This document shows, in pieces, positions 1 through 64,000 of a stretch of DNA of 64,000 nucleotides (position 1 is its first letter; the number at the start of each line of letters is the position of its first letter). The stretch is from Anatilimnocola aggregata (GTDB lineage Bacteria; Planctomycetota; Planctomycetia; Pirellulales; Pirellulaceae): assembly GCF_007747655.1 (NCBI RefSeq), contig NZ_CP036274.1, positions 5,456,001 to 5,520,000 on the forward strand. Reading direction: 5' to 3'. The translations under genes and the position numbers were made by a program. A model generated the notes under the pieces. That model did not search any database, was not told the origin of the DNA, and saw only the letters and a list, made by a program, of their open reading frames with translations.

Positions 1-9
1 ACTCAACCA

Positions 10-1467
10 TCAGCCGCAGGCTCGCTGCTTCTTCCACTCATGCACAACGTTTCCGTCCAGATCGCGATGGGCAACGGTGATCTCACTCTGGCCACCAACT
101 TCCTTGAGTGTGACCGACACAAAGCCCCCCTTCACGCGATGAAACTGGTGAAAGGTTTTGTCCTCACCGGGCGTACCCCCGGCATGTTCGTTACTGGCTG
201 CGCCGACGCTGAACTCCCGCACGCCCGTCGCCGGATCGACCGAATGATATTGCCAATGCCGATCGCCGCAGAGAATCAGGAAGTTCTCGGGAACATTCGC
301 CTGCAGCCAGGTTCGCAACTCGTTCCCTTCATGAGCAAAGCCCTTGTTGGCATGATTGTCATTTTTGCCACCCCGATCGGGGCCGACGAGCGGCGTTGGA
401 CTGATGAGTATCTTCCAAGTCGCGTCACTCCCCTTCACCGTTTCCTTGAACCACGCTTTTTGTTCGTCGCCCCAGATGGTTTTTTCTGGACCGTCGGCCA
501 TGTTGTTGGGCGAGCGATAGTCGCGACCGTCGGTCAGCCAAATTTGCAGATCGCGGCCCCAGCGAAAGGTCCGATACCCTTTGCCCGCCAGCGGCGCTTG
601 CTGCAGAAAAATCTGCTGCCCTTCCGCAAACGACAGCAGCCCTTGTTTATTGCCCGGCCACGTATCGTTCTTGAGCGTGTCGTGATCGTCCTTTAGCCAG
701 TAGGTCCCGGTGTTCCGCAGCAGTTCGACCTGGCGCGGCAGCGAGAACATCCGTTCCCAGTGCAAGCGCGCCAGTGCCGGTGTTACCGCGCGAGGCGGAT
801 CATTGTCGTAATAAACCAGGTCGCCGGTGAGCGAAACGAACTTCGGCGCGAGTGCGAGCATCGACGGATAAATGCCGTGCCCATCGACATGCCCCCGGTC
901 GGGATAGCCTTGGCAGGTCATCACGCAGAACGTGAAATTGCCGGGCGTTTTTTCTACAGGAGCCGTTTCGAACTTACCAGCGAACGACGGGTGCAGCGGC
1001 GCAGTCGCTGAATCGCGCGACTCGATCTGGTAGTGATAAACGGTGGCGGGGTTCAGGCCGGACAACGCGAATTGGGCGATGAAGTCACCTGCTTCGTCGA
1101 CATCGCGCCAAGCTGTTTCTTTTGCGTCGCTCAAAGCGATCTCGGTACCATACCGCACGCGTACTTGACCGGCGGCACCAGGACAGGCTCCTTCGATCTC
1201 TGCTGGAGACAATTCAGTTGGCGCTGTCTCTTGTTCCTTTCCGCGACCGCGGAGGATTAGCCCCTTGTTGTTGCGCGTGGAATGCTTCGTCAGCCTTGCC
1301 CAAACGATGGCCGAAGTCGGCGTGATCTCGCCCACGCGCGAGCCGGTCGCCTGTCGGGGCTGGTCCTTCTCCGCTGCACTGGCTTCCGCAACCTGCAGCG
1401 CAAGCGCTGTGCCGGCCGAAGTTGCCAAAAAGCCGCGTCGCGTCAAGCTATTGTCGGTGTTGTTCAT
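10..1467 (-). CDS. PhoD-like alkaline phosphatase, Tat-exported
   Basis: Probable metallophosphoesterase of the PhoD family, hydrolysing phosphate esters outside the cytoplasm. The product is 485 residues from the chosen start. A twin-arginine signal is visible (TRRGFLATSAG, residues 9-19, likely cleavage near AEASAAEK). An N-terminal Ig-like PhoD domain (VGEITPTSAIVWARL) is followed by the metal-binding blocks TGDLVYYD, KDDHD and GDRHW. The start at 1467 is preceded by AAAGG at a reasonable distance; an ATG at 1491 would add eight residues and has no visible ribosome site. It is divergent from the beta-helix gene, 109 bases away, so that gap should hold both promoters. Family assignment is firm; the substrate is unknown. 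Confidence 0.9.
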   Translation of the reverse strand: MNNTDNSLTRRGFLATSAGTALALQVAEASAAEKDQPRQATGSRVGEITPTSAIVWARLTKHSTRNNKGLILRGRGKEQETAPTELSPAEIEGACPGAAGQVRVRYGTEIALSDAKETAWRDVDEAGDFIAQFALSGLNPATVYHYQIESRDSATAPLHPSFAGKFETAPVEKTPGNFTFCVMTCQGYPDRGHVDGHGIYPSMLALAPKFVSLTGDLVYYDNDPPRAVTPALARLHWERMFSLPRQVELLRNTGTYWLKDDHDTLKNDTWPGNKQGLLSFAEGQQIFLQQAPLAGKGYRTFRWGRDLQIWLTDGRDYRSPNNMADGPEKTIWGDEQKAWFKETVKGSDATWKILISPTPLVGPDRGGKNDNHANKGFAHEGNELRTWLQANVPENFLILCGDRHWQYHSVDPATGVREFSVGAASNEHAGGTPGEDKTFHQFHRVKGGFVSVTLKEVGGQSEITVAHRDLDGNVVHEWKKQRACG

Positions 1468-1576
1468 GGCTGGGCCTTTGTTGGTTGTCATGGGAGGTGC
1501 GAGGCAACGAAAGACGCTATTATCGCGATTGGCAGCTGACGTGAAACAAAAATTATCCCTGGCAGAGAAAACGATT

Positions 1577-2860
1577 ATGTCTCAGCGCATTGGCTTCATC
1601 GTCTTGGCCGTCGGCCTATTCCTGCTCGCCGGATACGGTTGGTTCGGAAGCCCCGCTACCATACCGCTTCAGCAAGCCCGAGCTCAAGATCGCGCGGAAC
1701 CTCGAATTGCCCTGCCAGGGGCGCGGCCGGTGATCGAAGCGATCCATTTTCCATCGCTGCAGGCAGCGATTGACGCCCTGCCTGCACAGGGCGGGGTCGT
1801 TCGTTTGCCACCTGGCACGTTCGAAATCACGCGGCCATTGATCATCTCTCACTCCGACGTCCTGCTCACTGGTGCCGGTACGGCCACCCACATCAAGAAT
1901 GTAAATACCGCGGGTGAACCAGCGCTCGTTATCGAACACCCGGATGGCGAGAAGGTGAAGGCCGACGAGAAGCTGTGGCGCGTCATGCTGAGTAACTTCC
2001 GCATCACTGGCAATCCGAAGAGTGGTGACGGCATCGAAGCTGTGCTGGTGAACGAGATCTTCATCCAAGGCGTGACCGTCAGCTATCACGGCGGCGATGG
2101 GATCAAGCTCGATCGCTGCTACGAAGACCCGCGCGTGAACGACTGCTTGATTACCTACAACAAGCAGACCGGGCTCAGTGTGCCGGGCTGTCACGACATT
2201 GTCGTGTGCGGCAATCAGTTCGAAGAAAATATGGATGCTGTGCATTGCTTCGATGCCTTCAATCTCTGCTTTACCGGCAATTGCATCGACGATCACTTGG
2301 GCGATGGTGTTGTGATCGAGAACACTTACGGCTCGGTCCTCGCGGGCAACATGATCGAAGAGTGCGAAGGCCGCGGCATTGTCCTCGCGCGAGATTGCTA
2401 TGGCATCACGCTCTCGGCCAATGTGATTGCCCACAATGGCGGTGGCATCGACCTGATGGACGCTCACGGCTGCTCGGTCTCGGCCAACACGTTCGTCCTG
2501 CTAAAGCCGCCGCCGATGAAAGATGGAGTAGCGCAACCGCAACTCGATACGCGCTGCTTAAAACTCGGCCGGGATAGCAGCCGAATCGCCGTCTCCGGCA
2601 ACAGTTTTTGCGATAGCTACATCGGCGAAGGGGCGGTCAAGCGAAAGGTGAACGATCAACTGGCCGGTGGCATCGTGCTCGACGGCACGCGCGACGTGAA
2701 TATCTCGGGCAACACTTTTTCCAGCGTACCCAAGGCCATCGAAGTGGGCGAATTGCCGAACTCCAGCATTCTGTTCGGCAACAATCTGCTCACTGACGCC
2801 CCGAGTGAGCACGAGCAACTGCCGAAGACGGGCGTCAACAACAATCTCACTTCGCCATAG
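1577..2860 (+). CDS. Right-handed beta-helix repeat protein
   Basis: A 427-residue protein with an N-terminal signal or anchor (IGFIVLAVGLFLLAGYGWFG, about residues 5-24), then a pectate-lyase-like start (SLQAAIDALPAQGGVVRLPPG) followed by many short rungs such as GIVLARDCYGITLSANVI and VNISGNTFSSV. This is the pattern of parallel beta-helix proteins of the NosD/pectate-lyase fold, typically extracellular polysaccharide lyases, epimerases or surface proteins. No catalytic residues can be assigned by eye. An open frame continues upstream to 1265, but that part overlaps the phosphatase gene on the other strand, and only the ATG at 1577 begins directly with the hydrophobic segment. Its 3' end overlaps the convergent sulfatase gene by 14 bases. 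Confidence 0.85.
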   Translation: MSQRIGFIVLAVGLFLLAGYGWFGSPATIPLQQARAQDRAEPRIALPGARPVIEAIHFPSLQAAIDALPAQGGVVRLPPGTFEITRPLIISHSDVLLTGAGTATHIKNVNTAGEPALVIEHPDGEKVKADEKLWRVMLSNFRITGNPKSGDGIEAVLVNEIFIQGVTVSYHGGDGIKLDRCYEDPRVNDCLITYNKQTGLSVPGCHDIVVCGNQFEENMDAVHCFDAFNLCFTGNCIDDHLGDGVVIENTYGSVLAGNMIEECEGRGIVLARDCYGITLSANVIAHNGGGIDLMDAHGCSVSANTFVLLKPPPMKDGVAQPQLDTRCLKLGRDSSRIAVSGNSFCDSYIGEGAVKRKVNDQLAGGIVLDGTRDVNISGNTFSSVPKAIEVGELPNSSILFGNNLLTDAPSEHEQLPKTGVNNNLTSP

Positions 2861-4220
2861 GCAACTTGGGAAGCGACTTTTTCCAAGCTGATAGTTTTTC
2901 GCCCATCTCGACGGCACGCTCGAGTTCAAACTTCACTTCGTTAAGCATTTCCGTTTCTCGCGCCAGGTTGTAGAGCTCAGCTCCGCTACCATCGGCTTGC
3001 ATCAACAACTTCCAGCCATTGTGCAGCATTGCTAGGGGTGGGCTTCGATCCGCTCCAGCCGGGTACTTAAAGCTGGTTTCGTTTCTTCCGTACTCCCAAT
3101 ACAGCGGTTGCTCGCGCGGAATAGGTTTGCCGAAAAACGACGAGACCATGTTTTCGCCATCCAGCTTGAGCTTGGGCGGAATCTGTGCCTGGGCGATATG
3201 CGCTAATGTGGGGAGCAGATCGATTCCGCATAACACCGATTGATTGTCGACTACTGTCGCTGGCACCTGTCCTGGCCAGCGGACGATCAGCGGCACACAG
3301 AGGCCGCCTTCGTACAGACTCAACTTGCTTCCCCTCAGTTTGCTGCCGCCGCGAATCTTGGTCGTTCGTCGCGCCTGAAACGTGGGGAGCGGGCCGTTGT
3401 CGGAGAGAAACAGGAGGAGGGTGTTTTTCGGGAGACCATCCATCAGGCGGCCGATCTGCCAGTCCATTTCCGTGAGCACGCGTTCGAGCTTTTTAGGAGT
3501 GGCACCCATCGCCTCTGCTTTGCCGGGAATGGGCTCGGGAACCCACGGTGTGTGCGGATCGTCGAGCCACAAGTTGACGAAGCAAGGCTGATTGGGATGT
3601 TTCGCAACAAACTCCAGCGTGCGATCGACGAAGAACTTCGTCCTGTCCCAGCGTTTCACTTCATCCTTGTCGGACCAGATCCAATTGGTTGCCGTAATTT
3701 TGGGATGAGGTTCCGGGCTCTCATAAGTGCCGATGCCGACGTCGTACCCATACTCGGCAAACTTCGGTGGATTCACCACATCGCGACCGCCGCCGAGATG
3801 CCACTTCCCCACGTGAGCCGTGGCATAGCCGGCACCCTTCAGGATTCTCGGCAATGACGGTGCAACTGGATCGAGAAAGTCCGCCTGTTCACATTCACGA
3901 TTTCCTTTCCGCTCCTGCAAAAAGCTCGTGATGTTCCAGCGGGCTGGATACTGCCCGGTGATGATACCGCACCGCGCGGGGGAACAGATTGGTGCGGGGC
4001 TGTAGTACTGCGTGAAGCGGGTTCCGTCGCGCGCCAATCGATCGAGGTTCGGCGTCTCGGCAATATCGCCACCGTAGCAACTCAGATCGCCCGGCCCCAG
4101 ATCATCGGCCAGGACAAGCACAATGTGAGGCTGCGGTTCGGCTGCATGGCTCGCGTGAACGAAGATCGAACCCAGCGCAACGACGGCAATAATGATGGCA
4201 ATCGTAAGTCGGCGCTGCAT
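2847..4220 (-). CDS. Sulfatase (arylsulfatase family), CSPAR type
   Basis: A 457-residue type I sulfatase that should cleave sulfate esters from polysaccharides or glycans after export. It has a signal peptide (residues 1 to about 27), the metal-binding start HIVLVLADDLGPGDLSCYG (Asp39-Asp40), and the formylglycine motif C79-S-P-A-R. Further metal and active-site blocks are GKWHLGGG and FLSDNGP. The gene begins two bases after the stop of the other sulfatase gene, so the two are almost certainly cotranscribed and probably act on one sulfated substrate. The C-terminal domain ends in a short Lys-rich tail. The substrate cannot be predicted. Confidence 0.92.
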   Translation of the reverse strand: MQRRLTIAIIIAVVALGSIFVHASHAAEPQPHIVLVLADDLGPGDLSCYGGDIAETPNLDRLARDGTRFTQYYSPAPICSPARCGIITGQYPARWNITSFLQERKGNRECEQADFLDPVAPSLPRILKGAGYATAHVGKWHLGGGRDVVNPPKFAEYGYDVGIGTYESPEPHPKITATNWIWSDKDEVKRWDRTKFFVDRTLEFVAKHPNQPCFVNLWLDDPHTPWVPEPIPGKAEAMGATPKKLERVLTEMDWQIGRLMDGLPKNTLLLFLSDNGPLPTFQARRTTKIRGGSKLRGSKLSLYEGGLCVPLIVRWPGQVPATVVDNQSVLCGIDLLPTLAHIAQAQIPPKLKLDGENMVSSFFGKPIPREQPLYWEYGRNETSFKYPAGADRSPPLAMLHNGWKLLMQADGSGAELYNLARETEMLNEVKFELERAVEMGEKLSAWKKSLPKLPMAK

Positions 4221-4222
4221 CT

Positions 4223-5608
4223 TTATTCACTCGCTTTGGCTTGGCCCGCCGGGCGCTGATTGGCTTTGATCTCGGCGAGATGCTTTTCGGCGGCTGTTTT
4301 CAATCGCTCTACAATTTCAGGATTTTCCGCAGCCACGTTCGTGGTTTCGGCCAGGTCTTTGGTCAGGTTGTACAGCGAAGGACCGACAAGTGCTTCCCCT
4401 TTTTTCTTCTTGTTTCCCAGGGCCGGAATTCCACCCAGGAACAGTTTCCATTCGCCAGTGCGGATACCCACGAGTTGACTGCCACCGTTGAAATAAAGGT
4501 GCGTATCGCGAACCGCCGGCGCATCTTTGGTAAACATTAGCGAGGTGATATCGCGGCCATCGAGCACGCGGTCGGTTGGCACTTGAGCACCCACAATCTT
4601 CGCGAGTGTGGGAAGCATGTCGATGTTCCCAGCAATTTGATTGCAGCTGCTGCCAGCTTCAATCTTTCCCGGCCAGCGCATGATGCAGGGCTCGCGCACA
4701 CCACCTTCGAACGACGTTCCCTTATTACCTCGCAACGGCGCGGCAGTTCTGGCTGCGGGGCCATTGTCCGACGTAAAGATCACCAGCGTGTTGTCGTCGA
4801 GCTTCAGCTCTTGCAGCGTTTGCATGATCTGTCCGACGGACCAATCGATCTCTTCGATAGTGTCACCGATGAGTCCCATTTTGCTCTTTCCCTTGAAATC
4901 GGCTGAGGCAAAGAGGGGGAAGTGAATCATGCTGTGCGGCAGGTAGAGGAAGAACGGATTATCCTTTTGCTCGCGAATGAGCTTGACCGCTTCTTCGGTA
5001 TAGCGCTTTGTCAGTTGCGATTGATCGGGCTCGGTCTCGACGATCTTGTCGTCTCTCATCAGCGGCAGAGGTGGGAAGTTAGGCCTGGCCGGTTTCTGGC
5101 CCATGTCGTTGCTGTAGGGAATGCCAAAGTACGAATCGAAGCCTTGCTTCGTCGGCAAGAACTCGGGCTGAAAACCCAAGTGCCACTTGCCGATCGCTTT
5201 GGTTGCGTATCCCTTTTGCTTGGCAATATCACCCAGCGTGACTTCGTCGGGATGCAACCCGACCGTGCTATTAGGAAACAGCACACCCGGCACCGACACC
5301 CGCACGTTGTAGCAACCCGTCATCAGGCATGCCCGCGACATGGAGCAGACAGGCGTGGCATAAAACGAAGTGAACTTCATCCCCTCCTTGGCAAACTTGT
5401 CCAGGTGCGGCGTCTTCACCTCGGTGTTGCCGAACGGGCCGATATCGGCATAGCCCATGTCATCGATGAAGATCAAAATCACGTTGGGCGATCTGCCAGA
5501 ACTCGACTGCTCGGCACCGGTGGCCAGCAGCGTGAACGCAGATACCCAGGCTGCGATAAGTGCCAGGAAAGTGCAGCACGGAATAGACCTGAAGAGAAGT
5601 TTGGGCAT
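4223..5608 (-). CDS. Sulfatase with atypical CSMSR modification motif
   Basis: A 461-residue sulfatase, first gene of the pair. A signal peptide covers about residues 1-32, followed by NVILIFIDDMGYADIG (metal-binding Asp49-Asp50), the modification site region PVCSMSRACLMTGCYN (Cys88), GKWHLGFQ and IFTSDNGPAAR. In the usual motif Cys is followed by x-Pro-x-Arg; here the third residue is Met instead of Pro. Everything else is well kept, including the downstream block MTGCYNVRVSVPG. Either the planctomycete modifying enzyme accepts this variant or activity is reduced. The start ATG at 5608 directly precedes the signal peptide. Confidence 0.92.
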   Translation of the reverse strand: MPKLLFRSIPCCTFLALIAAWVSAFTLLATGAEQSSSGRSPNVILIFIDDMGYADIGPFGNTEVKTPHLDKFAKEGMKFTSFYATPVCSMSRACLMTGCYNVRVSVPGVLFPNSTVGLHPDEVTLGDIAKQKGYATKAIGKWHLGFQPEFLPTKQGFDSYFGIPYSNDMGQKPARPNFPPLPLMRDDKIVETEPDQSQLTKRYTEEAVKLIREQKDNPFFLYLPHSMIHFPLFASADFKGKSKMGLIGDTIEEIDWSVGQIMQTLQELKLDDNTLVIFTSDNGPAARTAAPLRGNKGTSFEGGVREPCIMRWPGKIEAGSSCNQIAGNIDMLPTLAKIVGAQVPTDRVLDGRDITSLMFTKDAPAVRDTHLYFNGGSQLVGIRTGEWKLFLGGIPALGNKKKKGEALVGPSLYNLTKDLAETTNVAAENPEIVERLKTAAEKHLAEIKANQRPAGQAKASE

Positions 5609-5730
5609 TGATTCACCGAGGGGAAGAAGGAGAGGTATAGGTGGGCTGAAGTATCCGCCACCGGAAAACGCCGGTCAACTCTCGCCCCGGCCAGTTTGCC
5701 TGTACCGCATCTTGCAAATGCGTTGCCGCG
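5609..5730. other. Intergenic gap between mtaB and the sulfatase pair
   Basis: These 122 bases lie between the 3' end of mtaB and the start of the first sulfatase gene, both on the minus strand. They should contain the sulfatase promoter. I see no convincing hairpin with a T-run and no clear -10/-35 pair. Confidence 0.4.
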
Positions 5731-7020
5731 CTAGGAAGCGTCGGCTGGCAAGCGGGCGATAATGCGTCCGTCGCGAACGTCATGGCCAATGGCGTCGACC
5801 AGCGTGCTGGGCTGCAAGCCTTCGGCTTCGATCTCAACGGGAGCATAACGGCAGGAGGTGCCGGCGAAGCCATGGGGCAGGTATTCACTCTGGCCTTCGA
5901 TCATCACCTGCAGTTGACGGCCCAGCAGGCTGCGGTAGTAGTCGTCTCGCACTTCCGCGGCGACTGTTTCCAAGTGATCGAGTCGCTCTTGCTTCACTTC
6001 GTGCGAAACTTTGTCCGGCATGTCGTAAGCCGGCGTTCCTTTCCTCGCGCTGAATGGGAAGATGTGAATCTTTGAGAAGCCGCAGTCGCGCACGACCTGA
6101 CAAGTGGCAGCAAAATCGTCTTCGGTCTCGCCCGGAAAACCGACGATCACATCGGTCGATAGCCCGGGCTGATCGAGCGACTCGCGCACCAACCGGCAGC
6201 GATCAACAAACAGCTTGCTCCCCCAGCGGCGCTTCATTCGTCGCAGCACGGCATCGGAGCCACTCTGCAGGCAGATGTGCAAGTGAGGAGCAATCTTGCC
6301 GGGATTTTCAGCCATCACACCGATCAGGTCGCGGGTGACTTCAGTCGCTTCGATGCTCGATAGACGAATGCGAAACTCACCGGGAACCTTGCACAATGTG
6401 CGCACCAGCGTTGCCAGTCGCAGCCATTCCTCGCGCGGCCTATTGTGATTGAGTTCGACACCGTAGTGCCCCAGATGCACGCCGGTGAGGATGATCTCGC
6501 GGTGGCCGTTGTCGACCAGGCGGGCCACTTCGTCGCGAATGTGTTCGAGCGGCCGGCTGAAAACATTCGGGCGCACATAGGGAATGATGCAGTAGCTGCA
6601 GCGGAGCAGGCAGCCATCTTGCACTTTTACATAGGCCCGCTTGCGACCGGTGAACCGCGAAATGCCAGTGGGGATATCGACCACGCCGAACCTGCCGAGC
6701 AAATCGGGAATCTCCCGCTTGTCGGTCACCACTTCGCTGACGTTCGGCAGCGAGGCGACTTCTTCCGGCGCTCGCGTAGCATAACAACCCATCACCACGA
6801 TGCGTGTTTGGGGATTATCGCGCGCCAACTTGCGGATGACATGCCGACTCTTGCTATCGCCTTCGGCAGTCACGGTGCAGGTATTCACCACACAGAGATC
6901 TGGCGCTTCATCGTCGGCCGCATCGTGATAGCCAATCCTGCGCAGCCCTTCGCGCACCAGTTCGGTTTCGTACTGGTTGACTTTGCAGCCGAGAGTGATG
7001 GTTTTTAACGAAGCGGGCAT
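5731..7020 (-). CDS. mtaB: tRNA t6A methylthiotransferase MtaB
   Basis: Radical SAM enzyme that adds a methylthio group to N6-threonylcarbamoyladenosine at position 37 of tRNAs reading ANN codons. The 429-residue product has the N-terminal iron-sulfur cysteines C12, C48 and C79 (GCKVNQYE, NTCTV, GCYA) and the radical SAM cysteines C137, C141 and C144 in DGCLLRCSYCIIPYVR. TGVHLGHYG is typical of the MtaB/YqeV branch rather than MiaB or RimO. The C-terminal TRAM-like part is short. A longer frame reaches 7101, but it would overlap clpS; the ATG at 7020 lies 13 bases after the clpS stop and begins at the conserved ITLGCKVN block. Probably cotranscribed with clpS. Confidence 0.93.
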   Translation of the reverse strand: MPASLKTITLGCKVNQYETELVREGLRRIGYHDAADDEAPDLCVVNTCTVTAEGDSKSRHVIRKLARDNPQTRIVVMGCYATRAPEEVASLPNVSEVVTDKREIPDLLGRFGVVDIPTGISRFTGRKRAYVKVQDGCLLRCSYCIIPYVRPNVFSRPLEHIRDEVARLVDNGHREIILTGVHLGHYGVELNHNRPREEWLRLATLVRTLCKVPGEFRIRLSSIEATEVTRDLIGVMAENPGKIAPHLHICLQSGSDAVLRRMKRRWGSKLFVDRCRLVRESLDQPGLSTDVIVGFPGETEDDFAATCQVVRDCGFSKIHIFPFSARKGTPAYDMPDKVSHEVKQERLDHLETVAAEVRDDYYRSLLGRQLQVMIEGQSEYLPHGFAGTSCRYAPVEIEAEGLQPSTLVDAIGHDVRDGRIIARLPADAS

Positions 7021-7033
7021 TGTGGGGGATGTT

Positions 7034-7384
7034 CTAGCCTTCCACCGGCTCAATCGTCGAGGACATGCTCCCCTTGCAGCGGGCGATGAGCTTGTCAGCA
7101 CCGAAGGCGTGGATCTGCTCGCGCTTTAGTTCGGCGTGCTCGCGCGTGGTGGTCAGGCAGATGGCTTTGCCCAGCTTGTCGACCTGCTCGGCGATTTTGA
7201 AGCCCTTTTCGACCGGGTAGCCGAATAAGTCCTTCATCATCTCGATGACATATTCGTACGAATGGTCTTCGTCGTTCCACAGAATGACGTTATAGCGGGG
7301 CTGACGCTTGGGGCGTTTGCGCTTGTCGGTCTGGTCTTCCTGCTCGGGTTCGGCGACTGCTGCGGCGTGTTGATGCTCGGACAA
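7034..7384 (-). CDS. clpS: ATP-dependent Clp protease adaptor ClpS
   Basis: A 116-residue adaptor that delivers N-degron substrates to the ClpA/ClpC-ClpP protease. After a charged, probably disordered N-terminus comes the ClpS core: YNVILWNDEDHSYEYVIEMM, then GKAICLTTTREHAELKREQI and HAFGADKL. The Asn-Asp pair of the N-degron pocket is in LWNDED. The start codon is TTG at 7384, selected because a perfect AGGAGG lies six bases upstream and no ATG is available before the conserved core. The gene is followed by mtaB after 13 bases and is divergent from the M20 peptidase gene. Confidence 0.93.
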   Translation of the reverse strand: MSEHQHAAAVAEPEQEDQTDKRKRPKRQPRYNVILWNDEDHSYEYVIEMMKDLFGYPVEKGFKIAEQVDKLGKAICLTTTREHAELKREQIHAFGADKLIARCKGSMSSTIEPVEG

Positions 7385-7390
7385 GGGGAG

Positions 7391-7396
7391 CCTCCT
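7391..7396 (-). promoter_or_regulatory. Shine-Dalgarno AGGAGG that fixes the clpS TTG start
   Basis: The minus strand reads AGGAGG, then six bases, then TTG TCC GAG. This perfect ribosome site is the reason for accepting a TTG start for clpS. Confidence 0.75.
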
Positions 7397-7446
7397 GCGA
7401 AGTTCGTCCGCGGGTTGACCGGGAATAGGCGAGGCGAACTAGACGC

Positions 7447-7452
7447 ATTATA
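7447..7452 (-). promoter_or_regulatory. Consensus -10 box (TATAAT) upstream of clpS
   Basis: On the minus strand the hexamer TATAAT lies 62 bases before the clpS start codon. No good -35 box is found 16-18 bases further upstream; the best-placed hexamer is TCGCCT. This is a candidate promoter for clpS-mtaB and rests on the -10 match only. Confidence 0.4.
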
Positions 7453-7521
7453 TTGCCCGGTCGGCAAAGAGGCGAGATGCTGTCGCCAATCGGTGGGAGA
7501 AAGGGCCAGGGCTGCGAAAAC

Positions 7522-8898
7522 ATGGATGACGTGCTGAAATATCTCGATGCGGATCGCGACCAATGCCAGCGCGACCTGTGCGAGTTGCTTGCCATTCCTA
7601 GCGTGGCGGCCGATTCGAAGTATCATCCCGACGTTCGCCGGGCTGCAAGTTGGGTCGCGGGGCAGTTTCAATCGTTGGGGTTGAAGACCGAGCAGATCGA
7701 AACTATTGGCCAGCCCTTGATTTATGCCGAAAGTCCCGCGGTGGCCGGGGCTCCAACCGTGCTGGTCTATGGCCACTATGACGTGCAGCCCGCCGATCCG
7801 CTGAACGAATGGATTTCGCCCCCGTTCGAGCCCACAATTCGTGCTGGCAACATCTATGCCCGCGGGGCGACCGACGATAAAGGGCAAATGCTGACCCACG
7901 TTCTCAGCGCTCGTGGCTGGCTTAAGAGCCGCGGGGAATTGCCGCTTCAGATCAAGTTTTTGATCGAAGGGGAAGAGGAGGTCGGCAGCAAAGGGCTGTA
8001 TGACTTTTTAAAGCAGCCCGGGGCGAGCGAAAAGCTAAAGGCCGACATAGTCGTCATCAGCGATACTTCGCAATTTGGCCCCGGTCAGCCGGCCATCACC
8101 TATGGCCTGCGCGGCATCGCCTATTTCGAAATTCGCCTGAGCGGACCTAAGCAAGATCTGCATAGCGGCACCTTTGGCGGAGCGGTCACCAATCCACTTA
8201 ATGCACTCAACTCGCTTCTTCACTCACTGCGAGATGCTGACGGTCGCGTGCAAGTTCCCGGTTTCTACGACGACGTGCTGCCATTGACCACGCGCGAGCG
8301 TGAGCAGTTTGCAGCACTCCCCTTCAGCGACGCGGCCTTCCAAGAACAACTGGGCGTGGAGGGACTGTTTGGCGAAACAGACTTCACGACGCTCGAACGC
8401 CGCTGGGCTCGCCCCACCTACGATGTGCATGGTTTGTGGGGCGGCTATCAGGGCGAAGGTGGCAAGACGGTGTTGCCCGCCAAGAGCGGCGCCAAGTTCA
8501 GCTTTCGACTGGTTCCCAATCAGGACCCGCAGAAGATCGCAGCCTCGCTTGAGAAGTTTCTCAAGGAACGCTTGCCCCCCGGCATCACAATGGAATTGAT
8601 CTACATGAGTGGTGCCCCGGGTTGCGTGGTACCGCTCGACAGTCCTTACGTGGCCGCTGCAGAAAAGGCCATTGAAGGTGGCTTCGGTCGCCGCCCCGTC
8701 TTTATTCGCGAAGGTGGTTCGATTCCCATCGTCACCAACTTCAAACAACAACTGGGCATCGATACCCTGCTGCTCGGTTGGGGTCTCGATGACGACAATA
8801 CACACAGCCCGAACGAAAAGTTCTGCCTGGCCGACTTCCACCGCGGCATTCGCGCCAGTGCCCGCCTGTGGCAAGAATTGGCAAGCATCAAGAAGTAA
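7522..8898 (+). CDS. M20 family dipeptidase
   Basis: A 458-residue cytoplasmic zinc peptidase of the ArgE/DapE/CNDP-like M20 family; no signal peptide. Visible metal and catalytic blocks are VYGHYDVQP (His85, Asp87), ARGATDDKGQ, EGEEEVGS (E149-E153), VISDTSQFGPGQPAI and, near the C-terminus, LGWGLDDDNTHSPNEKF with its metal-binding His. The central insertion with PLTTREREQFAALPF fits the dipeptidase subgroup. An open frame extends upstream to 7453 but ATG 7522 begins at the usual N-terminus. The substrate is probably di- or short peptides; exact specificity is not readable. Confidence 0.92.
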   Translation: MDDVLKYLDADRDQCQRDLCELLAIPSVAADSKYHPDVRRAASWVAGQFQSLGLKTEQIETIGQPLIYAESPAVAGAPTVLVYGHYDVQPADPLNEWISPPFEPTIRAGNIYARGATDDKGQMLTHVLSARGWLKSRGELPLQIKFLIEGEEEVGSKGLYDFLKQPGASEKLKADIVVISDTSQFGPGQPAITYGLRGIAYFEIRLSGPKQDLHSGTFGGAVTNPLNALNSLLHSLRDADGRVQVPGFYDDVLPLTTREREQFAALPFSDAAFQEQLGVEGLFGETDFTTLERRWARPTYDVHGLWGGYQGEGGKTVLPAKSGAKFSFRLVPNQDPQKIAASLEKFLKERLPPGITMELIYMSGAPGCVVPLDSPYVAAAEKAIEGGFGRRPVFIREGGSIPIVTNFKQQLGIDTLLLGWGLDDDNTHSPNEKFCLADFHRGIRASARLWQELASIKK

Positions 8899-8909
8899 TT
8901 GATTTAAGT

Positions 8910-8972
8910 AGCCCGACGCGTCAGCGAGGGTGATTCGTCGAACACAGTTCCCCCTCGCTGACGCGTCGGGCT
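8910..8972. repeat. Perfect 21-bp inverted repeat (dispersed repeat element)
   Basis: The arm at 8910-8930 (beginning AGCCCGACGCGTC and ending AGCGAGGG) is exactly the reverse complement of 8952-8972, with a 21-base loop. It sits between the M20 peptidase stop and serS. There is no T-run, so it is not a classic terminator, although the stem could stop or protect transcripts. Related copies of the same unit occur at 58737-58796, so this is a dispersed element and not just a local hairpin. Confidence 0.8.
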
Positions 8973-9013
8973 CCATTAAAACCTGACACCTAACCTCTGG
9001 CCCCTTCCTCACC

Positions 9014-10303
9014 ATGCTCGATCGCAAGTTCATCGTCGAAAACGCCGACAAGATCATCAAAAACTGCACGGACCGCGGTGTGACCTGCGATGTGCCGCGC
9101 TTGGTCGACCTTGAAACGCACCGCCGTCGCTGCTTGACCCAAGTCGAAGAGTTGAATCGTCAGGCGAACGACACTGCCAAACAAATCGGCAAGGCAGATC
9201 CTGCCACGCGCGAAACATTGAAGGAAGAAGGCCGCAAACTGCGCGATCTGAAGGATCAAGCGCAGGCGGAGCATGATCGACTCGAGACGCAGATTCACGC
9301 ACTACAACTTACCATCCCCAATCTGACGCACCCGGCTGCACCGATTGGCGGTGAACACGATGCTGCCGAAGTGAAGCGCGGCATCACCCCGATTCGAAAG
9401 CTGGATTTCAAGCCACTCGATCACGTGGAGCTAGCCGAAAAGTATGACTTGATCGACTTTGAAGCGGGCTCGCGGACGACCGGGCACGGCTTTTACTTTT
9501 TGAAGAACGAAGCAGTGTTGATTGAACTCGCGCTGCAGCGTTATGTGCTCGACATCTTGATGCGCCACGGCTTTACGATCACCACCACGCCCGATCTGGC
9601 CCGCGACGAAATCCTCATTGGCATCGGCTTCAATCCTCGTGGCAGCGCCGAGACGCAGATTTACTCGATTGAGAACAGCGATCTCAGCCTGGTCGGAACT
9701 GCTGAAATCACGCTCGGGGGCATGTACTCGAAACAACTACTGACCGAAGAGCAATTGCCGATCAAGCTCTGCGGCATCAGCCACTGCTTTCGAACCGAGG
9801 CGGGTGCCCACGGCAAGGCAACGCGCGGAATCTATCGCGTACACCAGTTCACGAAGGTTGAAATGTTCGCCTTCACCGCGCCGGAAGAGAGCGACGCGAC
9901 CCTCGAACAGCTGATGGCCATCGAGTGCGAAATTTTCGATGGCCTGGGCATTCCCTACCGCGTAATCGATACGGCCTCGGGCGATCTCGGCGGCCCCGCC
10001 TATCGCAAGTACGATCTCGAAGCGTGGATGCCTGGTCGCAACAACGGCCAGGGCGAATGGGGCGAAGTGACCAGCACGAGCAATTGCACGGACTATCAGT
10101 CGCGCCGCCTCGATGTTCGCTACAAGAAGAAGACCGAGAAAGGGACGCACTTCGTCCACACACTCAACGGCACAGCGGTCGCCATCAGCCGGGCGATGAT
10201 CGCGGTGCTGGAGAACTATCAGCAGGCCGACGGAACGATTGCGATTCCCGATGCCCTGCGCACTTGGGTCGGCAAGGATCGGATTGTGCCGCGCGCACAA
10301 TAG
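9014..10303 (+). CDS. serS: Seryl-tRNA synthetase
   Basis: Class II aminoacyl-tRNA synthetase that charges tRNA-Ser, and SelC tRNA if present. The 429-residue product starts with the coiled-coil tRNA-binding arm (about residues 1-110), followed by the catalytic core: motif 2 in FRTEAGAHGKATRGIYRVHQ, the serine-recognition region EVTSTSNCTDYQSRR, and motif 3 in LNGTAVAISRAMIAVLENYQ. Length and domain order are those of ordinary bacterial SerRS. It stands alone, convergent with the methyltransferase gene ten bases downstream. Confidence 0.97.
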   Translation: MLDRKFIVENADKIIKNCTDRGVTCDVPRLVDLETHRRRCLTQVEELNRQANDTAKQIGKADPATRETLKEEGRKLRDLKDQAQAEHDRLETQIHALQLTIPNLTHPAAPIGGEHDAAEVKRGITPIRKLDFKPLDHVELAEKYDLIDFEAGSRTTGHGFYFLKNEAVLIELALQRYVLDILMRHGFTITTTPDLARDEILIGIGFNPRGSAETQIYSIENSDLSLVGTAEITLGGMYSKQLLTEEQLPIKLCGISHCFRTEAGAHGKATRGIYRVHQFTKVEMFAFTAPEESDATLEQLMAIECEIFDGLGIPYRVIDTASGDLGGPAYRKYDLEAWMPGRNNGQGEWGEVTSTSNCTDYQSRRLDVRYKKKTEKGTHFVHTLNGTAVAISRAMIAVLENYQQADGTIAIPDALRTWVGKDRIVPRAQ

Positions 10304-10313
10304 CCGCAGCGAT

Positions 10314-11174
10314 TCAGCGTCGCACGAACACAAACTCATTGCAGCCGTGACCACGGCCACAGTCGGTGTGTTTTTCAATGCGAAAGCCAAGCGATTCGCA
10401 GTGCGCAATCACTTGCTGGGGACTTGCAACTTCGAAAGGCAGTCCCCCAACCCAATCGACGACGTCGTGCCAGGCCGACATGCCGCGGGTGCTTTTCTCG
10501 GCGTAATTTTGCCACGTGAATCCGGGTTTTCCCCGCAGCAAGTCGCGGAGCATCGTTGGCCCCCAAAGTCGCACGAACGCGGGATACAGCACTACCCAGC
10601 GGAGTGCGCGCGGCAACCGATTATACAGTTGCTTCACGCGCAGCCACGTTCGACTAGCCCGTCCCTGATCGTTGTAAAGTGCAATGAAGAGCGATCCATC
10701 GGGGGAGACAAGCGAGGCCGCGTTGTCGATGGCTGGCCACATCTGCCCCGTGTGATGCAATACGCCCCACGAGTAAGCAATATCGAAGGTACCAAGCCCG
10801 CCGAGATAGTCACGGTCGAGAATCGATCCTTGTTCGATTCTCCAGCGGTTGTCGTCAGCCGCATACCGGCGTTTAAGTTCCTGCGTGCAAGCGACCGACT
10901 GGGGATCGAAGTCGAACGAATGAACTACCGCGCCAAGTTGCCGGGCAGCGAGGCTAAAGAGTCCGCTGCCACAGCCAATATCAAGGAACGACTTTCCAGC
11001 CAGTGATTCGACACCGAGCATTGTCTGGAGAGATTCCCGTGCTCGCTCGATCCGCTGTGGTGTGAGCACTTGCAGGAATCGCTGCCAGTTCTCGCCAAAG
11101 GCAAATCGCTCACCCGCTTGAACTTCGCTTGCCTGATTGTTCAATGCGATGTTCCTCAACAGAATCTGAGCCAC
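10314..11174 (-). CDS. Class I SAM-dependent methyltransferase
   Basis: A 286-residue methyltransferase with the SAM-binding glycine motif FLDIGCGSGLFSLAA (about residues 63-77), acidic residue at the end of strand 2 (HSFDFDPQS), and a motif IV/post region IAYSWGVLHHTGQMW. The rest does not match a named small-molecule methylase I recognise, so the substrate is unknown. The start is uncertain: GTG at 11174 opens the frame without a ribosome site, and a TTG at 11144 follows GAGG by nine bases. It is 59 bases downstream of flhB on the same strand and could be read through from the flagellar operon, in the place where flhA often lies. Confidence 0.8.
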   Translation of the reverse strand: MAQILLRNIALNNQASEVQAGERFAFGENWQRFLQVLTPQRIERARESLQTMLGVESLAGKSFLDIGCGSGLFSLAARQLGAVVHSFDFDPQSVACTQELKRRYAADDNRWRIEQGSILDRDYLGGLGTFDIAYSWGVLHHTGQMWPAIDNAASLVSPDGSLFIALYNDQGRASRTWLRVKQLYNRLPRALRWVVLYPAFVRLWGPTMLRDLLRGKPGFTWQNYAEKSTRGMSAWHDVVDWVGGLPFEVASPQQVIAHCESLGFRIEKHTDCGRGHGCNEFVFVRR

Positions 11175-11233
11175 GGTACGAACATCGTGTTAAGGTACTC
11201 CCTGGCCAATTGGCTAGAGAGTTGGAACCGTGG

Positions 11234-12322
11234 CTAGGCGGCAGCCCGTTGGCCCGGGAGCTTCTTGCCCTTGAGCTGATAAATATAGCGAATCACTTCG
11301 GCCACTGCCGCGTATTGATCGGCGGGCACAGCTTCGTTCACTTCAACGGTGGCATACAGCGCGCGGGCCAGTTCTTTGCGTTCCACGACTGGAACTTGAT
11401 TCTCGAGCGCTAGCCGGCGAATGCGCTGCGCCAGAACGCCAGCACCTTTGGCCAGCAGCACGGGGGCCGCCATTGTCTCTGGGTCGTACTTGAGGGCGAT
11501 GGCCAGCTCGGTGGGGTTGGTGACAATGACATCGGCCTTGGGGACAACTTCACTCAGTCGATTGAGTGCCAACTGACGTTGTATCTGGCGACGGCGTGAC
11601 GCAACCTGCGGATCGCCCTGTTGCGATTTGATCTCTTCACGCATTTCCTGGTGGCTCATCTTCAGGTCTTGCTCGTGCTTCCAATAAGCGTAGCCGTAGT
11701 CGAACACGGCTAGAATCAGCAGTGAGGCACCCACCTTCAAGCTGGTCCAGAACGTCACGCTGAAGAGGTACGTCGCGATTGGCCCCGCCTCTTGATCGGA
11801 CAAGATCATCACTCGCTCACGCTCGCCCCACAAACTGATTCCAGCAACCGTCGAAATGAGCGCGACCTTGAGCAGACCAAAGCCCAGTTGCACCGCTGAG
11901 GTGGTCGAGAAGATCCGATTTGCGTTCGATAGCGGATTGATCCGCTGCCAATCCATGGCCAGCTTCTGAGGCAAAAACAAGAAGCCGACTTGCCCCAGGT
12001 TGACCAAGACGCCAGCCAGAACGAGCGTACCGAGAACGGGTAGCAGTGCCATGCCAACGTCGGCACTTAAGGTGACGATATGACTTAGAAATAAGTGCAC
12101 ATCGACACGCATCCAGGCTTCTCCCCCCAGATGCTCGCGGGTGATGCGGGCAAATGAGGTGGCCAGACCATTGCCGAGATACCACATGGCCAGCAAGCCA
12201 ACGACGAGCATCGTCGCCGAGCCCAGATCCTGGCTTTTGACGACTTGCCCTTCCTCGCGCGCCTGCTGGCGACGATGCGGGGTCGCGTCGTGCTGTTTAT
12301 CACCGTCGTCGTCGTCAGCCAT
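11234..12322 (-). CDS. flhB: Flagellar export switch protein FlhB
   Basis: Inner-membrane component of the flagellar type III export gate that controls substrate switching. The 362-residue product has a hydrophilic N-terminus (HDATPHRRQQAREEGQVVKS), four membrane segments between about residues 35 and 210, and the cytoplasmic domain with the self-cleavage motif N269-P-T-E. The family usually has NPTH; the glutamate variant also occurs, and cleavage between Asn and Pro depends mainly on the first two residues. Six bases separate it from fliR upstream. It is the last flagellar gene of the operon; flhA is not adjacent. Confidence 0.96.
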   Translation of the reverse strand: MADDDDGDKQHDATPHRRQQAREEGQVVKSQDLGSATMLVVGLLAMWYLGNGLATSFARITREHLGGEAWMRVDVHLFLSHIVTLSADVGMALLPVLGTLVLAGVLVNLGQVGFLFLPQKLAMDWQRINPLSNANRIFSTTSAVQLGFGLLKVALISTVAGISLWGERERVMILSDQEAGPIATYLFSVTFWTSLKVGASLLILAVFDYGYAYWKHEQDLKMSHQEMREEIKSQQGDPQVASRRRQIQRQLALNRLSEVVPKADVIVTNPTELAIALKYDPETMAAPVLLAKGAGVLAQRIRRLALENQVPVVERKELARALYATVEVNEAVPADQYAAVAEVIRYIYQLKGKKLPGQRAAA

Positions 12323-12328
12323 GTCAAC

Positions 12329-13141
12329 TTAGTGAGTTTGTTGTATCGCTGGACTGGTGTCCGTGATGACATCGCGCATGCGCTGTAGCACTCCACCAAG
12401 TTCCTCTTGAAACGTGATTGCCGCGGAGCCGATGGTGATGGCAATCATTAACGGAACGATGATGGCGTTGAAGTTCAAGCCGATCGCCACCGCGTTTAAT
12501 TGCGGCAAAGTGCGGCTGATGAGTGCCACGACAAGCACGGCGAGGAAGAGCGCGACCATCACCGGGGCACTGGCGCGAATGCCCACGTGAAAGCTATGGG
12601 CAGTTACTTCGACGAGTGCCATCGGCAATTCGTCCGGCAACGTGGCTGCGCCAGGCGGCAGCCAAGTAAAGCTATCGAGCAAGGCAGCGAGGACCAGGCG
12701 ATGGCCACCAAGCAAGAAGAACAAGGCGATTGCGACCGACTCGAGCAGCTGCGATAGGATGGGAACCGTTGTATCGAACGTGGGATTGGCGACATCGGCG
12801 AGTGAAAGCCCACTCATCTGACTGATGACCTGCCCGGCCAATTGCATGCCACTGAGCAGAATCATCACCGAGGTTCCGAGCGCGAGCCCGAGGATCATTT
12901 CGCGGGCCATCAGCAGCCCGAGCGCGCCCATGTTTTCGATTTCTGGTAGCTGATGTCCCCAATGCAAGGGCGCGATCAGAAATGCCACAGCAACTGCGAG
13001 AAAGGCCCGAATCTGAACCGGGATCGTGCTACCACCCAGGACGGGCAGCGTCATGATGAGCGCGCCAATGCGCGTCAGCACCAGAACGAAAATCAGGAAC
13101 TGATTGAGGTAGAGCGTGAGTAGGGGAGAAAGCATCGTCAT
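12329..13141 (-). CDS. fliR: Flagellar export apparatus protein FliR
   Basis: A 270-residue integral membrane protein of the export gate, about six transmembrane segments. The family block is readable in MTLPVLGGSTIPVQIRAFLAV and in GQVISQMSGLSLADVANP, followed by the hydrophobic C-terminal half. ATG 13141 or the ATG two codons later could be used. It lies between fliQ (nine-base gap) and flhB (six-base gap). Confidence 0.95.
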   Translation of the reverse strand: MTMLSPLLTLYLNQFLIFVLVLTRIGALIMTLPVLGGSTIPVQIRAFLAVAVAFLIAPLHWGHQLPEIENMGALGLLMAREMILGLALGTSVMILLSGMQLAGQVISQMSGLSLADVANPTFDTTVPILSQLLESVAIALFFLLGGHRLVLAALLDSFTWLPPGAATLPDELPMALVEVTAHSFHVGIRASAPVMVALFLAVLVVALISRTLPQLNAVAIGLNFNAIIVPLMIAITIGSAAITFQEELGGVLQRMRDVITDTSPAIQQTH

Positions 13142-13150
13142 CCGAAGTCA

Positions 13151-13429
13151 TCAGCCCCCCATCATCATTTTGGGAATGCCTGCAATCAGCGTTTCGCTGT
13201 ATTCCATCAACCGTTGCACGAGCCAAGGCAAGCAGAGGAGCAAGCAGACAACCATCGCGACCAACTTGGGCACGAAGGCGACCGTTTGATCCTGCACTTG
13301 AGTGAGCGCTTGAGCGAGGCCAATGACCAGGCCAACCACCATGCCCACGATCAAGAGTGGAGCAGATAAAAGCAACGCCATGATGAGCGCTTGCTGGGCA
13401 AGCAGGACGGCATCGTCGGGAGTCATCAT
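13151..13429 (-). CDS. fliQ: Flagellar export apparatus protein FliQ
   Basis: A 92-residue protein with two membrane helices, part of the FliPQR export pore. TPDDAVLLAQQALIMALLL and VGLVIGLAQALTQVQDQTV are characteristic FliQ sequence. The open frame could begin at a TTG at 13447, but the ATG at 13429 follows GAGG by nine bases and gives the usual FliQ length. A second ATG follows immediately. Confidence 0.95.
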   Translation of the reverse strand: MMTPDDAVLLAQQALIMALLLSAPLLIVGMVVGLVIGLAQALTQVQDQTVAFVPKLVAMVVCLLLCLPWLVQRLMEYSETLIAGIPKMMMGG

Positions 13430-13518
13430 TTTTTGGGGCCTCGCCAACGATTAACCAGATACCGAGTCGCAACCGTCAAGAACATTAAAGTTAGCAAGCA
13501 AGAAGTTCCTCTTTGTCA

Positions 13519-14394
13519 TCACCCTGTGCCGAAACTGCTCAGCAGCATGCTGACGATCAAAGTCCAGCCGTCGACGAGGACGAACAACAACAGTTTCAGT
13601 GGCAGCGAAATGATCACTGGTGGCAACATCATCATGCCCATCGAAATCGTCACGCTGGAAACGACCATGTCGAGAATGAGAAACGGCAAGTAAATCTGAA
13701 AGCCAATGAGAAATGCAATTTTCAATTCGCTCAGCATGAAGGCGGGCAGAATTGCCTGCAGCGGCACTTCGTCATACGATTGCGGCGGTTGACTGCGGCG
13801 CTGTTCGGCAGGCAAGTAGTCGTAGAACAGCCAAACATCGTCGCTGTTGCCCGCCAGTTCAATTTGGCGGCTCATGAATCGCTTGATCGGCATTACGCCA
13901 GCATTAAAAGCGTCTTCAGGATTCGTGATGCGACCTTCGGAATAAGGCTTGACCGCCTGCTGATAAACTTCGTTCCAGGTAGGTGTCATGACTAGCAGGC
14001 TCATGAAGAGCGCGAGTGCGGTCATGACCTGACTTGGAGGCAACTGTTGTGTACCAAGTGCCTGACGCAACAAACCAAGCACTACCACGATTCGCACAAA
14101 GCTGGTCGTCATCAGCAGAATGGCGGGAGCCAAACTGAGAATGGTCAGCAGCAGCATGATCTGCAACGAACCACTCAGCTTCTTCGGGCTGGTGAATTGT
14201 TCGGGTCCGCCGCGCAGCAGTTCCGTTACCGCATCAACGGCTGGCGCTTGGACGGTTGTGGCGTTGTCGCTGGCTTCGCCATCCATGGCAGTCGCCTGGC
14301 GCAGAGCGCTGCCAGAGTACTGTGCGCTGGCCTGGTCAGCAATGAATCCGACCAGCAGCAAACTGACTAGTAGCAAGCGAATGAACTTAACCAT
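13519..14394 (-). CDS. fliP: Flagellar export apparatus protein FliP
   Basis: A 291-residue FliP, main subunit of the export pore. A cleavable signal peptide ([20 protein letters not shown], cut near ASAQ) precedes the first membrane block [20 protein letters not shown], then [20 protein letters not shown] and the C-terminal [20 protein letters not shown]. The ATG at 14394 is placed directly before the signal peptide and overlaps the 3' end of fliO by eight bases, suggesting translational coupling. A longer upstream frame lies inside fliO and is rejected. Confidence 0.96.
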
Positions 14395-15247
14395 GCAAAG
14401 GCCTCCCTGGCTGCGGACGGGCAGCTGATTGAGTGGCCGATGACGGCGAGGTAGTTGGGCGAGCGGGACGAGGATCGGTATCGACAAAGCCGCGAGCGGG
14501 CTGACGTTCGAGTTCGTTAATCACCTGGCGAAAGGCCTGCGTCGAGCTGCCTTGCTTCGTCCGCCGACAGATCGAACTCAATCGCTCGACTTCGGTTGGT
14601 TCGGTGACTTCGCTCAGCGCTTCGGCGCTGCTGCCGGGAGTGATGGCGAGCAAAACCAGTTTGTTGCCAATCCGCACCAGGTGCATTTGTTGTCGACCTG
14701 CGAGCGGAGCCCAGCCAAGTTGCTCGACCACTTCTTTGGGCAATGGTCCCGCTGCTTTAGGCAGATATCGTTTCGATAGCCAGGCAACACACAAGAAGGC
14801 GGCCAGCACAAAGCCGAGACTTGCACCCACATTGGTCAACGCTCCCCAACCCGAAGCAGGTGTGCGAAGCAACGCCTTGTTCGTGGTACTGCCGCGCGGA
14901 GTCAATGCGATCGGCTGCGGAGCAATTGGATTCAGCTGCGCAGGTGCCTCGTGCATTGCGGGCTCAACGAACTGACCCGCGCGATGAGCAGGAGCGTAGT
15001 TCGGTGCTATTGGTTCATTCGAATTCAAGGCTACCGGGGCATTGCCGCCGGCAGTGTAATGCGAGCGAGCAGGGACAGCGCCTGTCGGCAAAGGTGCGGG
15101 AGTTACGCGGCTGGCTTGCAGTGCCGGAGCGCGAACTGCGCCATACTCTTCACCCATTGCCGATAGCGGGCAGCACCAACCGGCACCGCTCAACACAGCG
15201 GCGAGCAGAGCAGCGGCAATCGATGGTTGGTGACGAACTACGAGCAT
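14387..15247 (-). CDS. fliO: FliO-like flagellar biosynthesis protein
   Basis: A 286-residue protein in the fliO position, just before fliP. FliO helps assemble the FliP ring. It has a signal peptide, a long Pro/Ala-rich periplasmic stretch, a single membrane helix ([22 protein letters not shown]) and then the small cytoplasmic FliO domain ([31 protein letters not shown]). The C-terminal tail is Pro/Arg-rich. It is much longer than enterobacterial FliO because of the N-terminal extension. ATG 15247 follows GGAG by seven bases; the alternative TTG 15262 has less support. Confidence 0.85.
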
Positions 15248-15374
15248 CCATGCTCTCCGCAAAATAAAAACTCAAGCTGGTGGCGGTCAGGTTCGATAAT
15301 CGAGGTGGGATGGTCGGTGAATGAAGCAAATTGAGTCAGACATAAGTCTGCCGGCTCTTTCACGGCAAAGATTG

Positions 15375-16019
15375 TTACACGTCGTCGCTCGATAGCAACT
15401 CCGCCACGCGAACGCAGAAGTTGTCGTTGAGCACCAAGACTTCACCGCGGGCAATCAAGCGGCCATTGACGTAAACGTCGACCGGATCTCCCGCCAGCTT
15501 ATCGAGCGGAACAACGGCTCCGCGTTTAAGCTTGAGGACGTCTTCCAAATACATTTGCGTCCGACCGAGTTCGATGCGCACATCGAGGTCGACGTCGCGA
15601 AGCAATTCCAGGGTGGCCTTCTCGCCTGAGGCTGGGCTACCGCCGAAATCGCGGAACTCAAAGGGCTGGATGCCGCTGATTGCGGGATCGACGGGTTGAT
15701 CGACCGAAGCAATCGCTTGCTCGGCCTGATTTAGCAGATATTGAATATCGTCGCCGACGTTGCCAATGGGTTGCTTGGCTTTCGGTGCCGAACGATTGGC
15801 CGGTGCGGGAGGGGCCATGGTCGCTGTGGCAGTTTCCGCAGTCGGTCGCTGTGCAGGAGCTTGCTTGAGGAGCGCTTCGATTTCGCTCTGGCCGATGGTC
15901 GCACTGGCAGCAGCCGGATTGGGCACGGCCGGCGGCGGAGTATGACCAGCAACTTGCTGCGCCTGGCGAAGCAGATCTTCGATTTCGTCCTGTGAGACTT
16001 TTTCGCTATCGCTGGCCAT
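15375..16019 (-). CDS. fliN: FliN switch protein with three FliM-like N-terminal peptides
   Basis: A 214-residue flagellar C-ring protein. The C-terminal SpoA domain (about residues 137-209: [54 protein letters not shown]) is plainly FliN. The N-terminal 110 residues carry three short related peptides: [13 protein letters not shown] (9-21), [13 protein letters not shown] (43-55) and [13 protein letters not shown] (89-101), similar to the SQ-EID-LL peptide with which FliM binds CheY. They are followed by IQPFEFRDF (117-125), which resembles the IRPYDFRR stretch after that peptide in FliM. The FliM middle domain is absent. ATG 16019 follows AAGGA by five bases. Confidence 0.9.
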
Positions 16020-16096
16020 CGGATTCCTTTCCTGCTGGCTGGCCGTCAATCCTTGACGAGCTGCACGCGAACTATCCTCATCAGCGAGACAGAGAT

Positions 16097-16786
16097 TTAC
16101 TGTTCGATGAACGAGAACTCGCTGAACACGACATTCCTGAGAAGGGCGTGCCCCAGTAGGTCGTTACTTTTCGCCAAAATGCGCCGTTTAATCAAGCCCA
16201 AACCGGGATCGGTCAGGTCGCTCATCTGCGCATTGCGAATCTCAAAAATGATCTGGTCGCGCATCCGGTGTTGGTTTTTCTCGAGCAAATGCGAGACTTC
16301 GCCACTATCAGCATCGTCGACGGTGGCGACCAAATGAAAGTTTACTCGGAGGGTCACATTGCTAGCAGGCTCGTGAACCATGAGGTTGAACTTGCCCAGT
16401 TCCACTTCCACTTCGCCGCCGGTACCGGATCCCGCTGGAACTTTGGCAGTGCTGGCTCCGTGGCCACCCCCGTGACCGCCTCCATGTCCGCCGCCACCAT
16501 GTGCAGCGGCTTTCGCCGCCGGTTTGGCTGCGTGTGCATCCTTCTTGGCATGGCTGCTAGCTCCATGCGCATCCTTCTTCGCGTGGCCGTCGTCTTTTGC
16601 CCCATGCGCATCGTGTGCGCCGTGGTCGTCTTTTTTCGGCTCACCGTGCGCATCGGCTGCAGGCACGTCATGCGACTCCAGCCGCGCTTGCACGTCGGCC
16701 GCGCTGGGAATGAGCATGTAGGCGAGAACACATTCCGTCAGAATGACGATCGCAACAAGGGCAGTGACGAGAATCGGCTTGACCAT
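16097..16786 (-). CDS. fliL: FliL-like basal body protein with His-rich linker
   Basis: A 229-residue single-pass membrane protein at the head of the flagellar operon. The N-terminus ([20 protein letters not shown], about 5-24) is the anchor. Residues 39-109 form a repetitive linker with thirteen histidines (units like [19 protein letters not shown] and HGGGHGGGH). The C-terminal FliL domain ([52 protein letters not shown]) follows. FliL associates with the stator units and the MS ring. The His-rich part could bind metal ions or be a flexible spacer. ATG 16786 starts directly before the anchor. Confidence 0.82.
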
Positions 16787-16926
16787 GGTTCTTGTCCGAC
16801 GGGAATACTGAAAAACAACGTAGCTAAGCAAACGTAGGTTGCGGCCAGCGAGCGCTCTATATTGAAGCTGTTAGCGAACCTGTTCTTGGCGGCAATGCAC
16901 GACTACCTGTAACACTTGTAACGATC

Positions 16927-17496
16927 ATGACGAAGCGGTTTCCGACTATTACCACGTTGCGATATGCGGCCATCAACGGCCTGATCGCCGTTTTCATCCT
17001 GCTGATGGTGCTGCAAGGCATGCCACTCAACATGCCGGCCGCCACGGTCCACGCGCGTCTGACAGCAGACTGGCTCGGCATTGGGAGCGGTGCGTGGGAC
17101 ATGTACGCCCCGGTTCCCGATCGGCAGAATCATCGCTTGTCGGCTGAACTGATGAGCAGCGAATCGCACGTCGTCGCCAGGTGGTCGTCGCCGGAATGGC
17201 GCAAGCAATCGGCCTATCAGCGTTTCTGGGGACATCGCTGGGCCGAGTACTACGACAATGTCTGGGGCAACAACAACGCCGCGCTCTGGCCCGCGCTGGC
17301 GCAACATGTGGCGGATCAACATGCGGTGAACTCGGCGCTGGGAAAGGTTCAGGATGATGAACCGCTGCGGCAAGTGAAACTAATCGCCGAAACGAAGGGC
17401 CTCGCTCCTCCCGCGGGCGAGCGCTGGCCAAAACCGGTCCCGCCTGAAGGGTACGACGATAACTGGGTTCTCTCTATCGAGCCGCTCCCCTTTTAA
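16927..17496 (+). CDS. Hypothetical protein paired with HTTM membrane protein
   Basis: A 189-residue protein with one N-terminal hydrophobic helix (AAINGLIAVFILLMVLQGMP, about residues 14-34) and a soluble, probably extracytoplasmic domain rich in Trp and Tyr (WSSPEWRKQSAYQRFWGHRW, YYDNVWGNNNAALWPAL). I do not recognise a catalytic motif. The gene is 11 bases upstream of the HTTM gene and on the same strand; similar small proteins often accompany HTTM genes, so a joint role is likely. The real strand is supported by the membrane helix, the operon spacing and the absence of a plausible product on the opposite strand. Confidence 0.75.
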   Translation: MTKRFPTITTLRYAAINGLIAVFILLMVLQGMPLNMPAATVHARLTADWLGIGSGAWDMYAPVPDRQNHRLSAELMSSESHVVARWSSPEWRKQSAYQRFWGHRWAEYYDNVWGNNNAALWPALAQHVADQHAVNSALGKVQDDEPLRQVKLIAETKGLAPPAGERWPKPVPPEGYDDNWVLSIEPLPF

Positions 17497-17507
17497 CGAG
17501 TGACTCG

Positions 17508-18446
17508 ATGAGTACCATCGCAGAATCTTGGGGCCGTTTCGCGGCCGGTTGGCAATCGTTCTTTCATGCCCGCATCGATGCACGGCGCACGGCAATTGTG
17601 CGCATCGGCTTTGCGGCGCTGATGTTGATGTATCTCGCAGTACTCTTTCCCGATCTGGACACCTGGTTCGGCCCTCACGGACTCTATCCGGCCGAGATTG
17701 ACGAACAACGCAAACTGCCGCAGCAGTGGTCGCTGTTGCGCTGGATCAATCCCGAGGATCGTGATGCAAGCTTCTGGTTGCGCAGCTTCTTTTGGGCCAA
17801 CATCGCCTGCGTATTGATGTTGCTGGTCGGCTTTGCTACTCGACTGAATGCCGTTGCCGTGTTTGTGCTGCTAGTCAGTTGGCAAAATCGCAACCAGGTA
17901 ATCACCGAGGGAGAAGACGTGGTATTTCGCCTCGTCGGGTTCTATCTCATTTGGATGGAAAGCGGCCAAGCCTGGTCTCTTGATCGGCTGCTTTGGCATC
18001 GCAATCGCGATTGCTGCCCGTTGGTTCCCGCCTGGGGTCTGCGACTACTGCAGTTGCAAATGATGGTAATTTTTATGGCTGCCGGCCTGTTTAAGCTGGG
18101 GGGCATGGCGTGGCTCAACGGCACGGCTCTCTCGTATGTTGGTCGGCTGGACGACACCTTCGGGCGATTTCCGGTTCCTCACTTTTTGTTCGAGATTCCG
18201 CTGATTGCCCGGCTGATGACCTGGACCGTGCTCGCGGCCGAACTGCTGCTGCCGGGATTGTTGTGGTTCAAGGACACTCGCCGCTGGGCGCTCGGCGCGA
18301 TCGTGCTGTTTCATCTGGCGAACGAATACGCCATGTTCCTGTTCCTGTTCCACTGGATCATGCTCGTGGGCTGGTCTACATTTTTGACCAGCGACGACCT
18401 GCAAGCGATCTCAAATCTCTTCCGCCGAAGAACCAACGGGCCATGA
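17508..18446 (+). CDS. HTTM domain membrane protein
   Basis: A 312-residue multi-pass membrane protein of the HTTM family, relatives of the vitamin K-dependent gamma-carboxylase membrane domain. Recognisable blocks are DARRTAIVRIGFAALMLMYL, the DLDTWFGPHGLYP segment after the first helix, a Trp/Arg-rich WLRSFFWANIACVLMLLVGF, and LQMMVIFMAAGLFKLGGMAW. The carboxylase active-site Lys cannot be assigned with certainty. The stop overlaps the start of the next gene by four bases (ATGA). Membership of the family is good; the reaction is unknown. Confidence 0.82.
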   Translation: MSTIAESWGRFAAGWQSFFHARIDARRTAIVRIGFAALMLMYLAVLFPDLDTWFGPHGLYPAEIDEQRKLPQQWSLLRWINPEDRDASFWLRSFFWANIACVLMLLVGFATRLNAVAVFVLLVSWQNRNQVITEGEDVVFRLVGFYLIWMESGQAWSLDRLLWHRNRDCCPLVPAWGLRLLQLQMMVIFMAAGLFKLGGMAWLNGTALSYVGRLDDTFGRFPVPHFLFEIPLIARLMTWTVLAAELLLPGLLWFKDTRRWALGAIVLFHLANEYAMFLFLFHWIMLVGWSTFLTSDDLQAISNLFRRRTNGP

Positions 18447-19654
18447 CCATTTACGTTCTCGCCACGCTCGATACCAAGGGGCCCGAAGCGGCTCTCGTTT
18501 GTGCTCGACTGCGAGAACTCGATCTGCCAGTGACGCTCGTCGATACCGGTTGCCTCGGCGAACCGCTCACTAGTGCCGACATCTCGCGAGAAGCTGTCTT
18601 CACCGCCGGCGGCGTGTCGCTCAGCAACTTTCGCCAGCAGAACGATCGTGGCGCGGCCATCGCTGCTGCCGCGCGTGGGGTTGAAGTGCTCGTTCGCCGA
18701 GCCTGGGATGAAAAGCAACTCAGCGGCATACTGGCGATCGGTGGATCGGCTGGAACGACGATTGGCACTGCGGCCATGCGTGTCCTGCCGCTCGGCGTGC
18801 CGAAGGTCATGGTCAGCACGTTGGCGTCGGGGCAAGTCCGCTCGTACGTGCGCGACAAAGACATCCTGATGCTGAACTCGGTGGTCGATATTGCGGGCAT
18901 CAATCGCATCAGCCGGCAGATTCTAAATGAAGCTGCTGCTGCAATTGCGGGGATGATTAAGTTCCGCCGCCGCGACGAAGCCGCCCAAGACCGGCCAGTG
19001 ATCGCCGCGACGATGTTCGGCGTTACAACTCCCTGTGTGCAACATGCCCGCGAAATACTGGAACGCGCCGGCTACGAAGTGCTCGTGTTTCATGCGACTG
19101 GCAACGGCGGCGAGGCGATGGAGTCGCTGATTCGCGATGGTCTCATTGCCGGTGTGCTCGATATCACTACTACGGAACTGGCCGACGAACTCGTCGGCGG
19201 AATCCTCTCGGCCGGTCCCACTCGCCTCACAGCAGCGGGCGAGCGCGGCATTCCGCAAGTCATCTCCGTCGGCGCGCTCGACATGGTGAACTTCGGCCCG
19301 CGCGAAACAGTTCCCGCAAAGTTCGGTGCTCGTCAGTTCTATCAGCACAATGCCAACGTTACGTTGATGCGGACCACACCTGCTGAGAACACCGCGCTCG
19401 GAGAAGAAATCGGTCGCAAAGCAGCTGTTGCCAAGGGGCCGATCGAGATCATCCTGCCAAGGCAGGGCGTATCTGCTCTCGACCGTGCCGGCGGCCAATT
19501 CGACGATTCGGCTGCCCGCGAACAACTTTTTGCTGCCATCCACCAGCACTGCGGCGCAGTTCCCGTGACGGAACTCGACCACCACATCAACGATTCAGCC
19601 TTTGCGGAAGCGGCAACCGAGCGATTGCTTAGGATGTTGACGACGCGGGCGTAA
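18443..19654 (+). CDS. Tm-1-like ATP-binding domain protein (UPF0261)
   Basis: A 403-residue cytoplasmic protein of the UPF0261/Tm-1 N-terminal family, whose plant member binds ATP. Visible blocks are TIYVLATLDTKGPEAALV at the N-terminus, ILAIGGSAGTTIGTAAM (a nucleotide-binding-like glycine stretch), PKVMVSTLASGQV, and in the second half VFHATGNGGEAMESLI and LDITTTELADELVGG. Function in bacteria is not established. The ATG at 18443 overlaps the HTTM stop; an upstream open frame from 18110 lies inside the HTTM gene and is ignored. Confidence 0.9.
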   Translation: MTIYVLATLDTKGPEAALVCARLRELDLPVTLVDTGCLGEPLTSADISREAVFTAGGVSLSNFRQQNDRGAAIAAAARGVEVLVRRAWDEKQLSGILAIGGSAGTTIGTAAMRVLPLGVPKVMVSTLASGQVRSYVRDKDILMLNSVVDIAGINRISRQILNEAAAAIAGMIKFRRRDEAAQDRPVIAATMFGVTTPCVQHAREILERAGYEVLVFHATGNGGEAMESLIRDGLIAGVLDITTTELADELVGGILSAGPTRLTAAGERGIPQVISVGALDMVNFGPRETVPAKFGARQFYQHNANVTLMRTTPAENTALGEEIGRKAAVAKGPIEIILPRQGVSALDRAGGQFDDSAAREQLFAAIHQHCGAVPVTELDHHINDSAFAEAATERLLRMLTTRA

Positions 19655-19681
19655 TGTCCCTCGCGGGAGAATGAATTCTAG

Positions 19682-19924
19682 ATGTACACAATTCTCGTGG
19701 AGGTAGCTTTGGCCATCGCACTCTGGACCTGGGCTTATTGGGGACATCTTAAAACCAGCAAAGTGTCGCTCTTTTCGCTGTTCATGTTGATGGTCCTTAT
19801 TTCATTGGAATTGATGGTGGCCATCGATCACTTGCGTTGGGCACGACCACCTTCCGACGGGGGTGAGGTGAAACTGACCATCAACAATGCCCCGAATTTC
19901 TCGCTGTTTGTCCCACTTGTGTAA
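19682..19924 (+). CDS. Small putative membrane protein
   Basis: An 80-residue frame with two hydrophobic stretches (VEVALAIALWTWAYWG and LFSLFMLMVLISLELMVAI) and a short polar tail. It fills the gap between the Tm-1-like gene and the RND pump gene on the same strand and overlaps no better gene. A GGGAG lies 12 bases before the ATG, which is rather far. I do not recognise a family. It may be a genuine small membrane protein. Confidence 0.45.
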   Translation: MYTILVEVALAIALWTWAYWGHLKTSKVSLFSLFMLMVLISLELMVAIDHLRWARPPSDGGEVKLTINNAPNFSLFVPLV

Positions 19925-20001
19925 GGTTCGCATCCCCCGGCCGGTAATCCCTCGCAGAAGCCATCCGTCTGCCAGCGCACCGCCTGCCGAGGACTCCAGT
20001 C

Positions 20002-23000
20002 ATGTGGATCGTGCAACTCGCCCTGAAGCGTCCGTACACGTTCGTCGTCATGGCCCTGCTGATTGTCGTGCTCGGGGTAACGGCCATCCGCCAAATGCGG
20101 ACCGACATTTTCCCTGAGATCGACATTCCCGTGATTACGGTCATCTGGACCTACAAGGGTATGGAATCGACCGAGGTCGAGCGGAGAATCACGACCTACA
20201 GCGAATACGCCATCAGCTCGAATGTGAACGACATCAAGCGGCTGGAGTCGCAGACTCTCAACGGCGTGGGAGTGATCAAGATTTACTTTCACCCCGGCGT
20301 CAACGTGGGCGTGGCGATGGCCCAAGTAACTGCGGTCACGCAATCGATTCGCGCTCTCATGCCGCCAGGCATTCAGCCCCCCGTGATCGTGCGCTACAAC
20401 GCGTCGAGCGTGCCAATTCTCCAAATCAGCCTCAGTAGCGACACGATGTCCGAGGAAGAAGTCTACGACTACGGCCTGTACATCTTGCGTACCCAGCTGT
20501 CGACCGTGCAAGGCTTGACGATGCCAACTCCTTACGGTGGTCGCGAGCGGCAGGTGATGGTCGACCTCGATCCGCAGTTGCTGCAAGCCAAGGGCATTTC
20601 GCCCAAGGAAGTGGCCGACGCGATCAATGCCTATAACCTGGCCTATCCCACCGGCGTGGCGCGCATCGATACGCACGAATATCCGGTGGCACTGAATAAC
20701 AGCCCGCTGACTCCGGCCTTGTTCAACGAGATCCCGATCAAGGTCATCAACGGAGCCACGGTCTACATGCGCGATGTGGCGCAGGTCCGCGATGGCAGCA
20801 CTTCGCAAACGACCATCGTTCGTCGCAATGGTAGCCGCGGAGCGCTCGTCACTTTGCTGAAGAACGGCAATGCTTCGACGCTCGAGATTGTGAACCAGGT
20901 GAAGGCCAAGATGCCCGATATTCAGGCTTCCGCGCCAAAGAACCTGCGGGTGGAACTGCTGTTCGATCAATCGCTCTTCGTCACTGCCGCCATCGAAGGG
21001 GTGGTCGTCGAAAGTATCATCGCCGGGCTGCTGACTGCAGCGATGATCCTGGTCTTCCTTGGTAGTTGGCGCAGCACACTGATTGTGGCGGTCTCGATTC
21101 CGCTCGCGATTCTTTCGTCCATCGTCATGCTCTATCTGCTCGGTCACTCGCTGAACGTAATGACGCTCGGTGGCTTGGCCCTGGCAGTCGGCATCCTCGT
21201 CGACGACGCAACGGTCGAGATCGAAAACATCCATCGTAACCTGGGGCTCGGCAAACCGCTGCGACAGGCCATTCTCGATGGAGCGATGCAGATCGCGGGG
21301 CCGACGTTTGTGTCGACCCTGACGATCAGCATCGTGTTCGTGTCGGTGCTCTTCCTCGAAGGACCGCCGAAGTATCTCTTCACTCCGCTCGCGTTGGCTG
21401 TCGCGTTCGCGATGATGGCCTCGTACCTGCTTTCTCGCACAATCGTGCCCACGATGGTCGACTATCTGTTGCCCGCCGAACTGGCACACGGCCACGGAAA
21501 TAGCAATGGCTTCTTTGGTCGCTTTCATAAGGGTTTCGAGCGTCTCTTTGAGCAATTTCGCAGCCTGTATGTCTCGCTGCTCGAATGGAACCTGCAGCAT
21601 CGGTTCATCGTCTTCGCCGTCTTTGGGCTGATCGTGGTCAGCGGGTTTGTGGCCTTGCCGTGGGTCGGTCGCGACTTCTTTCCCACGGTCGATACCGGTC
21701 AGTTCCGCCTCCACGTGCGTGCTCCAGCGGGCACGCGCGTGGAGCAGACGGAACGCTACTTCACCCAAGTCGAAGAGGCGATTCGTGAGATCATTCCGCA
21801 ACACGAAGTGGAACTGGTGCTCGATAACATCGGCTTGCCGAATCGCACCTATGCCATGGCCTTCGGCGATAGTGCCACGACCGGCATGGCCGACGGCGAA
21901 ATCCTCGTCTCCTTGTCGCATCATCGTGCCAAGTCGACTCCGGACTACATTGCCGATCTGCGCCGCGAGTTGCCGGGCCGCTTTCCGCAGTTGGTCTTTT
22001 TCTTTCAACCGGCCGATATCGTCAGCCAGATTCTGAACTTCGGTTTGCCCGCGCCTATCGATATTCAAATTGCTGGTATGAACCGCGCCGAGAATCAGGC
22101 AATGGCCACGGAGATCGCCGGCCGGATTCGCCAGATTCAAGGTGTGCAAGACGTCCATTTGCACCAGGTGATGAACGTTCCCAAGTTTCAAATCACGGTC
22201 GACCAGACTCGGGCTCGCGAACTGGGACTCACCCAGCAAGACGTCGCCAATAGCTTGCTCGTTTCCCTTTCGGGCAGCGGGCAAGTGCAGCCCAACTATT
22301 GGGTCGATCCCAACATGGGCATTTCGTACCTCGTCGAAACGCGTACTCCCACGCACAAGCTCGACAGTGTCGATTCCATCGAGGCCCTGCCTTTGACTTC
22401 GCCCGGCAGTGGCGGCGTGCAACTTCTCTCGAATCTCGCCAAGGTCGAGCGGGGCGTAACGCCCGAAGTGGTGAACCACACGAACGTGCAGCCCGCGTTC
22501 GACGTCTATGCCAACGTGCAAGGTCGCGACCTTGGCAGTGTGGCCAGCGAAATCAATCGCGTGCTCGAGGAATTCCGCAGTCAGCTGAAACCCGGCAACA
22601 CCATCAGCATGCGAGGCCAGGTCGAAAGTATGGAGTCGGCCTTCTTCCGGCTGGGGCTTGGGTTGGTGTTTGCTGCCGTGCTTGTCTACCTGCTGATGGT
22701 TGTGAACTTCCAAAGTTGGCTCGATCCGTTCATCATCATCACCGCCTTGCCCGGTGCCTTTGTCGGCATTGTCTGGTCGCTCTTTCTGTGGGATACCACC
22801 TTCAGTGTTCCTGCCCTGATGGGAGCGATCATGTCGATTGGTGTCGCTACCGCGAACAGCATTCTGCTAGTCACTTTCGCCAACGAACAACGGAGCGAAG
22901 GGAAGAACGCCTGGGATGCGGCCCTCGAAGCTGGCCGCACTCGCATGCGGCCCGTGCTGATGACCGCCGCTGCCATGATCATCGGCATGTTGCCCATGTC

Positions 23001-23148
23001 GCTCGGTCTCGGTGAAGGTGGCGAACAAAACGCTCCGCTCGGTCGGGCTGTGATCGGAGGCCTGTTGATCGCCACACTGACGACGCTGCTCTTTGTGCCG
23101 GTTGTCTATAGTTTGCTACGAACGGGAAAAGTTCAGGTTAGTGAGTGA
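20002..23148 (+). CDS. RND family efflux transporter, inner-membrane pump
   Basis: A 1048-residue proton-driven RND permease (HAE1/AcrB-like) with the duplicated 12-helix plan: helix 1 at about 12-30, porter loop to about 335, helices 2-6 to about 475, second loop to about 860, helices 8-12 at the end. The proton-relay aspartate pair is present in AVGILVDDATVEIENIHRN. The usual lysine of helix 10 (AcrB K940) is replaced: the site reads IGVATANSILLVTFAN. No periplasmic adaptor gene and no outer-membrane channel gene is adjacent, so partners must be encoded elsewhere or the pump works differently. Substrate unknown. Confidence 0.93.
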   Translation: MWIVQLALKRPYTFVVMALLIVVLGVTAIRQMRTDIFPEIDIPVITVIWTYKGMESTEVERRITTYSEYAISSNVNDIKRLESQTLNGVGVIKIYFHPGVNVGVAMAQVTAVTQSIRALMPPGIQPPVIVRYNASSVPILQISLSSDTMSEEEVYDYGLYILRTQLSTVQGLTMPTPYGGRERQVMVDLDPQLLQAKGISPKEVADAINAYNLAYPTGVARIDTHEYPVALNNSPLTPALFNEIPIKVINGATVYMRDVAQVRDGSTSQTTIVRRNGSRGALVTLLKNGNASTLEIVNQVKAKMPDIQASAPKNLRVELLFDQSLFVTAAIEGVVVESIIAGLLTAAMILVFLGSWRSTLIVAVSIPLAILSSIVMLYLLGHSLNVMTLGGLALAVGILVDDATVEIENIHRNLGLGKPLRQAILDGAMQIAGPTFVSTLTISIVFVSVLFLEGPPKYLFTPLALAVAFAMMASYLLSRTIVPTMVDYLLPAELAHGHGNSNGFFGRFHKGFERLFEQFRSLYVSLLEWNLQHRFIVFAVFGLIVVSGFVALPWVGRDFFPTVDTGQFRLHVRAPAGTRVEQTERYFTQVEEAIREIIPQHEVELVLDNIGLPNRTYAMAFGDSATTGMADGEILVSLSHHRAKSTPDYIADLRRELPGRFPQLVFFFQPADIVSQILNFGLPAPIDIQIAGMNRAENQAMATEIAGRIRQIQGVQDVHLHQVMNVPKFQITVDQTRARELGLTQQDVANSLLVSLSGSGQVQPNYWVDPNMGISYLVETRTPTHKLDSVDSIEALPLTSPGSGGVQLLSNLAKVERGVTPEVVNHTNVQPAFDVYANVQGRDLGSVASEINRVLEEFRSQLKPGNTISMRGQVESMESAFFRLGLGLVFAAVLVYLLMVVNFQSWLDPFIIITALPGAFVGIVWSLFLWDTTFSVPALMGAIMSIGVATANSILLVTFANEQRSEGKNAWDAALEAGRTRMRPVLMTAAAMIIGMLPMSLGLGEGGEQNAPLGRAVIGGLLIATLTTLLFVPVVYSLLRTGKVQVSE

Positions 23149-23166
23149 ACGGCTTCATACGAAGTG

Positions 23167-24357
23167 TCAGGAGTATTTGAGGATTGGCACGACACTGGTC
23201 TGCAACTCGCCGCCAGTGACGTGTACCTGGCTATCGGGGCCGACGAAGACATCGACTTCGCTCCGAATGCCGAACTCCGGCAGATAGATGCCCGGTTCGA
23301 TCGAGAAACAGCAACGGGGCAATACCAGCCGGTCTTCGCGCGTTTCCAGGTTATCCATATTGGCACCGTTGCCATGCACTTCTTGGCCGATGCTATGCCC
23401 CAAGCGATGCACAAATTGCGGACCGTAGCCGGCGGCCGTAATCACCTGGCGGGCTGCATCGTCGACCTGCCAACCTGCCAGTGGTTCTTGCTTGGCGAAT
23501 GCGTCGCGCACTTTAGCAATCGCCGCATCGCGGCCCGCGGAGACAATTTGAAACACCTGCTCGTACTTCGCCGGCACTTGCTCGCCCACGAAACCAACGC
23601 GAGTCAGATCACTGTAGACGGCCCGCGGCCGATTCATCTTGGCCCACAGATCGATCAGCACAAAATCGCCGTTCGTAATCGCCACGTCGGTTGCTGAACA
23701 GGTTTCGAAATGAGGATCGCCGCTGTGAGCATTCGCGCCGACGATCGGCGGATGATACGTCGTCAAGCCATGCTCGGCAAAGTGATTCATAATCAGCTGC
23801 TGCACTTTCGTTTCCAGCACGCTCCCCTTGGTCCGCACTTCGCTGGCGATGAACTTCCAAGCGCGGTCAAACGCGCTGTCCGTATGTTGGGCCGCCTCCA
23901 GATGCATCTGCCACTGTTCGTCGTCCCAGGTGGCTTCGAACCGTTGAATGAGATTTCCGGACGACAACACCTCTGCCCCTGTCGCCCGCACCACTTCCAA
24001 CGTTCCCGCATCGACACGTGAGACATACGGATTTGCATTGCGGGGCGAATACTCCATCGCGACTCGCTTCGCCGTCGCCGCCAGCTTCGTCACGCCCGCA
24101 TCCCACTCCTGCCACTTCAAATAAATGGTCTTCGCGCCCGGCAGATGATCGAGCATGCCGGGCTCAATGCGGTGCACCAACTTCTGCGGCTCGCCTTGCG
24201 CGGGAATGAGATAGTGCCAGCGCCGCGACCCCATTTGATCGTCGGGGATTCCCAGAATTCGCCGCGCGAGCACATTGCTGCCGCGAAAATCGCCGAGCAG
24301 CCAGGCGTCGAAGCCAAACTCACGTAGCGCGGATTGAATCGCAGCAATGTCGACCAT
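23167..24357 (-). CDS. M24 family Xaa-Pro aminopeptidase-like protein
   Basis: A 396-residue protein with an N-terminal creatinase/prolidase domain (about 1-150) and the pita-bread M24 catalytic domain. Metal ligands can be assigned in order: Asp of LIDLWAK, Asp of YSDLTRVGF, His of VHRLGHSIGQEVHG, Glu of FSIEPGIYLPE, Glu of IRSEVDVFVG. It probably removes N-terminal residues next to proline or cleaves Xaa-Pro dipeptides in the cytoplasm. The ATG at 24357 begins at the conserved N-terminus; the frame upstream to 24453 has no support. Convergent with the RND gene, 18 bases apart. Confidence 0.9.
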   Translation of the reverse strand: MVDIAAIQSALREFGFDAWLLGDFRGSNVLARRILGIPDDQMGSRRWHYLIPAQGEPQKLVHRIEPGMLDHLPGAKTIYLKWQEWDAGVTKLAATAKRVAMEYSPRNANPYVSRVDAGTLEVVRATGAEVLSSGNLIQRFEATWDDEQWQMHLEAAQHTDSAFDRAWKFIASEVRTKGSVLETKVQQLIMNHFAEHGLTTYHPPIVGANAHSGDPHFETCSATDVAITNGDFVLIDLWAKMNRPRAVYSDLTRVGFVGEQVPAKYEQVFQIVSAGRDAAIAKVRDAFAKQEPLAGWQVDDAARQVITAAGYGPQFVHRLGHSIGQEVHGNGANMDNLETREDRLVLPRCCFSIEPGIYLPEFGIRSEVDVFVGPDSQVHVTGGELQTSVVPILKYS

Positions 24358-24895
24358 AGGAGTACGTGCGGAATATGGATGGCTGAACAGGGATGAGAAG
24401 TTGCGTTCGGAGCCGCGATTGTAAGAGATTTTTGAGACCACCGCCTGCCTCACCCGGCTGACACGTTGCCGGCAATTTCCATCATTGGCTCCAGACCTTG
24501 AACAGGGCCGAAAAGGGTCGTTGAACAGTCGAATTCAGGAAGGTTTACGTCGCCAGGCAGCAATCACAGTCTCAACGCAACATTTAACCGGAAAATGAGT
24601 TGCGGCGATTACATTCGCCATCGCGGCGACCGAAACAGCCTGTTCAACGCACAATGCTGAACAGTCCTCTTTCAGGGGGCTGTGCAGTGCGGAGCACTGC
24701 ACGTTTTTTAAGTGCCCAGGCCCGTTCAATTCCAGTAAGTTCGAGCGAAAGTTTGCCCGCGCAATCATGACTGAGGCTCCAGGCGAAAGAGAGAAATTGT
24801 TTCCCCCATTCAACCACCAGCCTTTGACACGTCTGGTCACGGCGCGCGTGGGCTCGCGAGAAAAAGAAGCGGTGCGAAAAGTAGCCTGTGCCGTG
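24358..24895. other. 538-base intergenic region with repeated TGAACAG motifs
   Basis: No credible gene is seen; an open frame on the minus strand (24535-25026) is low in structure and overlaps the lipoprotein gene. The region holds the motif TTGAACAG at 24499-24506 and 24522-24529, its inverse CTGTTCAA at 24640-24647, and a near copy CTGAACAG at 24657-24664, then a hairpin followed by T6 at 24682-24709. It should contain the promoter of the M24 peptidase gene. The repeats could be operator sites or part of a small RNA. Confidence 0.5.
24682..24709 (+). terminator. Intrinsic-terminator-like hairpin with T6
   Basis: GTGCAGTGC, loop GGA, GCACTGCAC is a perfect 9-bp stem, followed on the plus strand by GTTTTTT. 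No plus-strand gene ends here; both neighbours are on the minus strand. It may end an unannotated plus-strand transcript, or it may be a repeat that happens to have this form. Confidence 0.5.
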
Positions 24896-25429
24896 TTATT
24901 TGCCGGCGATGGCATCGAGCGCGAAAGTCGCCGCATCGCGCACGTTGGCGTTCTCGTCCTTCTCGGCCAGAACCTCCAAGCGGTCGCGCGCTGCGGCAGA
25001 CTCTTTGCCAAGCTGGCCGAGGGCAAACACGGCAGCTGCGCGGACCTGCCAATCTTGGTGGTCGAGCGCTTTCAACAGCGCGGGGACAGCTTCGGGCCCT
25101 TGTTTGCACAGCGCGACGGCTGCTGCTTGGCGTTCGTCGGGAATGGCCAGCTTCGCGACCAGTTCAGCCACGCTAAGGACTGGCAGCGGCGGTGTTACGT
25201 CTGTGGTTGTGGGTGGCGGAGCTTTTTCGGGGAGTTTTTCGGGTGACGTTGCTAGTCCATCGATCGCCGGTTGGGCGGGTGCATCTGACAAGGGATTGTC
25301 GGGAGCTGCGGTCGAATCGTTCGTAGGGAGTGGCTGAGCCGGTACGTTCACGGGCTGCGAAACGCCACATCCCAGGGCCATGCCGAGAATCGCCGCGCTC
25401 GCCAGCAGACCGAACCATGATAACTTCAT
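24896..25429 (-). CDS. HEAT-repeat lipoprotein
   Basis: A 177-residue secreted protein. The N-terminus (MKLSWFGLLASAAILGMALGC) is a signal peptide with a lipobox-like ending at Cys21, so it is probably lipid-anchored. A Pro/Ala/Thr-rich linker (about 23-85) leads to a C-terminal domain with two to three HEAT or PBS-lyase-like repeats (PALLKALDHQDWQVRAAAVF, ENANVRDAATFALDA). A protein-binding role is likely; no enzyme motif is seen. The start at 25429 has a strong AAGGTGG ribosome site; the longer frame to 25636 lacks one and overlaps the next gene. Confidence 0.82.
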   Translation of the reverse strand: MKLSWFGLLASAAILGMALGCGVSQPVNVPAQPLPTNDSTAAPDNPLSDAPAQPAIDGLATSPEKLPEKAPPPTTTDVTPPLPVLSVAELVAKLAIPDERQAAAVALCKQGPEAVPALLKALDHQDWQVRAAAVFALGQLGKESAAARDRLEVLAEKDENANVRDAATFALDAIAGK

Positions 25430-25532
25430 CCGTCCACCTTTCTTCTGCCCGCACACCCGTAACCGGCACTCGTTATAGCTGCGACGACGGAAACCGGGCA
25501 ATCGTTTTCGCAATTTCACCCAAGAAACGAAC

Positions 25533-25558
25533 AAAGCCGGTCGGGTCAGACCGGCTTT
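25533..25558 (-). terminator. Probable terminator after the Cys/His-rich gene
   Basis: A perfect 10-bp stem (AAAGCCGGTC at 25533-25542 and its complement at 25549-25558) with a six-base loop lies 62 bases beyond the stop of the Cys/His-rich gene. On the minus strand the hairpin is followed by a T-rich stretch (GTTCGTTTCTT). This fits an intrinsic terminator for that gene. Confidence 0.6.
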
Positions 25559-25620
25559 GCGTGTTGTCAATTCGTGATGAGATTCAAAGCGACGAGGCAG
25601 GTGGCACAACAGCCTCGCGG

Positions 25621-26463
25621 CTACTTCAAACTCCAAGGGATGTAGCGGTTGAGCATTTCGCGGCGAGCACTTTTGGCGTCATCGGCCAGCGGTGCAGCGT
25701 TGTCGTCGGCGGCAGGAGTGGGAACACTTTCGGGGCTGCTCATGTCGCCGACCGGTGCAGCACAGCCACACGACAGGTCGCCGTCGCAAGCGTTGCACAG
25801 ATTGGCAAACCAACCGCGATGCTTGCCGCTGAACAGACCATGACCATGGCCACAGCCTGTGCCGCAAGCGTCACCGCAGGAGCTGCAACTATTGCCGCAG
25901 CTCAAGCCGGTGTAGCGATGGCGTCCTGAATGCAGGAAGCAGCCGTGGCACGAGCGGGCAACTCCGCAGCCACTATCGCAACTTGCAGCCGAACCGGTGT
26001 CGCATGTCGCACACCCGCTCGTCGCAATTCCACAACTCCCTCGCAAATGACAATGGCGATGGCCGTGGCCGTGGCAGCGGTGCGGTCGCTGACAGTAACC
26101 ATTCCACAGATGATCGACGCAAGGGGGAGTGTAATCGCAACTTCCTGGGCCAAAGACATAGCCCGTGTACTGGTGCTCATGATTCCACGAGGTTTGCGAG
26201 ATCATGGCTCCGTCGCCAATCACTTCGCGCGGGCTGTTCATGCCCACACCAGCGTGCCCGGTAATAGCCGGGGCCAAGGCAGGTGCAGTAGGTGCCGCCG
26301 TCTCTTGTCGCATGCTGTTCACCCAAGCATGAGCTGCGGGGAACACAGGGGTGCGGGCAGCACTGCTGCGCACCTGGGGGTTGGACCACGGCTCGGCAGC
26401 ATGGCCGGCCAGGCCCGCCACAGCAACCAGCGCGGTTGCCGAGGCTAAAATCCATGACTTCAT
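25621..26463 (-). CDS. Secreted Cys/His-rich protein
   Basis: A 280-residue exported protein with signal peptide MKSWILASATALVAVAGLAG (cut near GHAAEPW). From about residue 105 to 245 it contains 21 cysteines and many His and Gly residues, in short units such as CHGHGHRHCHLRGSC, SGCATCDTGSAASC, GNSCSSCGDACGTGCGHGHG. The start of this region reads GYVFGPGSCDYTPPCVDHLW. This looks like a disulfide-linked or metal-binding surface protein of the kind seen in planctomycetes, whose walls contain Cys-rich proteins, but I cannot name a family. An AAGGAGG seven bases before ATG 26463 fixes the start. The last residues are charged (DDAKSARREMLNRYIPWSLK). Confidence 0.8.
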   Translation of the reverse strand: MKSWILASATALVAVAGLAGHAAEPWSNPQVRSSAARTPVFPAAHAWVNSMRQETAAPTAPALAPAITGHAGVGMNSPREVIGDGAMISQTSWNHEHQYTGYVFGPGSCDYTPPCVDHLWNGYCQRPHRCHGHGHRHCHLRGSCGIATSGCATCDTGSAASCDSGCGVARSCHGCFLHSGRHRYTGLSCGNSCSSCGDACGTGCGHGHGLFSGKHRGWFANLCNACDGDLSCGCAAPVGDMSSPESVPTPAADDNAAPLADDAKSARREMLNRYIPWSLK

Positions 26464-26808
26464 ATCGGATCCTCCTTCAAGGCTGAAACTGCCGAAGGCA
26501 CTGCGGGTGGGACAACTGCGTTTCAATCGGTGGGTAAACGCGGCAGTGCGACAGCAGCAAGACTCCACTGCTGAACAATGCGCGGCGTTTGACTGCACTG
26601 CAAACTGGCTGGCCAACTTTCTCACGATTTTCTCAGCCTTTGCTAGCTGAGATGCACGCGGCGAAAACTTTGCCTGCTACGGTAAGTTGAAGGTCTGAAC
26701 GCGATCCGCTCGCCGCGCCGGTTAGCAGGCGCGATGATGCAGCTCGGGCAATTTGCGACCTCTCGACGGTCCCTTCGCAGCGCAGTTCTATCTTCTATAC
26801 TCGGCAAC
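26464..26808. other. 345-base divergent intergenic region
   Basis: The region separates the Cys/His-rich gene (minus) from a membrane protein gene (plus) and must contain both promoters. A small hairpin (CTCAGC at 26632-26637 and GCTGAG at 26646-26651) is visible. No gene, tRNA or clear promoter pair is seen. Confidence 0.4.
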
Positions 26809-27747
26809 ATGGACCTTGCAGCTCTTGCCACGAATGACAATCAAACCGCTTACGTGGCCGCGACCGTAGTGTTCGCGGCAACCTTGCCGGCTGCGGTAAT
26901 TCTGCTGCGCTCTTTTCACGCCTTACGCGGGACCACGCTTGTCATTCCCTGGGCTTGGGCGCTCGGCAGTGGCGCGCTCGTCGCAACGACTTGCCTGTTT
27001 GCGGCGCTCACTCCGCCGTCGCTCCGGCCGAGCAGTTTCGCCGCCATCCAATTCGTTGCGGCTTGCGGCACACTCTGCCCGCTAGTCGCGCTGATTGGTG
27101 CCAAACGTCCGCAGCACAGCGCCTGGAGTTTTGTCGTGCTGTCGCTGTGGGGTGTGCTGGCACTGCCGGCGGCTGAGGTTATCTTTTTGCAGCCCGGCCA
27201 ACGCTTAGAAATCAACGCCTTCCGCAGCTGGTTCCTGGTCGGGCTGTTGTTTGCCGAAGTCATTAATTTTGTCGCCACGCGCTACACCATTGCCACCTTG
27301 CTGCTCGTTAGCGGGCAAGCGATTTGGTTACTCGATTACTTGCCACTCATTTCACGAACTCTTTTGCCCGTCTGGCTCATCGCGCAGCCGGAAATCGCGG
27401 GACTCGCACTGGTTGCTTGTTCAATCGTCGCTGCCTGGCTGGCGGCGAGTCGTCAGCCGGTGGGTGGCGCGTACGATCGACTGTGGTTCGACTTCCGCGA
27501 CTCATTTGGGCTCTTCTGGGCGCTGCGATTAAGCGAACGCGTCAGTGCCGTAGCGCTGCAAGAGAACTGGAACTTCGATCTGGGCTGGAATGGCTTTCGC
27601 ACCAAGACCGACTTCGCGCCGCTCGGCGAACTTCCCACGGAGATCGATCGCCCGTTGCAGCACAACTTGCAAGGACTGTTGCGGCGATTCGTCTCGCCCG
27701 AGTGGATCGCCGCCCGCTTGAATCGATCTACTACAGCAAAGGAATGA
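26809..27747 (+). CDS. Multi-pass membrane protein of unknown function
   Basis: A 312-residue protein with about seven hydrophobic segments in the first 210 residues (for example TVVFAATLPAAVILLRSF, FVVLSLWGVLALPAAEVIFL, IAGLALVACSIVAAWLAAS) and a soluble C-terminal part of about 90 residues (DRLWFDFRDSFGLFWALRLS and QHNLQGLLRRFVSPEWIAARL). I do not recognise the family. It is followed by the SDR gene after one base, so the two are cotranscribed. ATG 26809 is chosen because it begins just before the first membrane segment; the frame continues upstream to 26734 without support. Confidence 0.75.
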   Translation: MDLAALATNDNQTAYVAATVVFAATLPAAVILLRSFHALRGTTLVIPWAWALGSGALVATTCLFAALTPPSLRPSSFAAIQFVAACGTLCPLVALIGAKRPQHSAWSFVVLSLWGVLALPAAEVIFLQPGQRLEINAFRSWFLVGLLFAEVINFVATRYTIATLLLVSGQAIWLLDYLPLISRTLLPVWLIAQPEIAGLALVACSIVAAWLAASRQPVGGAYDRLWFDFRDSFGLFWALRLSERVSAVALQENWNFDLGWNGFRTKTDFAPLGELPTEIDRPLQHNLQGLLRRFVSPEWIAARLNRSTTAKE

Positions 27748-27748
27748 T

Positions 27749-28438
27749 ATGGCTCCTGCTCGTCGCATTGTGCTCACCGGTGCTACTCGCGGACTTGGTC
27801 GCGCGCTGGCGGACAAGTTTATTGCCGCGGGGCATACGGTTATCGGTTGCGGCCGCTCGGAGGGGGAGATCACGAAACTACAACAGCAGTTTGGTTCGCC
27901 TCATCGCTTCGACGTGCTCGATGTGAGCAGCGAACCGGACGTCCGCCGTTGGGCCGAAAGCGTACTGGCGAATAGTGACGCGCCCGACCTGCTAATCAAC
28001 AACGCGGCGACCATCAATCCCAATGCACCACTGTGGGAAGTGGAGCCCGCCGATTTTGACCGCGTGATCGATGTCAACATCAATGGAGTCTTCTACGTGC
28101 TGCGGCATTTGGTCCCCGCCATGGTGCAGCAGCGCAAGGGGGTCATTGTGAACCTCAGCTCGGGTTGGGGAAGATCGACATCGCCCGATGTGGCAACGTA
28201 CTGTGCGACCAAGTACGCCATCGAAGGCCTCACGCTGGCGCTGGCCCAGGAACTGCCGCGCGGCATGGCTGCGGTGCCGCTCAATCCGGGTGTGATCAAT
28301 ACCGAACTGCTGCGAAGCTGTTTTGGTGGCTCGGCAGGCAGTTATCCCACACCGCACGAATGGGCCCGTCAGGCCGCGCCGTATATCCTGGCCCTCGGCC
28401 CGCGCGATAACGGTCAGTCCCGCACCGTGCCCGGCTGA
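27749..28438 (+). CDS. Short-chain dehydrogenase/reductase
   Basis: A 229-residue NAD(P)-dependent oxidoreductase of the classical SDR family. The nucleotide-binding motif TGATRGLG is at residues 10-17, followed by NNAA (strand 4), the catalytic serine in VNLSSGWG and the pair YCATK. The substrate is not predictable. AAAGGA precedes the ATG and overlaps the end of the membrane protein gene. The tail is short, ending at GPRDNGQSRTVPG. Confidence 0.92.
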   Translation: MAPARRIVLTGATRGLGRALADKFIAAGHTVIGCGRSEGEITKLQQQFGSPHRFDVLDVSSEPDVRRWAESVLANSDAPDLLINNAATINPNAPLWEVEPADFDRVIDVNINGVFYVLRHLVPAMVQQRKGVIVNLSSGWGRSTSPDVATYCATKYAIEGLTLALAQELPRGMAAVPLNPGVINTELLRSCFGGSAGSYPTPHEWARQAAPYILALGPRDNGQSRTVPG

Positions 28439-28567
28439 TTCGCCAAGGGCCAGTTTGCCAAAAGATGTAAATAGCCGCTGGGCAACTTCCTCCGACCGCT
28501 GCACGAGCCGCGCGAAGTGGTTATGATAAGCGACGAATGAATTCCGTCCCCCTTGTTGAGGGCTACC

Positions 28568-29614
28568 ATGTTTCTACTCGCTCAAGAAGAATTTCCCTGG
28601 GGTGCAGCCGCGGCACTCGTCGGCCTCGCCGTCGTGGCGGTCATCTTGCTGGTGATTGTCGCTATTTTCGCGAACTTCTTCCGCCTGTGGATTCAGTCGT
28701 TCCTGACCGGTGCCGGCATTTCGCTACTCGACTTGATCGGTATGACGTTCCGCAAGGTGAATAAAGACGTCATCGTCAAATCAAAAATCATGTGCGTACA
28801 GGCCGGCCTGCCCGATGAAATCTCGGGCAAGGCGCTCGAAGCCCATTATCTTTCCGGCGGCAACGTTCCTCTCGTCATTCGCGCACTCATTGCCGCCAAC
28901 AAAGCCAAGATCATTCGCCTCAGCTATCGCGAAGCAACTGCCATCGACTTGGCTGGCCGCAATGTGCTGGAAGCTGTCCAGACCAGCGTCTATCCCAAGG
29001 TCATCGATTGCCCAGCTAAAGGTTCCGGCAAAGAGTTTTTGGAAGCGGTTGCCGCCAACGGCATTCAGTTGCGGGTGCGAGCACGCGTGACGGTGCGGGC
29101 CAACCTGCAACAGCTGATTGGTGGTGCCACCGAAGAAACGATCATCGCCCGCGTGGGCGAGGGGATCGTGTCCGCCATCGGCTCGGCCGAAGATCACATG
29201 GAAGTGCTTGAAAACCCCGACCGGATTTCGAAAGCCGTGCTCGCCCGTCGGCTCGATTCGCAAACGGCGTTTGAGATTGTCTCCGTCGATATCGCCGATA
29301 TCGACGTCGGCGAAAACATTGGTGCCCGCGTGCGGGCTGACCAGGCCGAAGCCGATACGCGTGTGGCCCGGGCCCGGGCCGAAGGTCGTCGGGCAATGGC
29401 CGTTGCCGCCGAGCAGGAACAGATCGCGCGGATTGAAGAATCGCGCGCCAAGCTTGTGCAAGCCGAAGCGGAAGTTCCCAAGGCCATGGCTGCGGCCTTC
29501 AACTCCGGCAAACTCGGCATTCTCGAATATTACAAGATGCGAAACCTGGTCGCCGATACCGATATGCGACGGGGCATTGCCACTTCCAGTGGTTTGGCCG
29601 GCAAGACGGGGTAG
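28568..29614 (+). CDS. floA: Flotillin-like protein FloA
   Basis: A 348-residue membrane-associated scaffold protein of the FloA/YqfA family, organising functional membrane microdomains. An N-terminal membrane hairpin ([20 protein letters not shown], about 13-32) is followed by the SPFH-like domain ([57 protein letters not shown]) and a coiled coil rich in Ala-Glu-Arg ([18 protein letters not shown]). The ATG at 28568 follows GAGGG; an in-frame TTG at 28553 is less likely. A nine-base gap to the next gene points to an operon. Confidence 0.95.
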
Positions 29615-29623
29615 GGGTGAACC

Positions 29624-30133
29624 ATGCGTGACGAAGTAGAAGAATTTCTTCGCCGGGCTGCCCAGCGCCGGGCGCAGGCCGAAGCCAAGCGTCGCGGCGA
29701 ATTGCAGCAAGCTGCGCAGCCCCAACAACCTCGTCCTGCGCCCATCGATCGCGCGCCGCTTCGAACCCAACAGTCGGCCATTGAACTCGAACCAGTGGTC
29801 GAAATCATCGAGGCCGAAGAGGCACCGACGCAAGACCGATTCTCAGCTTCGGTTCAGAAGAATATGCGAGGCTCGGCCGAAATTTCGCGGCATGCCAGCA
29901 ACCTTGGTGCTGAGGTCGATCTGGCCGACGACAAACTCGAAGCCCGCCTGCATCAAACGTTCGATCACAAACTGGGTGCATTGAAAGATACGACAACTGC
30001 AGCCAAAGTAATCGTCGCCGGCGGCACAGCGGGGGCGTTTAGCGTGACGGAGATGCTTGCCAGTCCGCAAAACATTCGCAATGCAATCATCTTGAACGAA
30101 ATCTTTGCCCGGCCCGAACACCGCTGGGAATAG
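29624..30133 (+). CDS. Hypothetical protein downstream of floA
   Basis: A 169-residue soluble protein. The N-terminus is charged and helical (MRDEVEEFLRRAAQRRAQAE), then a Pro/Gln-rich linker, then a domain with SAEISRHASNLGAEVDLADD and, at the end, VIVAGGTAGAFSVTEMLASP and RNAIILNEIFARPEHRW. I do not recognise the family. An AGGGG ribosome site and nine bases of spacing couple it to floA, so it may act with the flotillin. Confidence 0.8.
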   Translation: MRDEVEEFLRRAAQRRAQAEAKRRGELQQAAQPQQPRPAPIDRAPLRTQQSAIELEPVVEIIEAEEAPTQDRFSASVQKNMRGSAEISRHASNLGAEVDLADDKLEARLHQTFDHKLGALKDTTTAAKVIVAGGTAGAFSVTEMLASPQNIRNAIILNEIFARPEHRWE

Positions 30134-30179
30134 CGTCTTCATTCCACAACATTGAGTCCTCGCGCAGGAGAGTTTTCTT

Positions 30180-31097
30180 ATGGCAGTTTCGCGTATTGTT
30201 CCCGGGCAAACCCGGTTGGGCTGGATCGGCACCGGCGTGATGGGTTCGAGCATGTGCTCGCATCTGATCGCCCGCGGTTTTCAAATGACCGTTTCGACCC
30301 GTTCGCGCAGCAAAGCTCAGCCGCTGCTCGACCGCGGCGCGACCTGGGCGAGTACTCCCCGCGATGTCGCCGCCCGCAGCGACGTGGTCTTTGCCATTGT
30401 CGGTTTTCCTCGCGATGTGCGGGAAGTGTTTCTGGGGACCGAAGGGGCGCTCGCCGGTTCGAAGCCCGGGAACATTCTCGTCGATATGACCACGAGCGAA
30501 CCTTCGCTGGCCGTCGAGATTTATGACGCGGCCAAAGCCCGCGGGTGTTACTCTGTCGACGCACCGGTTTCGGGCGGCGATGTTGGTGCCAAGGAAGCTC
30601 GGCTGTCGATCATGATTGGTGGCGATCGCGACGTGGTCGAGGCGCTGCATCCTTGCTGGGAAACGATGGGCAAGACCATCATTCACCAAGGTGCTGCCGG
30701 TGCTGGTCAACACACCAAGGCCGTCAATCAAACGTTGATCGCCTCGAACATGGTCGGCGTTTGCGAAGCGCTCCTCTACGCGTACAAAGCGGGGCTCGAT
30801 CTCAACACCGTGCTGCAATCGGTCGCTCCGGGAGCAGCGGGAAGTTGGTCGTTGTCGAATCTGGGACCGCGGATCATTGCCAACAATTTCGACCCCGGCT
30901 TCTTTGTCGAACACTTCATCAAAGACATGGGCATCGCCCTCGACGAAGCCAATCGCATGGGGCTCGCCTTGCCCGGTCTGGCACTCGCGCGGCAATTGTA
31001 TGTGGCGCTCAAGGCGCAAGGTCACGGCCGCGATGGCACGCATGCTTTGATGCTCGCGCTCGGCCAACTCAGCGGCGTCGAATGGCGTCGGCGATAG
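30180..31097 (+). CDS. NAD-dependent beta-hydroxyacid dehydrogenase
   Basis: A 305-residue oxidoreductase of the 3-hydroxyisobutyrate/tartronate-semialdehyde reductase family. The Rossmann motif GWIGTGVMG is at residues 14-22, the substrate-binding signature [11 protein letters not shown] follows, and the catalytic lysine is Lys180 in [11 protein letters not shown]. The C-terminal all-helical domain has [18 protein letters not shown]. The exact substrate cannot be told. AGGAG lies nine bases before the start. Placed 46 bases after the floA operon on the same strand. Confidence 0.92.
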
Positions 31098-31179
31098 GCA
31101 CCTGGCAATCCAATGCTTGCCGCGGCGATCCCATCGTTTTTGCCGCGGCAATTGTCCCCTCTCCAGGGAAAGCTCTGTC

Positions 31180-32100
31180 ATGTCCCGTACACTCACGCTG
31201 CTCACGCTCCTTGTATTTTTCAGTTCGGTCAGCAGCGCGGAGCCTGCTGCCAAGCCCGAAGTCGTGACCAATACACTCGGCATGAAGCTGGTGAAGATTG
31301 CAGCGGGCGAATTCACAATGGGTTCGCCAGAGTCTGAAGAGGGGCACACCGATGTGGAGGTGCAACGAAAGGTGCGAATCACCAGGCCGTTCTACCTCGG
31401 TCAGCATGAAGTAACGGTGGGCCAGTTTCGCAAGTTTGTGACGGAAACGGGCTATCGCACGACTCTCGAGCGTGAAGAGAAGCCCGGCTTCGGCTTCGAC
31501 GCAGAACTTGGCGCAATCGAGATTCTCCCCAAGTTCACGTGGAAGAATACGGGCTTTGGCACCGACGAACACCCTGTTGTGAACCTCAGCTGGGACGATG
31601 CGCAGGCCTTCTGCAAATGGCTCAGCGAGAAGGAAAAGCAGACTTATCAGTTGCCGACCGAAGCGCAGTGGGAATATGCTTGCCGCGCAGGAACCAAAAC
31701 ACGTTACTCCACGGGGGAGTCCGAAGAATCGCTACTCGGCTTTGCGAACCTATCGGACGCAGCCTTTCAAGCTAAGTACGCGAACGCAACTTGGAGCGGC
31801 GAGTGGAATGACGGTCATGCGTTTTCGGCACCGGTCGGCAGCTTGAAGCCCAATGCTTGGGGTCTGTACGACATGCACGGCAATGCCTGGGAGTGGTGCA
31901 GCGACTGGTATGCCAGCGACTATCACAAGGTTTCACCTGTGGACGACCCCGCCGGTCCTAAGACGGGCGAGAAACACATTGTTCGTGGCGGTGCATTTAC
32001 TAATCGCCTCCGTTTCGTTCGCTCGGCCGATCGGAACGCCAACAAGCCCGGCTATCGCTATAACTTCACGGGCTTTCGAGTTGTCAAAGTGATGGAGTAG
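31180..32100 (+). CDS. Secreted SUMF1/FGE-domain protein without catalytic Cys pair
   Basis: A 306-residue exported protein (signal MSRTLTLLTLLVFFSSVSSA) with a single SUMF1 domain: GMKLVKIAAGEFTMGSPES, YLGQHEVTVGQFRKFV, HPVVNLSWDDAQAFCKWLSE, LPTEAQWEYACRAGT, GLYDMHGNAWEWCSDWY. In true formylglycine-generating enzymes two cysteines lie near the C-terminal RGG block; here it reads RGGAFTNRLRFVRSADR, without cysteine. It is therefore unlikely to modify the nearby sulfatases and may have a binding or another role. The ATG at 31180 follows AGGGAAAG. Convergent with the M1 aminopeptidase gene. Confidence 0.88.
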   Translation: MSRTLTLLTLLVFFSSVSSAEPAAKPEVVTNTLGMKLVKIAAGEFTMGSPESEEGHTDVEVQRKVRITRPFYLGQHEVTVGQFRKFVTETGYRTTLEREEKPGFGFDAELGAIEILPKFTWKNTGFGTDEHPVVNLSWDDAQAFCKWLSEKEKQTYQLPTEAQWEYACRAGTKTRYSTGESEESLLGFANLSDAAFQAKYANATWSGEWNDGHAFSAPVGSLKPNAWGLYDMHGNAWEWCSDWYASDYHKVSPVDDPAGPKTGEKHIVRGGAFTNRLRFVRSADRNANKPGYRYNFTGFRVVKVME

Positions 32101-32123
32101 TTGCTCGCTGCAGACAGGCCCGA

Positions 32124-34688
32124 TTACTTCTTCTCTTCCAACTTCTTCAGCCGTTCTTCCAATTGCAGGTTTTGTTTCCGCAGACGCTCGACTTCTTTCA
32201 ACAGAGCTTCGGTTCCCTGCTGCTTCTCGCGAATCTTGGCAATCGATTCGTCGATCGAGCGGATCATCCGCGGCATGACCTCCTGACCGCGGCGCGCTTC
32301 GAGCGTGGCGATGGAAGTGGCATCGGCCACTTGAGTGACGGCTTCCAGAGCCGAGCGGCGAACATTTTGCCGCTTGTTGCCCAGTTGATCGTGCAACAAC
32401 TTGAGCGTGGCAGCATCGCCAGACTTGAGGCGGGCGAGCGCTCCGATGATCGCCACGCGCCGCTCAGGTGCCGTCGTCGTTTCGAGCATCTTGGTCAATG
32501 AATCCGCCACCGTCGTATCGCCCTGCGCCGCCAGGGCTTCGACCGCGGCCTTCAGGATCACTTCGCGATGGCTGGGCTGCTCGCAAGCTTTCAGGAGCAA
32601 TTCGCGACTGCCGCTCTTGTCGATGGCGGCCAGCGATTTCAAGGCTTCGGCAACTGCGTAGTACGACTGATCGCTGTCGATAGCCTTGCGAAGTGCTGTC
32701 TTCGAATCATCATGTGAGAACTTCGCCAGCGCTTGCAGGGCTTCGCGGCGAACGAACGACTTTTCATCGCTGCACGCTTGAATCAACTTGGCGCGGGTCG
32801 CGTCGCCCGGAAATTTCTTCAGCCCTTTCACTGCTTCTTGCCGCACTGCCCAAAACTTATCGTCTGTAGTGGCTGCCGAAAGCCCAGCCTGAGCATCTTT
32901 GTCTTCTTCCATGGCGGCGAGTGCTCTTACCGCCTGCACACGGCACATCAGGTATTCGCTATTCGTCAATTGATCGAGGAGTTCGTCTTTTCCTTTTTCC
33001 GCCGTCAGTTTTTTCAGGATCCAGTCGCGCGGATCGAAGCAGACTCGCGTGGGCCGCTCGGGCGAATCGAAGTGAAAGGTCTCTTCGGCTTTGCTGAGCG
33101 TAACTCGGCGAATGCGCGAGGCCTGGCCGCTGGCAATTTCAATTTCGGCAGATGTGCGAAAGAGAGGCGTGATCTCGTCGACCTTTTGCGTCTGCTTGAT
33201 CGTGATGCGAACCTGCTTGGCGGCTGCGTCGTAGTCCCAAGAGACGTTGAACTCAGGATGTCCTCCCTTGTAGGCCCATTGATCGAAGAACCAGTTCATT
33301 CCCTGGCCGGTGGCTTCTTCCACGGCAATGCGCAGGTCTGCAGTCTCGACGGTGCGAAACTGATTGACCTCGCAATAACGGCGAATGGCCTTCCAAAACA
33401 TTTCGTCTCCCAACTCGAACCGCAACATGTGCAACACGCGGCCCCCCTTGGGATAGGAGTGTCCATCGAACATGTTCTCCGGTGAGTTGTAGCGGTAGTT
33501 GACGATCGAGCGGCGATAGCGCGCATCTTCGTTTTGATAGTTGGCTGCTTCTTCGGCCCGTTGCCAGGTCGCCTCGTCCCCACCTTTATCGTGCTCGGTC
33601 CAGAGCGTGGCGAAGTACGTGGCAAAACTCTCGTTTAACCAGAGTTCGCCCCAGTCCTTACAAGTGAGCAGATCGCCCCACCACTGGTGGGCCAGTTCGT
33701 GGGCAACGAGGTTGTCGCTCGAAACATCCAGGTGCGCCCGCGCGTCGTGCAACGTATCGAGATTGAGCGTGGTAGCGGAAGTATGCTCCATGCCGCCCCA
33801 AGCGTACTCGTCGACGCAAATCTGGGCATACTTCGGCCAAGGATAGCGATAGCCAATTTTCTGGGTGAAGTACTTCAGCATAGCGGGCGTTTTTTCAAAG
33901 CTCCGTTTCGCATCCGGCAGCCTGCCGCGCGGCACGTACGAAACAACGGGAATGCCGTCCCAGGTTTCTTCCAGCGTTTCGAATTCACCAGCTACGACCG
34001 ACATCAGATACGGCACGTGCGAACGAGCTTGAGTCCAGTGCCAGGTCGTTTGTTCGCCAGCGACAGGTGTCTTGCTGGTCAGTGTGCCATTCGAGAGGAC
34101 GACGTACTTGCTGGGAACAGTCGCGATGATCTCGCTAGTGATGCGATCGCCAGGGGCATCGATGCAAGGAAGCCAATACCGGGCATATTCAGGTTCGCAC
34201 TGCGTCCAGACCATCCGCAGGTGAGCTTCTTCACTTTGATCGGGTTCGACGAAATGGACGCCATGCTTCGGCCGCGTGATCGAGTAATCGATCTCCAGCG
34301 TGAGCGCGGTCCCGGCGGGGCATTCTTCCGGCAAGTCGATCGTCAGCTGGTGGTTTTTGTGCGTGTGCTTGAGTCTAACGGGTGCTTGCGACTCGGTGCC
34401 GCTGCGGCTGAGCAGCATCACATTGCCGATTTTCATATCGGCCGCATCGAGCTGAATGCTGCTCGTGGGGCGAAAGAGTTCGAGTTGGTGTCGGGCTTTA
34501 CCGTTGACCGCCTGCTTGTCGAAGTCGAACTTCAACTCCAGCCGGATGTGCTGCTGATCGACGTCGCGCGAACGGAGCGACTTCGGCGGCGCTGTGAATG
34601 GCCCCGGTCGAGCTTGTCCATAAGCCAGCGAGTAATCCGCTAGCAACAGTCCCGCGATGAGAAGTAAGCCCTGAATTGAATGCCGCAT
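32124..34688 (-). CDS. M1 family aminopeptidase with HEAT repeats and coiled coil
   Basis: An 854-residue exported zinc aminopeptidase. After a signal peptide (about 1-25) come the N-terminal beta domain, the substrate-binding loop GGMEHTSA (298-305, a variant of GAMEN), and the zinc site H330-E-L-A-H334 with E353 in LNESFATYF. Residues from about 590 to 810 form HEAT-like repeats (SFVRREALQALAKF, RQNVRRSALEAVTQVAD). The last 45 residues are a charged coiled coil (ALLKEVERLRKQNLQLEERL). The fusion is larger than ordinary M1 enzymes and probably tethers the peptidase to partners. It is divergent from the outer-membrane protein gene. Confidence 0.92.
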   Translation of the reverse strand: MRHSIQGLLLIAGLLLADYSLAYGQARPGPFTAPPKSLRSRDVDQQHIRLELKFDFDKQAVNGKARHQLELFRPTSSIQLDAADMKIGNVMLLSRSGTESQAPVRLKHTHKNHQLTIDLPEECPAGTALTLEIDYSITRPKHGVHFVEPDQSEEAHLRMVWTQCEPEYARYWLPCIDAPGDRITSEIIATVPSKYVVLSNGTLTSKTPVAGEQTTWHWTQARSHVPYLMSVVAGEFETLEETWDGIPVVSYVPRGRLPDAKRSFEKTPAMLKYFTQKIGYRYPWPKYAQICVDEYAWGGMEHTSATTLNLDTLHDARAHLDVSSDNLVAHELAHQWWGDLLTCKDWGELWLNESFATYFATLWTEHDKGGDEATWQRAEEAANYQNEDARYRRSIVNYRYNSPENMFDGHSYPKGGRVLHMLRFELGDEMFWKAIRRYCEVNQFRTVETADLRIAVEEATGQGMNWFFDQWAYKGGHPEFNVSWDYDAAAKQVRITIKQTQKVDEITPLFRTSAEIEIASGQASRIRRVTLSKAEETFHFDSPERPTRVCFDPRDWILKKLTAEKGKDELLDQLTNSEYLMCRVQAVRALAAMEEDKDAQAGLSAATTDDKFWAVRQEAVKGLKKFPGDATRAKLIQACSDEKSFVRREALQALAKFSHDDSKTALRKAIDSDQSYYAVAEALKSLAAIDKSGSRELLLKACEQPSHREVILKAAVEALAAQGDTTVADSLTKMLETTTAPERRVAIIGALARLKSGDAATLKLLHDQLGNKRQNVRRSALEAVTQVADATSIATLEARRGQEVMPRMIRSIDESIAKIREKQQGTEALLKEVERLRKQNLQLEERLKKLEEKK

Positions 34689-34908
34689 AAGTGTATCGAT
34701 CTTCGTTCACAAGCAGGTGGGAATTCACGCTTCACGAGGTATCTACCAGCCTAAATGGCGACTCGCTCGCTTGATAGCAGGCCGCTCGTCGGTTTTTCGG
34801 TCCGCGAACTTGAGGAAATCGGCTGCTGATCTTGACGATTTTGACAGGCACTGATATTTCCCCGCTTGCTTCTCAGAGTTTTCGGTCTCTCCAGGATTGC
34901 CGCTCACA

Positions 34909-36171
34909 GTGCCACGTTTGGCTCTTACCATCGTCGTTTGCCTTGCGGCGTTTTTCGCCGCGCGGTCTGCGCATGCGCAAGGCTCCGTGCAATTCCCTCG
35001 CGGCGGCATGCTGCCGAGCAGCAATTTTCCCACCGCCCCAACGATCAGTGTGCCTCCATCCAGTTACGGCGCGGTCCCTAGCTTTCCCACCGGTCCCACT
35101 GCTGGCCCAAGTCCCTATGGCACCGCCATTGGTACGACTCCACCGGGTACGTTTGGTCCACCCCTGGCGTTCGATCCTTACTCGCCCAACGGTCAAGCCG
35201 CGGCGCAGTTCTGGGGAGGTTCTCAGCCTCCCGCGTTTCCGAATTCTGCTTTGCCGCCCAACGGGGCTGCCGCTCCTTATGGCTCGCAATGGGCACCTCC
35301 CGTGGCCAATCAGCCGCAGGGGCAGTACCTGTTTCCTAATGGCTTCAACGATCCCAACGGCGGAACAGCTAACCTGTACGAAAGCCTGCGCCTGGTGCAC
35401 GACGTCCGCTTTCGGCAAACCTATCTGGCCGGCGGCGACGACGGCAATGACCTGGGAATCACCGATTCGGAAGTCAGCGTGTCGTTCGCCTTTCCGAACT
35501 TTTTGACGACGGGCCAGCCGCTGTTCATCACGCCCGCATTTGCCATTCACTGCTGGGATGGACCGAAAGACGGCATTCACAACCTGCCCGGTTCCGCTTA
35601 CAGCGCGTATCTCGATTTTCAGTATGCGACCGACCCGAATTTGCAAATCGGTGCCGAGCTGGGCTTTCGCGCGGGCGTCTATACCGACTTCGAAACCCTC
35701 ACGAGCGATAGTTTGCGGTTTCAAGGTCTCGCCTTGGGGCTGGTGCGATTGACGCCAACCATGACGGCCAAGCTGGGAGTGATGTACATCGATCGCAACG
35801 ACATCAAACTGTTGCCGGCCGGTGGTCTGCTTTGGCAGCCGAATCCGCAGTTGCGGGTGGATCTGTTTTTCCCGCAGCCGCGCATTTCGCAATACATTTC
35901 GACCGTCGGCACTTACGAAGTCTGGTGGTACCTGGCGGGCGAATACGGCGGTGGTGCTTGGACGGTGCAGCCAATCTCGGGTGACCCCGTAAATCGAATC
36001 GATATCAACGACATGCGAGCTTCGTTTGGACTCGAATGGAGCAGCCCACGTGGCTTGAACGGCTTCGCCGAAATCGGCTACGTCTTCGAACGCGAACTCA
36101 TGTATGTAGAACTGAATCAAACACTCGATCTGTCCGACACTTGGATGGCCCGGGCTGGCTTCTCGTTCTAA
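34909..36171 (+). CDS. Outer-membrane beta-barrel protein (DUF6268-like), copy 1
   Basis: A roughly 420-residue exported protein. A signal peptide (VPRLALTIVVCLAAFFAARSAHAQ) is followed by a long Pro/Gly/Ser-rich region and then a beta-barrel-like domain with LFITPAFAIHCWDGP, YIDRNDIKLLPAGGLLWQP and GYVFERELMYVEL, ending in an aromatic residue as outer-membrane barrels do (AGFSF). No ATG precedes the signal peptide; GTG 34909 is chosen since TTG 34897 has AGGA touching it, which is too close. It is a paralogue of the next gene. I believe the family is DUF6268, but this is from memory. Confidence 0.78.
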   Translation: MPRLALTIVVCLAAFFAARSAHAQGSVQFPRGGMLPSSNFPTAPTISVPPSSYGAVPSFPTGPTAGPSPYGTAIGTTPPGTFGPPLAFDPYSPNGQAAAQFWGGSQPPAFPNSALPPNGAAAPYGSQWAPPVANQPQGQYLFPNGFNDPNGGTANLYESLRLVHDVRFRQTYLAGGDDGNDLGITDSEVSVSFAFPNFLTTGQPLFITPAFAIHCWDGPKDGIHNLPGSAYSAYLDFQYATDPNLQIGAELGFRAGVYTDFETLTSDSLRFQGLALGLVRLTPTMTAKLGVMYIDRNDIKLLPAGGLLWQPNPQLRVDLFFPQPRISQYISTVGTYEVWWYLAGEYGGGAWTVQPISGDPVNRIDINDMRASFGLEWSSPRGLNGFAEIGYVFERELMYVELNQTLDLSDTWMARAGFSF

Positions 36172-36239
36172 GGCCTGAGACCAGGCTTGATTCGTCCGCA
36201 CCTAACCTTCCTGCCGTATGCAGAAAACCGATCAACCGC

Positions 36240-37472
36240 ATGAAAATAGTCGCGCATTGCCGCTGGCTCCTCGCTCGCATCTGTCAGATGCTGCGCGCGA
36301 ATGCCATCGGCAGTCTGCTGGGCTGGGGAGTGCTTGGTTGGTGTGGCACCGCGACCGCGCAGCATGAAGTGGGGCGCTATCCGCAATCTGGGGTCGCCGG
36401 CGGATACCTGTCGATTCAGACTCAGCCCCGTTCGTTCACGCAGCCCAGCTACCTTTCAGAGGAGCATTATCCCGGCGGGATTCGGCTCGCTTCAGAATAC
36501 GAACAACCCGAGCGTTTACCACAGCCGAGCGCAGAATTATTGCAGCCCGTCAGCCCTGGTGCGGGCTACGTCGTGCCCGAGGGAATGGAGTTCGAAGAAG
36601 GAACCTACGACCCGCTCAATTTGCCCGAGGCCGCTGTCGTGGGGGGGACCGAGTACAACATCGATGGAACGCAGAAGTTAAGTCCCTATAAGAGCGGCTT
36701 CTTTCAGAAGCTATTCCTCTCGGCTGCCTGGCTCGGCGATGGTAACGATCCGACCGATTTGGGAATCACCGAAATTGAAACGGGGGTCACGGTAGCGCTT
36801 CCCGCGCCGATTCGCGACTGGCCGCTGTTCATTACGCCCGGTTACAACATGTACCTCATTTCCGACCCTGGCGGCACGCGCGACTTACCCCCGCGTTTAA
36901 ACACCGCATATCTCGATCTCACCTGGGCTCCCCTTTTTTTTCAACATCACCGCCTGCTCTTGTCGGTGGCCCCGAGCGTTTACTCCGATTTCGAAGCGCC
37001 CGCGTCCGATGGCTTTCGTGTTACCGGCAAGGCAATTTATGCTTGGGACTACGTGCCGGATCGCTTGCAGTTCGTGGCTGGCGTCCTTTACCTCAATCGC
37101 GATAACATCCGCGTGCTGCCGGCGGGTGGTGCCATCTGGAAGCCGACGCCGTATTTCAATTTCGAGTTGATATTTCCGAAGCCCAAGCTTGCGACGCGCG
37201 TGAATGTAGGTACCGGCTATGAAGACTGGGTGTTTGTGACCGCAGAGTTTGGTGGCAACACCTGGTCGATCCTGCGGGACGACGGCACGCCCGACAATGT
37301 TACGTGGCAGGACTATCGCCTGATGGGTGGTTACGAACGCCGCGTCGACGGTGGCGGTGGCTATCGACTGGAAGTGGGCTACGTCTTCGGCCGGAAGTTA
37401 GAATATTCTTCCGGCATTGGCAACTTCGACCCGCATAGCACGTTCATCATTCGGGGCGGCATTACGTTCTAA
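36240..37472 (+). CDS. Outer-membrane beta-barrel protein (DUF6268-like), copy 2
   Basis: A 410-residue paralogue of the preceding gene. The signal peptide is long (MKIVAHCRWLLARICQML to about TATAQ). Shared landmarks with copy 1 are LGDGNDPTDLGITEIETGV, PLFITPGYNMYL, YLNRDNIRVLPAGGAIWKP and GYVFGRKLEYSSG; it ends in RGGITF, again an aromatic C-terminus. It has a shorter linker than copy 1. The function is unknown. The gap to copy 1 is 68 bases, so both are likely expressed together. Confidence 0.8.
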   Translation: MKIVAHCRWLLARICQMLRANAIGSLLGWGVLGWCGTATAQHEVGRYPQSGVAGGYLSIQTQPRSFTQPSYLSEEHYPGGIRLASEYEQPERLPQPSAELLQPVSPGAGYVVPEGMEFEEGTYDPLNLPEAAVVGGTEYNIDGTQKLSPYKSGFFQKLFLSAAWLGDGNDPTDLGITEIETGVTVALPAPIRDWPLFITPGYNMYLISDPGGTRDLPPRLNTAYLDLTWAPLFFQHHRLLLSVAPSVYSDFEAPASDGFRVTGKAIYAWDYVPDRLQFVAGVLYLNRDNIRVLPAGGAIWKPTPYFNFELIFPKPKLATRVNVGTGYEDWVFVTAEFGGNTWSILRDDGTPDNVTWQDYRLMGGYERRVDGGGGYRLEVGYVFGRKLEYSSGIGNFDPHSTFIIRGGITF

Positions 37473-37598
37473 TCGCGACGTGCGAGTAGTCACTTCGCTC
37501 TTGACCGTGTAGCTCACATCCGGTACCGTCCGCCACCCAATGGGGATTGCCTCGCGCACGATGCGCTTCGGTATCACAGCTAGCAAATGAGGGTCGGC

Positions 37599-39497
37599 AT
37601 GACGCCGCACACTGCTCGCCAGTCGCTCTACAATCGCCGCGCCTTCCTGGCTGCCAGCCTTGGCAGCTTGGGGCTCGGTGCCATTTCTGGCTGCGCCAAT
37701 CCGCTCTTTCGTGGTCAATCGCCCGAAGTGGATTTGCCGGTTGAAGAAATCAAAGAGCGCAAGCTTGTTGGCGACTTCACGCGCCCTTGGGGCTTGAACT
37801 GGATCAAGGTCGAATCGGTCGCTCTCGTTACCGGGCTCGATAACACCGGCAGCGATCCACCTCCTTCCGAACAACGGCGACTGCTGATTGCCGAAATGCA
37901 ATCGCACGAAGTGCCGAACGCCGACAAAATTCTGGCTTCGCCCGCGACGTCGATGGTCATCGTCCGGGGCTATTTGCCACCCGGTGTGCAAAAAGGCGAT
38001 GCCTTCGATATTGAAGTCCGCACGCCCAAGAACAGTGAGACCACCAGCTTGTATGGCGGTTGGCTGATGCAGACTCGCCTGCGCCGTATGGAAGTCCTGG
38101 GGGGCGTGATTCGCACCGGCGATGTCGATGGTATCGGTCGCGGCAACGTGCTCATTAACGGTGTGATCACTGGCGAAAACGACAAGGTGAGCAAAGCGCG
38201 CGGGCGCGTGCTCGGTGGCGGTCTGGCCCTCGAATCGCGGCCTCTCGGGCTGATGCTCAGGCGCGAAGACGCTTCGATTCGCATTAGCACGCTGATTGGC
38301 AAAGCGATCAACACGCGCTTCAACACGATGGATCACGGGCAGAAGAAAGGTGTCGCCAAGCCGATGCGCGACAATTTCCTTGAGCTCGTTGTTTCGTCGC
38401 GATACAAGCACAATTTGGGGCGTTACCTGCGCGTTGTCCGCAATATCGTGTTGCAAGAGTCGGCGCTCGAAAAAACCGAACGGTTGCAAACTCTGGGTCG
38501 TAAAATCCAAGAACCCTCAGCAGCACCGCTGGCAGCCCTGCAGTTAGAAGCCATCGGTCGCGAAGGTGTCGATACGCTGAAGGCCGGCCTGACGAACAGC
38601 GATCCGGAAGTTCGCTTTTACGCCGCTGAGGCACTGGCTTATCTGGATGAAGCCGATGCCGCCGCGCCATTGGAACTGGCCGCGCGCGAATCGTCGGCCT
38701 TCCGCTGGCACGCACTGACCGCGCTGGCCTCGATGAATCAGCCCACCGCGTACGACGCGCTGAGCAATTTGCTTCACGCGCCAAGCATGGAAACCCGCTA
38801 CGGTGCCTTCCGCGCGCTCCGGTTGTATAACGCGGCCGACCCAGCGACGAAGGGGGAACTGCTCGAAGGGAAGTTCTACTATCACCTGGTGAGCACGACC
38901 GCTGAACCACTCGTCCACGTAACCCGCAGCAAACATCCGGAAGTGGTCCTCTTCGGTCATGAGCAGGCAATCAAGCCGCCGCAGTTTCTCAATTGCGGAA
39001 AGGCGATTCTCGTGAAGGGGCAGGCAGACGGTCAGATTAAGGTTTGCTGTTTCAAGCCATCGCTTCCGACTGGCGAAAGTCAGGATGTGACGGAATATTG
39101 CCCGCCGCTGCTCGATCAGTTGATTCGGACTGTCGTGCGCATGGGTGCCAGCTATGCCGACGTCGTTTCGATGCTCAAGGAAGCGCAAAAGCAGAATCTG
39201 CTGACTGCCCGGTTCGCTGTCGAGGCGCTCCCCGAGCCAGGCCGCAAGTATTATCGCGATGCCCACGACCCCACCGACCAGCCGCCAGCCGAAATGGTGG
39301 CCGAAGGGGATGAAACGGCAACTTCGGTCAGCAATACGGGCGTCGCGACGCCGGAACCGGAGCTCTATATCGACCGGCTGAGCCAGGACACCGAAAGCGA
39401 CCGTGAGGAGTCCGTCGACCAAACGTACATTGCGCCGGAATATCTCAAGAAACAACCCGGCGTTTTGGATAAACTGAATCCATTCTCGGGCAAGTAG
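37599..39497 (+). CDS. FlgI-like domain lipoprotein with HEAT repeats
   Basis: A 632-residue exported protein. It begins with YNRRAFLAASLGSLGLGAISGC, which has twin arginines (13-14) and a lipobox ending at Cys32. Residues about 60-290 resemble the flagellar P-ring protein FlgI (VESVALVTGLDNTGSDPP, MVIVRGYLPPGVQKGDAFDI, SLYGGWLMQTRLR). A HEAT-like region follows (SDPEVRFYAAEALAYLDEAD, SSAFRWHALTALASMNQPT) and an acidic C-terminal tail. It is not within the flagellar gene group and carries extra domains, so a structural role other than the P ring is likely. ATG 37599 follows GAGGG by five bases; ATG 37587 lacks a ribosome site. Confidence 0.8.
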   Translation: MTPHTARQSLYNRRAFLAASLGSLGLGAISGCANPLFRGQSPEVDLPVEEIKERKLVGDFTRPWGLNWIKVESVALVTGLDNTGSDPPPSEQRRLLIAEMQSHEVPNADKILASPATSMVIVRGYLPPGVQKGDAFDIEVRTPKNSETTSLYGGWLMQTRLRRMEVLGGVIRTGDVDGIGRGNVLINGVITGENDKVSKARGRVLGGGLALESRPLGLMLRREDASIRISTLIGKAINTRFNTMDHGQKKGVAKPMRDNFLELVVSSRYKHNLGRYLRVVRNIVLQESALEKTERLQTLGRKIQEPSAAPLAALQLEAIGREGVDTLKAGLTNSDPEVRFYAAEALAYLDEADAAAPLELAARESSAFRWHALTALASMNQPTAYDALSNLLHAPSMETRYGAFRALRLYNAADPATKGELLEGKFYYHLVSTTAEPLVHVTRSKHPEVVLFGHEQAIKPPQFLNCGKAILVKGQADGQIKVCCFKPSLPTGESQDVTEYCPPLLDQLIRTVVRMGASYADVVSMLKEAQKQNLLTARFAVEALPEPGRKYYRDAHDPTDQPPAEMVAEGDETATSVSNTGVATPEPELYIDRLSQDTESDREESVDQTYIAPEYLKKQPGVLDKLNPFSGK

Positions 39498-39539
39498 TTG
39501 CCCGCCCGCTCGTAACCCGTTTGTCGTGTTCGTCATCCC

Positions 39540-42500
39540 ATGCTCAAAGCGTTGGAAGTATTCGGCTTCAAAAGTTTCGCCGATCGTACGCGCTTCGAGT
39601 TTCCCCAGGGGATTACGGTGGTTGTCGGGCCGAATGGCTCGGGCAAGTCGAATGTTGTCGATGCCGTCAAATGGGTTCTCGGCGAACAATCGGCCAAGAG
39701 CTTGCGCGGCAAGGACATGGCCGACGTCATCTTCAAAGGCTCTGGCGGGGCCACAGGGCGTCGTCCGCTCAACACGGCCGAAGCGACGCTGATCTTCGAC
39801 AACACCGAGCGGCGTCTGCCGATCGATGCGCCCGAGGTGCATATCACGCGGCGAGTGTTTCGGGGCGGCGAAGGCGAGTATCTCATCAATCGCCAGCCCG
39901 CGCGGCTCAAAGACATCAAGGACATGTTTCGCGGTACCGGCGTGGGTGCCGATGCGTATAGCATTATCGAGCAAGGCCGCGTCGATAAGTTGCTCAATGC
40001 GTCGTCGAAAGATCGCCGCGCGATCTTCGAAGAAGCGGCTGGCATCAGTCGTTTCAAAGCCAAAAAGGTGGAAGCTCAGCGACGGCTGGAGCGGGTCGAT
40101 CAGAATCTGCTCCGCCTGACCGATATTGTCGAAGAAGTCGAAAACCGCCTGAAGACCGTGCGGAATCAGGCCGTCAAAGCCCGCCGCTATCGCGAACACA
40201 CCGAGCGCTTGCAGCAGTTGCGTACGCAAGTCGCCATGACCGACTGGCGGCGACTCACGGAAAAGCTGCGGGGCATCGAGCAGGATATCTTCGAGCGGCG
40301 TGAGCAATCGGAGACTGCTGCTGCCACGGCCGAACGACTTGAAGCTTCAATTCTGGAGTGCGACACTTCGCTAGCCGTTCGCACCGAAGAGATGCGGGCC
40401 GCGGATAATCGACTGGCCGCCAATCGAGAACAGATCTCGCTGCAAGAAGCGACCATTCGCGATCAGCGCGCTCGGAGTCAGGAACTGGCAGACGAAGCGG
40501 AGCAACATCGCCGCAATCTGGCCGCCATGCAGGAGCGAGCGGGCGACCTGGTCGAACGGCTGAAGCAGACCGAGGCCGAGTTTCATGCCGCGGAACTCAG
40601 CCATGCCGTGGTCGAAGAGCAGGCGACGACGCACGAGCAGCAAGCCGCCACACTAGCCGATTCGCACCGCCAGTTACACGAGCAAACCGAAGCTGCCCGC
40701 CGCGACTATTTGAGTCACGTGCAGTCTGCGGCCACGGTTCAAACCCAACTCAGCGGCCGGCAAACGACCTGGCAACAAGCGGCGACCCAAATCGACCTGC
40801 TCGCGCGACAGACCGAAGACTTGCTCGCTGCAGCTCAGTTGCTCGATGTGGAACTCGAGCAAGTGCGCCTTCGCGAACAGGCTTTTCAGCAAGAGCTAGA
40901 TACCCAGCATCGTCAGTTGGAGGCGGCCCAGCTTGAATTGGCCGACAATCGTCGACTGCATACATCGCGGACGCACGATGTCGCTCAACTCGTCGGCCGA
41001 CATCACGCCACCGAAGATCGTATTTCGGTACTCGAAGAGCTCGAGCGGAACTTCGAAGGTTTCGGTAGCGGCGTGCGCGAGATTCTGGATGCGGCCGTGG
41101 ATGCCACCGCAGCGCCCTGGGCGAAGGTGAAGGGGATCGTCGCCGACTTGATTCAAACCGAACTACAGCACGCCACCGTCATTGACGCCGCCCTCGGTGA
41201 ATCTGCTCAGCATGTGGTGCTGGAGTGTTCGAGCGAACAGGCCGCCGCAGTGCTGAAGCGAGCTCAGCAGGCTTCCAGCCGTGTAACGTTGCAGTTCACG
41301 AGCGAAGGAACTGATGCTGCGCCTTTGGCGAAGCATGCTTGGGAAACGGATCCAGCGATTCTCTCGCGACTCGATCGCTTGGTGACTTTTCCCCCAGCAG
41401 CCAAAGACCTGGCCGAACGGCTACTGGGGCAGACTTGGCTGGTGAAGAGTTTGGCCGATGCATTGCGCCTGGCCGCAATGGCCGCCCCTCATTGCCGATT
41501 TGTGACTAGCGATGGTGAAATTGCTGCCGCCGATGGAACGGTGACAGCTGGTGCACGACAGGCGGCGGCGAGCCTTGTTTCTCGTCGCAGTCAACTGCGT
41601 CACCTCAAAGACGACCTGTTGGTAATTCACGAGCAGATCACCAACGCCCAGCGCGAAACCGATCATCTGCGCGGCCTGGTCGAACTGCAGGACGAAGATG
41701 TCCGCAAGCTGGTGCTTGCCCGCTCAAACGCCAATGAGGGGCTGGCTGCCGAGCGCCAACGACTGGGGCAGTTGCAAGAGAGACTCGAACAGAATGAGCG
41801 CGAGCGCCAACAGGGAACCGCGCAGCGTAGCGAGTTAGTCGCGCAGCAAACACAATTGCAAAGCGAGATCGCCGCGTTTGAGAAACAACTCGCCACGCAC
41901 AAGTCGGCCATCGACGCTTACCAACAAACGGGCGAAGCTCAGCAACAACAGCTGCTGCGACTCGAACTCGACCGACAAGAAGCGTCTCGCCTGGCAACGG
42001 CTGCTCGCGTTGCCTTGGCTCGCAGCGAACAGAGATTGGAAGGCTTAAAGCACCGGTTGACGCAATTCGTCGACGATCAGGCTGAACGTGAACGGGCCGT
42101 CGCGCAAGTCGAACAACAGCTGCAGTCGTGTACCAGCCGGCATCAGGCCGCCGAGCAGACGATTGTCTCGGTGACCGCTGCCGTGGGCACGCTGTATGAC
42201 CAAAAGCAACTGCTCGAAGCCGACGCTGTCAAGCTGCGTGAAGCGCAGGCTGCCGCTCAATCGCAGCGACAACAACAGGCTGAAGAGTTGCAAAGCCTGC
42301 GCAAGGATGTGCGCAAGCTGGAAGAACAGTTACATCAATTGGAGTTGGGTGCCACGCAAGTCGGGCAGGAACGGACAACGCTCGCCGACCGGATGCGCGA
42401 GGACTACAACATCGACTTGTCCGGTGCAGACCAGGAGACTTCGGCCGAAGAAGAACTGGCCCGCGTGGAAGTCGAAGCCGAAATCGAATCGCTCCGCCGC

Positions 42501-43256
42501 AAGATTAATCAGATCGGAGCCGTGAATCTCGACGCGCTCGATGAACTCGACGATCTCGAATCTCGCTTCGGCACACTTTCTGGCCAGCATAAGGATTTGA
42601 CCGAGGCCAAGCAGGCTTTGGAGCGGATCATCGTCAAGATCAACGCCGATAGCCGACGACTGTTCCTCGATACGCTCGAAGCAATCCGCGTCAATTTCCA
42701 GGCGCTCTATCGCAAGGCCTTCGGCGGCGGCAAGGCAGACATCATCCTGGAAGAAGGGGTTGATGTGCTGGAATGCGGCGTCGAGATTATCGCGACTCCG
42801 CCAGGCAAACCTTCGTTCAACAATTCGTTACTCTCGGGCGGCGAAAAGGCCCTCACGGCGGTCTCGTTGCTGCTGGCAATCTTTCAGTTTCGCCCCAGCC
42901 CGTTCTGCATTCTCGACGAAGTCGACGCGCCCTTCGACGAAGCGAACATCGGCCGGTTCATCGACGTGCTTAAGGACTTTCTCGGCTGGACGCGATTTGT
43001 CGTCGTTACGCACAGCAAGAAAACGATGACTGCTGGCAACACGCTTTACGGCGTGACGATGCAAGAATCCGGCGTTTCGAAACGTGTCTCTGTCCGCTTT
43101 GAAGACGTCAGCGAGGATGGCGAAATTCGCCGCGAAGCCATCGAACGCTCTGCCGCTCAAGAGCGTGCCTCCCGCGCTGCCATTGCTGCCGAAGCTGCTG
43201 CCGACGACGAACTCGATGCCGACAATCTGCCCGCTGCAGAAGAAGATGCGGCGTAG
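39540..43256 (+). CDS. smc: Chromosome segregation protein SMC
   Basis: A 1238-residue condensin ATPase. Walker A is GPNGSGKSN (30-38); long coiled coils run about 170-500 and 680-1010; the hinge lies about 515-660 (FGSGVREILDAAVDATAAPW, LIQTELQHATVIDAALGE). The ABC signature LLSGGEKALTAVSLLLA is near residue 1098 and Walker B FCILDEVDAPFDE near 1122. It ends in an Ala/Glu/Asp-rich tail after the head. ScpA and ScpB genes are not nearby. It begins 42 bases after the FlgI-like gene. Confidence 0.97.
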   Translation: MLKALEVFGFKSFADRTRFEFPQGITVVVGPNGSGKSNVVDAVKWVLGEQSAKSLRGKDMADVIFKGSGGATGRRPLNTAEATLIFDNTERRLPIDAPEVHITRRVFRGGEGEYLINRQPARLKDIKDMFRGTGVGADAYSIIEQGRVDKLLNASSKDRRAIFEEAAGISRFKAKKVEAQRRLERVDQNLLRLTDIVEEVENRLKTVRNQAVKARRYREHTERLQQLRTQVAMTDWRRLTEKLRGIEQDIFERREQSETAAATAERLEASILECDTSLAVRTEEMRAADNRLAANREQISLQEATIRDQRARSQELADEAEQHRRNLAAMQERAGDLVERLKQTEAEFHAAELSHAVVEEQATTHEQQAATLADSHRQLHEQTEAARRDYLSHVQSAATVQTQLSGRQTTWQQAATQIDLLARQTEDLLAAAQLLDVELEQVRLREQAFQQELDTQHRQLEAAQLELADNRRLHTSRTHDVAQLVGRHHATEDRISVLEELERNFEGFGSGVREILDAAVDATAAPWAKVKGIVADLIQTELQHATVIDAALGESAQHVVLECSSEQAAAVLKRAQQASSRVTLQFTSEGTDAAPLAKHAWETDPAILSRLDRLVTFPPAAKDLAERLLGQTWLVKSLADALRLAAMAAPHCRFVTSDGEIAAADGTVTAGARQAAASLVSRRSQLRHLKDDLLVIHEQITNAQRETDHLRGLVELQDEDVRKLVLARSNANEGLAAERQRLGQLQERLEQNERERQQGTAQRSELVAQQTQLQSEIAAFEKQLATHKSAIDAYQQTGEAQQQQLLRLELDRQEASRLATAARVALARSEQRLEGLKHRLTQFVDDQAERERAVAQVEQQLQSCTSRHQAAEQTIVSVTAAVGTLYDQKQLLEADAVKLREAQAAAQSQRQQQAEELQSLRKDVRKLEEQLHQLELGATQVGQERTTLADRMREDYNIDLSGADQETSAEEELARVEVEAEIESLRRKINQIGAVNLDALDELDDLESRFGTLSGQHKDLTEAKQALERIIVKINADSRRLFLDTLEAIRVNFQALYRKAFGGGKADIILEEGVDVLECGVEIIATPPGKPSFNNSLLSGGEKALTAVSLLLAIFQFRPSPFCILDEVDAPFDEANIGRFIDVLKDFLGWTRFVVVTHSKKTMTAGNTLYGVTMQESGVSKRVSVRFEDVSEDGEIRREAIERSAAQERASRAAIAAEAAADDELDADNLPAAEEDAA

Positions 43257-43350
43257 GTTGCTTCGTGCCGGGCAGTTCTGCAACTAGAGCTTCGTTTTGT
43301 TACTGCGTACAATAGAGGCAGTAGGTTTAGAACACAAACGAGTCTTTGCT

Positions 43351-43974
43351 ATGTCACTTTTGGTATCGACCGACACCTCGCTTGAGCCGCTGATGCCGCC
43401 ATATCCGGTGCAGCGTTTCACGGTAGAGCAGTACCTTGAGATTGCCGCCGCAGAAGTCCTTGGTGACGAACGAGTGGAGCTCCTCGAAGGTTGGATCGTT
43501 CCCAAAATGGTCAGAAACTCGTTGCACGATGGAACGGTCGACTTAATCGAGCAACTCCTCCATAAGTTGCTGGCCGACGGGTGGTATGCCCGCAGTCAGA
43601 AGGCACTCGTCTCAGAGGACAGCGTTCCTGAACCCGACGTCGCCATTGTTCGGGGCACACCGCGGGACTATTTTTCAAAGCACCCGCAAGGATCGGACGT
43701 TGCAGTGGCCATTGAGGTCGCCGTTTCTTCGATCAATCGTGATCGTCGCAAAGCGAGTATCTATGCACGAGCTGGCGTAGCGGCGTATTGGATTGTGAAT
43801 CTGCAAGATCGATGTGTGGAAGTATTCGATTCTCTTCTCTCGAACGATGGCAAGGCACAATACAGTCGGCAACGAGTGCTGAAAGATGAAGAGCGGCTCG
43901 AAATTACACTCGACGGAAGAGAATGCAGCCTTACTTGCAACCAAGTTTTGCCTGAGCCTGTATCCGGTTCTTAA
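43351..43974 (+). CDS. Uma2 family endonuclease-like protein (DUF820)
   Basis: A 207-residue protein of the Uma2 family, a PD-(D/E)xK nuclease fold common in cyanobacteria and planctomycetes. Visible are FTVEQYLEIAAAEVLGDERVELLEGWIV with the motif 1 glutamates, the active-site blocks PEPDVAIVRG and AIEVAVSS, then RRKASIYARAGVAAYWIVNL. The biological role of the family is unclear; it is often encoded as isolated genes that may be remnants of mobile elements. ATG 43351 is chosen; the frame reaches 43297 upstream. It is convergent with the caspase-fold gene, 12 bases apart. Confidence 0.88.
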   Translation: MSLLVSTDTSLEPLMPPYPVQRFTVEQYLEIAAAEVLGDERVELLEGWIVPKMVRNSLHDGTVDLIEQLLHKLLADGWYARSQKALVSEDSVPEPDVAIVRGTPRDYFSKHPQGSDVAVAIEVAVSSINRDRRKASIYARAGVAAYWIVNLQDRCVEVFDSLLSNDGKAQYSRQRVLKDEERLEITLDGRECSLTCNQVLPEPVSGS

Positions 43975-43986
43975 ATGGTCCAACAA

Positions 43987-44949
43987 CTACTTACCCGCTG
44001 ACGACCGCGACAATTTCGCCAGTTGCACCAGAATGTGTTCGAGGCGGGTGAAGTAATCGGCTTCAGCGATATTCGCCTTGCTCGCCCGCAATTCAGCCAA
44101 TTCCTTTTCCAGCAGCTCGCGCTGCCTGCGAATCTCGGCGGGAATGGCTTGTTCTTTCTCACTGCGGACCAGCACGAACTGGCTCGCGAGAGAGCCATCG
44201 ACAGGCGCGCCGGCCTTCGTCTGTTTGACGACTCGCAGGCCTTGGAACCAGTCAGCGGGGGTGCCCAACCGATCGCCATTGTCATCGAGCAGCGCGTGCT
44301 CGGTCGCTAAGCGCGCTTCGCGCGCGTAGAACTCTCGCAGCTTGGCACTCGCGGCCAGGTAAGCCTCGAGCAGCGACGTCTGTTCATCCTTGTCGAGATC
44401 AGCTGCTGGGTCAGCAATGCTGGTGGAGAGAAACTCGCCAAAACGGGCGAAGTTATATTCGTGGCCGCTCTTGGTGGCGGTGATCACGACGCGCTGCGGA
44501 GCCGATAGCTCCGCCAAAAACGGGCCGCTGCACGACGAGCAATCGACCACAGCCACCGGCCCGGTCAGCGGTTTGAGCATCTCCTTGAGTTCAGTGGTGC
44601 TTAGATCGGGGCCACGCAGATTGAACCGTGCCGTCTTGCCATCGAAGGTGCCATGACCAATCAAGGCGAGCCAGATGGGGCCCACAGGCGACTTGGCAGC
44701 TAGCTCCTCCAGAGTTTGTTTCAACCGCTCGCGATCTGTGGTCTCGCCCGCGGAATCTAATCCAATCACGGTGCTGTGCAACTTGCCGCTCTTGCCAGCC
44801 GACGTCCACCGCTGGGCCCATTCACGAAAGGGCTGTTCGAATTCCTCTCCGCCGCTGGCACCCACAACGACGATCAACTGCTGGTCTTGGGCCAGAGTCA
44901 CATTCGTGCCGACCAAGAACAGCAGCAACGTGAACAGTGCAATACGCAT
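43987..44949 (-). CDS. Secreted caspase-fold (C13/clan CD-like) protein
   Basis: A 320-residue exported protein, last gene of the MoxR operon. After a signal peptide (MRIALFTLLLFLVGTNVTLA) comes a caspase-like core: LALIGHGTFDG (His99), then VAVVDCSSCSGPF with Cys137 and Cys140, one of which would be the nucleophile. A charged coiled coil follows (RRQRELLEKELAELRASKAN). The His-Gly and Cys blocks follow the order and spacing of clan CD peptidases. The start ATG shares one base with the stop of the upstream gene (TGATG). The substrate is unknown; it may process other operon products or exported proteins. Confidence 0.75.
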   Translation of the reverse strand: MRIALFTLLLFLVGTNVTLAQDQQLIVVVGASGGEEFEQPFREWAQRWTSAGKSGKLHSTVIGLDSAGETTDRERLKQTLEELAAKSPVGPIWLALIGHGTFDGKTARFNLRGPDLSTTELKEMLKPLTGPVAVVDCSSCSGPFLAELSAPQRVVITATKSGHEYNFARFGEFLSTSIADPAADLDKDEQTSLLEAYLAASAKLREFYAREARLATEHALLDDNGDRLGTPADWFQGLRVVKQTKAGAPVDGSLASQFVLVRSEKEQAIPAEIRRQRELLEKELAELRASKANIAEADYFTRLEHILVQLAKLSRSSAGK

Positions 44950-47327
44950 CAGGCCAGTCCCTTCCAGCGGCGCAGGCCCCATTCACCCACGAGACAACCG
45001 AGCGCGACGGCCAGCACGCCCCACTGATGCCAAAGCGGATAGGTCCAGGTTTCGACATGCGGGATCTTGCGATTCGGCAAGCTGGCGACGAATGATGACA
45101 GGCCGCTGAGCGACACGACTTCGCCGCCACTTTCCGCCGCCAAACGCTGAAGCAACGGTAAGTTGCCGGCCAGTTCACGAAACTCGTCGGTTTCTGGTTC
45201 CACGCTCCAGCCGGTTTCTCGCCGACCGACTTCGCTCCCATCGGGAGCCGTCACCGTGATCGTGGCCCGATATGCACCAGCAATCCGCGGTACAAACTGC
45301 GCGCGATACTCGCCCGCGGTCTGTTCACTGCTTTCGGCTACAATCTTCAAGTCACGCTCATCGGGAGTCTTGATGGAGATTGCCACCTGTGCATTGTCGA
45401 GCGCCAGGAACTTGGGATCGCGAGCTCGCACGATGATCTCGCGAGCGGGAAGCCCGGTCCCCATAATTCGCCTGGTTTCAACTTCGACCAACTGCGGAAC
45501 ATCGGCCACCAACCAGCGCACCGTTTGCCGCCAGGCTTTCTCCAAATCGCTGGGCTGATCTTCGGCCCGGCGCAAATCCCAGCGCCAAAGATCGCCAATC
45601 AACAATGCTCCGACGCGGCCGCGACCGAACGGTTGCACGGCCAACGCCGGCCGCGCGTTCCCTTGACCGGTCTCTACTTCGGCGAGCACCGACGCACCCG
45701 GCTTGATAGATTCGATTCGGTTGAGGGAACGAAAGCCAGGCATGGCGGTCAATCGTTCCTGTTCGTCTTGCTCGTTAGCGCGCACGCGAATCCACGGTTG
45801 CAGCCACCCTTCGCGAGTAAGCTTTAAGTGCAACGGTTCGGTATTGGCCTGCGGAGCGCCACGATCTAAATACACGGGTAATAACTCGGCAACAGGAGTG
45901 CGTGCGTAGCCACCTTCGCCGAACGAGCCCTTGCCTCCCATCATCAGCAGGCCACCGCCACGCTGGCTGACGAACTGCTGGAGCAGCGAAAGTTGATCCT
46001 GCGTGAAGAAAGCGGCCTCCATGTCGTCCAAAATGATCGCGTGAAACTTGAAGAGATCTTCGGGATCTTTGGGAAAACCGCCGCGCAGTTCCTCTTTGTC
46101 TGCGGTTCCCAACCGTAACAGGACCGGCTCGTCGTATTGCTCCGCCTGCTCGTCCGACTTATTGCCAAAACCACGAAACAGTGGGTTCGTCCGCTCGTCG
46201 CTGCGGCTGAGGAAGTTGAACTTCGGTTCTTTCTTAGCCACTCGCACCAGCCCCACCAGATCGACCTCGTCGTCCTTGGAGACCGCGCGCCGCAAGAATT
46301 TAAACTCCCAGTTTGGCAGTCCAGAAACATACAGCACGCGATACGGCCCGCCGCCGCGGTCAACGGTTGCCAGGCGATTGTTGTTGGCGAGCGTAGCTTC
46401 CGTCGATTGCTGCGAATCGACTGCTAACTCTTCTTCGCCGGGCAAAGCCAGCTGGACTCGGTAGAAACTGATGCCGGGCTTCTCGGGTTTGATGAGAAAC
46501 CGATGTGACAACGACTCGGCGTCTTTTTTGACCGTGAGCGTTTGTCGTTCGACCTCTTTGCCACTTTCGTCGAGCACGCGGGCGATGAGCTGCTTGCCGG
46601 CGAGCGACTGCGTGGCAATTTCGGCAGCGATGGTCACCGGTGCTGCCTCGAAGTTGGTTTGACTGACTGCAATGCTCGTCAGCGAAGCATCGAGCGACAA
46701 CGAAGCGGACGCCAGCGGCACGGGATAGATCGGCGGCAGGTCTTTCACACTCAGTTCGTTACCATCCAGATCCGTGGCGTTGCCATCGGTAAGCAGCAGG
46801 ATGCCAGCAACAGGTTGCCCGCGATAGCGATCGGATAGCTGCGAAAGAGTCGTCGATAGTGCCGAGGCTTCGCCCACGAAGGCAAGTTGCGAGAAATCTT
46901 GCGTGGGCTGCAGCTGAGTATCGAAGGTGTATTTGCGGACGTCGAAGTCCTGCGCTAACCGGGTGAGCCAGGGGGAATCCTTGGACAAACTCGCTTGCAA
47001 CTGCGCGCCGCGCGATTCGCGCTGGCCGGCGTTGGCCAGTTGCAAGCTGCGGCTGTTATCGGCGACGACGAGAAACAGGTTGCTGCCCGGACTTGGTCGC
47101 GAACCACGAAAGAGTGGATCGAGCAAACAGGTCGCCAGTAGTATTACAGCGACCGCTTTGAGGATGAGGCAAACGAAGCGGAGCCACGCAGCACCTAGAG
47201 TGCGCTGGTACGACCAGACGAGCACGCCAATGGCAACTGCGGCGAGGGCAATCGCTCCGCCGAGCCACTGCCGCGCGCCAAGGATGATCTCGGCGAGCAG
47301 CGGACTGGACTCAAGTCCGTCGATCAT
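44949..47327 (-). CDS. Membrane VWA/GATase-like protein of MoxR operon
   Basis: A 792-residue membrane protein. Two N-terminal helices (IALAAVAIGVLVWSY and FVCLILKAVAVILLATCLL) precede a VWA-like region (FLVVADNSRSLQ) with ILLLTDGNATDLDG. A glutamine-amidotransferase-like fold follows (HAIILDDMEAAFFTQDQLSL, GGGLLMMGGKGSFGEGGY) and a beta-rich part; a last helix near the C-terminus (WGVLAVALGCLVGEWGLRRW) anchors it. This combination is typical of the large periplasmic proteins in planctomycete MoxR operons. The start overlaps the previous gene by four bases and the stop overlaps the caspase-fold gene by one. Confidence 0.85.
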   Translation of the reverse strand: MIDGLESSPLLAEIILGARQWLGGAIALAAVAIGVLVWSYQRTLGAAWLRFVCLILKAVAVILLATCLLDPLFRGSRPSPGSNLFLVVADNSRSLQLANAGQRESRGAQLQASLSKDSPWLTRLAQDFDVRKYTFDTQLQPTQDFSQLAFVGEASALSTTLSQLSDRYRGQPVAGILLLTDGNATDLDGNELSVKDLPPIYPVPLASASLSLDASLTSIAVSQTNFEAAPVTIAAEIATQSLAGKQLIARVLDESGKEVERQTLTVKKDAESLSHRFLIKPEKPGISFYRVQLALPGEEELAVDSQQSTEATLANNNRLATVDRGGGPYRVLYVSGLPNWEFKFLRRAVSKDDEVDLVGLVRVAKKEPKFNFLSRSDERTNPLFRGFGNKSDEQAEQYDEPVLLRLGTADKEELRGGFPKDPEDLFKFHAIILDDMEAAFFTQDQLSLLQQFVSQRGGGLLMMGGKGSFGEGGYARTPVAELLPVYLDRGAPQANTEPLHLKLTREGWLQPWIRVRANEQDEQERLTAMPGFRSLNRIESIKPGASVLAEVETGQGNARPALAVQPFGRGRVGALLIGDLWRWDLRRAEDQPSDLEKAWRQTVRWLVADVPQLVEVETRRIMGTGLPAREIIVRARDPKFLALDNAQVAISIKTPDERDLKIVAESSEQTAGEYRAQFVPRIAGAYRATITVTAPDGSEVGRRETGWSVEPETDEFRELAGNLPLLQRLAAESGGEVVSLSGLSSFVASLPNRKIPHVETWTYPLWHQWGVLAVALGCLVGEWGLRRWKGLA

Positions 47328-50300
47328 TTACCGCTCCCGAGTCGTTCGTAGTACTTGCGCGTCTTTTCGGAATACTGGGGCGGAACCGGGTCGCGGTCGA
47401 GCGGCACCAGCGCTTTCTTCGAAGTCCGTTTGAGAACTTCTTCCGACACGCGCTGTTCCAATTCGGCCAGCGGGTTCACCAGTTGATCGCGGACCAGATC
47501 CCAATTGGGGGGTGCGGAATGGCGCTTCGATTCGGCGCGCACTGCCCGTGCCCGCTCGCGAATTCTGGCCGCATCGGCTCGCAGTTCTGGATCGCCGACC
47601 ATTTCTTCGACATCGCGCAATCGATCCGACCACTCGCGAAACCGGTCGCCCGTCAACGGACCAGCCTGCTCCTGCGCGTCACTTTCGAAAGGTCCACTAA
47701 AACCACCCAGCTGCTCACCTTGATTGCCACCGCGCTTAGTGGGCTGCTGACCTGCTTGTTGAGAACGACCCGGTTCCCCTTGTCCAGGTTGCTGACCGGG
47801 CTGTTGCCCTGCTTGTTGACCAGGTTGTCCCTGTCCAGGCTGCTGACCATTACCCTGCTCTCCAGGTTGCTCGCCCTTCGGCGAACCCTGACTGGGTTGT
47901 CCCTGCTTGGGCTGACCTTGGCCACCCTGTCCTTGCTTCGGTTCACCTTCGCCCCGCTTGCCCTCGCCCGATTTTGTGGATTGACCTTCACCCGGCTGCG
48001 GTTGGCCAGTTTGGGCCGCTTGTTGTCCGGGCTGACCACCCGTGGGTTGCTCGCCCCCCATCGGCTGACCGGCTTGGGGCTGCCCACTTTGTTGCGATTG
48101 TGGACTTCCCGGCTCGTTCCCTGCCTGCTTGGGTGCTTCGCGCTCGAGTTCTCGATTCAACTCGCGCGAGAGCTGTTGCAGTTCTTCGCGAGCCCGCCGA
48201 AGTGCTTCGGTTTCATCACCGAGCACTCCTTCGGCAGCGCGTTCGATACCCTCGCGCAGTTGCTTTAATCCCTCGCTGGCAGCAGCCTCTTGCTTTTGCG
48301 CATCCTGCGTGAGCCCTTGGCGAACCGACCGTTCGGTCGATTGCAGGGCTTGCTCGATTTTTTGATCGCGCAGATTGCGAGCTGTCTCATAGAGCCGTTC
48401 CGAGAGAATTGGCTCCGTGGCTTCGGCCCGCTCGATCGTGTCGCGCATCTGATCCTGCAAATTCGTCAGCCGCTGGCGTTGATCGGCCAACTCTTGCGCG
48501 AGCGGTTCGCGCGAAGTCTCTTTGTCTTCGAGTGTCGGGCGTTCGGGCGGTTTGTCGGTAGTCTCCCGCAATTGCTCGGCGATCTGCTCTTCCTTCTGTT
48601 CCAGCTCGCGAGCCGATTGCCGCAGTTGTTGAACTTCCTCACCGAAGCGATTGGCGGCCCGGCGACGGAACTCTTCTCGCAATTCGTCGAACTGTTGTTC
48701 GGCGCGTGTTCCCGCCGCAGCTGCCTGGCCGACTTTTTCTTGTTGCAATGCCTCAGATGCCCGGCGAACCTGGTCGCGAGTCTCATCCAACTGCTGTTGC
48801 TGCTCGGCCATCCGCTCCTGATTTTCAGGCTGATCGAGCCGCGACTGTAGCTCATCGGTGTCTTGCAGAATCTGTCGTTGCTCGTCCTGCAATCGCTGCA
48901 ACTGACGCCGAATCTCTTCTTTTTCGGCGGGCGTTTCGGCTTCTTCGAGCGCAGATTGCAGTTCCTTGAGTCGATCGTTCAAGTCGTGTTGCCGCTGGGC
49001 CAACTCGCGCAGGCGATTGAGTACCTGCCGATTCTCTCGATCGGCGGCCGACTCTTGTTGTTGCTCCTGAGCAGCCTGCTGTGTCTCGTAGCGGTTTTCC
49101 TCTTCCTTCAAGTCGAGCTGCTGCAACTGTTCGCGTTGTTGTTGCGAACGCGAAGCAGACTGCTGCGAACTTTGCTGCCCTTGCTGCTGTTGTTGCTGCT
49201 GACGTGTGACCTCATGCTCGCGAGCGCGCAACTTGAGGAGTGCCTGATAGGCGGCCTGTTCTGCGGCGAGCGCGACAGGCAATGGCTCGCGCGCCGGCCC
49301 CTCTTGGGCCAGTTGCAATTGCTGCGTCGCAGCCTGCATGTGTTCTAGAACCGCTTCGACGTGGGCCAGCGACTTCTCATCTTCCAATCGTTCGGCCAAG
49401 GCCGCTGCCTGCTCTTGGGCTGCAGCCTGGGAGAGGCGAATCTGCTCCACATCGTCGGCGAAGGCTGGTGTTAGCTGGGTCGTGATCTCGCGGCGGATGA
49501 TCTTCCAAGTCGCGTTGATAATGTCTTTTTGCAGTTTGGCCAGTTGCTGCGCGTCTTGAGCGTTCTGTCCTTGCCCCTGTTGCTGCTGTTGTTGGCGTTG
49601 CTGCTGCTGGCCACCCGGAGGCTGTTCGCCTTGGCGAAAGATCTCTTCAAACGGGCGCACTTCGGCAAAGTACATGTCGCTTTGCGTGCGGCGCACATTC
49701 CCCTGCGGATCGTGATCCTCGGCCCACCAGTAATAAGACAACAGTTGATCGGGCTCTGCTTTCAGTTCTTCGAGTTTAAGTTGATGTGCCAAGTCATGCT
49801 TCTGCTTGGCGGCCGCTTGTTCACTTAGCACAATGTCTTGCGAGGGCTGACCTGCAATCGAAAACGTAATGCCAACCCGCTGCAAGCCAAAGTCATCGGT
49901 GACGCTGGCCCGCACATCGAGTTCTTCGAGGGCCGATACTTCCACATCGCGGGCGGGAAATGTCGGCTTCAGGGTCGGCGGTAGGTTAGGCAGCACGTTG
50001 ATCGTGAACTGTTCTTGCTTTTGATTCTTCCGTCCGGCGTCGTCGACCAGTTCCAACTTCAGCCGGCGCGACTGCTGGGCGGTAAGTTTCGCTTCATAAA
50101 CCAGCGGCTCGTCGGCGCTCGCCGTGAGTTCGATTGGCTCACCAACGGCGTCGCTGCGACTGTTCGTCAGCCGGGCTGTAACAACGGGCTTATTCAGCCG
50201 AAATTGCAGCGTCAGTTTGGTTCCCTCGACGGCCGAAAGGGTCCGCACATCCTGAATCAGCTTCTTCTCCAGGCCGGTGTACTGCGGGTAATCTAACTCG

Positions 50301-51154
50301 GCATCGGCCCGGTCGAGCTTGGGATACTCGAACACCGTAACGCGGTACTTGGGAGACGTTTGCTGATCGGCTGTCACGAAGTATTCGAGCGGTTCCAGAA
50401 CAACCGGAATCCGCGCGCCAAACACCGGATCGGCCAGGCTGGGTGGCATGGGCATCGTTTGTTCTTCGCCACTAGCCAACGTGTAATGCAACGTCGCCTC
50501 AGCAGGCATGCGACCTTGAATGCGGGCCAGCACCAGCAGACTGGTACCACGTTCGACTTCGGTATTGCCCGGTTCGATGGTCAGGGCAAACTCTTGCCCG
50601 GCGGGTAGTGCGATGGTCGGTGCGACGATACTTGGCGGACTGACGGAACTGACCGCGCTAAAGAGCATCGCGAAGAAAGTGAAAACGAACACGGCGAACA
50701 TCAAGACATTCACGAACGCGCCGAGCAACAGCTTGCGCTGCGAAATGATATCGGCCCAGCGATGACGATACGCATGCTGCAGCGCTTCGCGCATCACGCT
50801 GGTTTGCAAATAGCCGAATTCACCCGCCGGCAGATCGGGCTGTTGTTGAATGGCCGCCAGCAAGCTGGTGCGAAGTTCGGGAAAGGCCGCTTCGACCTTG
50901 GCCGCTAACCAGGCATAGTTTCGTGGCGAACCGATGACCTGCCAGGTCACCAATACAACCAGGCCAATGACGCTCACCCCCAGCAGGGCGGCGGGAATCG
51001 TCGTCGAGCCTGCGGTTTGCAATTTCCAGGCGAGTAGCAGGCCACCGGCGATTGCCGCGACGAGCCACACCAGGGCTAAAAACTGAAACAACCGAAGCCA
51101 GCGGTGACGATAGGCCACGCGATCGAGTTGCGCGAGCAATAACTGCTGGATCAT
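47324..51154 (-). CDS. Giant Gln-rich coiled-coil membrane protein (DUF4175-like)
   Basis: A 1276-residue protein. Three membrane helices lie in the first 160 residues (FQFLALVWLVAAIAGGLLLA, LGVSVIGLVVLVTWQVI, VNVLMFAVFVFTFFAMLF). Extracytoplasmic beta-rich domains follow to about 480, then a long Gln/Glu/Arg coiled coil (about 490-980), a Gly/Gln/Pro low-complexity stretch (about 985-1150, units such as PGQGQPGQQAGQQPG) and a conserved end (PLDRDPVPPQYSEKTRKYYE). It resembles DUF4175/TIGR02302 proteins. It overlaps its neighbours by four bases on both sides. ATG 51154 is chosen; the frame upstream to 51256 is inside the VWA gene. Confidence 0.85.
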   Translation of the reverse strand: MIQQLLLAQLDRVAYRHRWLRLFQFLALVWLVAAIAGGLLLAWKLQTAGSTTIPAALLGVSVIGLVVLVTWQVIGSPRNYAWLAAKVEAAFPELRTSLLAAIQQQPDLPAGEFGYLQTSVMREALQHAYRHRWADIISQRKLLLGAFVNVLMFAVFVFTFFAMLFSAVSSVSPPSIVAPTIALPAGQEFALTIEPGNTEVERGTSLLVLARIQGRMPAEATLHYTLASGEEQTMPMPPSLADPVFGARIPVVLEPLEYFVTADQQTSPKYRVTVFEYPKLDRADAELDYPQYTGLEKKLIQDVRTLSAVEGTKLTLQFRLNKPVVTARLTNSRSDAVGEPIELTASADEPLVYEAKLTAQQSRRLKLELVDDAGRKNQKQEQFTINVLPNLPPTLKPTFPARDVEVSALEELDVRASVTDDFGLQRVGITFSIAGQPSQDIVLSEQAAAKQKHDLAHQLKLEELKAEPDQLLSYYWWAEDHDPQGNVRRTQSDMYFAEVRPFEEIFRQGEQPPGGQQQQRQQQQQQGQGQNAQDAQQLAKLQKDIINATWKIIRREITTQLTPAFADDVEQIRLSQAAAQEQAAALAERLEDEKSLAHVEAVLEHMQAATQQLQLAQEGPAREPLPVALAAEQAAYQALLKLRAREHEVTRQQQQQQQGQQSSQQSASRSQQQREQLQQLDLKEEENRYETQQAAQEQQQESAADRENRQVLNRLRELAQRQHDLNDRLKELQSALEEAETPAEKEEIRRQLQRLQDEQRQILQDTDELQSRLDQPENQERMAEQQQQLDETRDQVRRASEALQQEKVGQAAAAGTRAEQQFDELREEFRRRAANRFGEEVQQLRQSARELEQKEEQIAEQLRETTDKPPERPTLEDKETSREPLAQELADQRQRLTNLQDQMRDTIERAEATEPILSERLYETARNLRDQKIEQALQSTERSVRQGLTQDAQKQEAAASEGLKQLREGIERAAEGVLGDETEALRRAREELQQLSRELNRELEREAPKQAGNEPGSPQSQQSGQPQAGQPMGGEQPTGGQPGQQAAQTGQPQPGEGQSTKSGEGKRGEGEPKQGQGGQGQPKQGQPSQGSPKGEQPGEQGNGQQPGQGQPGQQAGQQPGQQPGQGEPGRSQQAGQQPTKRGGNQGEQLGGFSGPFESDAQEQAGPLTGDRFREWSDRLRDVEEMVGDPELRADAARIRERARAVRAESKRHSAPPNWDLVRDQLVNPLAELEQRVSEEVLKRTSKKALVPLDRDPVPPQYSEKTRKYYERLGSGK

Positions 51155-53244
51155 GCCACGGCCTCCGGTGCGATCTGAGCCGCGCGCGATGTTCGCCCGG
51201 CCCACCACGTTTCCAAAATCAAAACGCTGAGACAACCAACAATCAACCACCGCCACACTTGCTGGCGACTTTCGAGTTCCGTATCGCGCTCCTGGCGAAT
51301 ACGATCGAGCCGCTCGGCGCGGCTGACCGACTTGCCCAGCTTGAGTCCCAATTGTTCCAGCTGTTCAACCGGCAGGGGCGTCGTATCACTTTCGCTGGCA
51401 GCCAGATTGACAGCAAACCGGAACTCATCTTTGCCACTGCCCGCTCGATAAATGCCCGGTTCGGTCGTCTCACGAAAATGTTCTACTCTCGGCGACACGA
51501 CAACCAAGTCGCCACCGGGTGTATGAATACTTAAGTCACCGTTTCGCTGGGCCGGCAAAGTCACCGGACCGTTGACGGTTGTTGAATAGAGAGAAGTTGT
51601 GCTGCCGGCGACCTGGTCGAGAAGGCTGCCAACAAGCGGCAAAAACTTGCTGGAAACCGCCAGCTGACTGTCATCGAGTTGCCAGCCGCTGGTGAGCGCC
51701 CAAATGCGTCCCTGGCCGGTTCGGCGTTCCAACAGCCAGGGATCACCGTTATCGAAACGGGCGAGCACACTGGTGGCGGACTCTGCTTTGACCTTCAGCG
51801 GTCGATGACGCCAGAAGTGAATGCGAGTGAAATCGTTGTACTTGGGATTCGCAAAGGGCTGAAAGAGAGGATGAGTGAAATCGATTTCGCCCAGCAATTG
51901 ATAGTCACCTTCGCGAGTGGTCTTGGGCTCATTCAGTTCGACATCTGGCAGAAACTGCGGCAAAACAGCCGCAGCGGTTTGATCTTGCGGGACCAACAGC
52001 AACGAACCGCCCCGTTCGACATCGCTGAGCAAGGCTTGTTGCTGAGCAGGTGTGAGGCTCTGCGTAACGACGACCAATTGCGGTGGCGCATCCGGAGCTA
52101 TTTTCGCCTCATCGGCATCAGAGGCAGTGACATCCACTTGCCGCAGCGAATCGCCAGAGGTCGCCAGCCGCAGATAATATTGCGAGCCTTGCGGATCATC
52201 GGCGGCGTCGCTGCCCCAATACAAGAGAGAAATCTGCTGCTGGCGCGGAGGCACGACGTAAAAGGCGTTGTCGAACTCGTGCGAATCGCCACGCAGCACC
52301 ACGCGGTCGGCCAGCAACTGAGTCAGCGGCCGCGGCAACTTCATCACACGACTTTGACCCGGTGGCACATACACGGCCACTTCTCCCTCGCGCGCTTGGG
52401 GCTGCTGCGGATTGTGCCAATGGACGAAAAACTGATCCTGCGAAGAATCGGCCGCATTGACGACGCGCACGCGCGGCTCCGCTTCGGCTTCTTCCTCACT
52501 ATTGGTGAGGAGCTGGAGCGTGGCGTTGCTGTTCTGCTGGAGCGACAGTTGCCGCGGCACGACGCGAATCTGCTCGGGCCATTCAAAGCCCTGCATCGCT
52601 TCCATGCGGCTCCCTTGTTGATAGTCGCTGATGACGACCAGCTGCGATTGGGCCTGTTTCTGCTGCACATCGGCAGTGGCTGCCAGTTCGCCGGCAATCG
52701 CCGCCAAAGCACTCCCCAAGTCGCCCGCTGCCCACGTCGGCTTAATGTCGGACAGCGATTGGCGAACTAAATCGGCTGGAGGAACATTGGTGACTTTGTC
52801 GGGAGTCGCGAACCCGACGACGGTCTGCACGCGATCGGCAAAGGTATAAAGCGCGACATCATCGTGCGGCGCGAGATCGTCAAGCTCTTTGTTCGCCGCA
52901 GCCATTGCCTGTTGCCAGAGATCGCCCCGCTGCATGCTAGCGCTGGTATCGAGCACAATCGCCACGCGGCGGTGCGGCAAGTCGCTGATCGATAGGAGGG
53001 AAGACTCGCGCAGGAAAGGACGGGCGAAGGCAAAGGCCAGGAGCGCCAGCGCGGCCAGCCGCATCAGCAGCAGCAACACCTGGTCCAGCCTGCTGCGGCG
53101 CGTGAGCCGCGGCGGCGTGGGGGTCAGGAACATCAGCGAGCTGAATTGCTGCTTGCCGCGCGGCGTGCGACGAACCAGGTGAAAGATCAGCGGGAGCGCT
53201 AGGCCGGCCAGTCCTGCCAGAAATAGTGGTGCGAGAATGCCCAT
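51151..53244 (-). CDS. BatA-like VWA domain membrane protein
   Basis: A 697-residue protein with the BatA/YfbK-type N-terminus: GILAPLFLAGLAGLALPLIF, the IHLVRR-like block, then a second helix LLMRLAALALLAFAFARPF. The VWA domain has a complete MIDAS start D99-T-S-A-S103 and VALYTFADRVQTV. A large beta-rich and GATase-like part follows, and a final membrane helix (VWRWLIVGCLSVLILETWWA). Such proteins work with MoxR ATPases. TGATG overlap with the DUF58 gene upstream and a four-base overlap with the next. ATG 53244 is chosen over the frame to 53376. Confidence 0.9.
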   Translation of the reverse strand: MGILAPLFLAGLAGLALPLIFHLVRRTPRGKQQFSSLMFLTPTPPRLTRRSRLDQVLLLLMRLAALALLAFAFARPFLRESSLLSISDLPHRRVAIVLDTSASMQRGDLWQQAMAAANKELDDLAPHDDVALYTFADRVQTVVGFATPDKVTNVPPADLVRQSLSDIKPTWAAGDLGSALAAIAGELAATADVQQKQAQSQLVVISDYQQGSRMEAMQGFEWPEQIRVVPRQLSLQQNSNATLQLLTNSEEEAEAEPRVRVVNAADSSQDQFFVHWHNPQQPQAREGEVAVYVPPGQSRVMKLPRPLTQLLADRVVLRGDSHEFDNAFYVVPPRQQQISLLYWGSDAADDPQGSQYYLRLATSGDSLRQVDVTASDADEAKIAPDAPPQLVVVTQSLTPAQQQALLSDVERGGSLLLVPQDQTAAAVLPQFLPDVELNEPKTTREGDYQLLGEIDFTHPLFQPFANPKYNDFTRIHFWRHRPLKVKAESATSVLARFDNGDPWLLERRTGQGRIWALTSGWQLDDSQLAVSSKFLPLVGSLLDQVAGSTTSLYSTTVNGPVTLPAQRNGDLSIHTPGGDLVVVSPRVEHFRETTEPGIYRAGSGKDEFRFAVNLAASESDTTPLPVEQLEQLGLKLGKSVSRAERLDRIRQERDTELESRQQVWRWLIVGCLSVLILETWWAGRTSRAAQIAPEAVA

Positions 53245-54230
53245 CAGCGAGCACCTCCGCGATGGCGGGCTATCAACCGGCCGCGCCGCATGCGGGCATG
53301 CAGCAGATCGAACAAGGCTAGTTCCAGCGGCTTGTTCGTCGGCAGATCGTACAAGTCGATTCCCAAGCGCTGGCAAATCTCTTTGAGCGCAGCTGCATGG
53401 GCAGTGAACTTGGCCTGGTACTGTTGGCGGGCCTGCTCGGGATCGATATACAGTTCGCGTCCCGTTTCGACATCGAGGAACATCGCGGCATCTTGAAAGG
53501 GAAAGTCGATCTCCGCTGGATCGAGTATCCGCAGCACCGCCACTTCGTGCCCCTGCGTTCGCAAATAGCCAAGTTCACGCTCGAGCGATTCCGCCGGCGC
53601 GAGCAAGTCGGACAGGAGGACCACCAGACCGCGCTTGCGGGCGGTCTTGGCCACTTGTTCCAGCGGAGCTTTCAGGTCGGTATTTTCCCCGGCCGTTGCG
53701 CGCTCAAGGGCGACGAACAGGCGATGCAAATGACCGGGGCGAAAACGAGCGGGGAGATACTCGCGAATGCGGTCATCGAAGGTGACGAGCCCCGCGGCAT
53801 CGCGCTGAAGCGACAAAAAGTAAGCGATGGTCGCCGCTGCAGTCTTGGCGTAAGTCGCCTTGTCGTACGACAGCGAGCTGTAGGCCATTGAACGGCTGAG
53901 ATCGACCAGCAAGTAACAACGGAGATTGGTTTCGTCTTCAAAACGCTTTAGATAGTAGCGGTCGCTGCGGGCATACAATCGCCAGTCGAGGTAACGCGGG
54001 TCGTCTCCAGGCGTGTATTGCCGGTACTCGGTGAATTCGACACTGAAGCCGTGATAAGGGCTGCGATGCATGCCGCTGAGAAAGCCTTGCACCACTTGCC
54101 GCGCGCGAAGTTCCAGATTCTTGATCCGCATCAGCGTAGCGGGATCGAGAAACGACGAGACCCGCGACGATGCACTTTTAGGCACATCGGCGGCACTCTT
54201 CGTCGCGGGAGTCGCGGGCAAACGAGCCAT
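53244..54230 (-). CDS. DUF58 domain protein
   Basis: A 328-residue cytoplasmic protein of the DUF58 family, regular partner of MoxR ATPases. Recognised by SPYHGFSVEFTEYRQYTPGD, DPRYLDWRLYARSDRYYLKR and the VWA-like part CYLLVDLSRSMAYSS, with LVVLLSDLLAPAE near the second half. No membrane helix. The end overlaps the VWA gene by one base; nine bases separate it from the MoxR gene. Confidence 0.95.
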   Translation of the reverse strand: MARLPATPATKSAADVPKSASSRVSSFLDPATLMRIKNLELRARQVVQGFLSGMHRSPYHGFSVEFTEYRQYTPGDDPRYLDWRLYARSDRYYLKRFEDETNLRCYLLVDLSRSMAYSSLSYDKATYAKTAAATIAYFLSLQRDAAGLVTFDDRIREYLPARFRPGHLHRLFVALERATAGENTDLKAPLEQVAKTARKRGLVVLLSDLLAPAESLERELGYLRTQGHEVAVLRILDPAEIDFPFQDAAMFLDVETGRELYIDPEQARQQYQAKFTAHAAALKEICQRLGIDLYDLPTNKPLELALFDLLHARMRRGRLIARHRGGAR

Positions 54231-54239
54231 GCAGGAACC

Positions 54240-55256
54240 TTAAGCGGGCTTGGGAAGGGGGACGTGGTCGAGCAGGCGGGTGATTACCTGGTCGACGGTA
54301 ACTCCTTCGGCTTCGGCGCGGTAACTAACGAGCACGCGATGCCTCAGCACGGGATAAACCACCGCGCGAATGTCTTCGACGGTTGCCAGGCTGCGGCCAG
54401 ATAACAAGGCTCGGGCCTTTGCACCCAGCACCATGTACTGAGCCGCTCGCGTACCCGCGCCCCAGCTGACCCAATCTTTGATGAATGGGGGCGAGTTGTC
54501 CTGCCCCGGCCTGCTGGCAGCTGAGAGGCGCACGGCGTAACGAACGACTTCATCGGCAATGGGGACGCGTTTGACCACTTCATGAAAGCGGCGCACATCT
54601 TCGCCCGTGAAGAGAGGCGCGATCGGCTCCGGCTTGCGCGACGTCGTTTGCTTGACGACGCTCACTTCGTCATCTTCTGGCAGGTAATCGATCAACACGT
54701 TGAACATGAACCGATCGAGCTGCGCTTCGGGCAGCGGATAGGTCCCTTCCATTTCAATCGGGTTTTGCGTGGCCAACACAAAGAAAGGTTCTTCCAGCAC
54801 ATAGCGCTGGCCGGCAACCGTCACCTGATGTTCTTGCATCGCTTCGAGCAGTGCTGCCTGCGTTTTGGGTGGCGTGCGGTTGATCTCGTCCGCGAGAATC
54901 ACGTTGCCGAAGATGGGCCCTTTGACGAATTGCATCCGGCGATGACCATCGGAGGCCTGTTCGAGAATTTCGGTCCCCGTAATATCAGCGGGCATCAAGT
55001 CGGGGGTGAATTGAATCCGCCGAAATTCCAGGTGAAAGACCTGCGCGATCGAGCGCACGAGCAGCGTCTTCGCCAGACCCGGTGCCCCAGTAATCAGACA
55101 GTGCCCGCCGGCAAACAGGCTGATGAGGAGTTGTTCGACGACTTCGGCCTGGCCGACGATTACTTTCGACAATTCTTTATCGATGCGGCTGCGACTGCCG
55201 CGAATCATCTCGACGACTTGCTGTTCCAACTGAAACGAATCGAGTTCCGTAGACAC
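54240..55256 (-). CDS. MoxR family AAA+ ATPase
   Basis: A 338-residue chaperone-like ATPase, thought to help insert cofactors or metals into or remodel VWA-containing partners. Walker A is GAPGLAKT (57-64), Walker B VILADEINR, then the MoxR signature TPPKTQAALLEAMQEHQVTV and sensor 1 FVLATQNPIEMEGTYPLPEA; the arginine-finger block is AQLDRFMF. The C-terminal lid ends at LLDHVPLPKP. The next gene, DUF58, is nine bases away. Confidence 0.96.
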   Translation of the reverse strand: MSTELDSFQLEQQVVEMIRGSRSRIDKELSKVIVGQAEVVEQLLISLFAGGHCLITGAPGLAKTLLVRSIAQVFHLEFRRIQFTPDLMPADITGTEILEQASDGHRRMQFVKGPIFGNVILADEINRTPPKTQAALLEAMQEHQVTVAGQRYVLEEPFFVLATQNPIEMEGTYPLPEAQLDRFMFNVLIDYLPEDDEVSVVKQTTSRKPEPIAPLFTGEDVRRFHEVVKRVPIADEVVRYAVRLSAASRPGQDNSPPFIKDWVSWGAGTRAAQYMVLGAKARALLSGRSLATVEDIRAVVYPVLRHRVLVSYRAEAEGVTVDQVITRLLDHVPLPKPA

Positions 55257-55278
55257 AGGGCGAATCCTTTAGTGCAAG

Positions 55279-56106
55279 CTAGTGAGTCATGGCGTAAGTC
55301 ACGATGTTGATGCCCATTGGGTACGAATACTTCTCCGACATCTCTTTAAAATATTGCGGGTCCATCCCTTCTCGCTCCCAGCCGTCACCCAGGTCGGTGT
55401 TGTGGCAAATGATGACCATCATTCGCCCTTCGTCATCGAAGATGCCGCGGTAGTGAGCCTCGTCGGCATCGGCCCGCTCGGTGGTGTAACCGCTATACCA
55501 GGCATGAATGCTGGGAACTTGCGGCTTCTTTTTCAGGTCGTACACGCAGTGGAAGATCTCGTGCTCAAGCGGTAATTCGACCGGTTCGCGGTTGGGGAAG
55601 ACTCGCTTCATATTTTCGTAGAGCGTGGCGTATTCGTCTTCGCCCCAAAAATCGTCGACCATTAAAAAGCCACCATTCAGCAGGTAACGGCGAAGCGCGG
55701 TGACCTCTTCATCGCGGAGCCACATGCGGCCGGGCTCGATGATGTAGATAAACGGATAGTCGAACAGTTCGTCGTCGGTCAGTTCGAGAATCTTGCCGTG
55801 CGGATCGACCTCAAGCGAAGTAAGTTCGTGCAGGCGGTACGAGAAATTGAGATCGCTGTCCGGATAATCGGTGGCCCAATTGCCGCCGCCGCGTCCACGC
55901 CCGCCCGACGACTCGTAACGAATGCGGACAAAGGTGAAAGCATCACTTTTGAACTGCTCGTCGTTCTTCCATTCAGGGACACCATTGCGGTCGACCATCT
56001 CGGGACGGACTTCACGCGACCAGCGACTGCGCTGGGCAACGGCCAAAGCGGCCGTTGAGGCGAGCGTGATGGCGACGATGAGCGTAACGAGTCGAAAGCG
56101 ACTCAT
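55279..56106 (-). CDS. DUF4159 domain protein
   Basis: A 275-residue exported protein (signal MSRFRLVTLIVAITLAST to about AVAQ). The DUF4159 core is recognised by LTDDELFDYPFIYIIEPGRM, LRRYLLNGGFLMVDDFWGED and the C-terminal MMVIICHNTDLGDGWERE. DUF4159 has a flavodoxin or GATase-like fold and regularly accompanies MoxR operons, but its reaction is not known. Its start overlaps the previous gene by four bases. Confidence 0.93.
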   Translation of the reverse strand: MSRFRLVTLIVAITLASTAALAVAQRSRWSREVRPEMVDRNGVPEWKNDEQFKSDAFTFVRIRYESSGGRGRGGGNWATDYPDSDLNFSYRLHELTSLEVDPHGKILELTDDELFDYPFIYIIEPGRMWLRDEEVTALRRYLLNGGFLMVDDFWGEDEYATLYENMKRVFPNREPVELPLEHEIFHCVYDLKKKPQVPSIHAWYSGYTTERADADEAHYRGIFDDEGRMMVIICHNTDLGDGWEREGMDPQYFKEMSEKYSYPMGINIVTYAMTH

Positions 56107-58865
56107 GGAGTTTTCTCCGGCGCGGCGGGCAAGTCGGATTGAGAGGCAGATGCGGGCTTATCGGCAGGGAGAGGTGGTGTGGGGACTGCGGCGACCAATT
56201 CCAGCAGCAAGTTTTGGGCGGCCTGATAGCGGGGAGTCTCTTCGAGTGCCAGTAGCGCTTCGCGCTTGGCAGCGGCGAGCTGACCCTGTTTTTGCAAGGC
56301 AGTGGCCAGCTTGAAGTGGAGTTCAGCGCGGTCGAACGGATCGAGCAATAGGAGCGCGCGATAACTGTCGGCAACGAGGCGTTGATCGTTCAGTTGTTCA
56401 GCCGCTGTCGCAGCCTGGCGATGAATGGCGGGGAGGAGCGGATTCACCGCGAGTGCGCGAAGCGCGTACTTCTTGGCTGGCTCCCAATCCTTCGCTGCTG
56501 CAGCCAGTTCATTCAACCGCGTGAGCATGTCCAAATCGCTGGCCGAGAGTGCGGCCAACTTCTCGAGCACAGCGCGCTCTTGTTTGGCATCTTTCGCTTC
56601 GCGATGAATCCGCGCGAGGAGTGCATAAGGACCGCCGGGGCTAGCGTCATGGGGATATAGCTGTGTCATCTTGGTCAGGGTGGCCTGTGCGGCCGGCCAA
56701 TCCTTGGCCTGTAATTGCTGAGCGGCTAACCGCCCCAGCGCAATGTAGTTCGTCGGGTGATCCTTGAGCCAGGTGCTGATTTCGTCAGCAGTTGCGCGCT
56801 TGGGCAACTCGGGCTCGGTCCAATCGGCCAGGGGAGCCATCGCTTTGGCTTGTTCGCGGGCATATTTGGCGAACTCGTCGTCTAAGGTCGCAATGGAGCC
56901 GGTATAGCGGCCGAGTGATTCGTTAATCGGCATGCCCACGCTCAAATCGACAAGTAAGCGCTCGAGCTTGTCGCGGCCATATTTCTCCAGGAAGAACTTC
57001 ACCACCAGCGACGATTCGAGATAGGCGAACTGCAGATGGGCGGGCGAAGCCGGGCTGAGAAAAGCACCGCTCAGTTTGCTGACCGGCGTGAGTTCATCGC
57101 CGAGCAACATTTCGCGATAGCGGGGCGTAATCGCCTGCCCCCAGGTCGGGTCTTCGGCTCCTTCTTCATAGACCGAGATTCCTTCGCTGAGCCAGCGCGG
57201 CATTTTGTTCTTGGTTTTCGTCAGCGTGACAACGTGACAGAACTCATGCCAGAGCGTGGCTTCCCAGCAGGCGGGCGAAGTACCTTGCGAAGCGGGACTC
57301 GGGGCAGTGATCACCGTGCCAAAGCAGACGCCGAGAAAACCACTGCCGCCGGGCATGCCAAACGTCCGAATGGCAAAGTCCTGCTGCTTGGGAAACATCT
57401 CGACAATGATCGGCTGCTCGAGCGTGACCTTATACTTCTCGCAGAGTTCCTTCTTAGCCCGCTGCAACAACGCGAGGACTCGCTGGCCATAGATGTCGGC
57501 TTCGCGCGCGTCCATTCGCACCTGCAAGCCGTCCGCTTCTAGAGTGCGGAACTTCGCCAGGTGCTCCTGCAGCGTGACGAGGTTATGCGCGAGGACGTTG
57601 TAGCCATCGGCGGCGTACACTTCCTCGGCCAGTTTCAATCCTTCTTCTTCCTGCCCTAGCCGGAGTAAATCTTGCGCGAGTTGAATCTTGGCGACGAGAT
57701 ACTTGGGGTCTGACTTAAGCGCCTGGCGCTGATAGGCCGAGCCTTCGGCGAAGCGATACTTTTGCGATAACTTCTGCCCGATGACGTAATCGACTTCCGG
57801 ATTCGCCGGCCACGATTTGAGCGCTGCGGCCCGCAGTTGTTTTTCCTGATCGAGCTTATTGCGAAGGTGGGCGATCACCGCTCGATAAGCGAGCGCCCGC
57901 GGCTGTTGCGGGTTGATGGTGAGCACCTGCAGCAGCTGCTTCTCAGCTTCGTCGTATTGCTCCGAATCGATCTGTTCGTCAGCGACCATTAGCAAGGCAG
58001 CCACATGACGCGGATTGAGCGCGAGTGTGGCTTGCAGGGCCGCATCGGCCTTTTTCGAATCGCTGGGGGCAAACGCCCGCGCGACACCAAAGTGGGCCGC
58101 GGGATTTTCAGCATCGAGTTTGACCCCCTGCTGAAACGAGTCGCCAGCCAGTTTGTAGTCGTGCTTATCGAGCGCCAGGTCGCCGATAGCCAACCAGACA
58201 TCGACATTCGTCGGCTGGCGGCGCTTGGCCTCGTTATAGATCTTGGTCAGGACCTGTTTCGGATCGGTTTGCTGGCTGAGCATCCAGCGGCCAATCACCA
58301 GCTGACTCGTCAAGTCTGAGTAGCGCCACGGCGCTTGCTGCAGCAGGCCCACGATCTCGGCATTGAATTTGTCCGCCCGTTCCAATTGCTGCGTGTGGCG
58401 ACAAACGTCGCGCCCCAGCCAGCGCAACTGCACGCTGCCGTTTAGCTTGGCCAGCGCGGCATCGAGCGATTTGGCTGCGTCCGCGTAACGACCAACGGTC
58501 ATCTCGGCCTGAATCTTCAGCACCCAGGCCGGCTCGTGATAGTCGTTCTGCGTGACGAGTTCGGTCGCCTGTTCGATGCACTCGGCATACTTGCCCGTGC
58601 GAAATTGAGTGGTCGCTTCGACAAGATCGGCAGCTGCAGATACACCGGCCGAGACAACGAAACCGAGGCAGCAGGCAAATGCACAAATTAGTCCGCCGCG
58701 TAAACGAGCTAGAAGTGCCCGGCCGAGATGAACTGCAACTCTCCCTTGCTGACGCGTCGGGCTACTAACTCTCCCTCGCTGATGCGTAGGGCTATTAAAG
58801 ACAACTTCGCCCTGGCCGCGAGTTAAGCGGCTAACCACGTATCCCTTACGTTGGCGAGCGAGCAT
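56103..58865 (-). CDS. TPR protein with HExxH metallopeptidase domain, repeat in 5' end
   Basis: A 920-residue protein, first gene of the operon. Many TPR units lie on both sides of a gluzincin domain with H540-E-F-C-H544 and a downstream glutamate in RWLSEGISVYEEG (about 570), the pattern of the peptidase MA family. A signal peptide (LICAFACCLGFVVSAGVSAA) appears only at about residues 60-80. The preceding 55 residues are basic and polar and include SPTHQRGRVSSPTRQQGRV, the translation of two copies of the dispersed repeat. The ATG at 58865 has AAGGA eight bases upstream, and no ATG, GTG or TTG lies between the repeat and the signal peptide. Confidence 0.88.
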   Translation of the reverse strand: MLARQRKGYVVSRLTRGQGEVVFNSPTHQRGRVSSPTRQQGRVAVHLGRALLARLRGGLICAFACCLGFVVSAGVSAAADLVEATTQFRTGKYAECIEQATELVTQNDYHEPAWVLKIQAEMTVGRYADAAKSLDAALAKLNGSVQLRWLGRDVCRHTQQLERADKFNAEIVGLLQQAPWRYSDLTSQLVIGRWMLSQQTDPKQVLTKIYNEAKRRQPTNVDVWLAIGDLALDKHDYKLAGDSFQQGVKLDAENPAAHFGVARAFAPSDSKKADAALQATLALNPRHVAALLMVADEQIDSEQYDEAEKQLLQVLTINPQQPRALAYRAVIAHLRNKLDQEKQLRAAALKSWPANPEVDYVIGQKLSQKYRFAEGSAYQRQALKSDPKYLVAKIQLAQDLLRLGQEEEGLKLAEEVYAADGYNVLAHNLVTLQEHLAKFRTLEADGLQVRMDAREADIYGQRVLALLQRAKKELCEKYKVTLEQPIIVEMFPKQQDFAIRTFGMPGGSGFLGVCFGTVITAPSPASQGTSPACWEATLWHEFCHVVTLTKTKNKMPRWLSEGISVYEEGAEDPTWGQAITPRYREMLLGDELTPVSKLSGAFLSPASPAHLQFAYLESSLVVKFFLEKYGRDKLERLLVDLSVGMPINESLGRYTGSIATLDDEFAKYAREQAKAMAPLADWTEPELPKRATADEISTWLKDHPTNYIALGRLAAQQLQAKDWPAAQATLTKMTQLYPHDASPGGPYALLARIHREAKDAKQERAVLEKLAALSASDLDMLTRLNELAAAAKDWEPAKKYALRALAVNPLLPAIHRQAATAAEQLNDQRLVADSYRALLLLDPFDRAELHFKLATALQKQGQLAAAKREALLALEETPRYQAAQNLLLELVAAVPTPPLPADKPASASQSDLPAAPEKTP
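58737..58796. repeat. Two 30-base direct copies of the dispersed repeat
   Basis: Two tandem units (58737-58766 and 58767-58796), beginning AACTCTCCC, share GCTGA-GCGT--GGGCTA and match the right arm of the inverted repeat at 8952-8972 with a few changes. They lie inside the 5' coding end of the TPR peptidase gene, on the opposite sense, where they encode the SPTxQxGRV repeat of the protein. Confidence 0.75.
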
Positions 58866-59034
58866 GCAGTCGATCCTTGGAGCCGCCGAGGGCTAGACCG
58901 AGACGAATCAATTCTATTTCATAGAACACCACACGACTACCCGCGGCCTGCCTGTGGCCGTGAATTTGTCAGCTGTCGCGGCGAATATTTTCAGCGGGGA
59001 TTCATTCGCCTCCGAACTTCGCTAACTTGTGGAC
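58866..59034. other. Divergent promoter region, MoxR operon and membrane gene array
   Basis: The 169 bases between the first gene of the MoxR operon (minus) and the first tandem membrane gene (plus) should hold the promoters of both. No clear -10/-35 pairs are recognised. Confidence 0.4.
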
Positions 59035-59970
59035 ATGTCCGACCAAGCTGCCGAAACACCTCCTGAGCCTGAGTTCAATCCCGCGGTTGAGCCAGACAGA
59101 TTGCCGCGCTCGGTTGTGGTACCGCTCGCGCCTGTGTTGCTGGTGGTCGCCATTGCTAACCTGGCAGTCGCGCCGCTGATGAAAGCGATTTCACCGCACG
59201 ATTCCAGTTCGTTCATTGTCTACACGAGTTTCGGCGTGATCGCTTCGCAACTTGGTTTGCTGAGTCTGGGAGTCGTTCTCGGTCAGGAAGAATTCTGGCG
59301 GCGAACGGCAGTGAACTGGGGAGTGGGGCTGCTACTACTATTCTGCTTGTCGGTAGGCTCTGCCGCGGCCGATCAGACTAGCCACGGACGGTCGCACGAA
59401 CCACTGGGGCCGCGACAGGTGGTCTGCCTCGTGCCCCTGATCTTTCTTGGCGCACAGGTACCTTTGTGGATCGCCCGCACTATGTTTGGCTGGCGCTTGG
59501 TGCGCGCGGCGAATGGGCCACTGGGGGAAAGTAAGCCGAGCGCGTTCAGTCCCGAACCTCACCTGACACTGCGCGATCTCTTCAGCGGAACCGCGATTGT
59601 GGCCATTACCTTGGGAATTGCCCGCCTGGCAACGGGCGAACAATCGGCTCTTAGCCGCTCCGAGTTTTGGCTGGCAGCTGGCCTGGGGAGTCTGGGCGCA
59701 GCTGCGATTTCGCTCATTAGTCTATTACCGTTGCTCCGCCTCTTTTTTTCGGCCGAGCTAGGCAGCGCCTGGTTCTTTGCGCTCCCCTATGGGTTCTTCA
59801 TCGGCGTGATTCTCCTGGCCCTGCCCCTGTCTCGACTCATCGGAGCCAGGCCCGATGCGATGCAAATCTTCGGCTTCTTCTGCGCCATTTTCGGACTCAT
59901 CGCCTCACTCGGCGCTGGCCTGACGCTCATCTGCCGGTCAGGCTGGCAGTTGCAACGAGGTAAAGGATGA
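59035..59970 (+). CDS. Tandem membrane protein, unit 1
   Basis: A 311-residue protein with about eight hydrophobic segments and short loops; cytoplasmic N-terminus with many prolines. Landmarks shared with the three following units are SQLGLLSLGVVLGQEEFWRR, the signature QVPLWIARTMFGWRLV, LFSGTAIVAITLGIARL and the ending GWQLQ. No known family is recognised. ATG 59035 is used; a GTG at 59029 is possible. Its stop overlaps the next start (ATGA). Confidence 0.8.
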   Translation: MSDQAAETPPEPEFNPAVEPDRLPRSVVVPLAPVLLVVAIANLAVAPLMKAISPHDSSSFIVYTSFGVIASQLGLLSLGVVLGQEEFWRRTAVNWGVGLLLLFCLSVGSAAADQTSHGRSHEPLGPRQVVCLVPLIFLGAQVPLWIARTMFGWRLVRAANGPLGESKPSAFSPEPHLTLRDLFSGTAIVAITLGIARLATGEQSALSRSEFWLAAGLGSLGAAAISLISLLPLLRLFFSAELGSAWFFALPYGFFIGVILLALPLSRLIGARPDAMQIFGFFCAIFGLIASLGAGLTLICRSGWQLQRGKG

Positions 59971-60977
59971 CCAGCAATTTGTTAGCTCCTGAGAAAGCAC
60001 CCGTGATTAGCCAGAGCGAGACTCGACCGTTGAAGGTCAACGACAAGCAAAAGTGGTATCAACGATCCTTCGACCGATCCATGGGACTACTGCTGCTTCC
60101 TACCGGCCTGGTGAATTTGACGCTGGTGATTCTTGCCGATGAACGAGGCTCAGGGCGAGACTCCGCCACCGGGCAAGGATTGGCGGTGGGCTTGGTCATG
60201 GCGCAAGCTTGTCTGATCAGCATCGGAATTACCCTCGACAGTCAGCCATTTTGGCGTCGACTGCTCATCTACTGGAGCTACCTCTTCGGACTACTCGCGT
60301 GCTGGAGCGCCGGTTATGCCCTGTGGTTAATCGGTGACGCCAGCCGCGACACGACAGAAAACTGGATTGAACTCAGCAAGGACACGGGCCTGCTCTTGTG
60401 CTTAGTGCCGCTCGTCTCAATCGCCATGCAAGTGCCGCTCTGGATCGCACGCGCACTCTTCGGCTGGCGAATTGTGCTGCATGGGGAAGGAGCCTCATCG
60501 AATCACTCGGCTCAAGATGATCGGCTGGCCTTGAGTCACTTTTTTATCGGCACAGCGATTGTGGCCATCGCCTTCGCTGGCTGGCGGGCCGTTGGCAGTT
60601 TTACGCCTGTAGCGCCACAACAATTGGTACGCGCCCATCTCACAGGCTGCGGATTCGCTTTGGTAACGAGCCTGTTGGCGGCCGTTCCTTTCAGCCGCCT
60701 AGGCTTGGGACCGCTTAAAACCGACAGTGCATTTCTGATTCTCGGCAGCAATTCGCTCGCAAGTACAATCGCCCTCACGATTTTTCTCAGCAGTACCAGC
60801 GGTGACATTGACGTATCAGCACTGTCCTTGTGTCTCTTCGGCTCTTTCACCGGCAGCCTGCTGTTATCCATGATGATCCTGCGCAACTGCGGTTGGCGCA
60901 TGATCTGGAACGGAGCCACTTGGCCCGTGGTGAACGCAACGAGCAGCCCAGAGTCCGCTAATACGACTTCGCAATGA
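59967..60977 (+). CDS. Tandem membrane protein, unit 2
   Basis: A 336-residue paralogue of unit 1, with a longer hydrophilic N-terminus. Shared landmarks: FWRRLLIYWSYLFGLL, QVPLWIARALFGWRIV, FFIGTAIVAIAFAGWRAV, GWRMIW near the end. The final residues ESANTTSQ are encoded within a sequence that is a copy of the proS 3' end in antisense, so the natural end of the protein was replaced by a duplication. GAGG precedes the start by five bases, within the end of unit 1. Confidence 0.8.
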   Translation: MTSNLLAPEKAPVISQSETRPLKVNDKQKWYQRSFDRSMGLLLLPTGLVNLTLVILADERGSGRDSATGQGLAVGLVMAQACLISIGITLDSQPFWRRLLIYWSYLFGLLACWSAGYALWLIGDASRDTTENWIELSKDTGLLLCLVPLVSIAMQVPLWIARALFGWRIVLHGEGASSNHSAQDDRLALSHFFIGTAIVAIAFAGWRAVGSFTPVAPQQLVRAHLTGCGFALVTSLLAAVPFSRLGLGPLKTDSAFLILGSNSLASTIALTIFLSSTSGDIDVSALSLCLFGSFTGSLLLSMMILRNCGWRMIWNGATWPVVNATSSPESANTTSQ

Positions 60978-60998
60978 TCGCCCGTTTATTGGTGGGCT
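60955..60998 (-). pseudogene. Remnant of the proS 3' end
   Basis: These 44 bases match 63004-63047, the last codons of proS, at 41 positions. In the minus-strand proS frame the remnant reads PTNKRAIIAKSY then TAG, compared with PTSKRAIIAKSY then TAG in the real gene. It overlaps the 3' end of unit 2. The distance between the copies is 2049 bases. Confidence 0.85.
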
Positions 60999-61024
60999 AG
61001 CAGTTGCAACGAGGTAAAGCATGA
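60995..61024 (+). repeat. Copy of the unit 1 tail before unit 3
   Basis: Thirty bases match 59941-59970 at 28 positions. In unit 1 they encode GWQLQRGKG and stop and contain the ribosome site for unit 2; here they are noncoding but provide the same GAGG for unit 3. The first four bases also belong to the proS remnant, so this is the junction of a tandem duplication. Confidence 0.85.
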
Positions 61025-62121
61025 GCGAAGTACCCATCGGCGGTGAAGTGAGTGAAGCAAGATTTCCGTTAACCTGGCGAGAACGTGTTGCAGCGCAATT
61101 GAAAAGACGTTCGTATTGGTTTCCACTCCTCGCCGTCGTGCTCTTGCTAATACCGGCTGACTTCGTAGTCACGAAGGGAGTTTGGAGCGGCGAGCCGATC
61201 ACTTTCCTGTTGATTCCACTGGCGATGATCGCCGCCCAGATCAGCTTGGGGTCTTTGGGGCTTGTGCTCGGAGCCGGTACGTTCGGCAAGCGCCTGCTGA
61301 TGTTTGGCACAGGCTTGCTGCCGTGCATCGCGGCCTATCTGTGCGGTTGGCGGGCTTTCGACAGCTACTCGCGAGAATGGCCCAGCACACCTTGGAGTTG
61401 GAATGGCATCTTGATGCTGATCTTTGTGATCAGCGCGATGCTCGGTGCGCAGTTTCCCTTGTGGCTGGCTCGGCTGTCGTTCGGCTGGCGATTCGTGCGC
61501 TGCGGTACCGATCAAGCCAGTGTGCCTGACGCCAAGCTTTCGATTCTCGATCTGCTGATGACAACGACTATGTTTGCAATCGCATTGGGCGTGGTGCGGT
61601 TTAGCGTCGTCTCGATCCAGGCAGATCTGCAAATGACGGCACTGATGATTGCCTCCGTTTTGGTCGCTGGTTTCAGCGCCCTGCTCACAGCAATCATCAC
61701 GTTACCACTGACGGTCTACTTCCTGGGGAACCACTCACTGAAGACGGCTTGGTGCGTAGCGCTGCTCACGTATCCGTTAGGGTTTGCAGTGCTTTGTCGC
61801 GTTTGCACCTTCTTCATGCCGCTGCATTTTGCAATGTCGGTGGGGGCCGCCGCGCTCCTCATAGGGCTTGCACACACCGTTAGTTTCGCGGCCGGCCTGC
61901 TCCTGCTGCGAACTGGCAATTGGCAACTGCTGCGTCGCGTCCGGACCGAGCCTTCGCGCTGGCGCGTGCGCGCTCAGCAGTTGTGTGAGCGCGGATACTC
62001 GCGCGGATACAAACTTTATCAATCGTACGACTGGACGAATTCGGTGTGGCCGTTGCTATGGCAATGGTGGTGGCCGCTCGTGATGCTGAACTATGTGATC
62101 CACATTGCAATTTTTTTTTAA
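61021..62121 (+). CDS. Tandem membrane protein, unit 3, with start of unit 4 at its end
   Basis: A 366-residue paralogue. The unit itself (AAQISLGSLGLVLGAGTFGKR, QFPLWLARLSFGWRFV, LLMTTTMFAIALGVVRFSV) ends near residue 300 at GNWQLLRRV, the position where the other units stop. About 60 further residues follow: a basic linker (RTEPSRWRVRAQQLCERGYS) and a hydrophobic segment (LLWQWWWPLVMLNYVIHIAI) that corresponds to the first membrane helix of a next unit. The frame is then closed by TAA just after nine T. This suggests a two-unit protein split by a frameshift. Confidence 0.75.
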   Translation: MSEVPIGGEVSEARFPLTWRERVAAQLKRRSYWFPLLAVVLLLIPADFVVTKGVWSGEPITFLLIPLAMIAAQISLGSLGLVLGAGTFGKRLLMFGTGLLPCIAAYLCGWRAFDSYSREWPSTPWSWNGILMLIFVISAMLGAQFPLWLARLSFGWRFVRCGTDQASVPDAKLSILDLLMTTTMFAIALGVVRFSVVSIQADLQMTALMIASVLVAGFSALLTAIITLPLTVYFLGNHSLKTAWCVALLTYPLGFAVLCRVCTFFMPLHFAMSVGAAALLIGLAHTVSFAAGLLLLRTGNWQLLRRVRTEPSRWRVRAQQLCERGYSRGYKLYQSYDWTNSVWPLLWQWWWPLVMLNYVIHIAIFF

Positions 62122-62863
62122 CTTGTCGCTCAATATCGACTTCGCGAACCACTTTGTGTCTGCGCAAATCGTGATTGCCAGTTTTGCGTTGGTGTTCAGC
62201 GGCGAGCCGTTTGGCCGTAGGTTACTCGCTCACTGGAGCTTGTTGCTCCTGTGCGCTGCGGCCTCGCAGGCAGGCAGGTTTACATTTGAAGACGGTTCGT
62301 ACTACGGTGGCAGTCACTTTTTGCTGTGGCTTCCGCTTTACTCGCTGGCCGCTCAATTGCCATTCTGGATCGCGCGAATGGGATTTGGCTGGCGCCTTGT
62401 TCGACTACACGCCAAACCGCCGCTCGAAGCTAAATTGCGCATTGCCGATCTGATGTTGGGGACGGCAATCATCGCGCTGGTGCTGGTATTTGTGAAGCCG
62501 TACTTGTCGAGGTTCGACATGATTCTTGGCTACAGCGCGATTTACGTATTCTGTTCTCTGGTAATCGCTTCTCCCCTGGCGCAGCTGTATCTCCGAGAAA
62601 GTCGTCACCACCAATGGGCGTGGGCGGCCGTAATCGCCTATCCGGTGATCGGTATAACACTGGTATTGGTGATCTCTGTGATAAGTGCTGTTTCGAATGG
62701 TATTGTGCAGCAGGTCTTGTCCTTTGTGGTGTTAGTGATTGTCATTCTCTGCCCGACAGTGGTGATGGCATTCACGTTTTCCCAGCTACGCACTGCAGGT
62801 TGGAGATTGGAGCGTGTTGAACGTGGAGAGCGACTTAGTTACACCGGAGCCCACGAAGCCTGA
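62105..62863 (+). CDS. Tandem membrane protein, unit 4, lacking its own N-terminus
   Basis: A 252-residue frame, shorter than the others because it begins after the first helix. Landmarks: SAQIVIASFALVFSGEPFGRR, QLPFWIARMGFGWRLV, LMLGTAIIALVLVFV, AGWRLERVERG. The only available starts are TTG at 62105 and 62120 with no ribosome site, so independent translation is doubtful. It overlaps unit 3 by 17 bases across the T run. It is more likely the second half of unit 3, reached by slippage or broken by one base. Confidence 0.65.
   Translation: MQFFFNLSLNIDFANHFVSAQIVIASFALVFSGEPFGRRLLAHWSLLLLCAAASQAGRFTFEDGSYYGGSHFLLWLPLYSLAAQLPFWIARMGFGWRLVRLHAKPPLEAKLRIADLMLGTAIIALVLVFVKPYLSRFDMILGYSAIYVFCSLVIASPLAQLYLRESRHHQWAWAAVIAYPVIGITLVLVISVISAVSNGIVQQVLSFVVLVIVILCPTVVMAFTFSQLRTAGWRLERVERGERLSYTGAHEA
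62111..62119 (+). other. T9 homopolymer at the unit 3 / unit 4 frame break
   Basis: Nine consecutive T separate the frame of unit 3 (ending ATT TTT TTT TAA) from that of unit 4. With eight T the reading would continue as IFFNLSLNIDF into unit 4. A homopolymer of this length is a typical site for replication or transcription slippage, and also for sequencing error. Confidence 0.8.
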
Positions 62864-63006
62864 GCAGGCGGGCTCTGCTCCAGCGATGAGCATCGTGTTG
62901 TCGCGAATCGAGCGGTCTGGAGTTGCAGTTACTGAGCTTCCATGAACAGAACGCTGCGACCGCGTACTGAGCGCCCCGAACAAGCTCCGGTGGGCGCAAT
63001 CGCCCG
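62864..63006. other. Convergent intergenic spacer before proS
   Basis: A spacer of 143 bases between unit 4 and the proS stop. A stem GAGCCC (62847-62852) with GGGCTC (62870-62875) reaches into the end of unit 4, without a T-run. Nothing else is recognised. Confidence 0.35.
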
Positions 63007-64000
63007 CTAATACGACTTCGCAATGATCGCCCGCTTGCTGGTGGGCTGGCCGGTGAAGATGCACTTGCCGGGAACATCTTCGAGACCGAGAGGCATGTTG
63101 CGGATCGTCAGCTTGTGCTGCTTGAGGAGCGCGTCGACTTCTTTGTTCTCGGTGAAGTGGCAGAGGGCGTAGCCGCCGTGAATCTCGGGATCTTTTTCGT
63201 TCTTGGGTGTGAACCAGGCAAGTAGTTCGTCGAGATTATCGATGGTGCGCGTGTTTTCTTCGCGCATCTTCAAGGCCTTTTGAAACAGGTTGTCTTGAAT
63301 GGCTTGCAGGCGGGCGGCGATGGTGGCGACCAGTTCGCTCCGTTCGACGCCGGCCTTTTCGCCCGTATCGCGGCGGGCGAGAAAGACGCCGTTCTTGGCT
63401 ATGTCTTTGGGGCCGATCTCGGCTCGCAATGGCACACCGCGCTTGATGTGATACCAGACTTTATCGCCGCCGCGGATGTCGCGGTCGTCGATATGCACCC
63501 GAATCTTTGTCTCCGCGAACAGCTGCGCTTCGAGTTCTTTCTTCAAGCTTTGCACGTACGGCAGTACCGCAGCTTTTTCTTCGTCGTTGCGATAGATGGG
63601 GAGCAGCACGATGTGCTTGGGGGCGAGCTTCGGCGGCAGCACCAGGCCATCGTCGTCACTGTGAGTCATGATCAGCCCGCCGATGAGCCGGGTCGATACA
63701 CCCCACGAAGTGGTCCAGGCCAGTTGCTCGGTGCCGTTCTGATCCTGAAACTTGATCCCCTGAGCCTTCGAAAAGTTCTGACCCAGGAAGTGGCTGGTGC
63801 CGGCTTGCAGGGCTTTGCGATCCTGCATCATCGCTTCGATCGAATACGTCGCGACGGCACCGGGGAAGCGTTCGCCAGCAGTCTTCTCGCCTTTGATGAC
63901 GGGCATCGCCATGTAGTTCTCGGCGAAGTCGGCATAAACGTCGAGCATCTTCATCGTCTCTTCGCGCGCTTCGGCCTCAGTGGCGTGGGCGGTGTGACCT
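63007..64000 (-). CDS. proS: Prolyl-tRNA synthetase (C-terminal part)
   Basis: Class II synthetase charging tRNA-Pro, of the archaeal/eukaryal-like type (ProS type 3): IKGEKTAGERFPGAVATYSI, QDRKALQAGTSHFLGQNFSK, TTSWGVSTRLIGGLIMTHSD with motif 3 characteristics, then the anticodon-binding domain (KHIVLLPIYRNDEEKAAVL, RDIRGGDKVWYHIKRGVPL) and the C-terminal extension ending in KRAIIAKSY. The frame is open through the window end (preceding residues TAHATEAEAREETMK), so the start and motifs 1-2 lie outside. Its 3' end was copied into the tandem membrane gene array. Confidence 0.95.
   Translation of the reverse strand, partial: GHTAHATEAEAREETMKMLDVYADFAENYMAMPVIKGEKTAGERFPGAVATYSIEAMMQDRKALQAGTSHFLGQNFSKAQGIKFQDQNGTEQLAWTTSWGVSTRLIGGLIMTHSDDDGLVLPPKLAPKHIVLLPIYRNDEEKAAVLPYVQSLKKELEAQLFAETKIRVHIDDRDIRGGDKVWYHIKRGVPLRAEIGPKDIAKNGVFLARRDTGEKAGVERSELVATIAARLQAIQDNLFQKALKMREENTRTIDNLDELLAWFTPKNEKDPEIHGGYALCHFTENKEVDALLKQHKLTIRNMPLGLEDVPGKCIFTGQPTSKRAIIAKSY

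Follow-up and report, generated by a model that had tools for sequence, protein, structure and literature searches.

A frame break at a run of nine T in a putative double-unit membrane protein gene of Anatilimnocola aggregata

In the genome of Anatilimnocola aggregata, two adjacent members of a tandem array of membrane proteins, units 3 and 4, most plausibly form one fused gene whose reading frame changes at a run of nine T (T9). The frame transition is real and lies within a fused and otherwise intact gene; we put at slightly above one in two the probability that it arose by a one-base change outside any programme, any slippage being no more than incidental. The window, that is, the entire stretch of 64,000 nucleotides analysed here, is part of a single 9,007,740-base contig. 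The features discussed below are summarized in Table 1.

Table 1. The membrane-unit array and its neighbours (positions in the window)
Feature	Position	Strand	Description
TPR protein	56103..58865	-	opposite side of array; synteny anchor, 75% identical in same-genus genome
Unit 1	59035..59970	+	311 aa from ATG; single-unit membrane protein; profile 5-310; TGA overlaps unit 2 ATG
Unit 2	59967..60977	+	336 aa; single-unit membrane protein
Seam between units 2 and 3	60955..61024	+	44 bases like proS 3' end (63004-63047, 93%) and 30 bases like unit 1/unit 2 junction (59941-59970, 93%)
Unit 3 with extension	61021..62121	+	ATG 61021 to TAA 62119-62121; 366 aa
Basic linker and hydrophobic stretch	61957..62110	+	unit 3 frame; codon frame, composition, hydropathy
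Unit 4	62099..62863	+	open in frame +1 relative to unit 3; ends with TGA 62861-62863
T9 run	62111-62119	+	site of frame transition; longest homopolymer in window
proS (proline--tRNA ligase)	63007..63999	-	5' end beyond window; 3' end matches part of seam

One gene or two

The frame shift is confined to positions 62099-62121, where the frames of units 3 and 4 overlap, and the T of the unit 3 stop codon TAA is the last T of the run. Skipping one U joins the two units into a product of 613 residues, which agrees with the length of about 610 residues that the preliminary description gave for the protein after removal of one T. The run itself, as ATT-TTT-TTT encoding I-F-F, is ordinary under local codon usage (0.06).

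Codon usage was scored after training on 46 long ORFs of the window and two further stretches of the same genome, with the array left out. Upstream of the run (61951-62110), the log-odds are +5.1 in the unit 3 frame, with -15.0 and -9.2 for the two remaining forward frames; downstream (62120-62860), they are +14.3 in the unit 4 frame versus -57.9 and -96.2. Resolved into steps of 90 bases, the signal is weak here and there, and at the very end of unit 4 the unit's own frame scores below zero. A GAGGTAAAG ribosome site precedes the ATG codons of both unit 2 and unit 3, and GAGGTAAAGG lies before unit 2. As the preliminary description had it, unit 4 lies in another frame with weak starts only: between 62099 and 62200, this frame contains TTG 62105, TTG 62123, GTG 62156, GTG 62171, TTG 62189 and GTG 62192, and inspection by eye detected neither a GGAGG-like nor a GAGGTAAAG site before any of these. 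The nearby ATG 62083, which follows GGTGGTGG, belongs to the unit 3 frame and reaches the same TAA.

The coding frame on both sides of T9, together with the missing start signal of unit 4, thus leads us to read units 3 and 4 as a fused double unit, as originally proposed. That unit 4 is instead a gene of its own, its translation restarting at TTG 62105 or 62123 close to the unit 3 stop, is highly unlikely: members of this family mostly occur as separate units, often closely packed one after another, and TTG 62123 begins one base past the TAA, but the candidate starts have no ribosome site, the restart product would be devoid of the first hydrophobic stretch, and codon usage in the linker favours the unit 3 frame.

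Unit 3 overruns the end of its family through a basic linker and a hydrophobic stretch and stops at T9, a claim of the preliminary description with which the profile, composition and hydropathy all agree. The family profile match stops at residue 312, leaving an extension of about 54 residues, which comprises a linker of 37 residues with 6 K/R and 2 D/E, followed by a segment whose Kyte-Doolittle mean, over 19 residues of the joined helix, is 1.71. From its position and hydrophobicity, this stretch may be the former N-terminus of unit 4, and we read the break as falling in or next to what would be the first helix of that unit. The placement of this helix in the unit 3 frame, also suggested at the outset, is consistent with position and hydrophobicity but gains nothing from the profile: a profile built without unit 4 leaves the extension unaligned (115.9 with the extension versus 118.2 without it), and a score equal to or better than that of the real extension was reached by 199 of 200 shuffled tails and by 99 of 100 pieces taken from the TPR protein. 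The profile match of unit 4 runs from model position 65 and, with the extension attached, still begins at position 71. The region of the extension is poorly conserved; among family frames outside the profile, 4 of 26 begin at position 52 or later and 22 at position 30 or earlier. Unit 4 contains no second break and retains the core motifs, so the frame break looks young.

A family of single units

All four units match the family profile A1, in which all four are included (8.3e-100 for unit 1, 1e-101 for unit 2, 6.5e-94 for unit 3 and 4.1e-74 for unit 4), and unit 4 scores 118 bits with the profile built without it. The core Q.PLW..R..FGWR.V...L.I.DL...T..VA is well kept across the four units, and units 2 and 3 are about 23% identical. 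Neither Pfam nor NCBIfam has a model for the units, the few matches all falling under the curated cut-offs. An internal two-fold repeat in each unit, with halves ending in GWR-like strands in the structural model, was considered and is not claimed, the only match being one of 16 columns with a probability of 1.7%. The predicted structure is of low confidence (mean pLDDT 60.4 for the best model and 43-45 for the other four) and was not used for function; a Foldseek search against solved structures yielded nothing at E <= 0.001.

Searches with the single proteins yielded matches in 5 of 98 genomes each, the own genome counted in, and none of the 98 relatives showed the fused arrangement; a scan of genome contigs with unit 3 as a single protein found no relative. 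The family profile recovers at least 102 matches in at least 65 of 241 family genomes, again including the own genome, these counts being lower bounds given that up to nine candidates were scored per genome. Among the matches listed, 96 of 102 open frames are 387 aa or less, too short for two units, and the six longer ones (508-807 aa) each consist of one unit followed, in the same frame, by C-terminal leucine-rich-repeat matches, below cut-off in one of the six (L064). No other double unit occurs among these matches (at least 102) in the 241 family genomes, in a search where a double unit broken in the present manner would count as two profile matches. The other sampled members share the core with units 3 and 4 but are single units, some of them with leucine-rich-repeat matches. 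In the preliminary description, relatives with separate proteins, each with its own start, were to count against the fusion; separate and often tandem units are what the family presents in general, but no relative with orthologues of the unit 3/4 pair was found, so the fusion is not cleanly refuted by this. Tight tandem packing occurs elsewhere as well: in one locus (L072), three units share a frame and are separated from one another by single stop codons, so the loss of one stop would be an easy route to fusion.

Homopolymer runs and the causes of the break

Several features of the T9 site fit known modes of recoding. Slippage of bacterial RNA polymerase on nine A or T is established (Baranov 2005, PMC1088944; Atkins 2016), and the site has the A/T homopolymer of about 8-9 or more at the frame transition that is typical of slippage genes. 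Baranov 2005 (PMC1088944) describes genes expressible through 9A/9T slippage whose homologues consist of one open frame. As in those genes, the nine-base run here lies where two frames overlap and the fused product would be larger; unlike in those genes, no homologue with a one-frame double unit was found, so that homology support for the fusion comes from single units. A precedent in architecture is tssM1 of Citrobacter rodentium (PMC4256274), a membrane-protein gene in which an interruption right behind A11 is overcome by slippage, with cDNAs containing 10 to 15 As from the 11, that is, with loss as well as gain of bases. In both cases, the stop directly follows the homopolymer and the rest of the gene is open in another frame; tssM1 differs in having A11 rather than T9, in that slippage is demonstrated and needed for function, and in that frameshifting has also been shown in a Yersinia homologue.

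Ribosomal frameshifting on the same bases is the other mode. The sequence UUU_UAA_C at 62116-62122 places a slippery P-site codon against a stop, as in the +1 site of prfB, with the U of the stop next and a C after it, and a +1 slip of the P-site tRNA on UUU_UAA would give a joined product identical to that from loss of one U. A 2025 survey of prfB (PMC12421855) reports 21 genomes with a poly-T form read by tRNA-Phe and accompanied by an SD-like element. By comparison, the T9 site differs in having no SD-like element, UAA in place of UGA, no regulatory logic and no conservation found; no stimulator of the prfB type is present three bases upstream, and no purine-rich stretch precedes the U run.

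A further parallel comes from dnaX. In the own genome (8367057-8368976), this gene, named by NCBIfam and Pfam, contains an in-frame A9, and A9 or A10 is present in 26 of 30 dnaX loci from the own genome and relatives of the order (codons 412-532 of the longest frame; the loci come from 30 of 40 matching genomes); within the order, both other frames reach a stop 0-28 codons past the run. Outside the order, such runs are found in both of the 2 loci from the same class and in 1 of the 27 from the rest of the phylum, a count that covers 29 of 53 other matching genomes by the longest frame only, with the frame possibly wrong in at least one locus (L191). By analogy, a conserved A9/A10 with nearby stops is the layout of the Thermus-type transcriptional slippage that would give tau and gamma; in one literature search, a single paper brought dnaX, transcriptional slippage and planctomycetes together, and planctomycetes appear in it as a table row. 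Given this conserved run of the Thermus type, slippage in this genome may be efficient enough to matter.

It is nevertheless improbable that T9 serves functional slippage or phase variation, yielding one-unit and two-unit proteins at a set ratio or switching between T8 and T9. The length of the run, the dnaX runs kept in the class and soon followed by stops in the two alternative frames, and the precedent of tssM1 all speak for such a role. Against it, no second genome with the arrangement was found (98 relatives, and 241 family genomes among the matches listed), no Shine-Dalgarno-like site lies just upstream of T9, the downstream fold is unremarkable (z -1.43, with 18 of 200 shuffles as good), and U9 requires the loss of one base or the gain of two. 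Slippage at T9 is plausible, yet, with no second genome and no visible stimulator, plausibility is not selection, and nothing in the sequences compared supports a conserved programme at this break. The titles and abstracts covered by a literature search, part of its matches, held nothing on planctomycete phase variation.

The main rival to an unprogrammed indel is an error of assembly or sequencing, such that the chromosome would have T8 and the gene would be an intact 613-aa double unit; we consider this unlikely, although a homopolymer miscounted by one base would give the same picture in a gene that is otherwise intact. According to Antonov 2013, singleton frame transitions are likely to be indel mutations or sequencing errors, with one class expected to be errors rather than real indels. 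To place T9 in context, every A/T run of at least 8 bases in the genome was scored, 56 in total (62 positions, the six nine-base runs being counted twice). Seventeen of these lie inside one open frame with the same best frame and a score above zero on both sides, two agree in best frame between the sides but have a stop in the interval, a frame change was flagged at three, and the remainder show no clear coding frame on both sides. Two of the flagged runs were rejected on inspection, L082 as an intergenic terminator-like run and L153 as a run just past a start codon, so that T9 is the only run of the 56 left breaking a gene. The nine-base A runs in dnaX and in an adenylate-kinase-like ORF are both in frame. 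That a single run of the 56 breaks a frame argues against systematic homopolymer errors, while one isolated error would still be compatible with it. The adenylate-kinase-like ORF, named by eye, carries its A9 (own genome, 7113517-7113525) about 13 codons before the stop.

T9 or A9 occurs at only 6 sites in the 9.0-Mb genome, which makes the coincidence with a frame change striking, though indels favour runs. This rarity, the slippage-type A9 of dnaX and the lack of profile support for the extension are the points weighed against the reading as an indel. Of the three causes envisaged in the preliminary description, a recent frameshift fits best, the arrangement being a singleton and the break looking young; phase variation or programmed slippage lacks comparative support, and sequencing error is the rival discussed above.

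Origin of the locus and its meaning

In the one same-genus genome compared, the 16 kb read beside the TPR gene contain no unit, nor was proS found there; DNA similarity stops about 85 bases past the TPR gene, and four family matches lie at other places. A contig scan with the TPR protein identified one named Planctomycetota MAG (57% identity), in which the TPR gene, the next gene and moxR are in the same order, with no unit in the 18.5 kb compared. At the 5' end of the TPR gene (58741-58798), a near-direct repeat of 28 bases in two copies was noticed by eye. Promoter and terminator scans remained at shuffle level.

The two pieces of the 70-base seam overlap by four bases; the junction piece brings a ribosome site, and the seam supplies the C-terminal tail of unit 2 and the ribosome site of unit 3. 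With its pieces 93% identical and the units about 23%, the seam is younger than the split between units 2 and 3. From these similarities, it appears that a short-homology crossover placed two diverged versions of the locus in tandem, the first ending in unit 2 and the second beginning with unit 3.

Under the favoured reading, that of an unprogrammed indel in a fused gene, units 3 and 4 would be a single gene for a two-unit polytopic membrane protein, formed when a neighbouring in-frame unit probably lost its boundary. A subsequent one-base change in the length of the T run in the junction helix would have put the second unit out of frame. The main product would then be unit 3, 366 aa long and carrying an additional hydrophobic tail at its C-terminus, and any 613-aa protein would stem from RNA polymerase incidentally skipping one U on the run or, alternatively, from a ribosomal +1 slip at UUU_UAA. 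Observed directly are the frame transition at T9, codon usage supporting the frame on each side, the missing start signal of unit 4 and, in the genomes searched, no relative with a double unit; the original fusion, which way the run changed in length and any leaky rescue are inferred.

It is very improbable that T9 is a working switch, with RNA polymerase slippage setting the ratio of one-unit to two-unit protein and homopolymer slippage being a general expression device in the class. If the break is only an indel, it would be a minor instance of a decaying gene within a tandem family that is expanding and has no Pfam or NCBIfam name, and would caution against annotating unit 4 as a separate gene. 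If slippage proved true, the number of units in a membrane protein would be set by slippage of RNA polymerase, with dnaX in the same organism for comparison.
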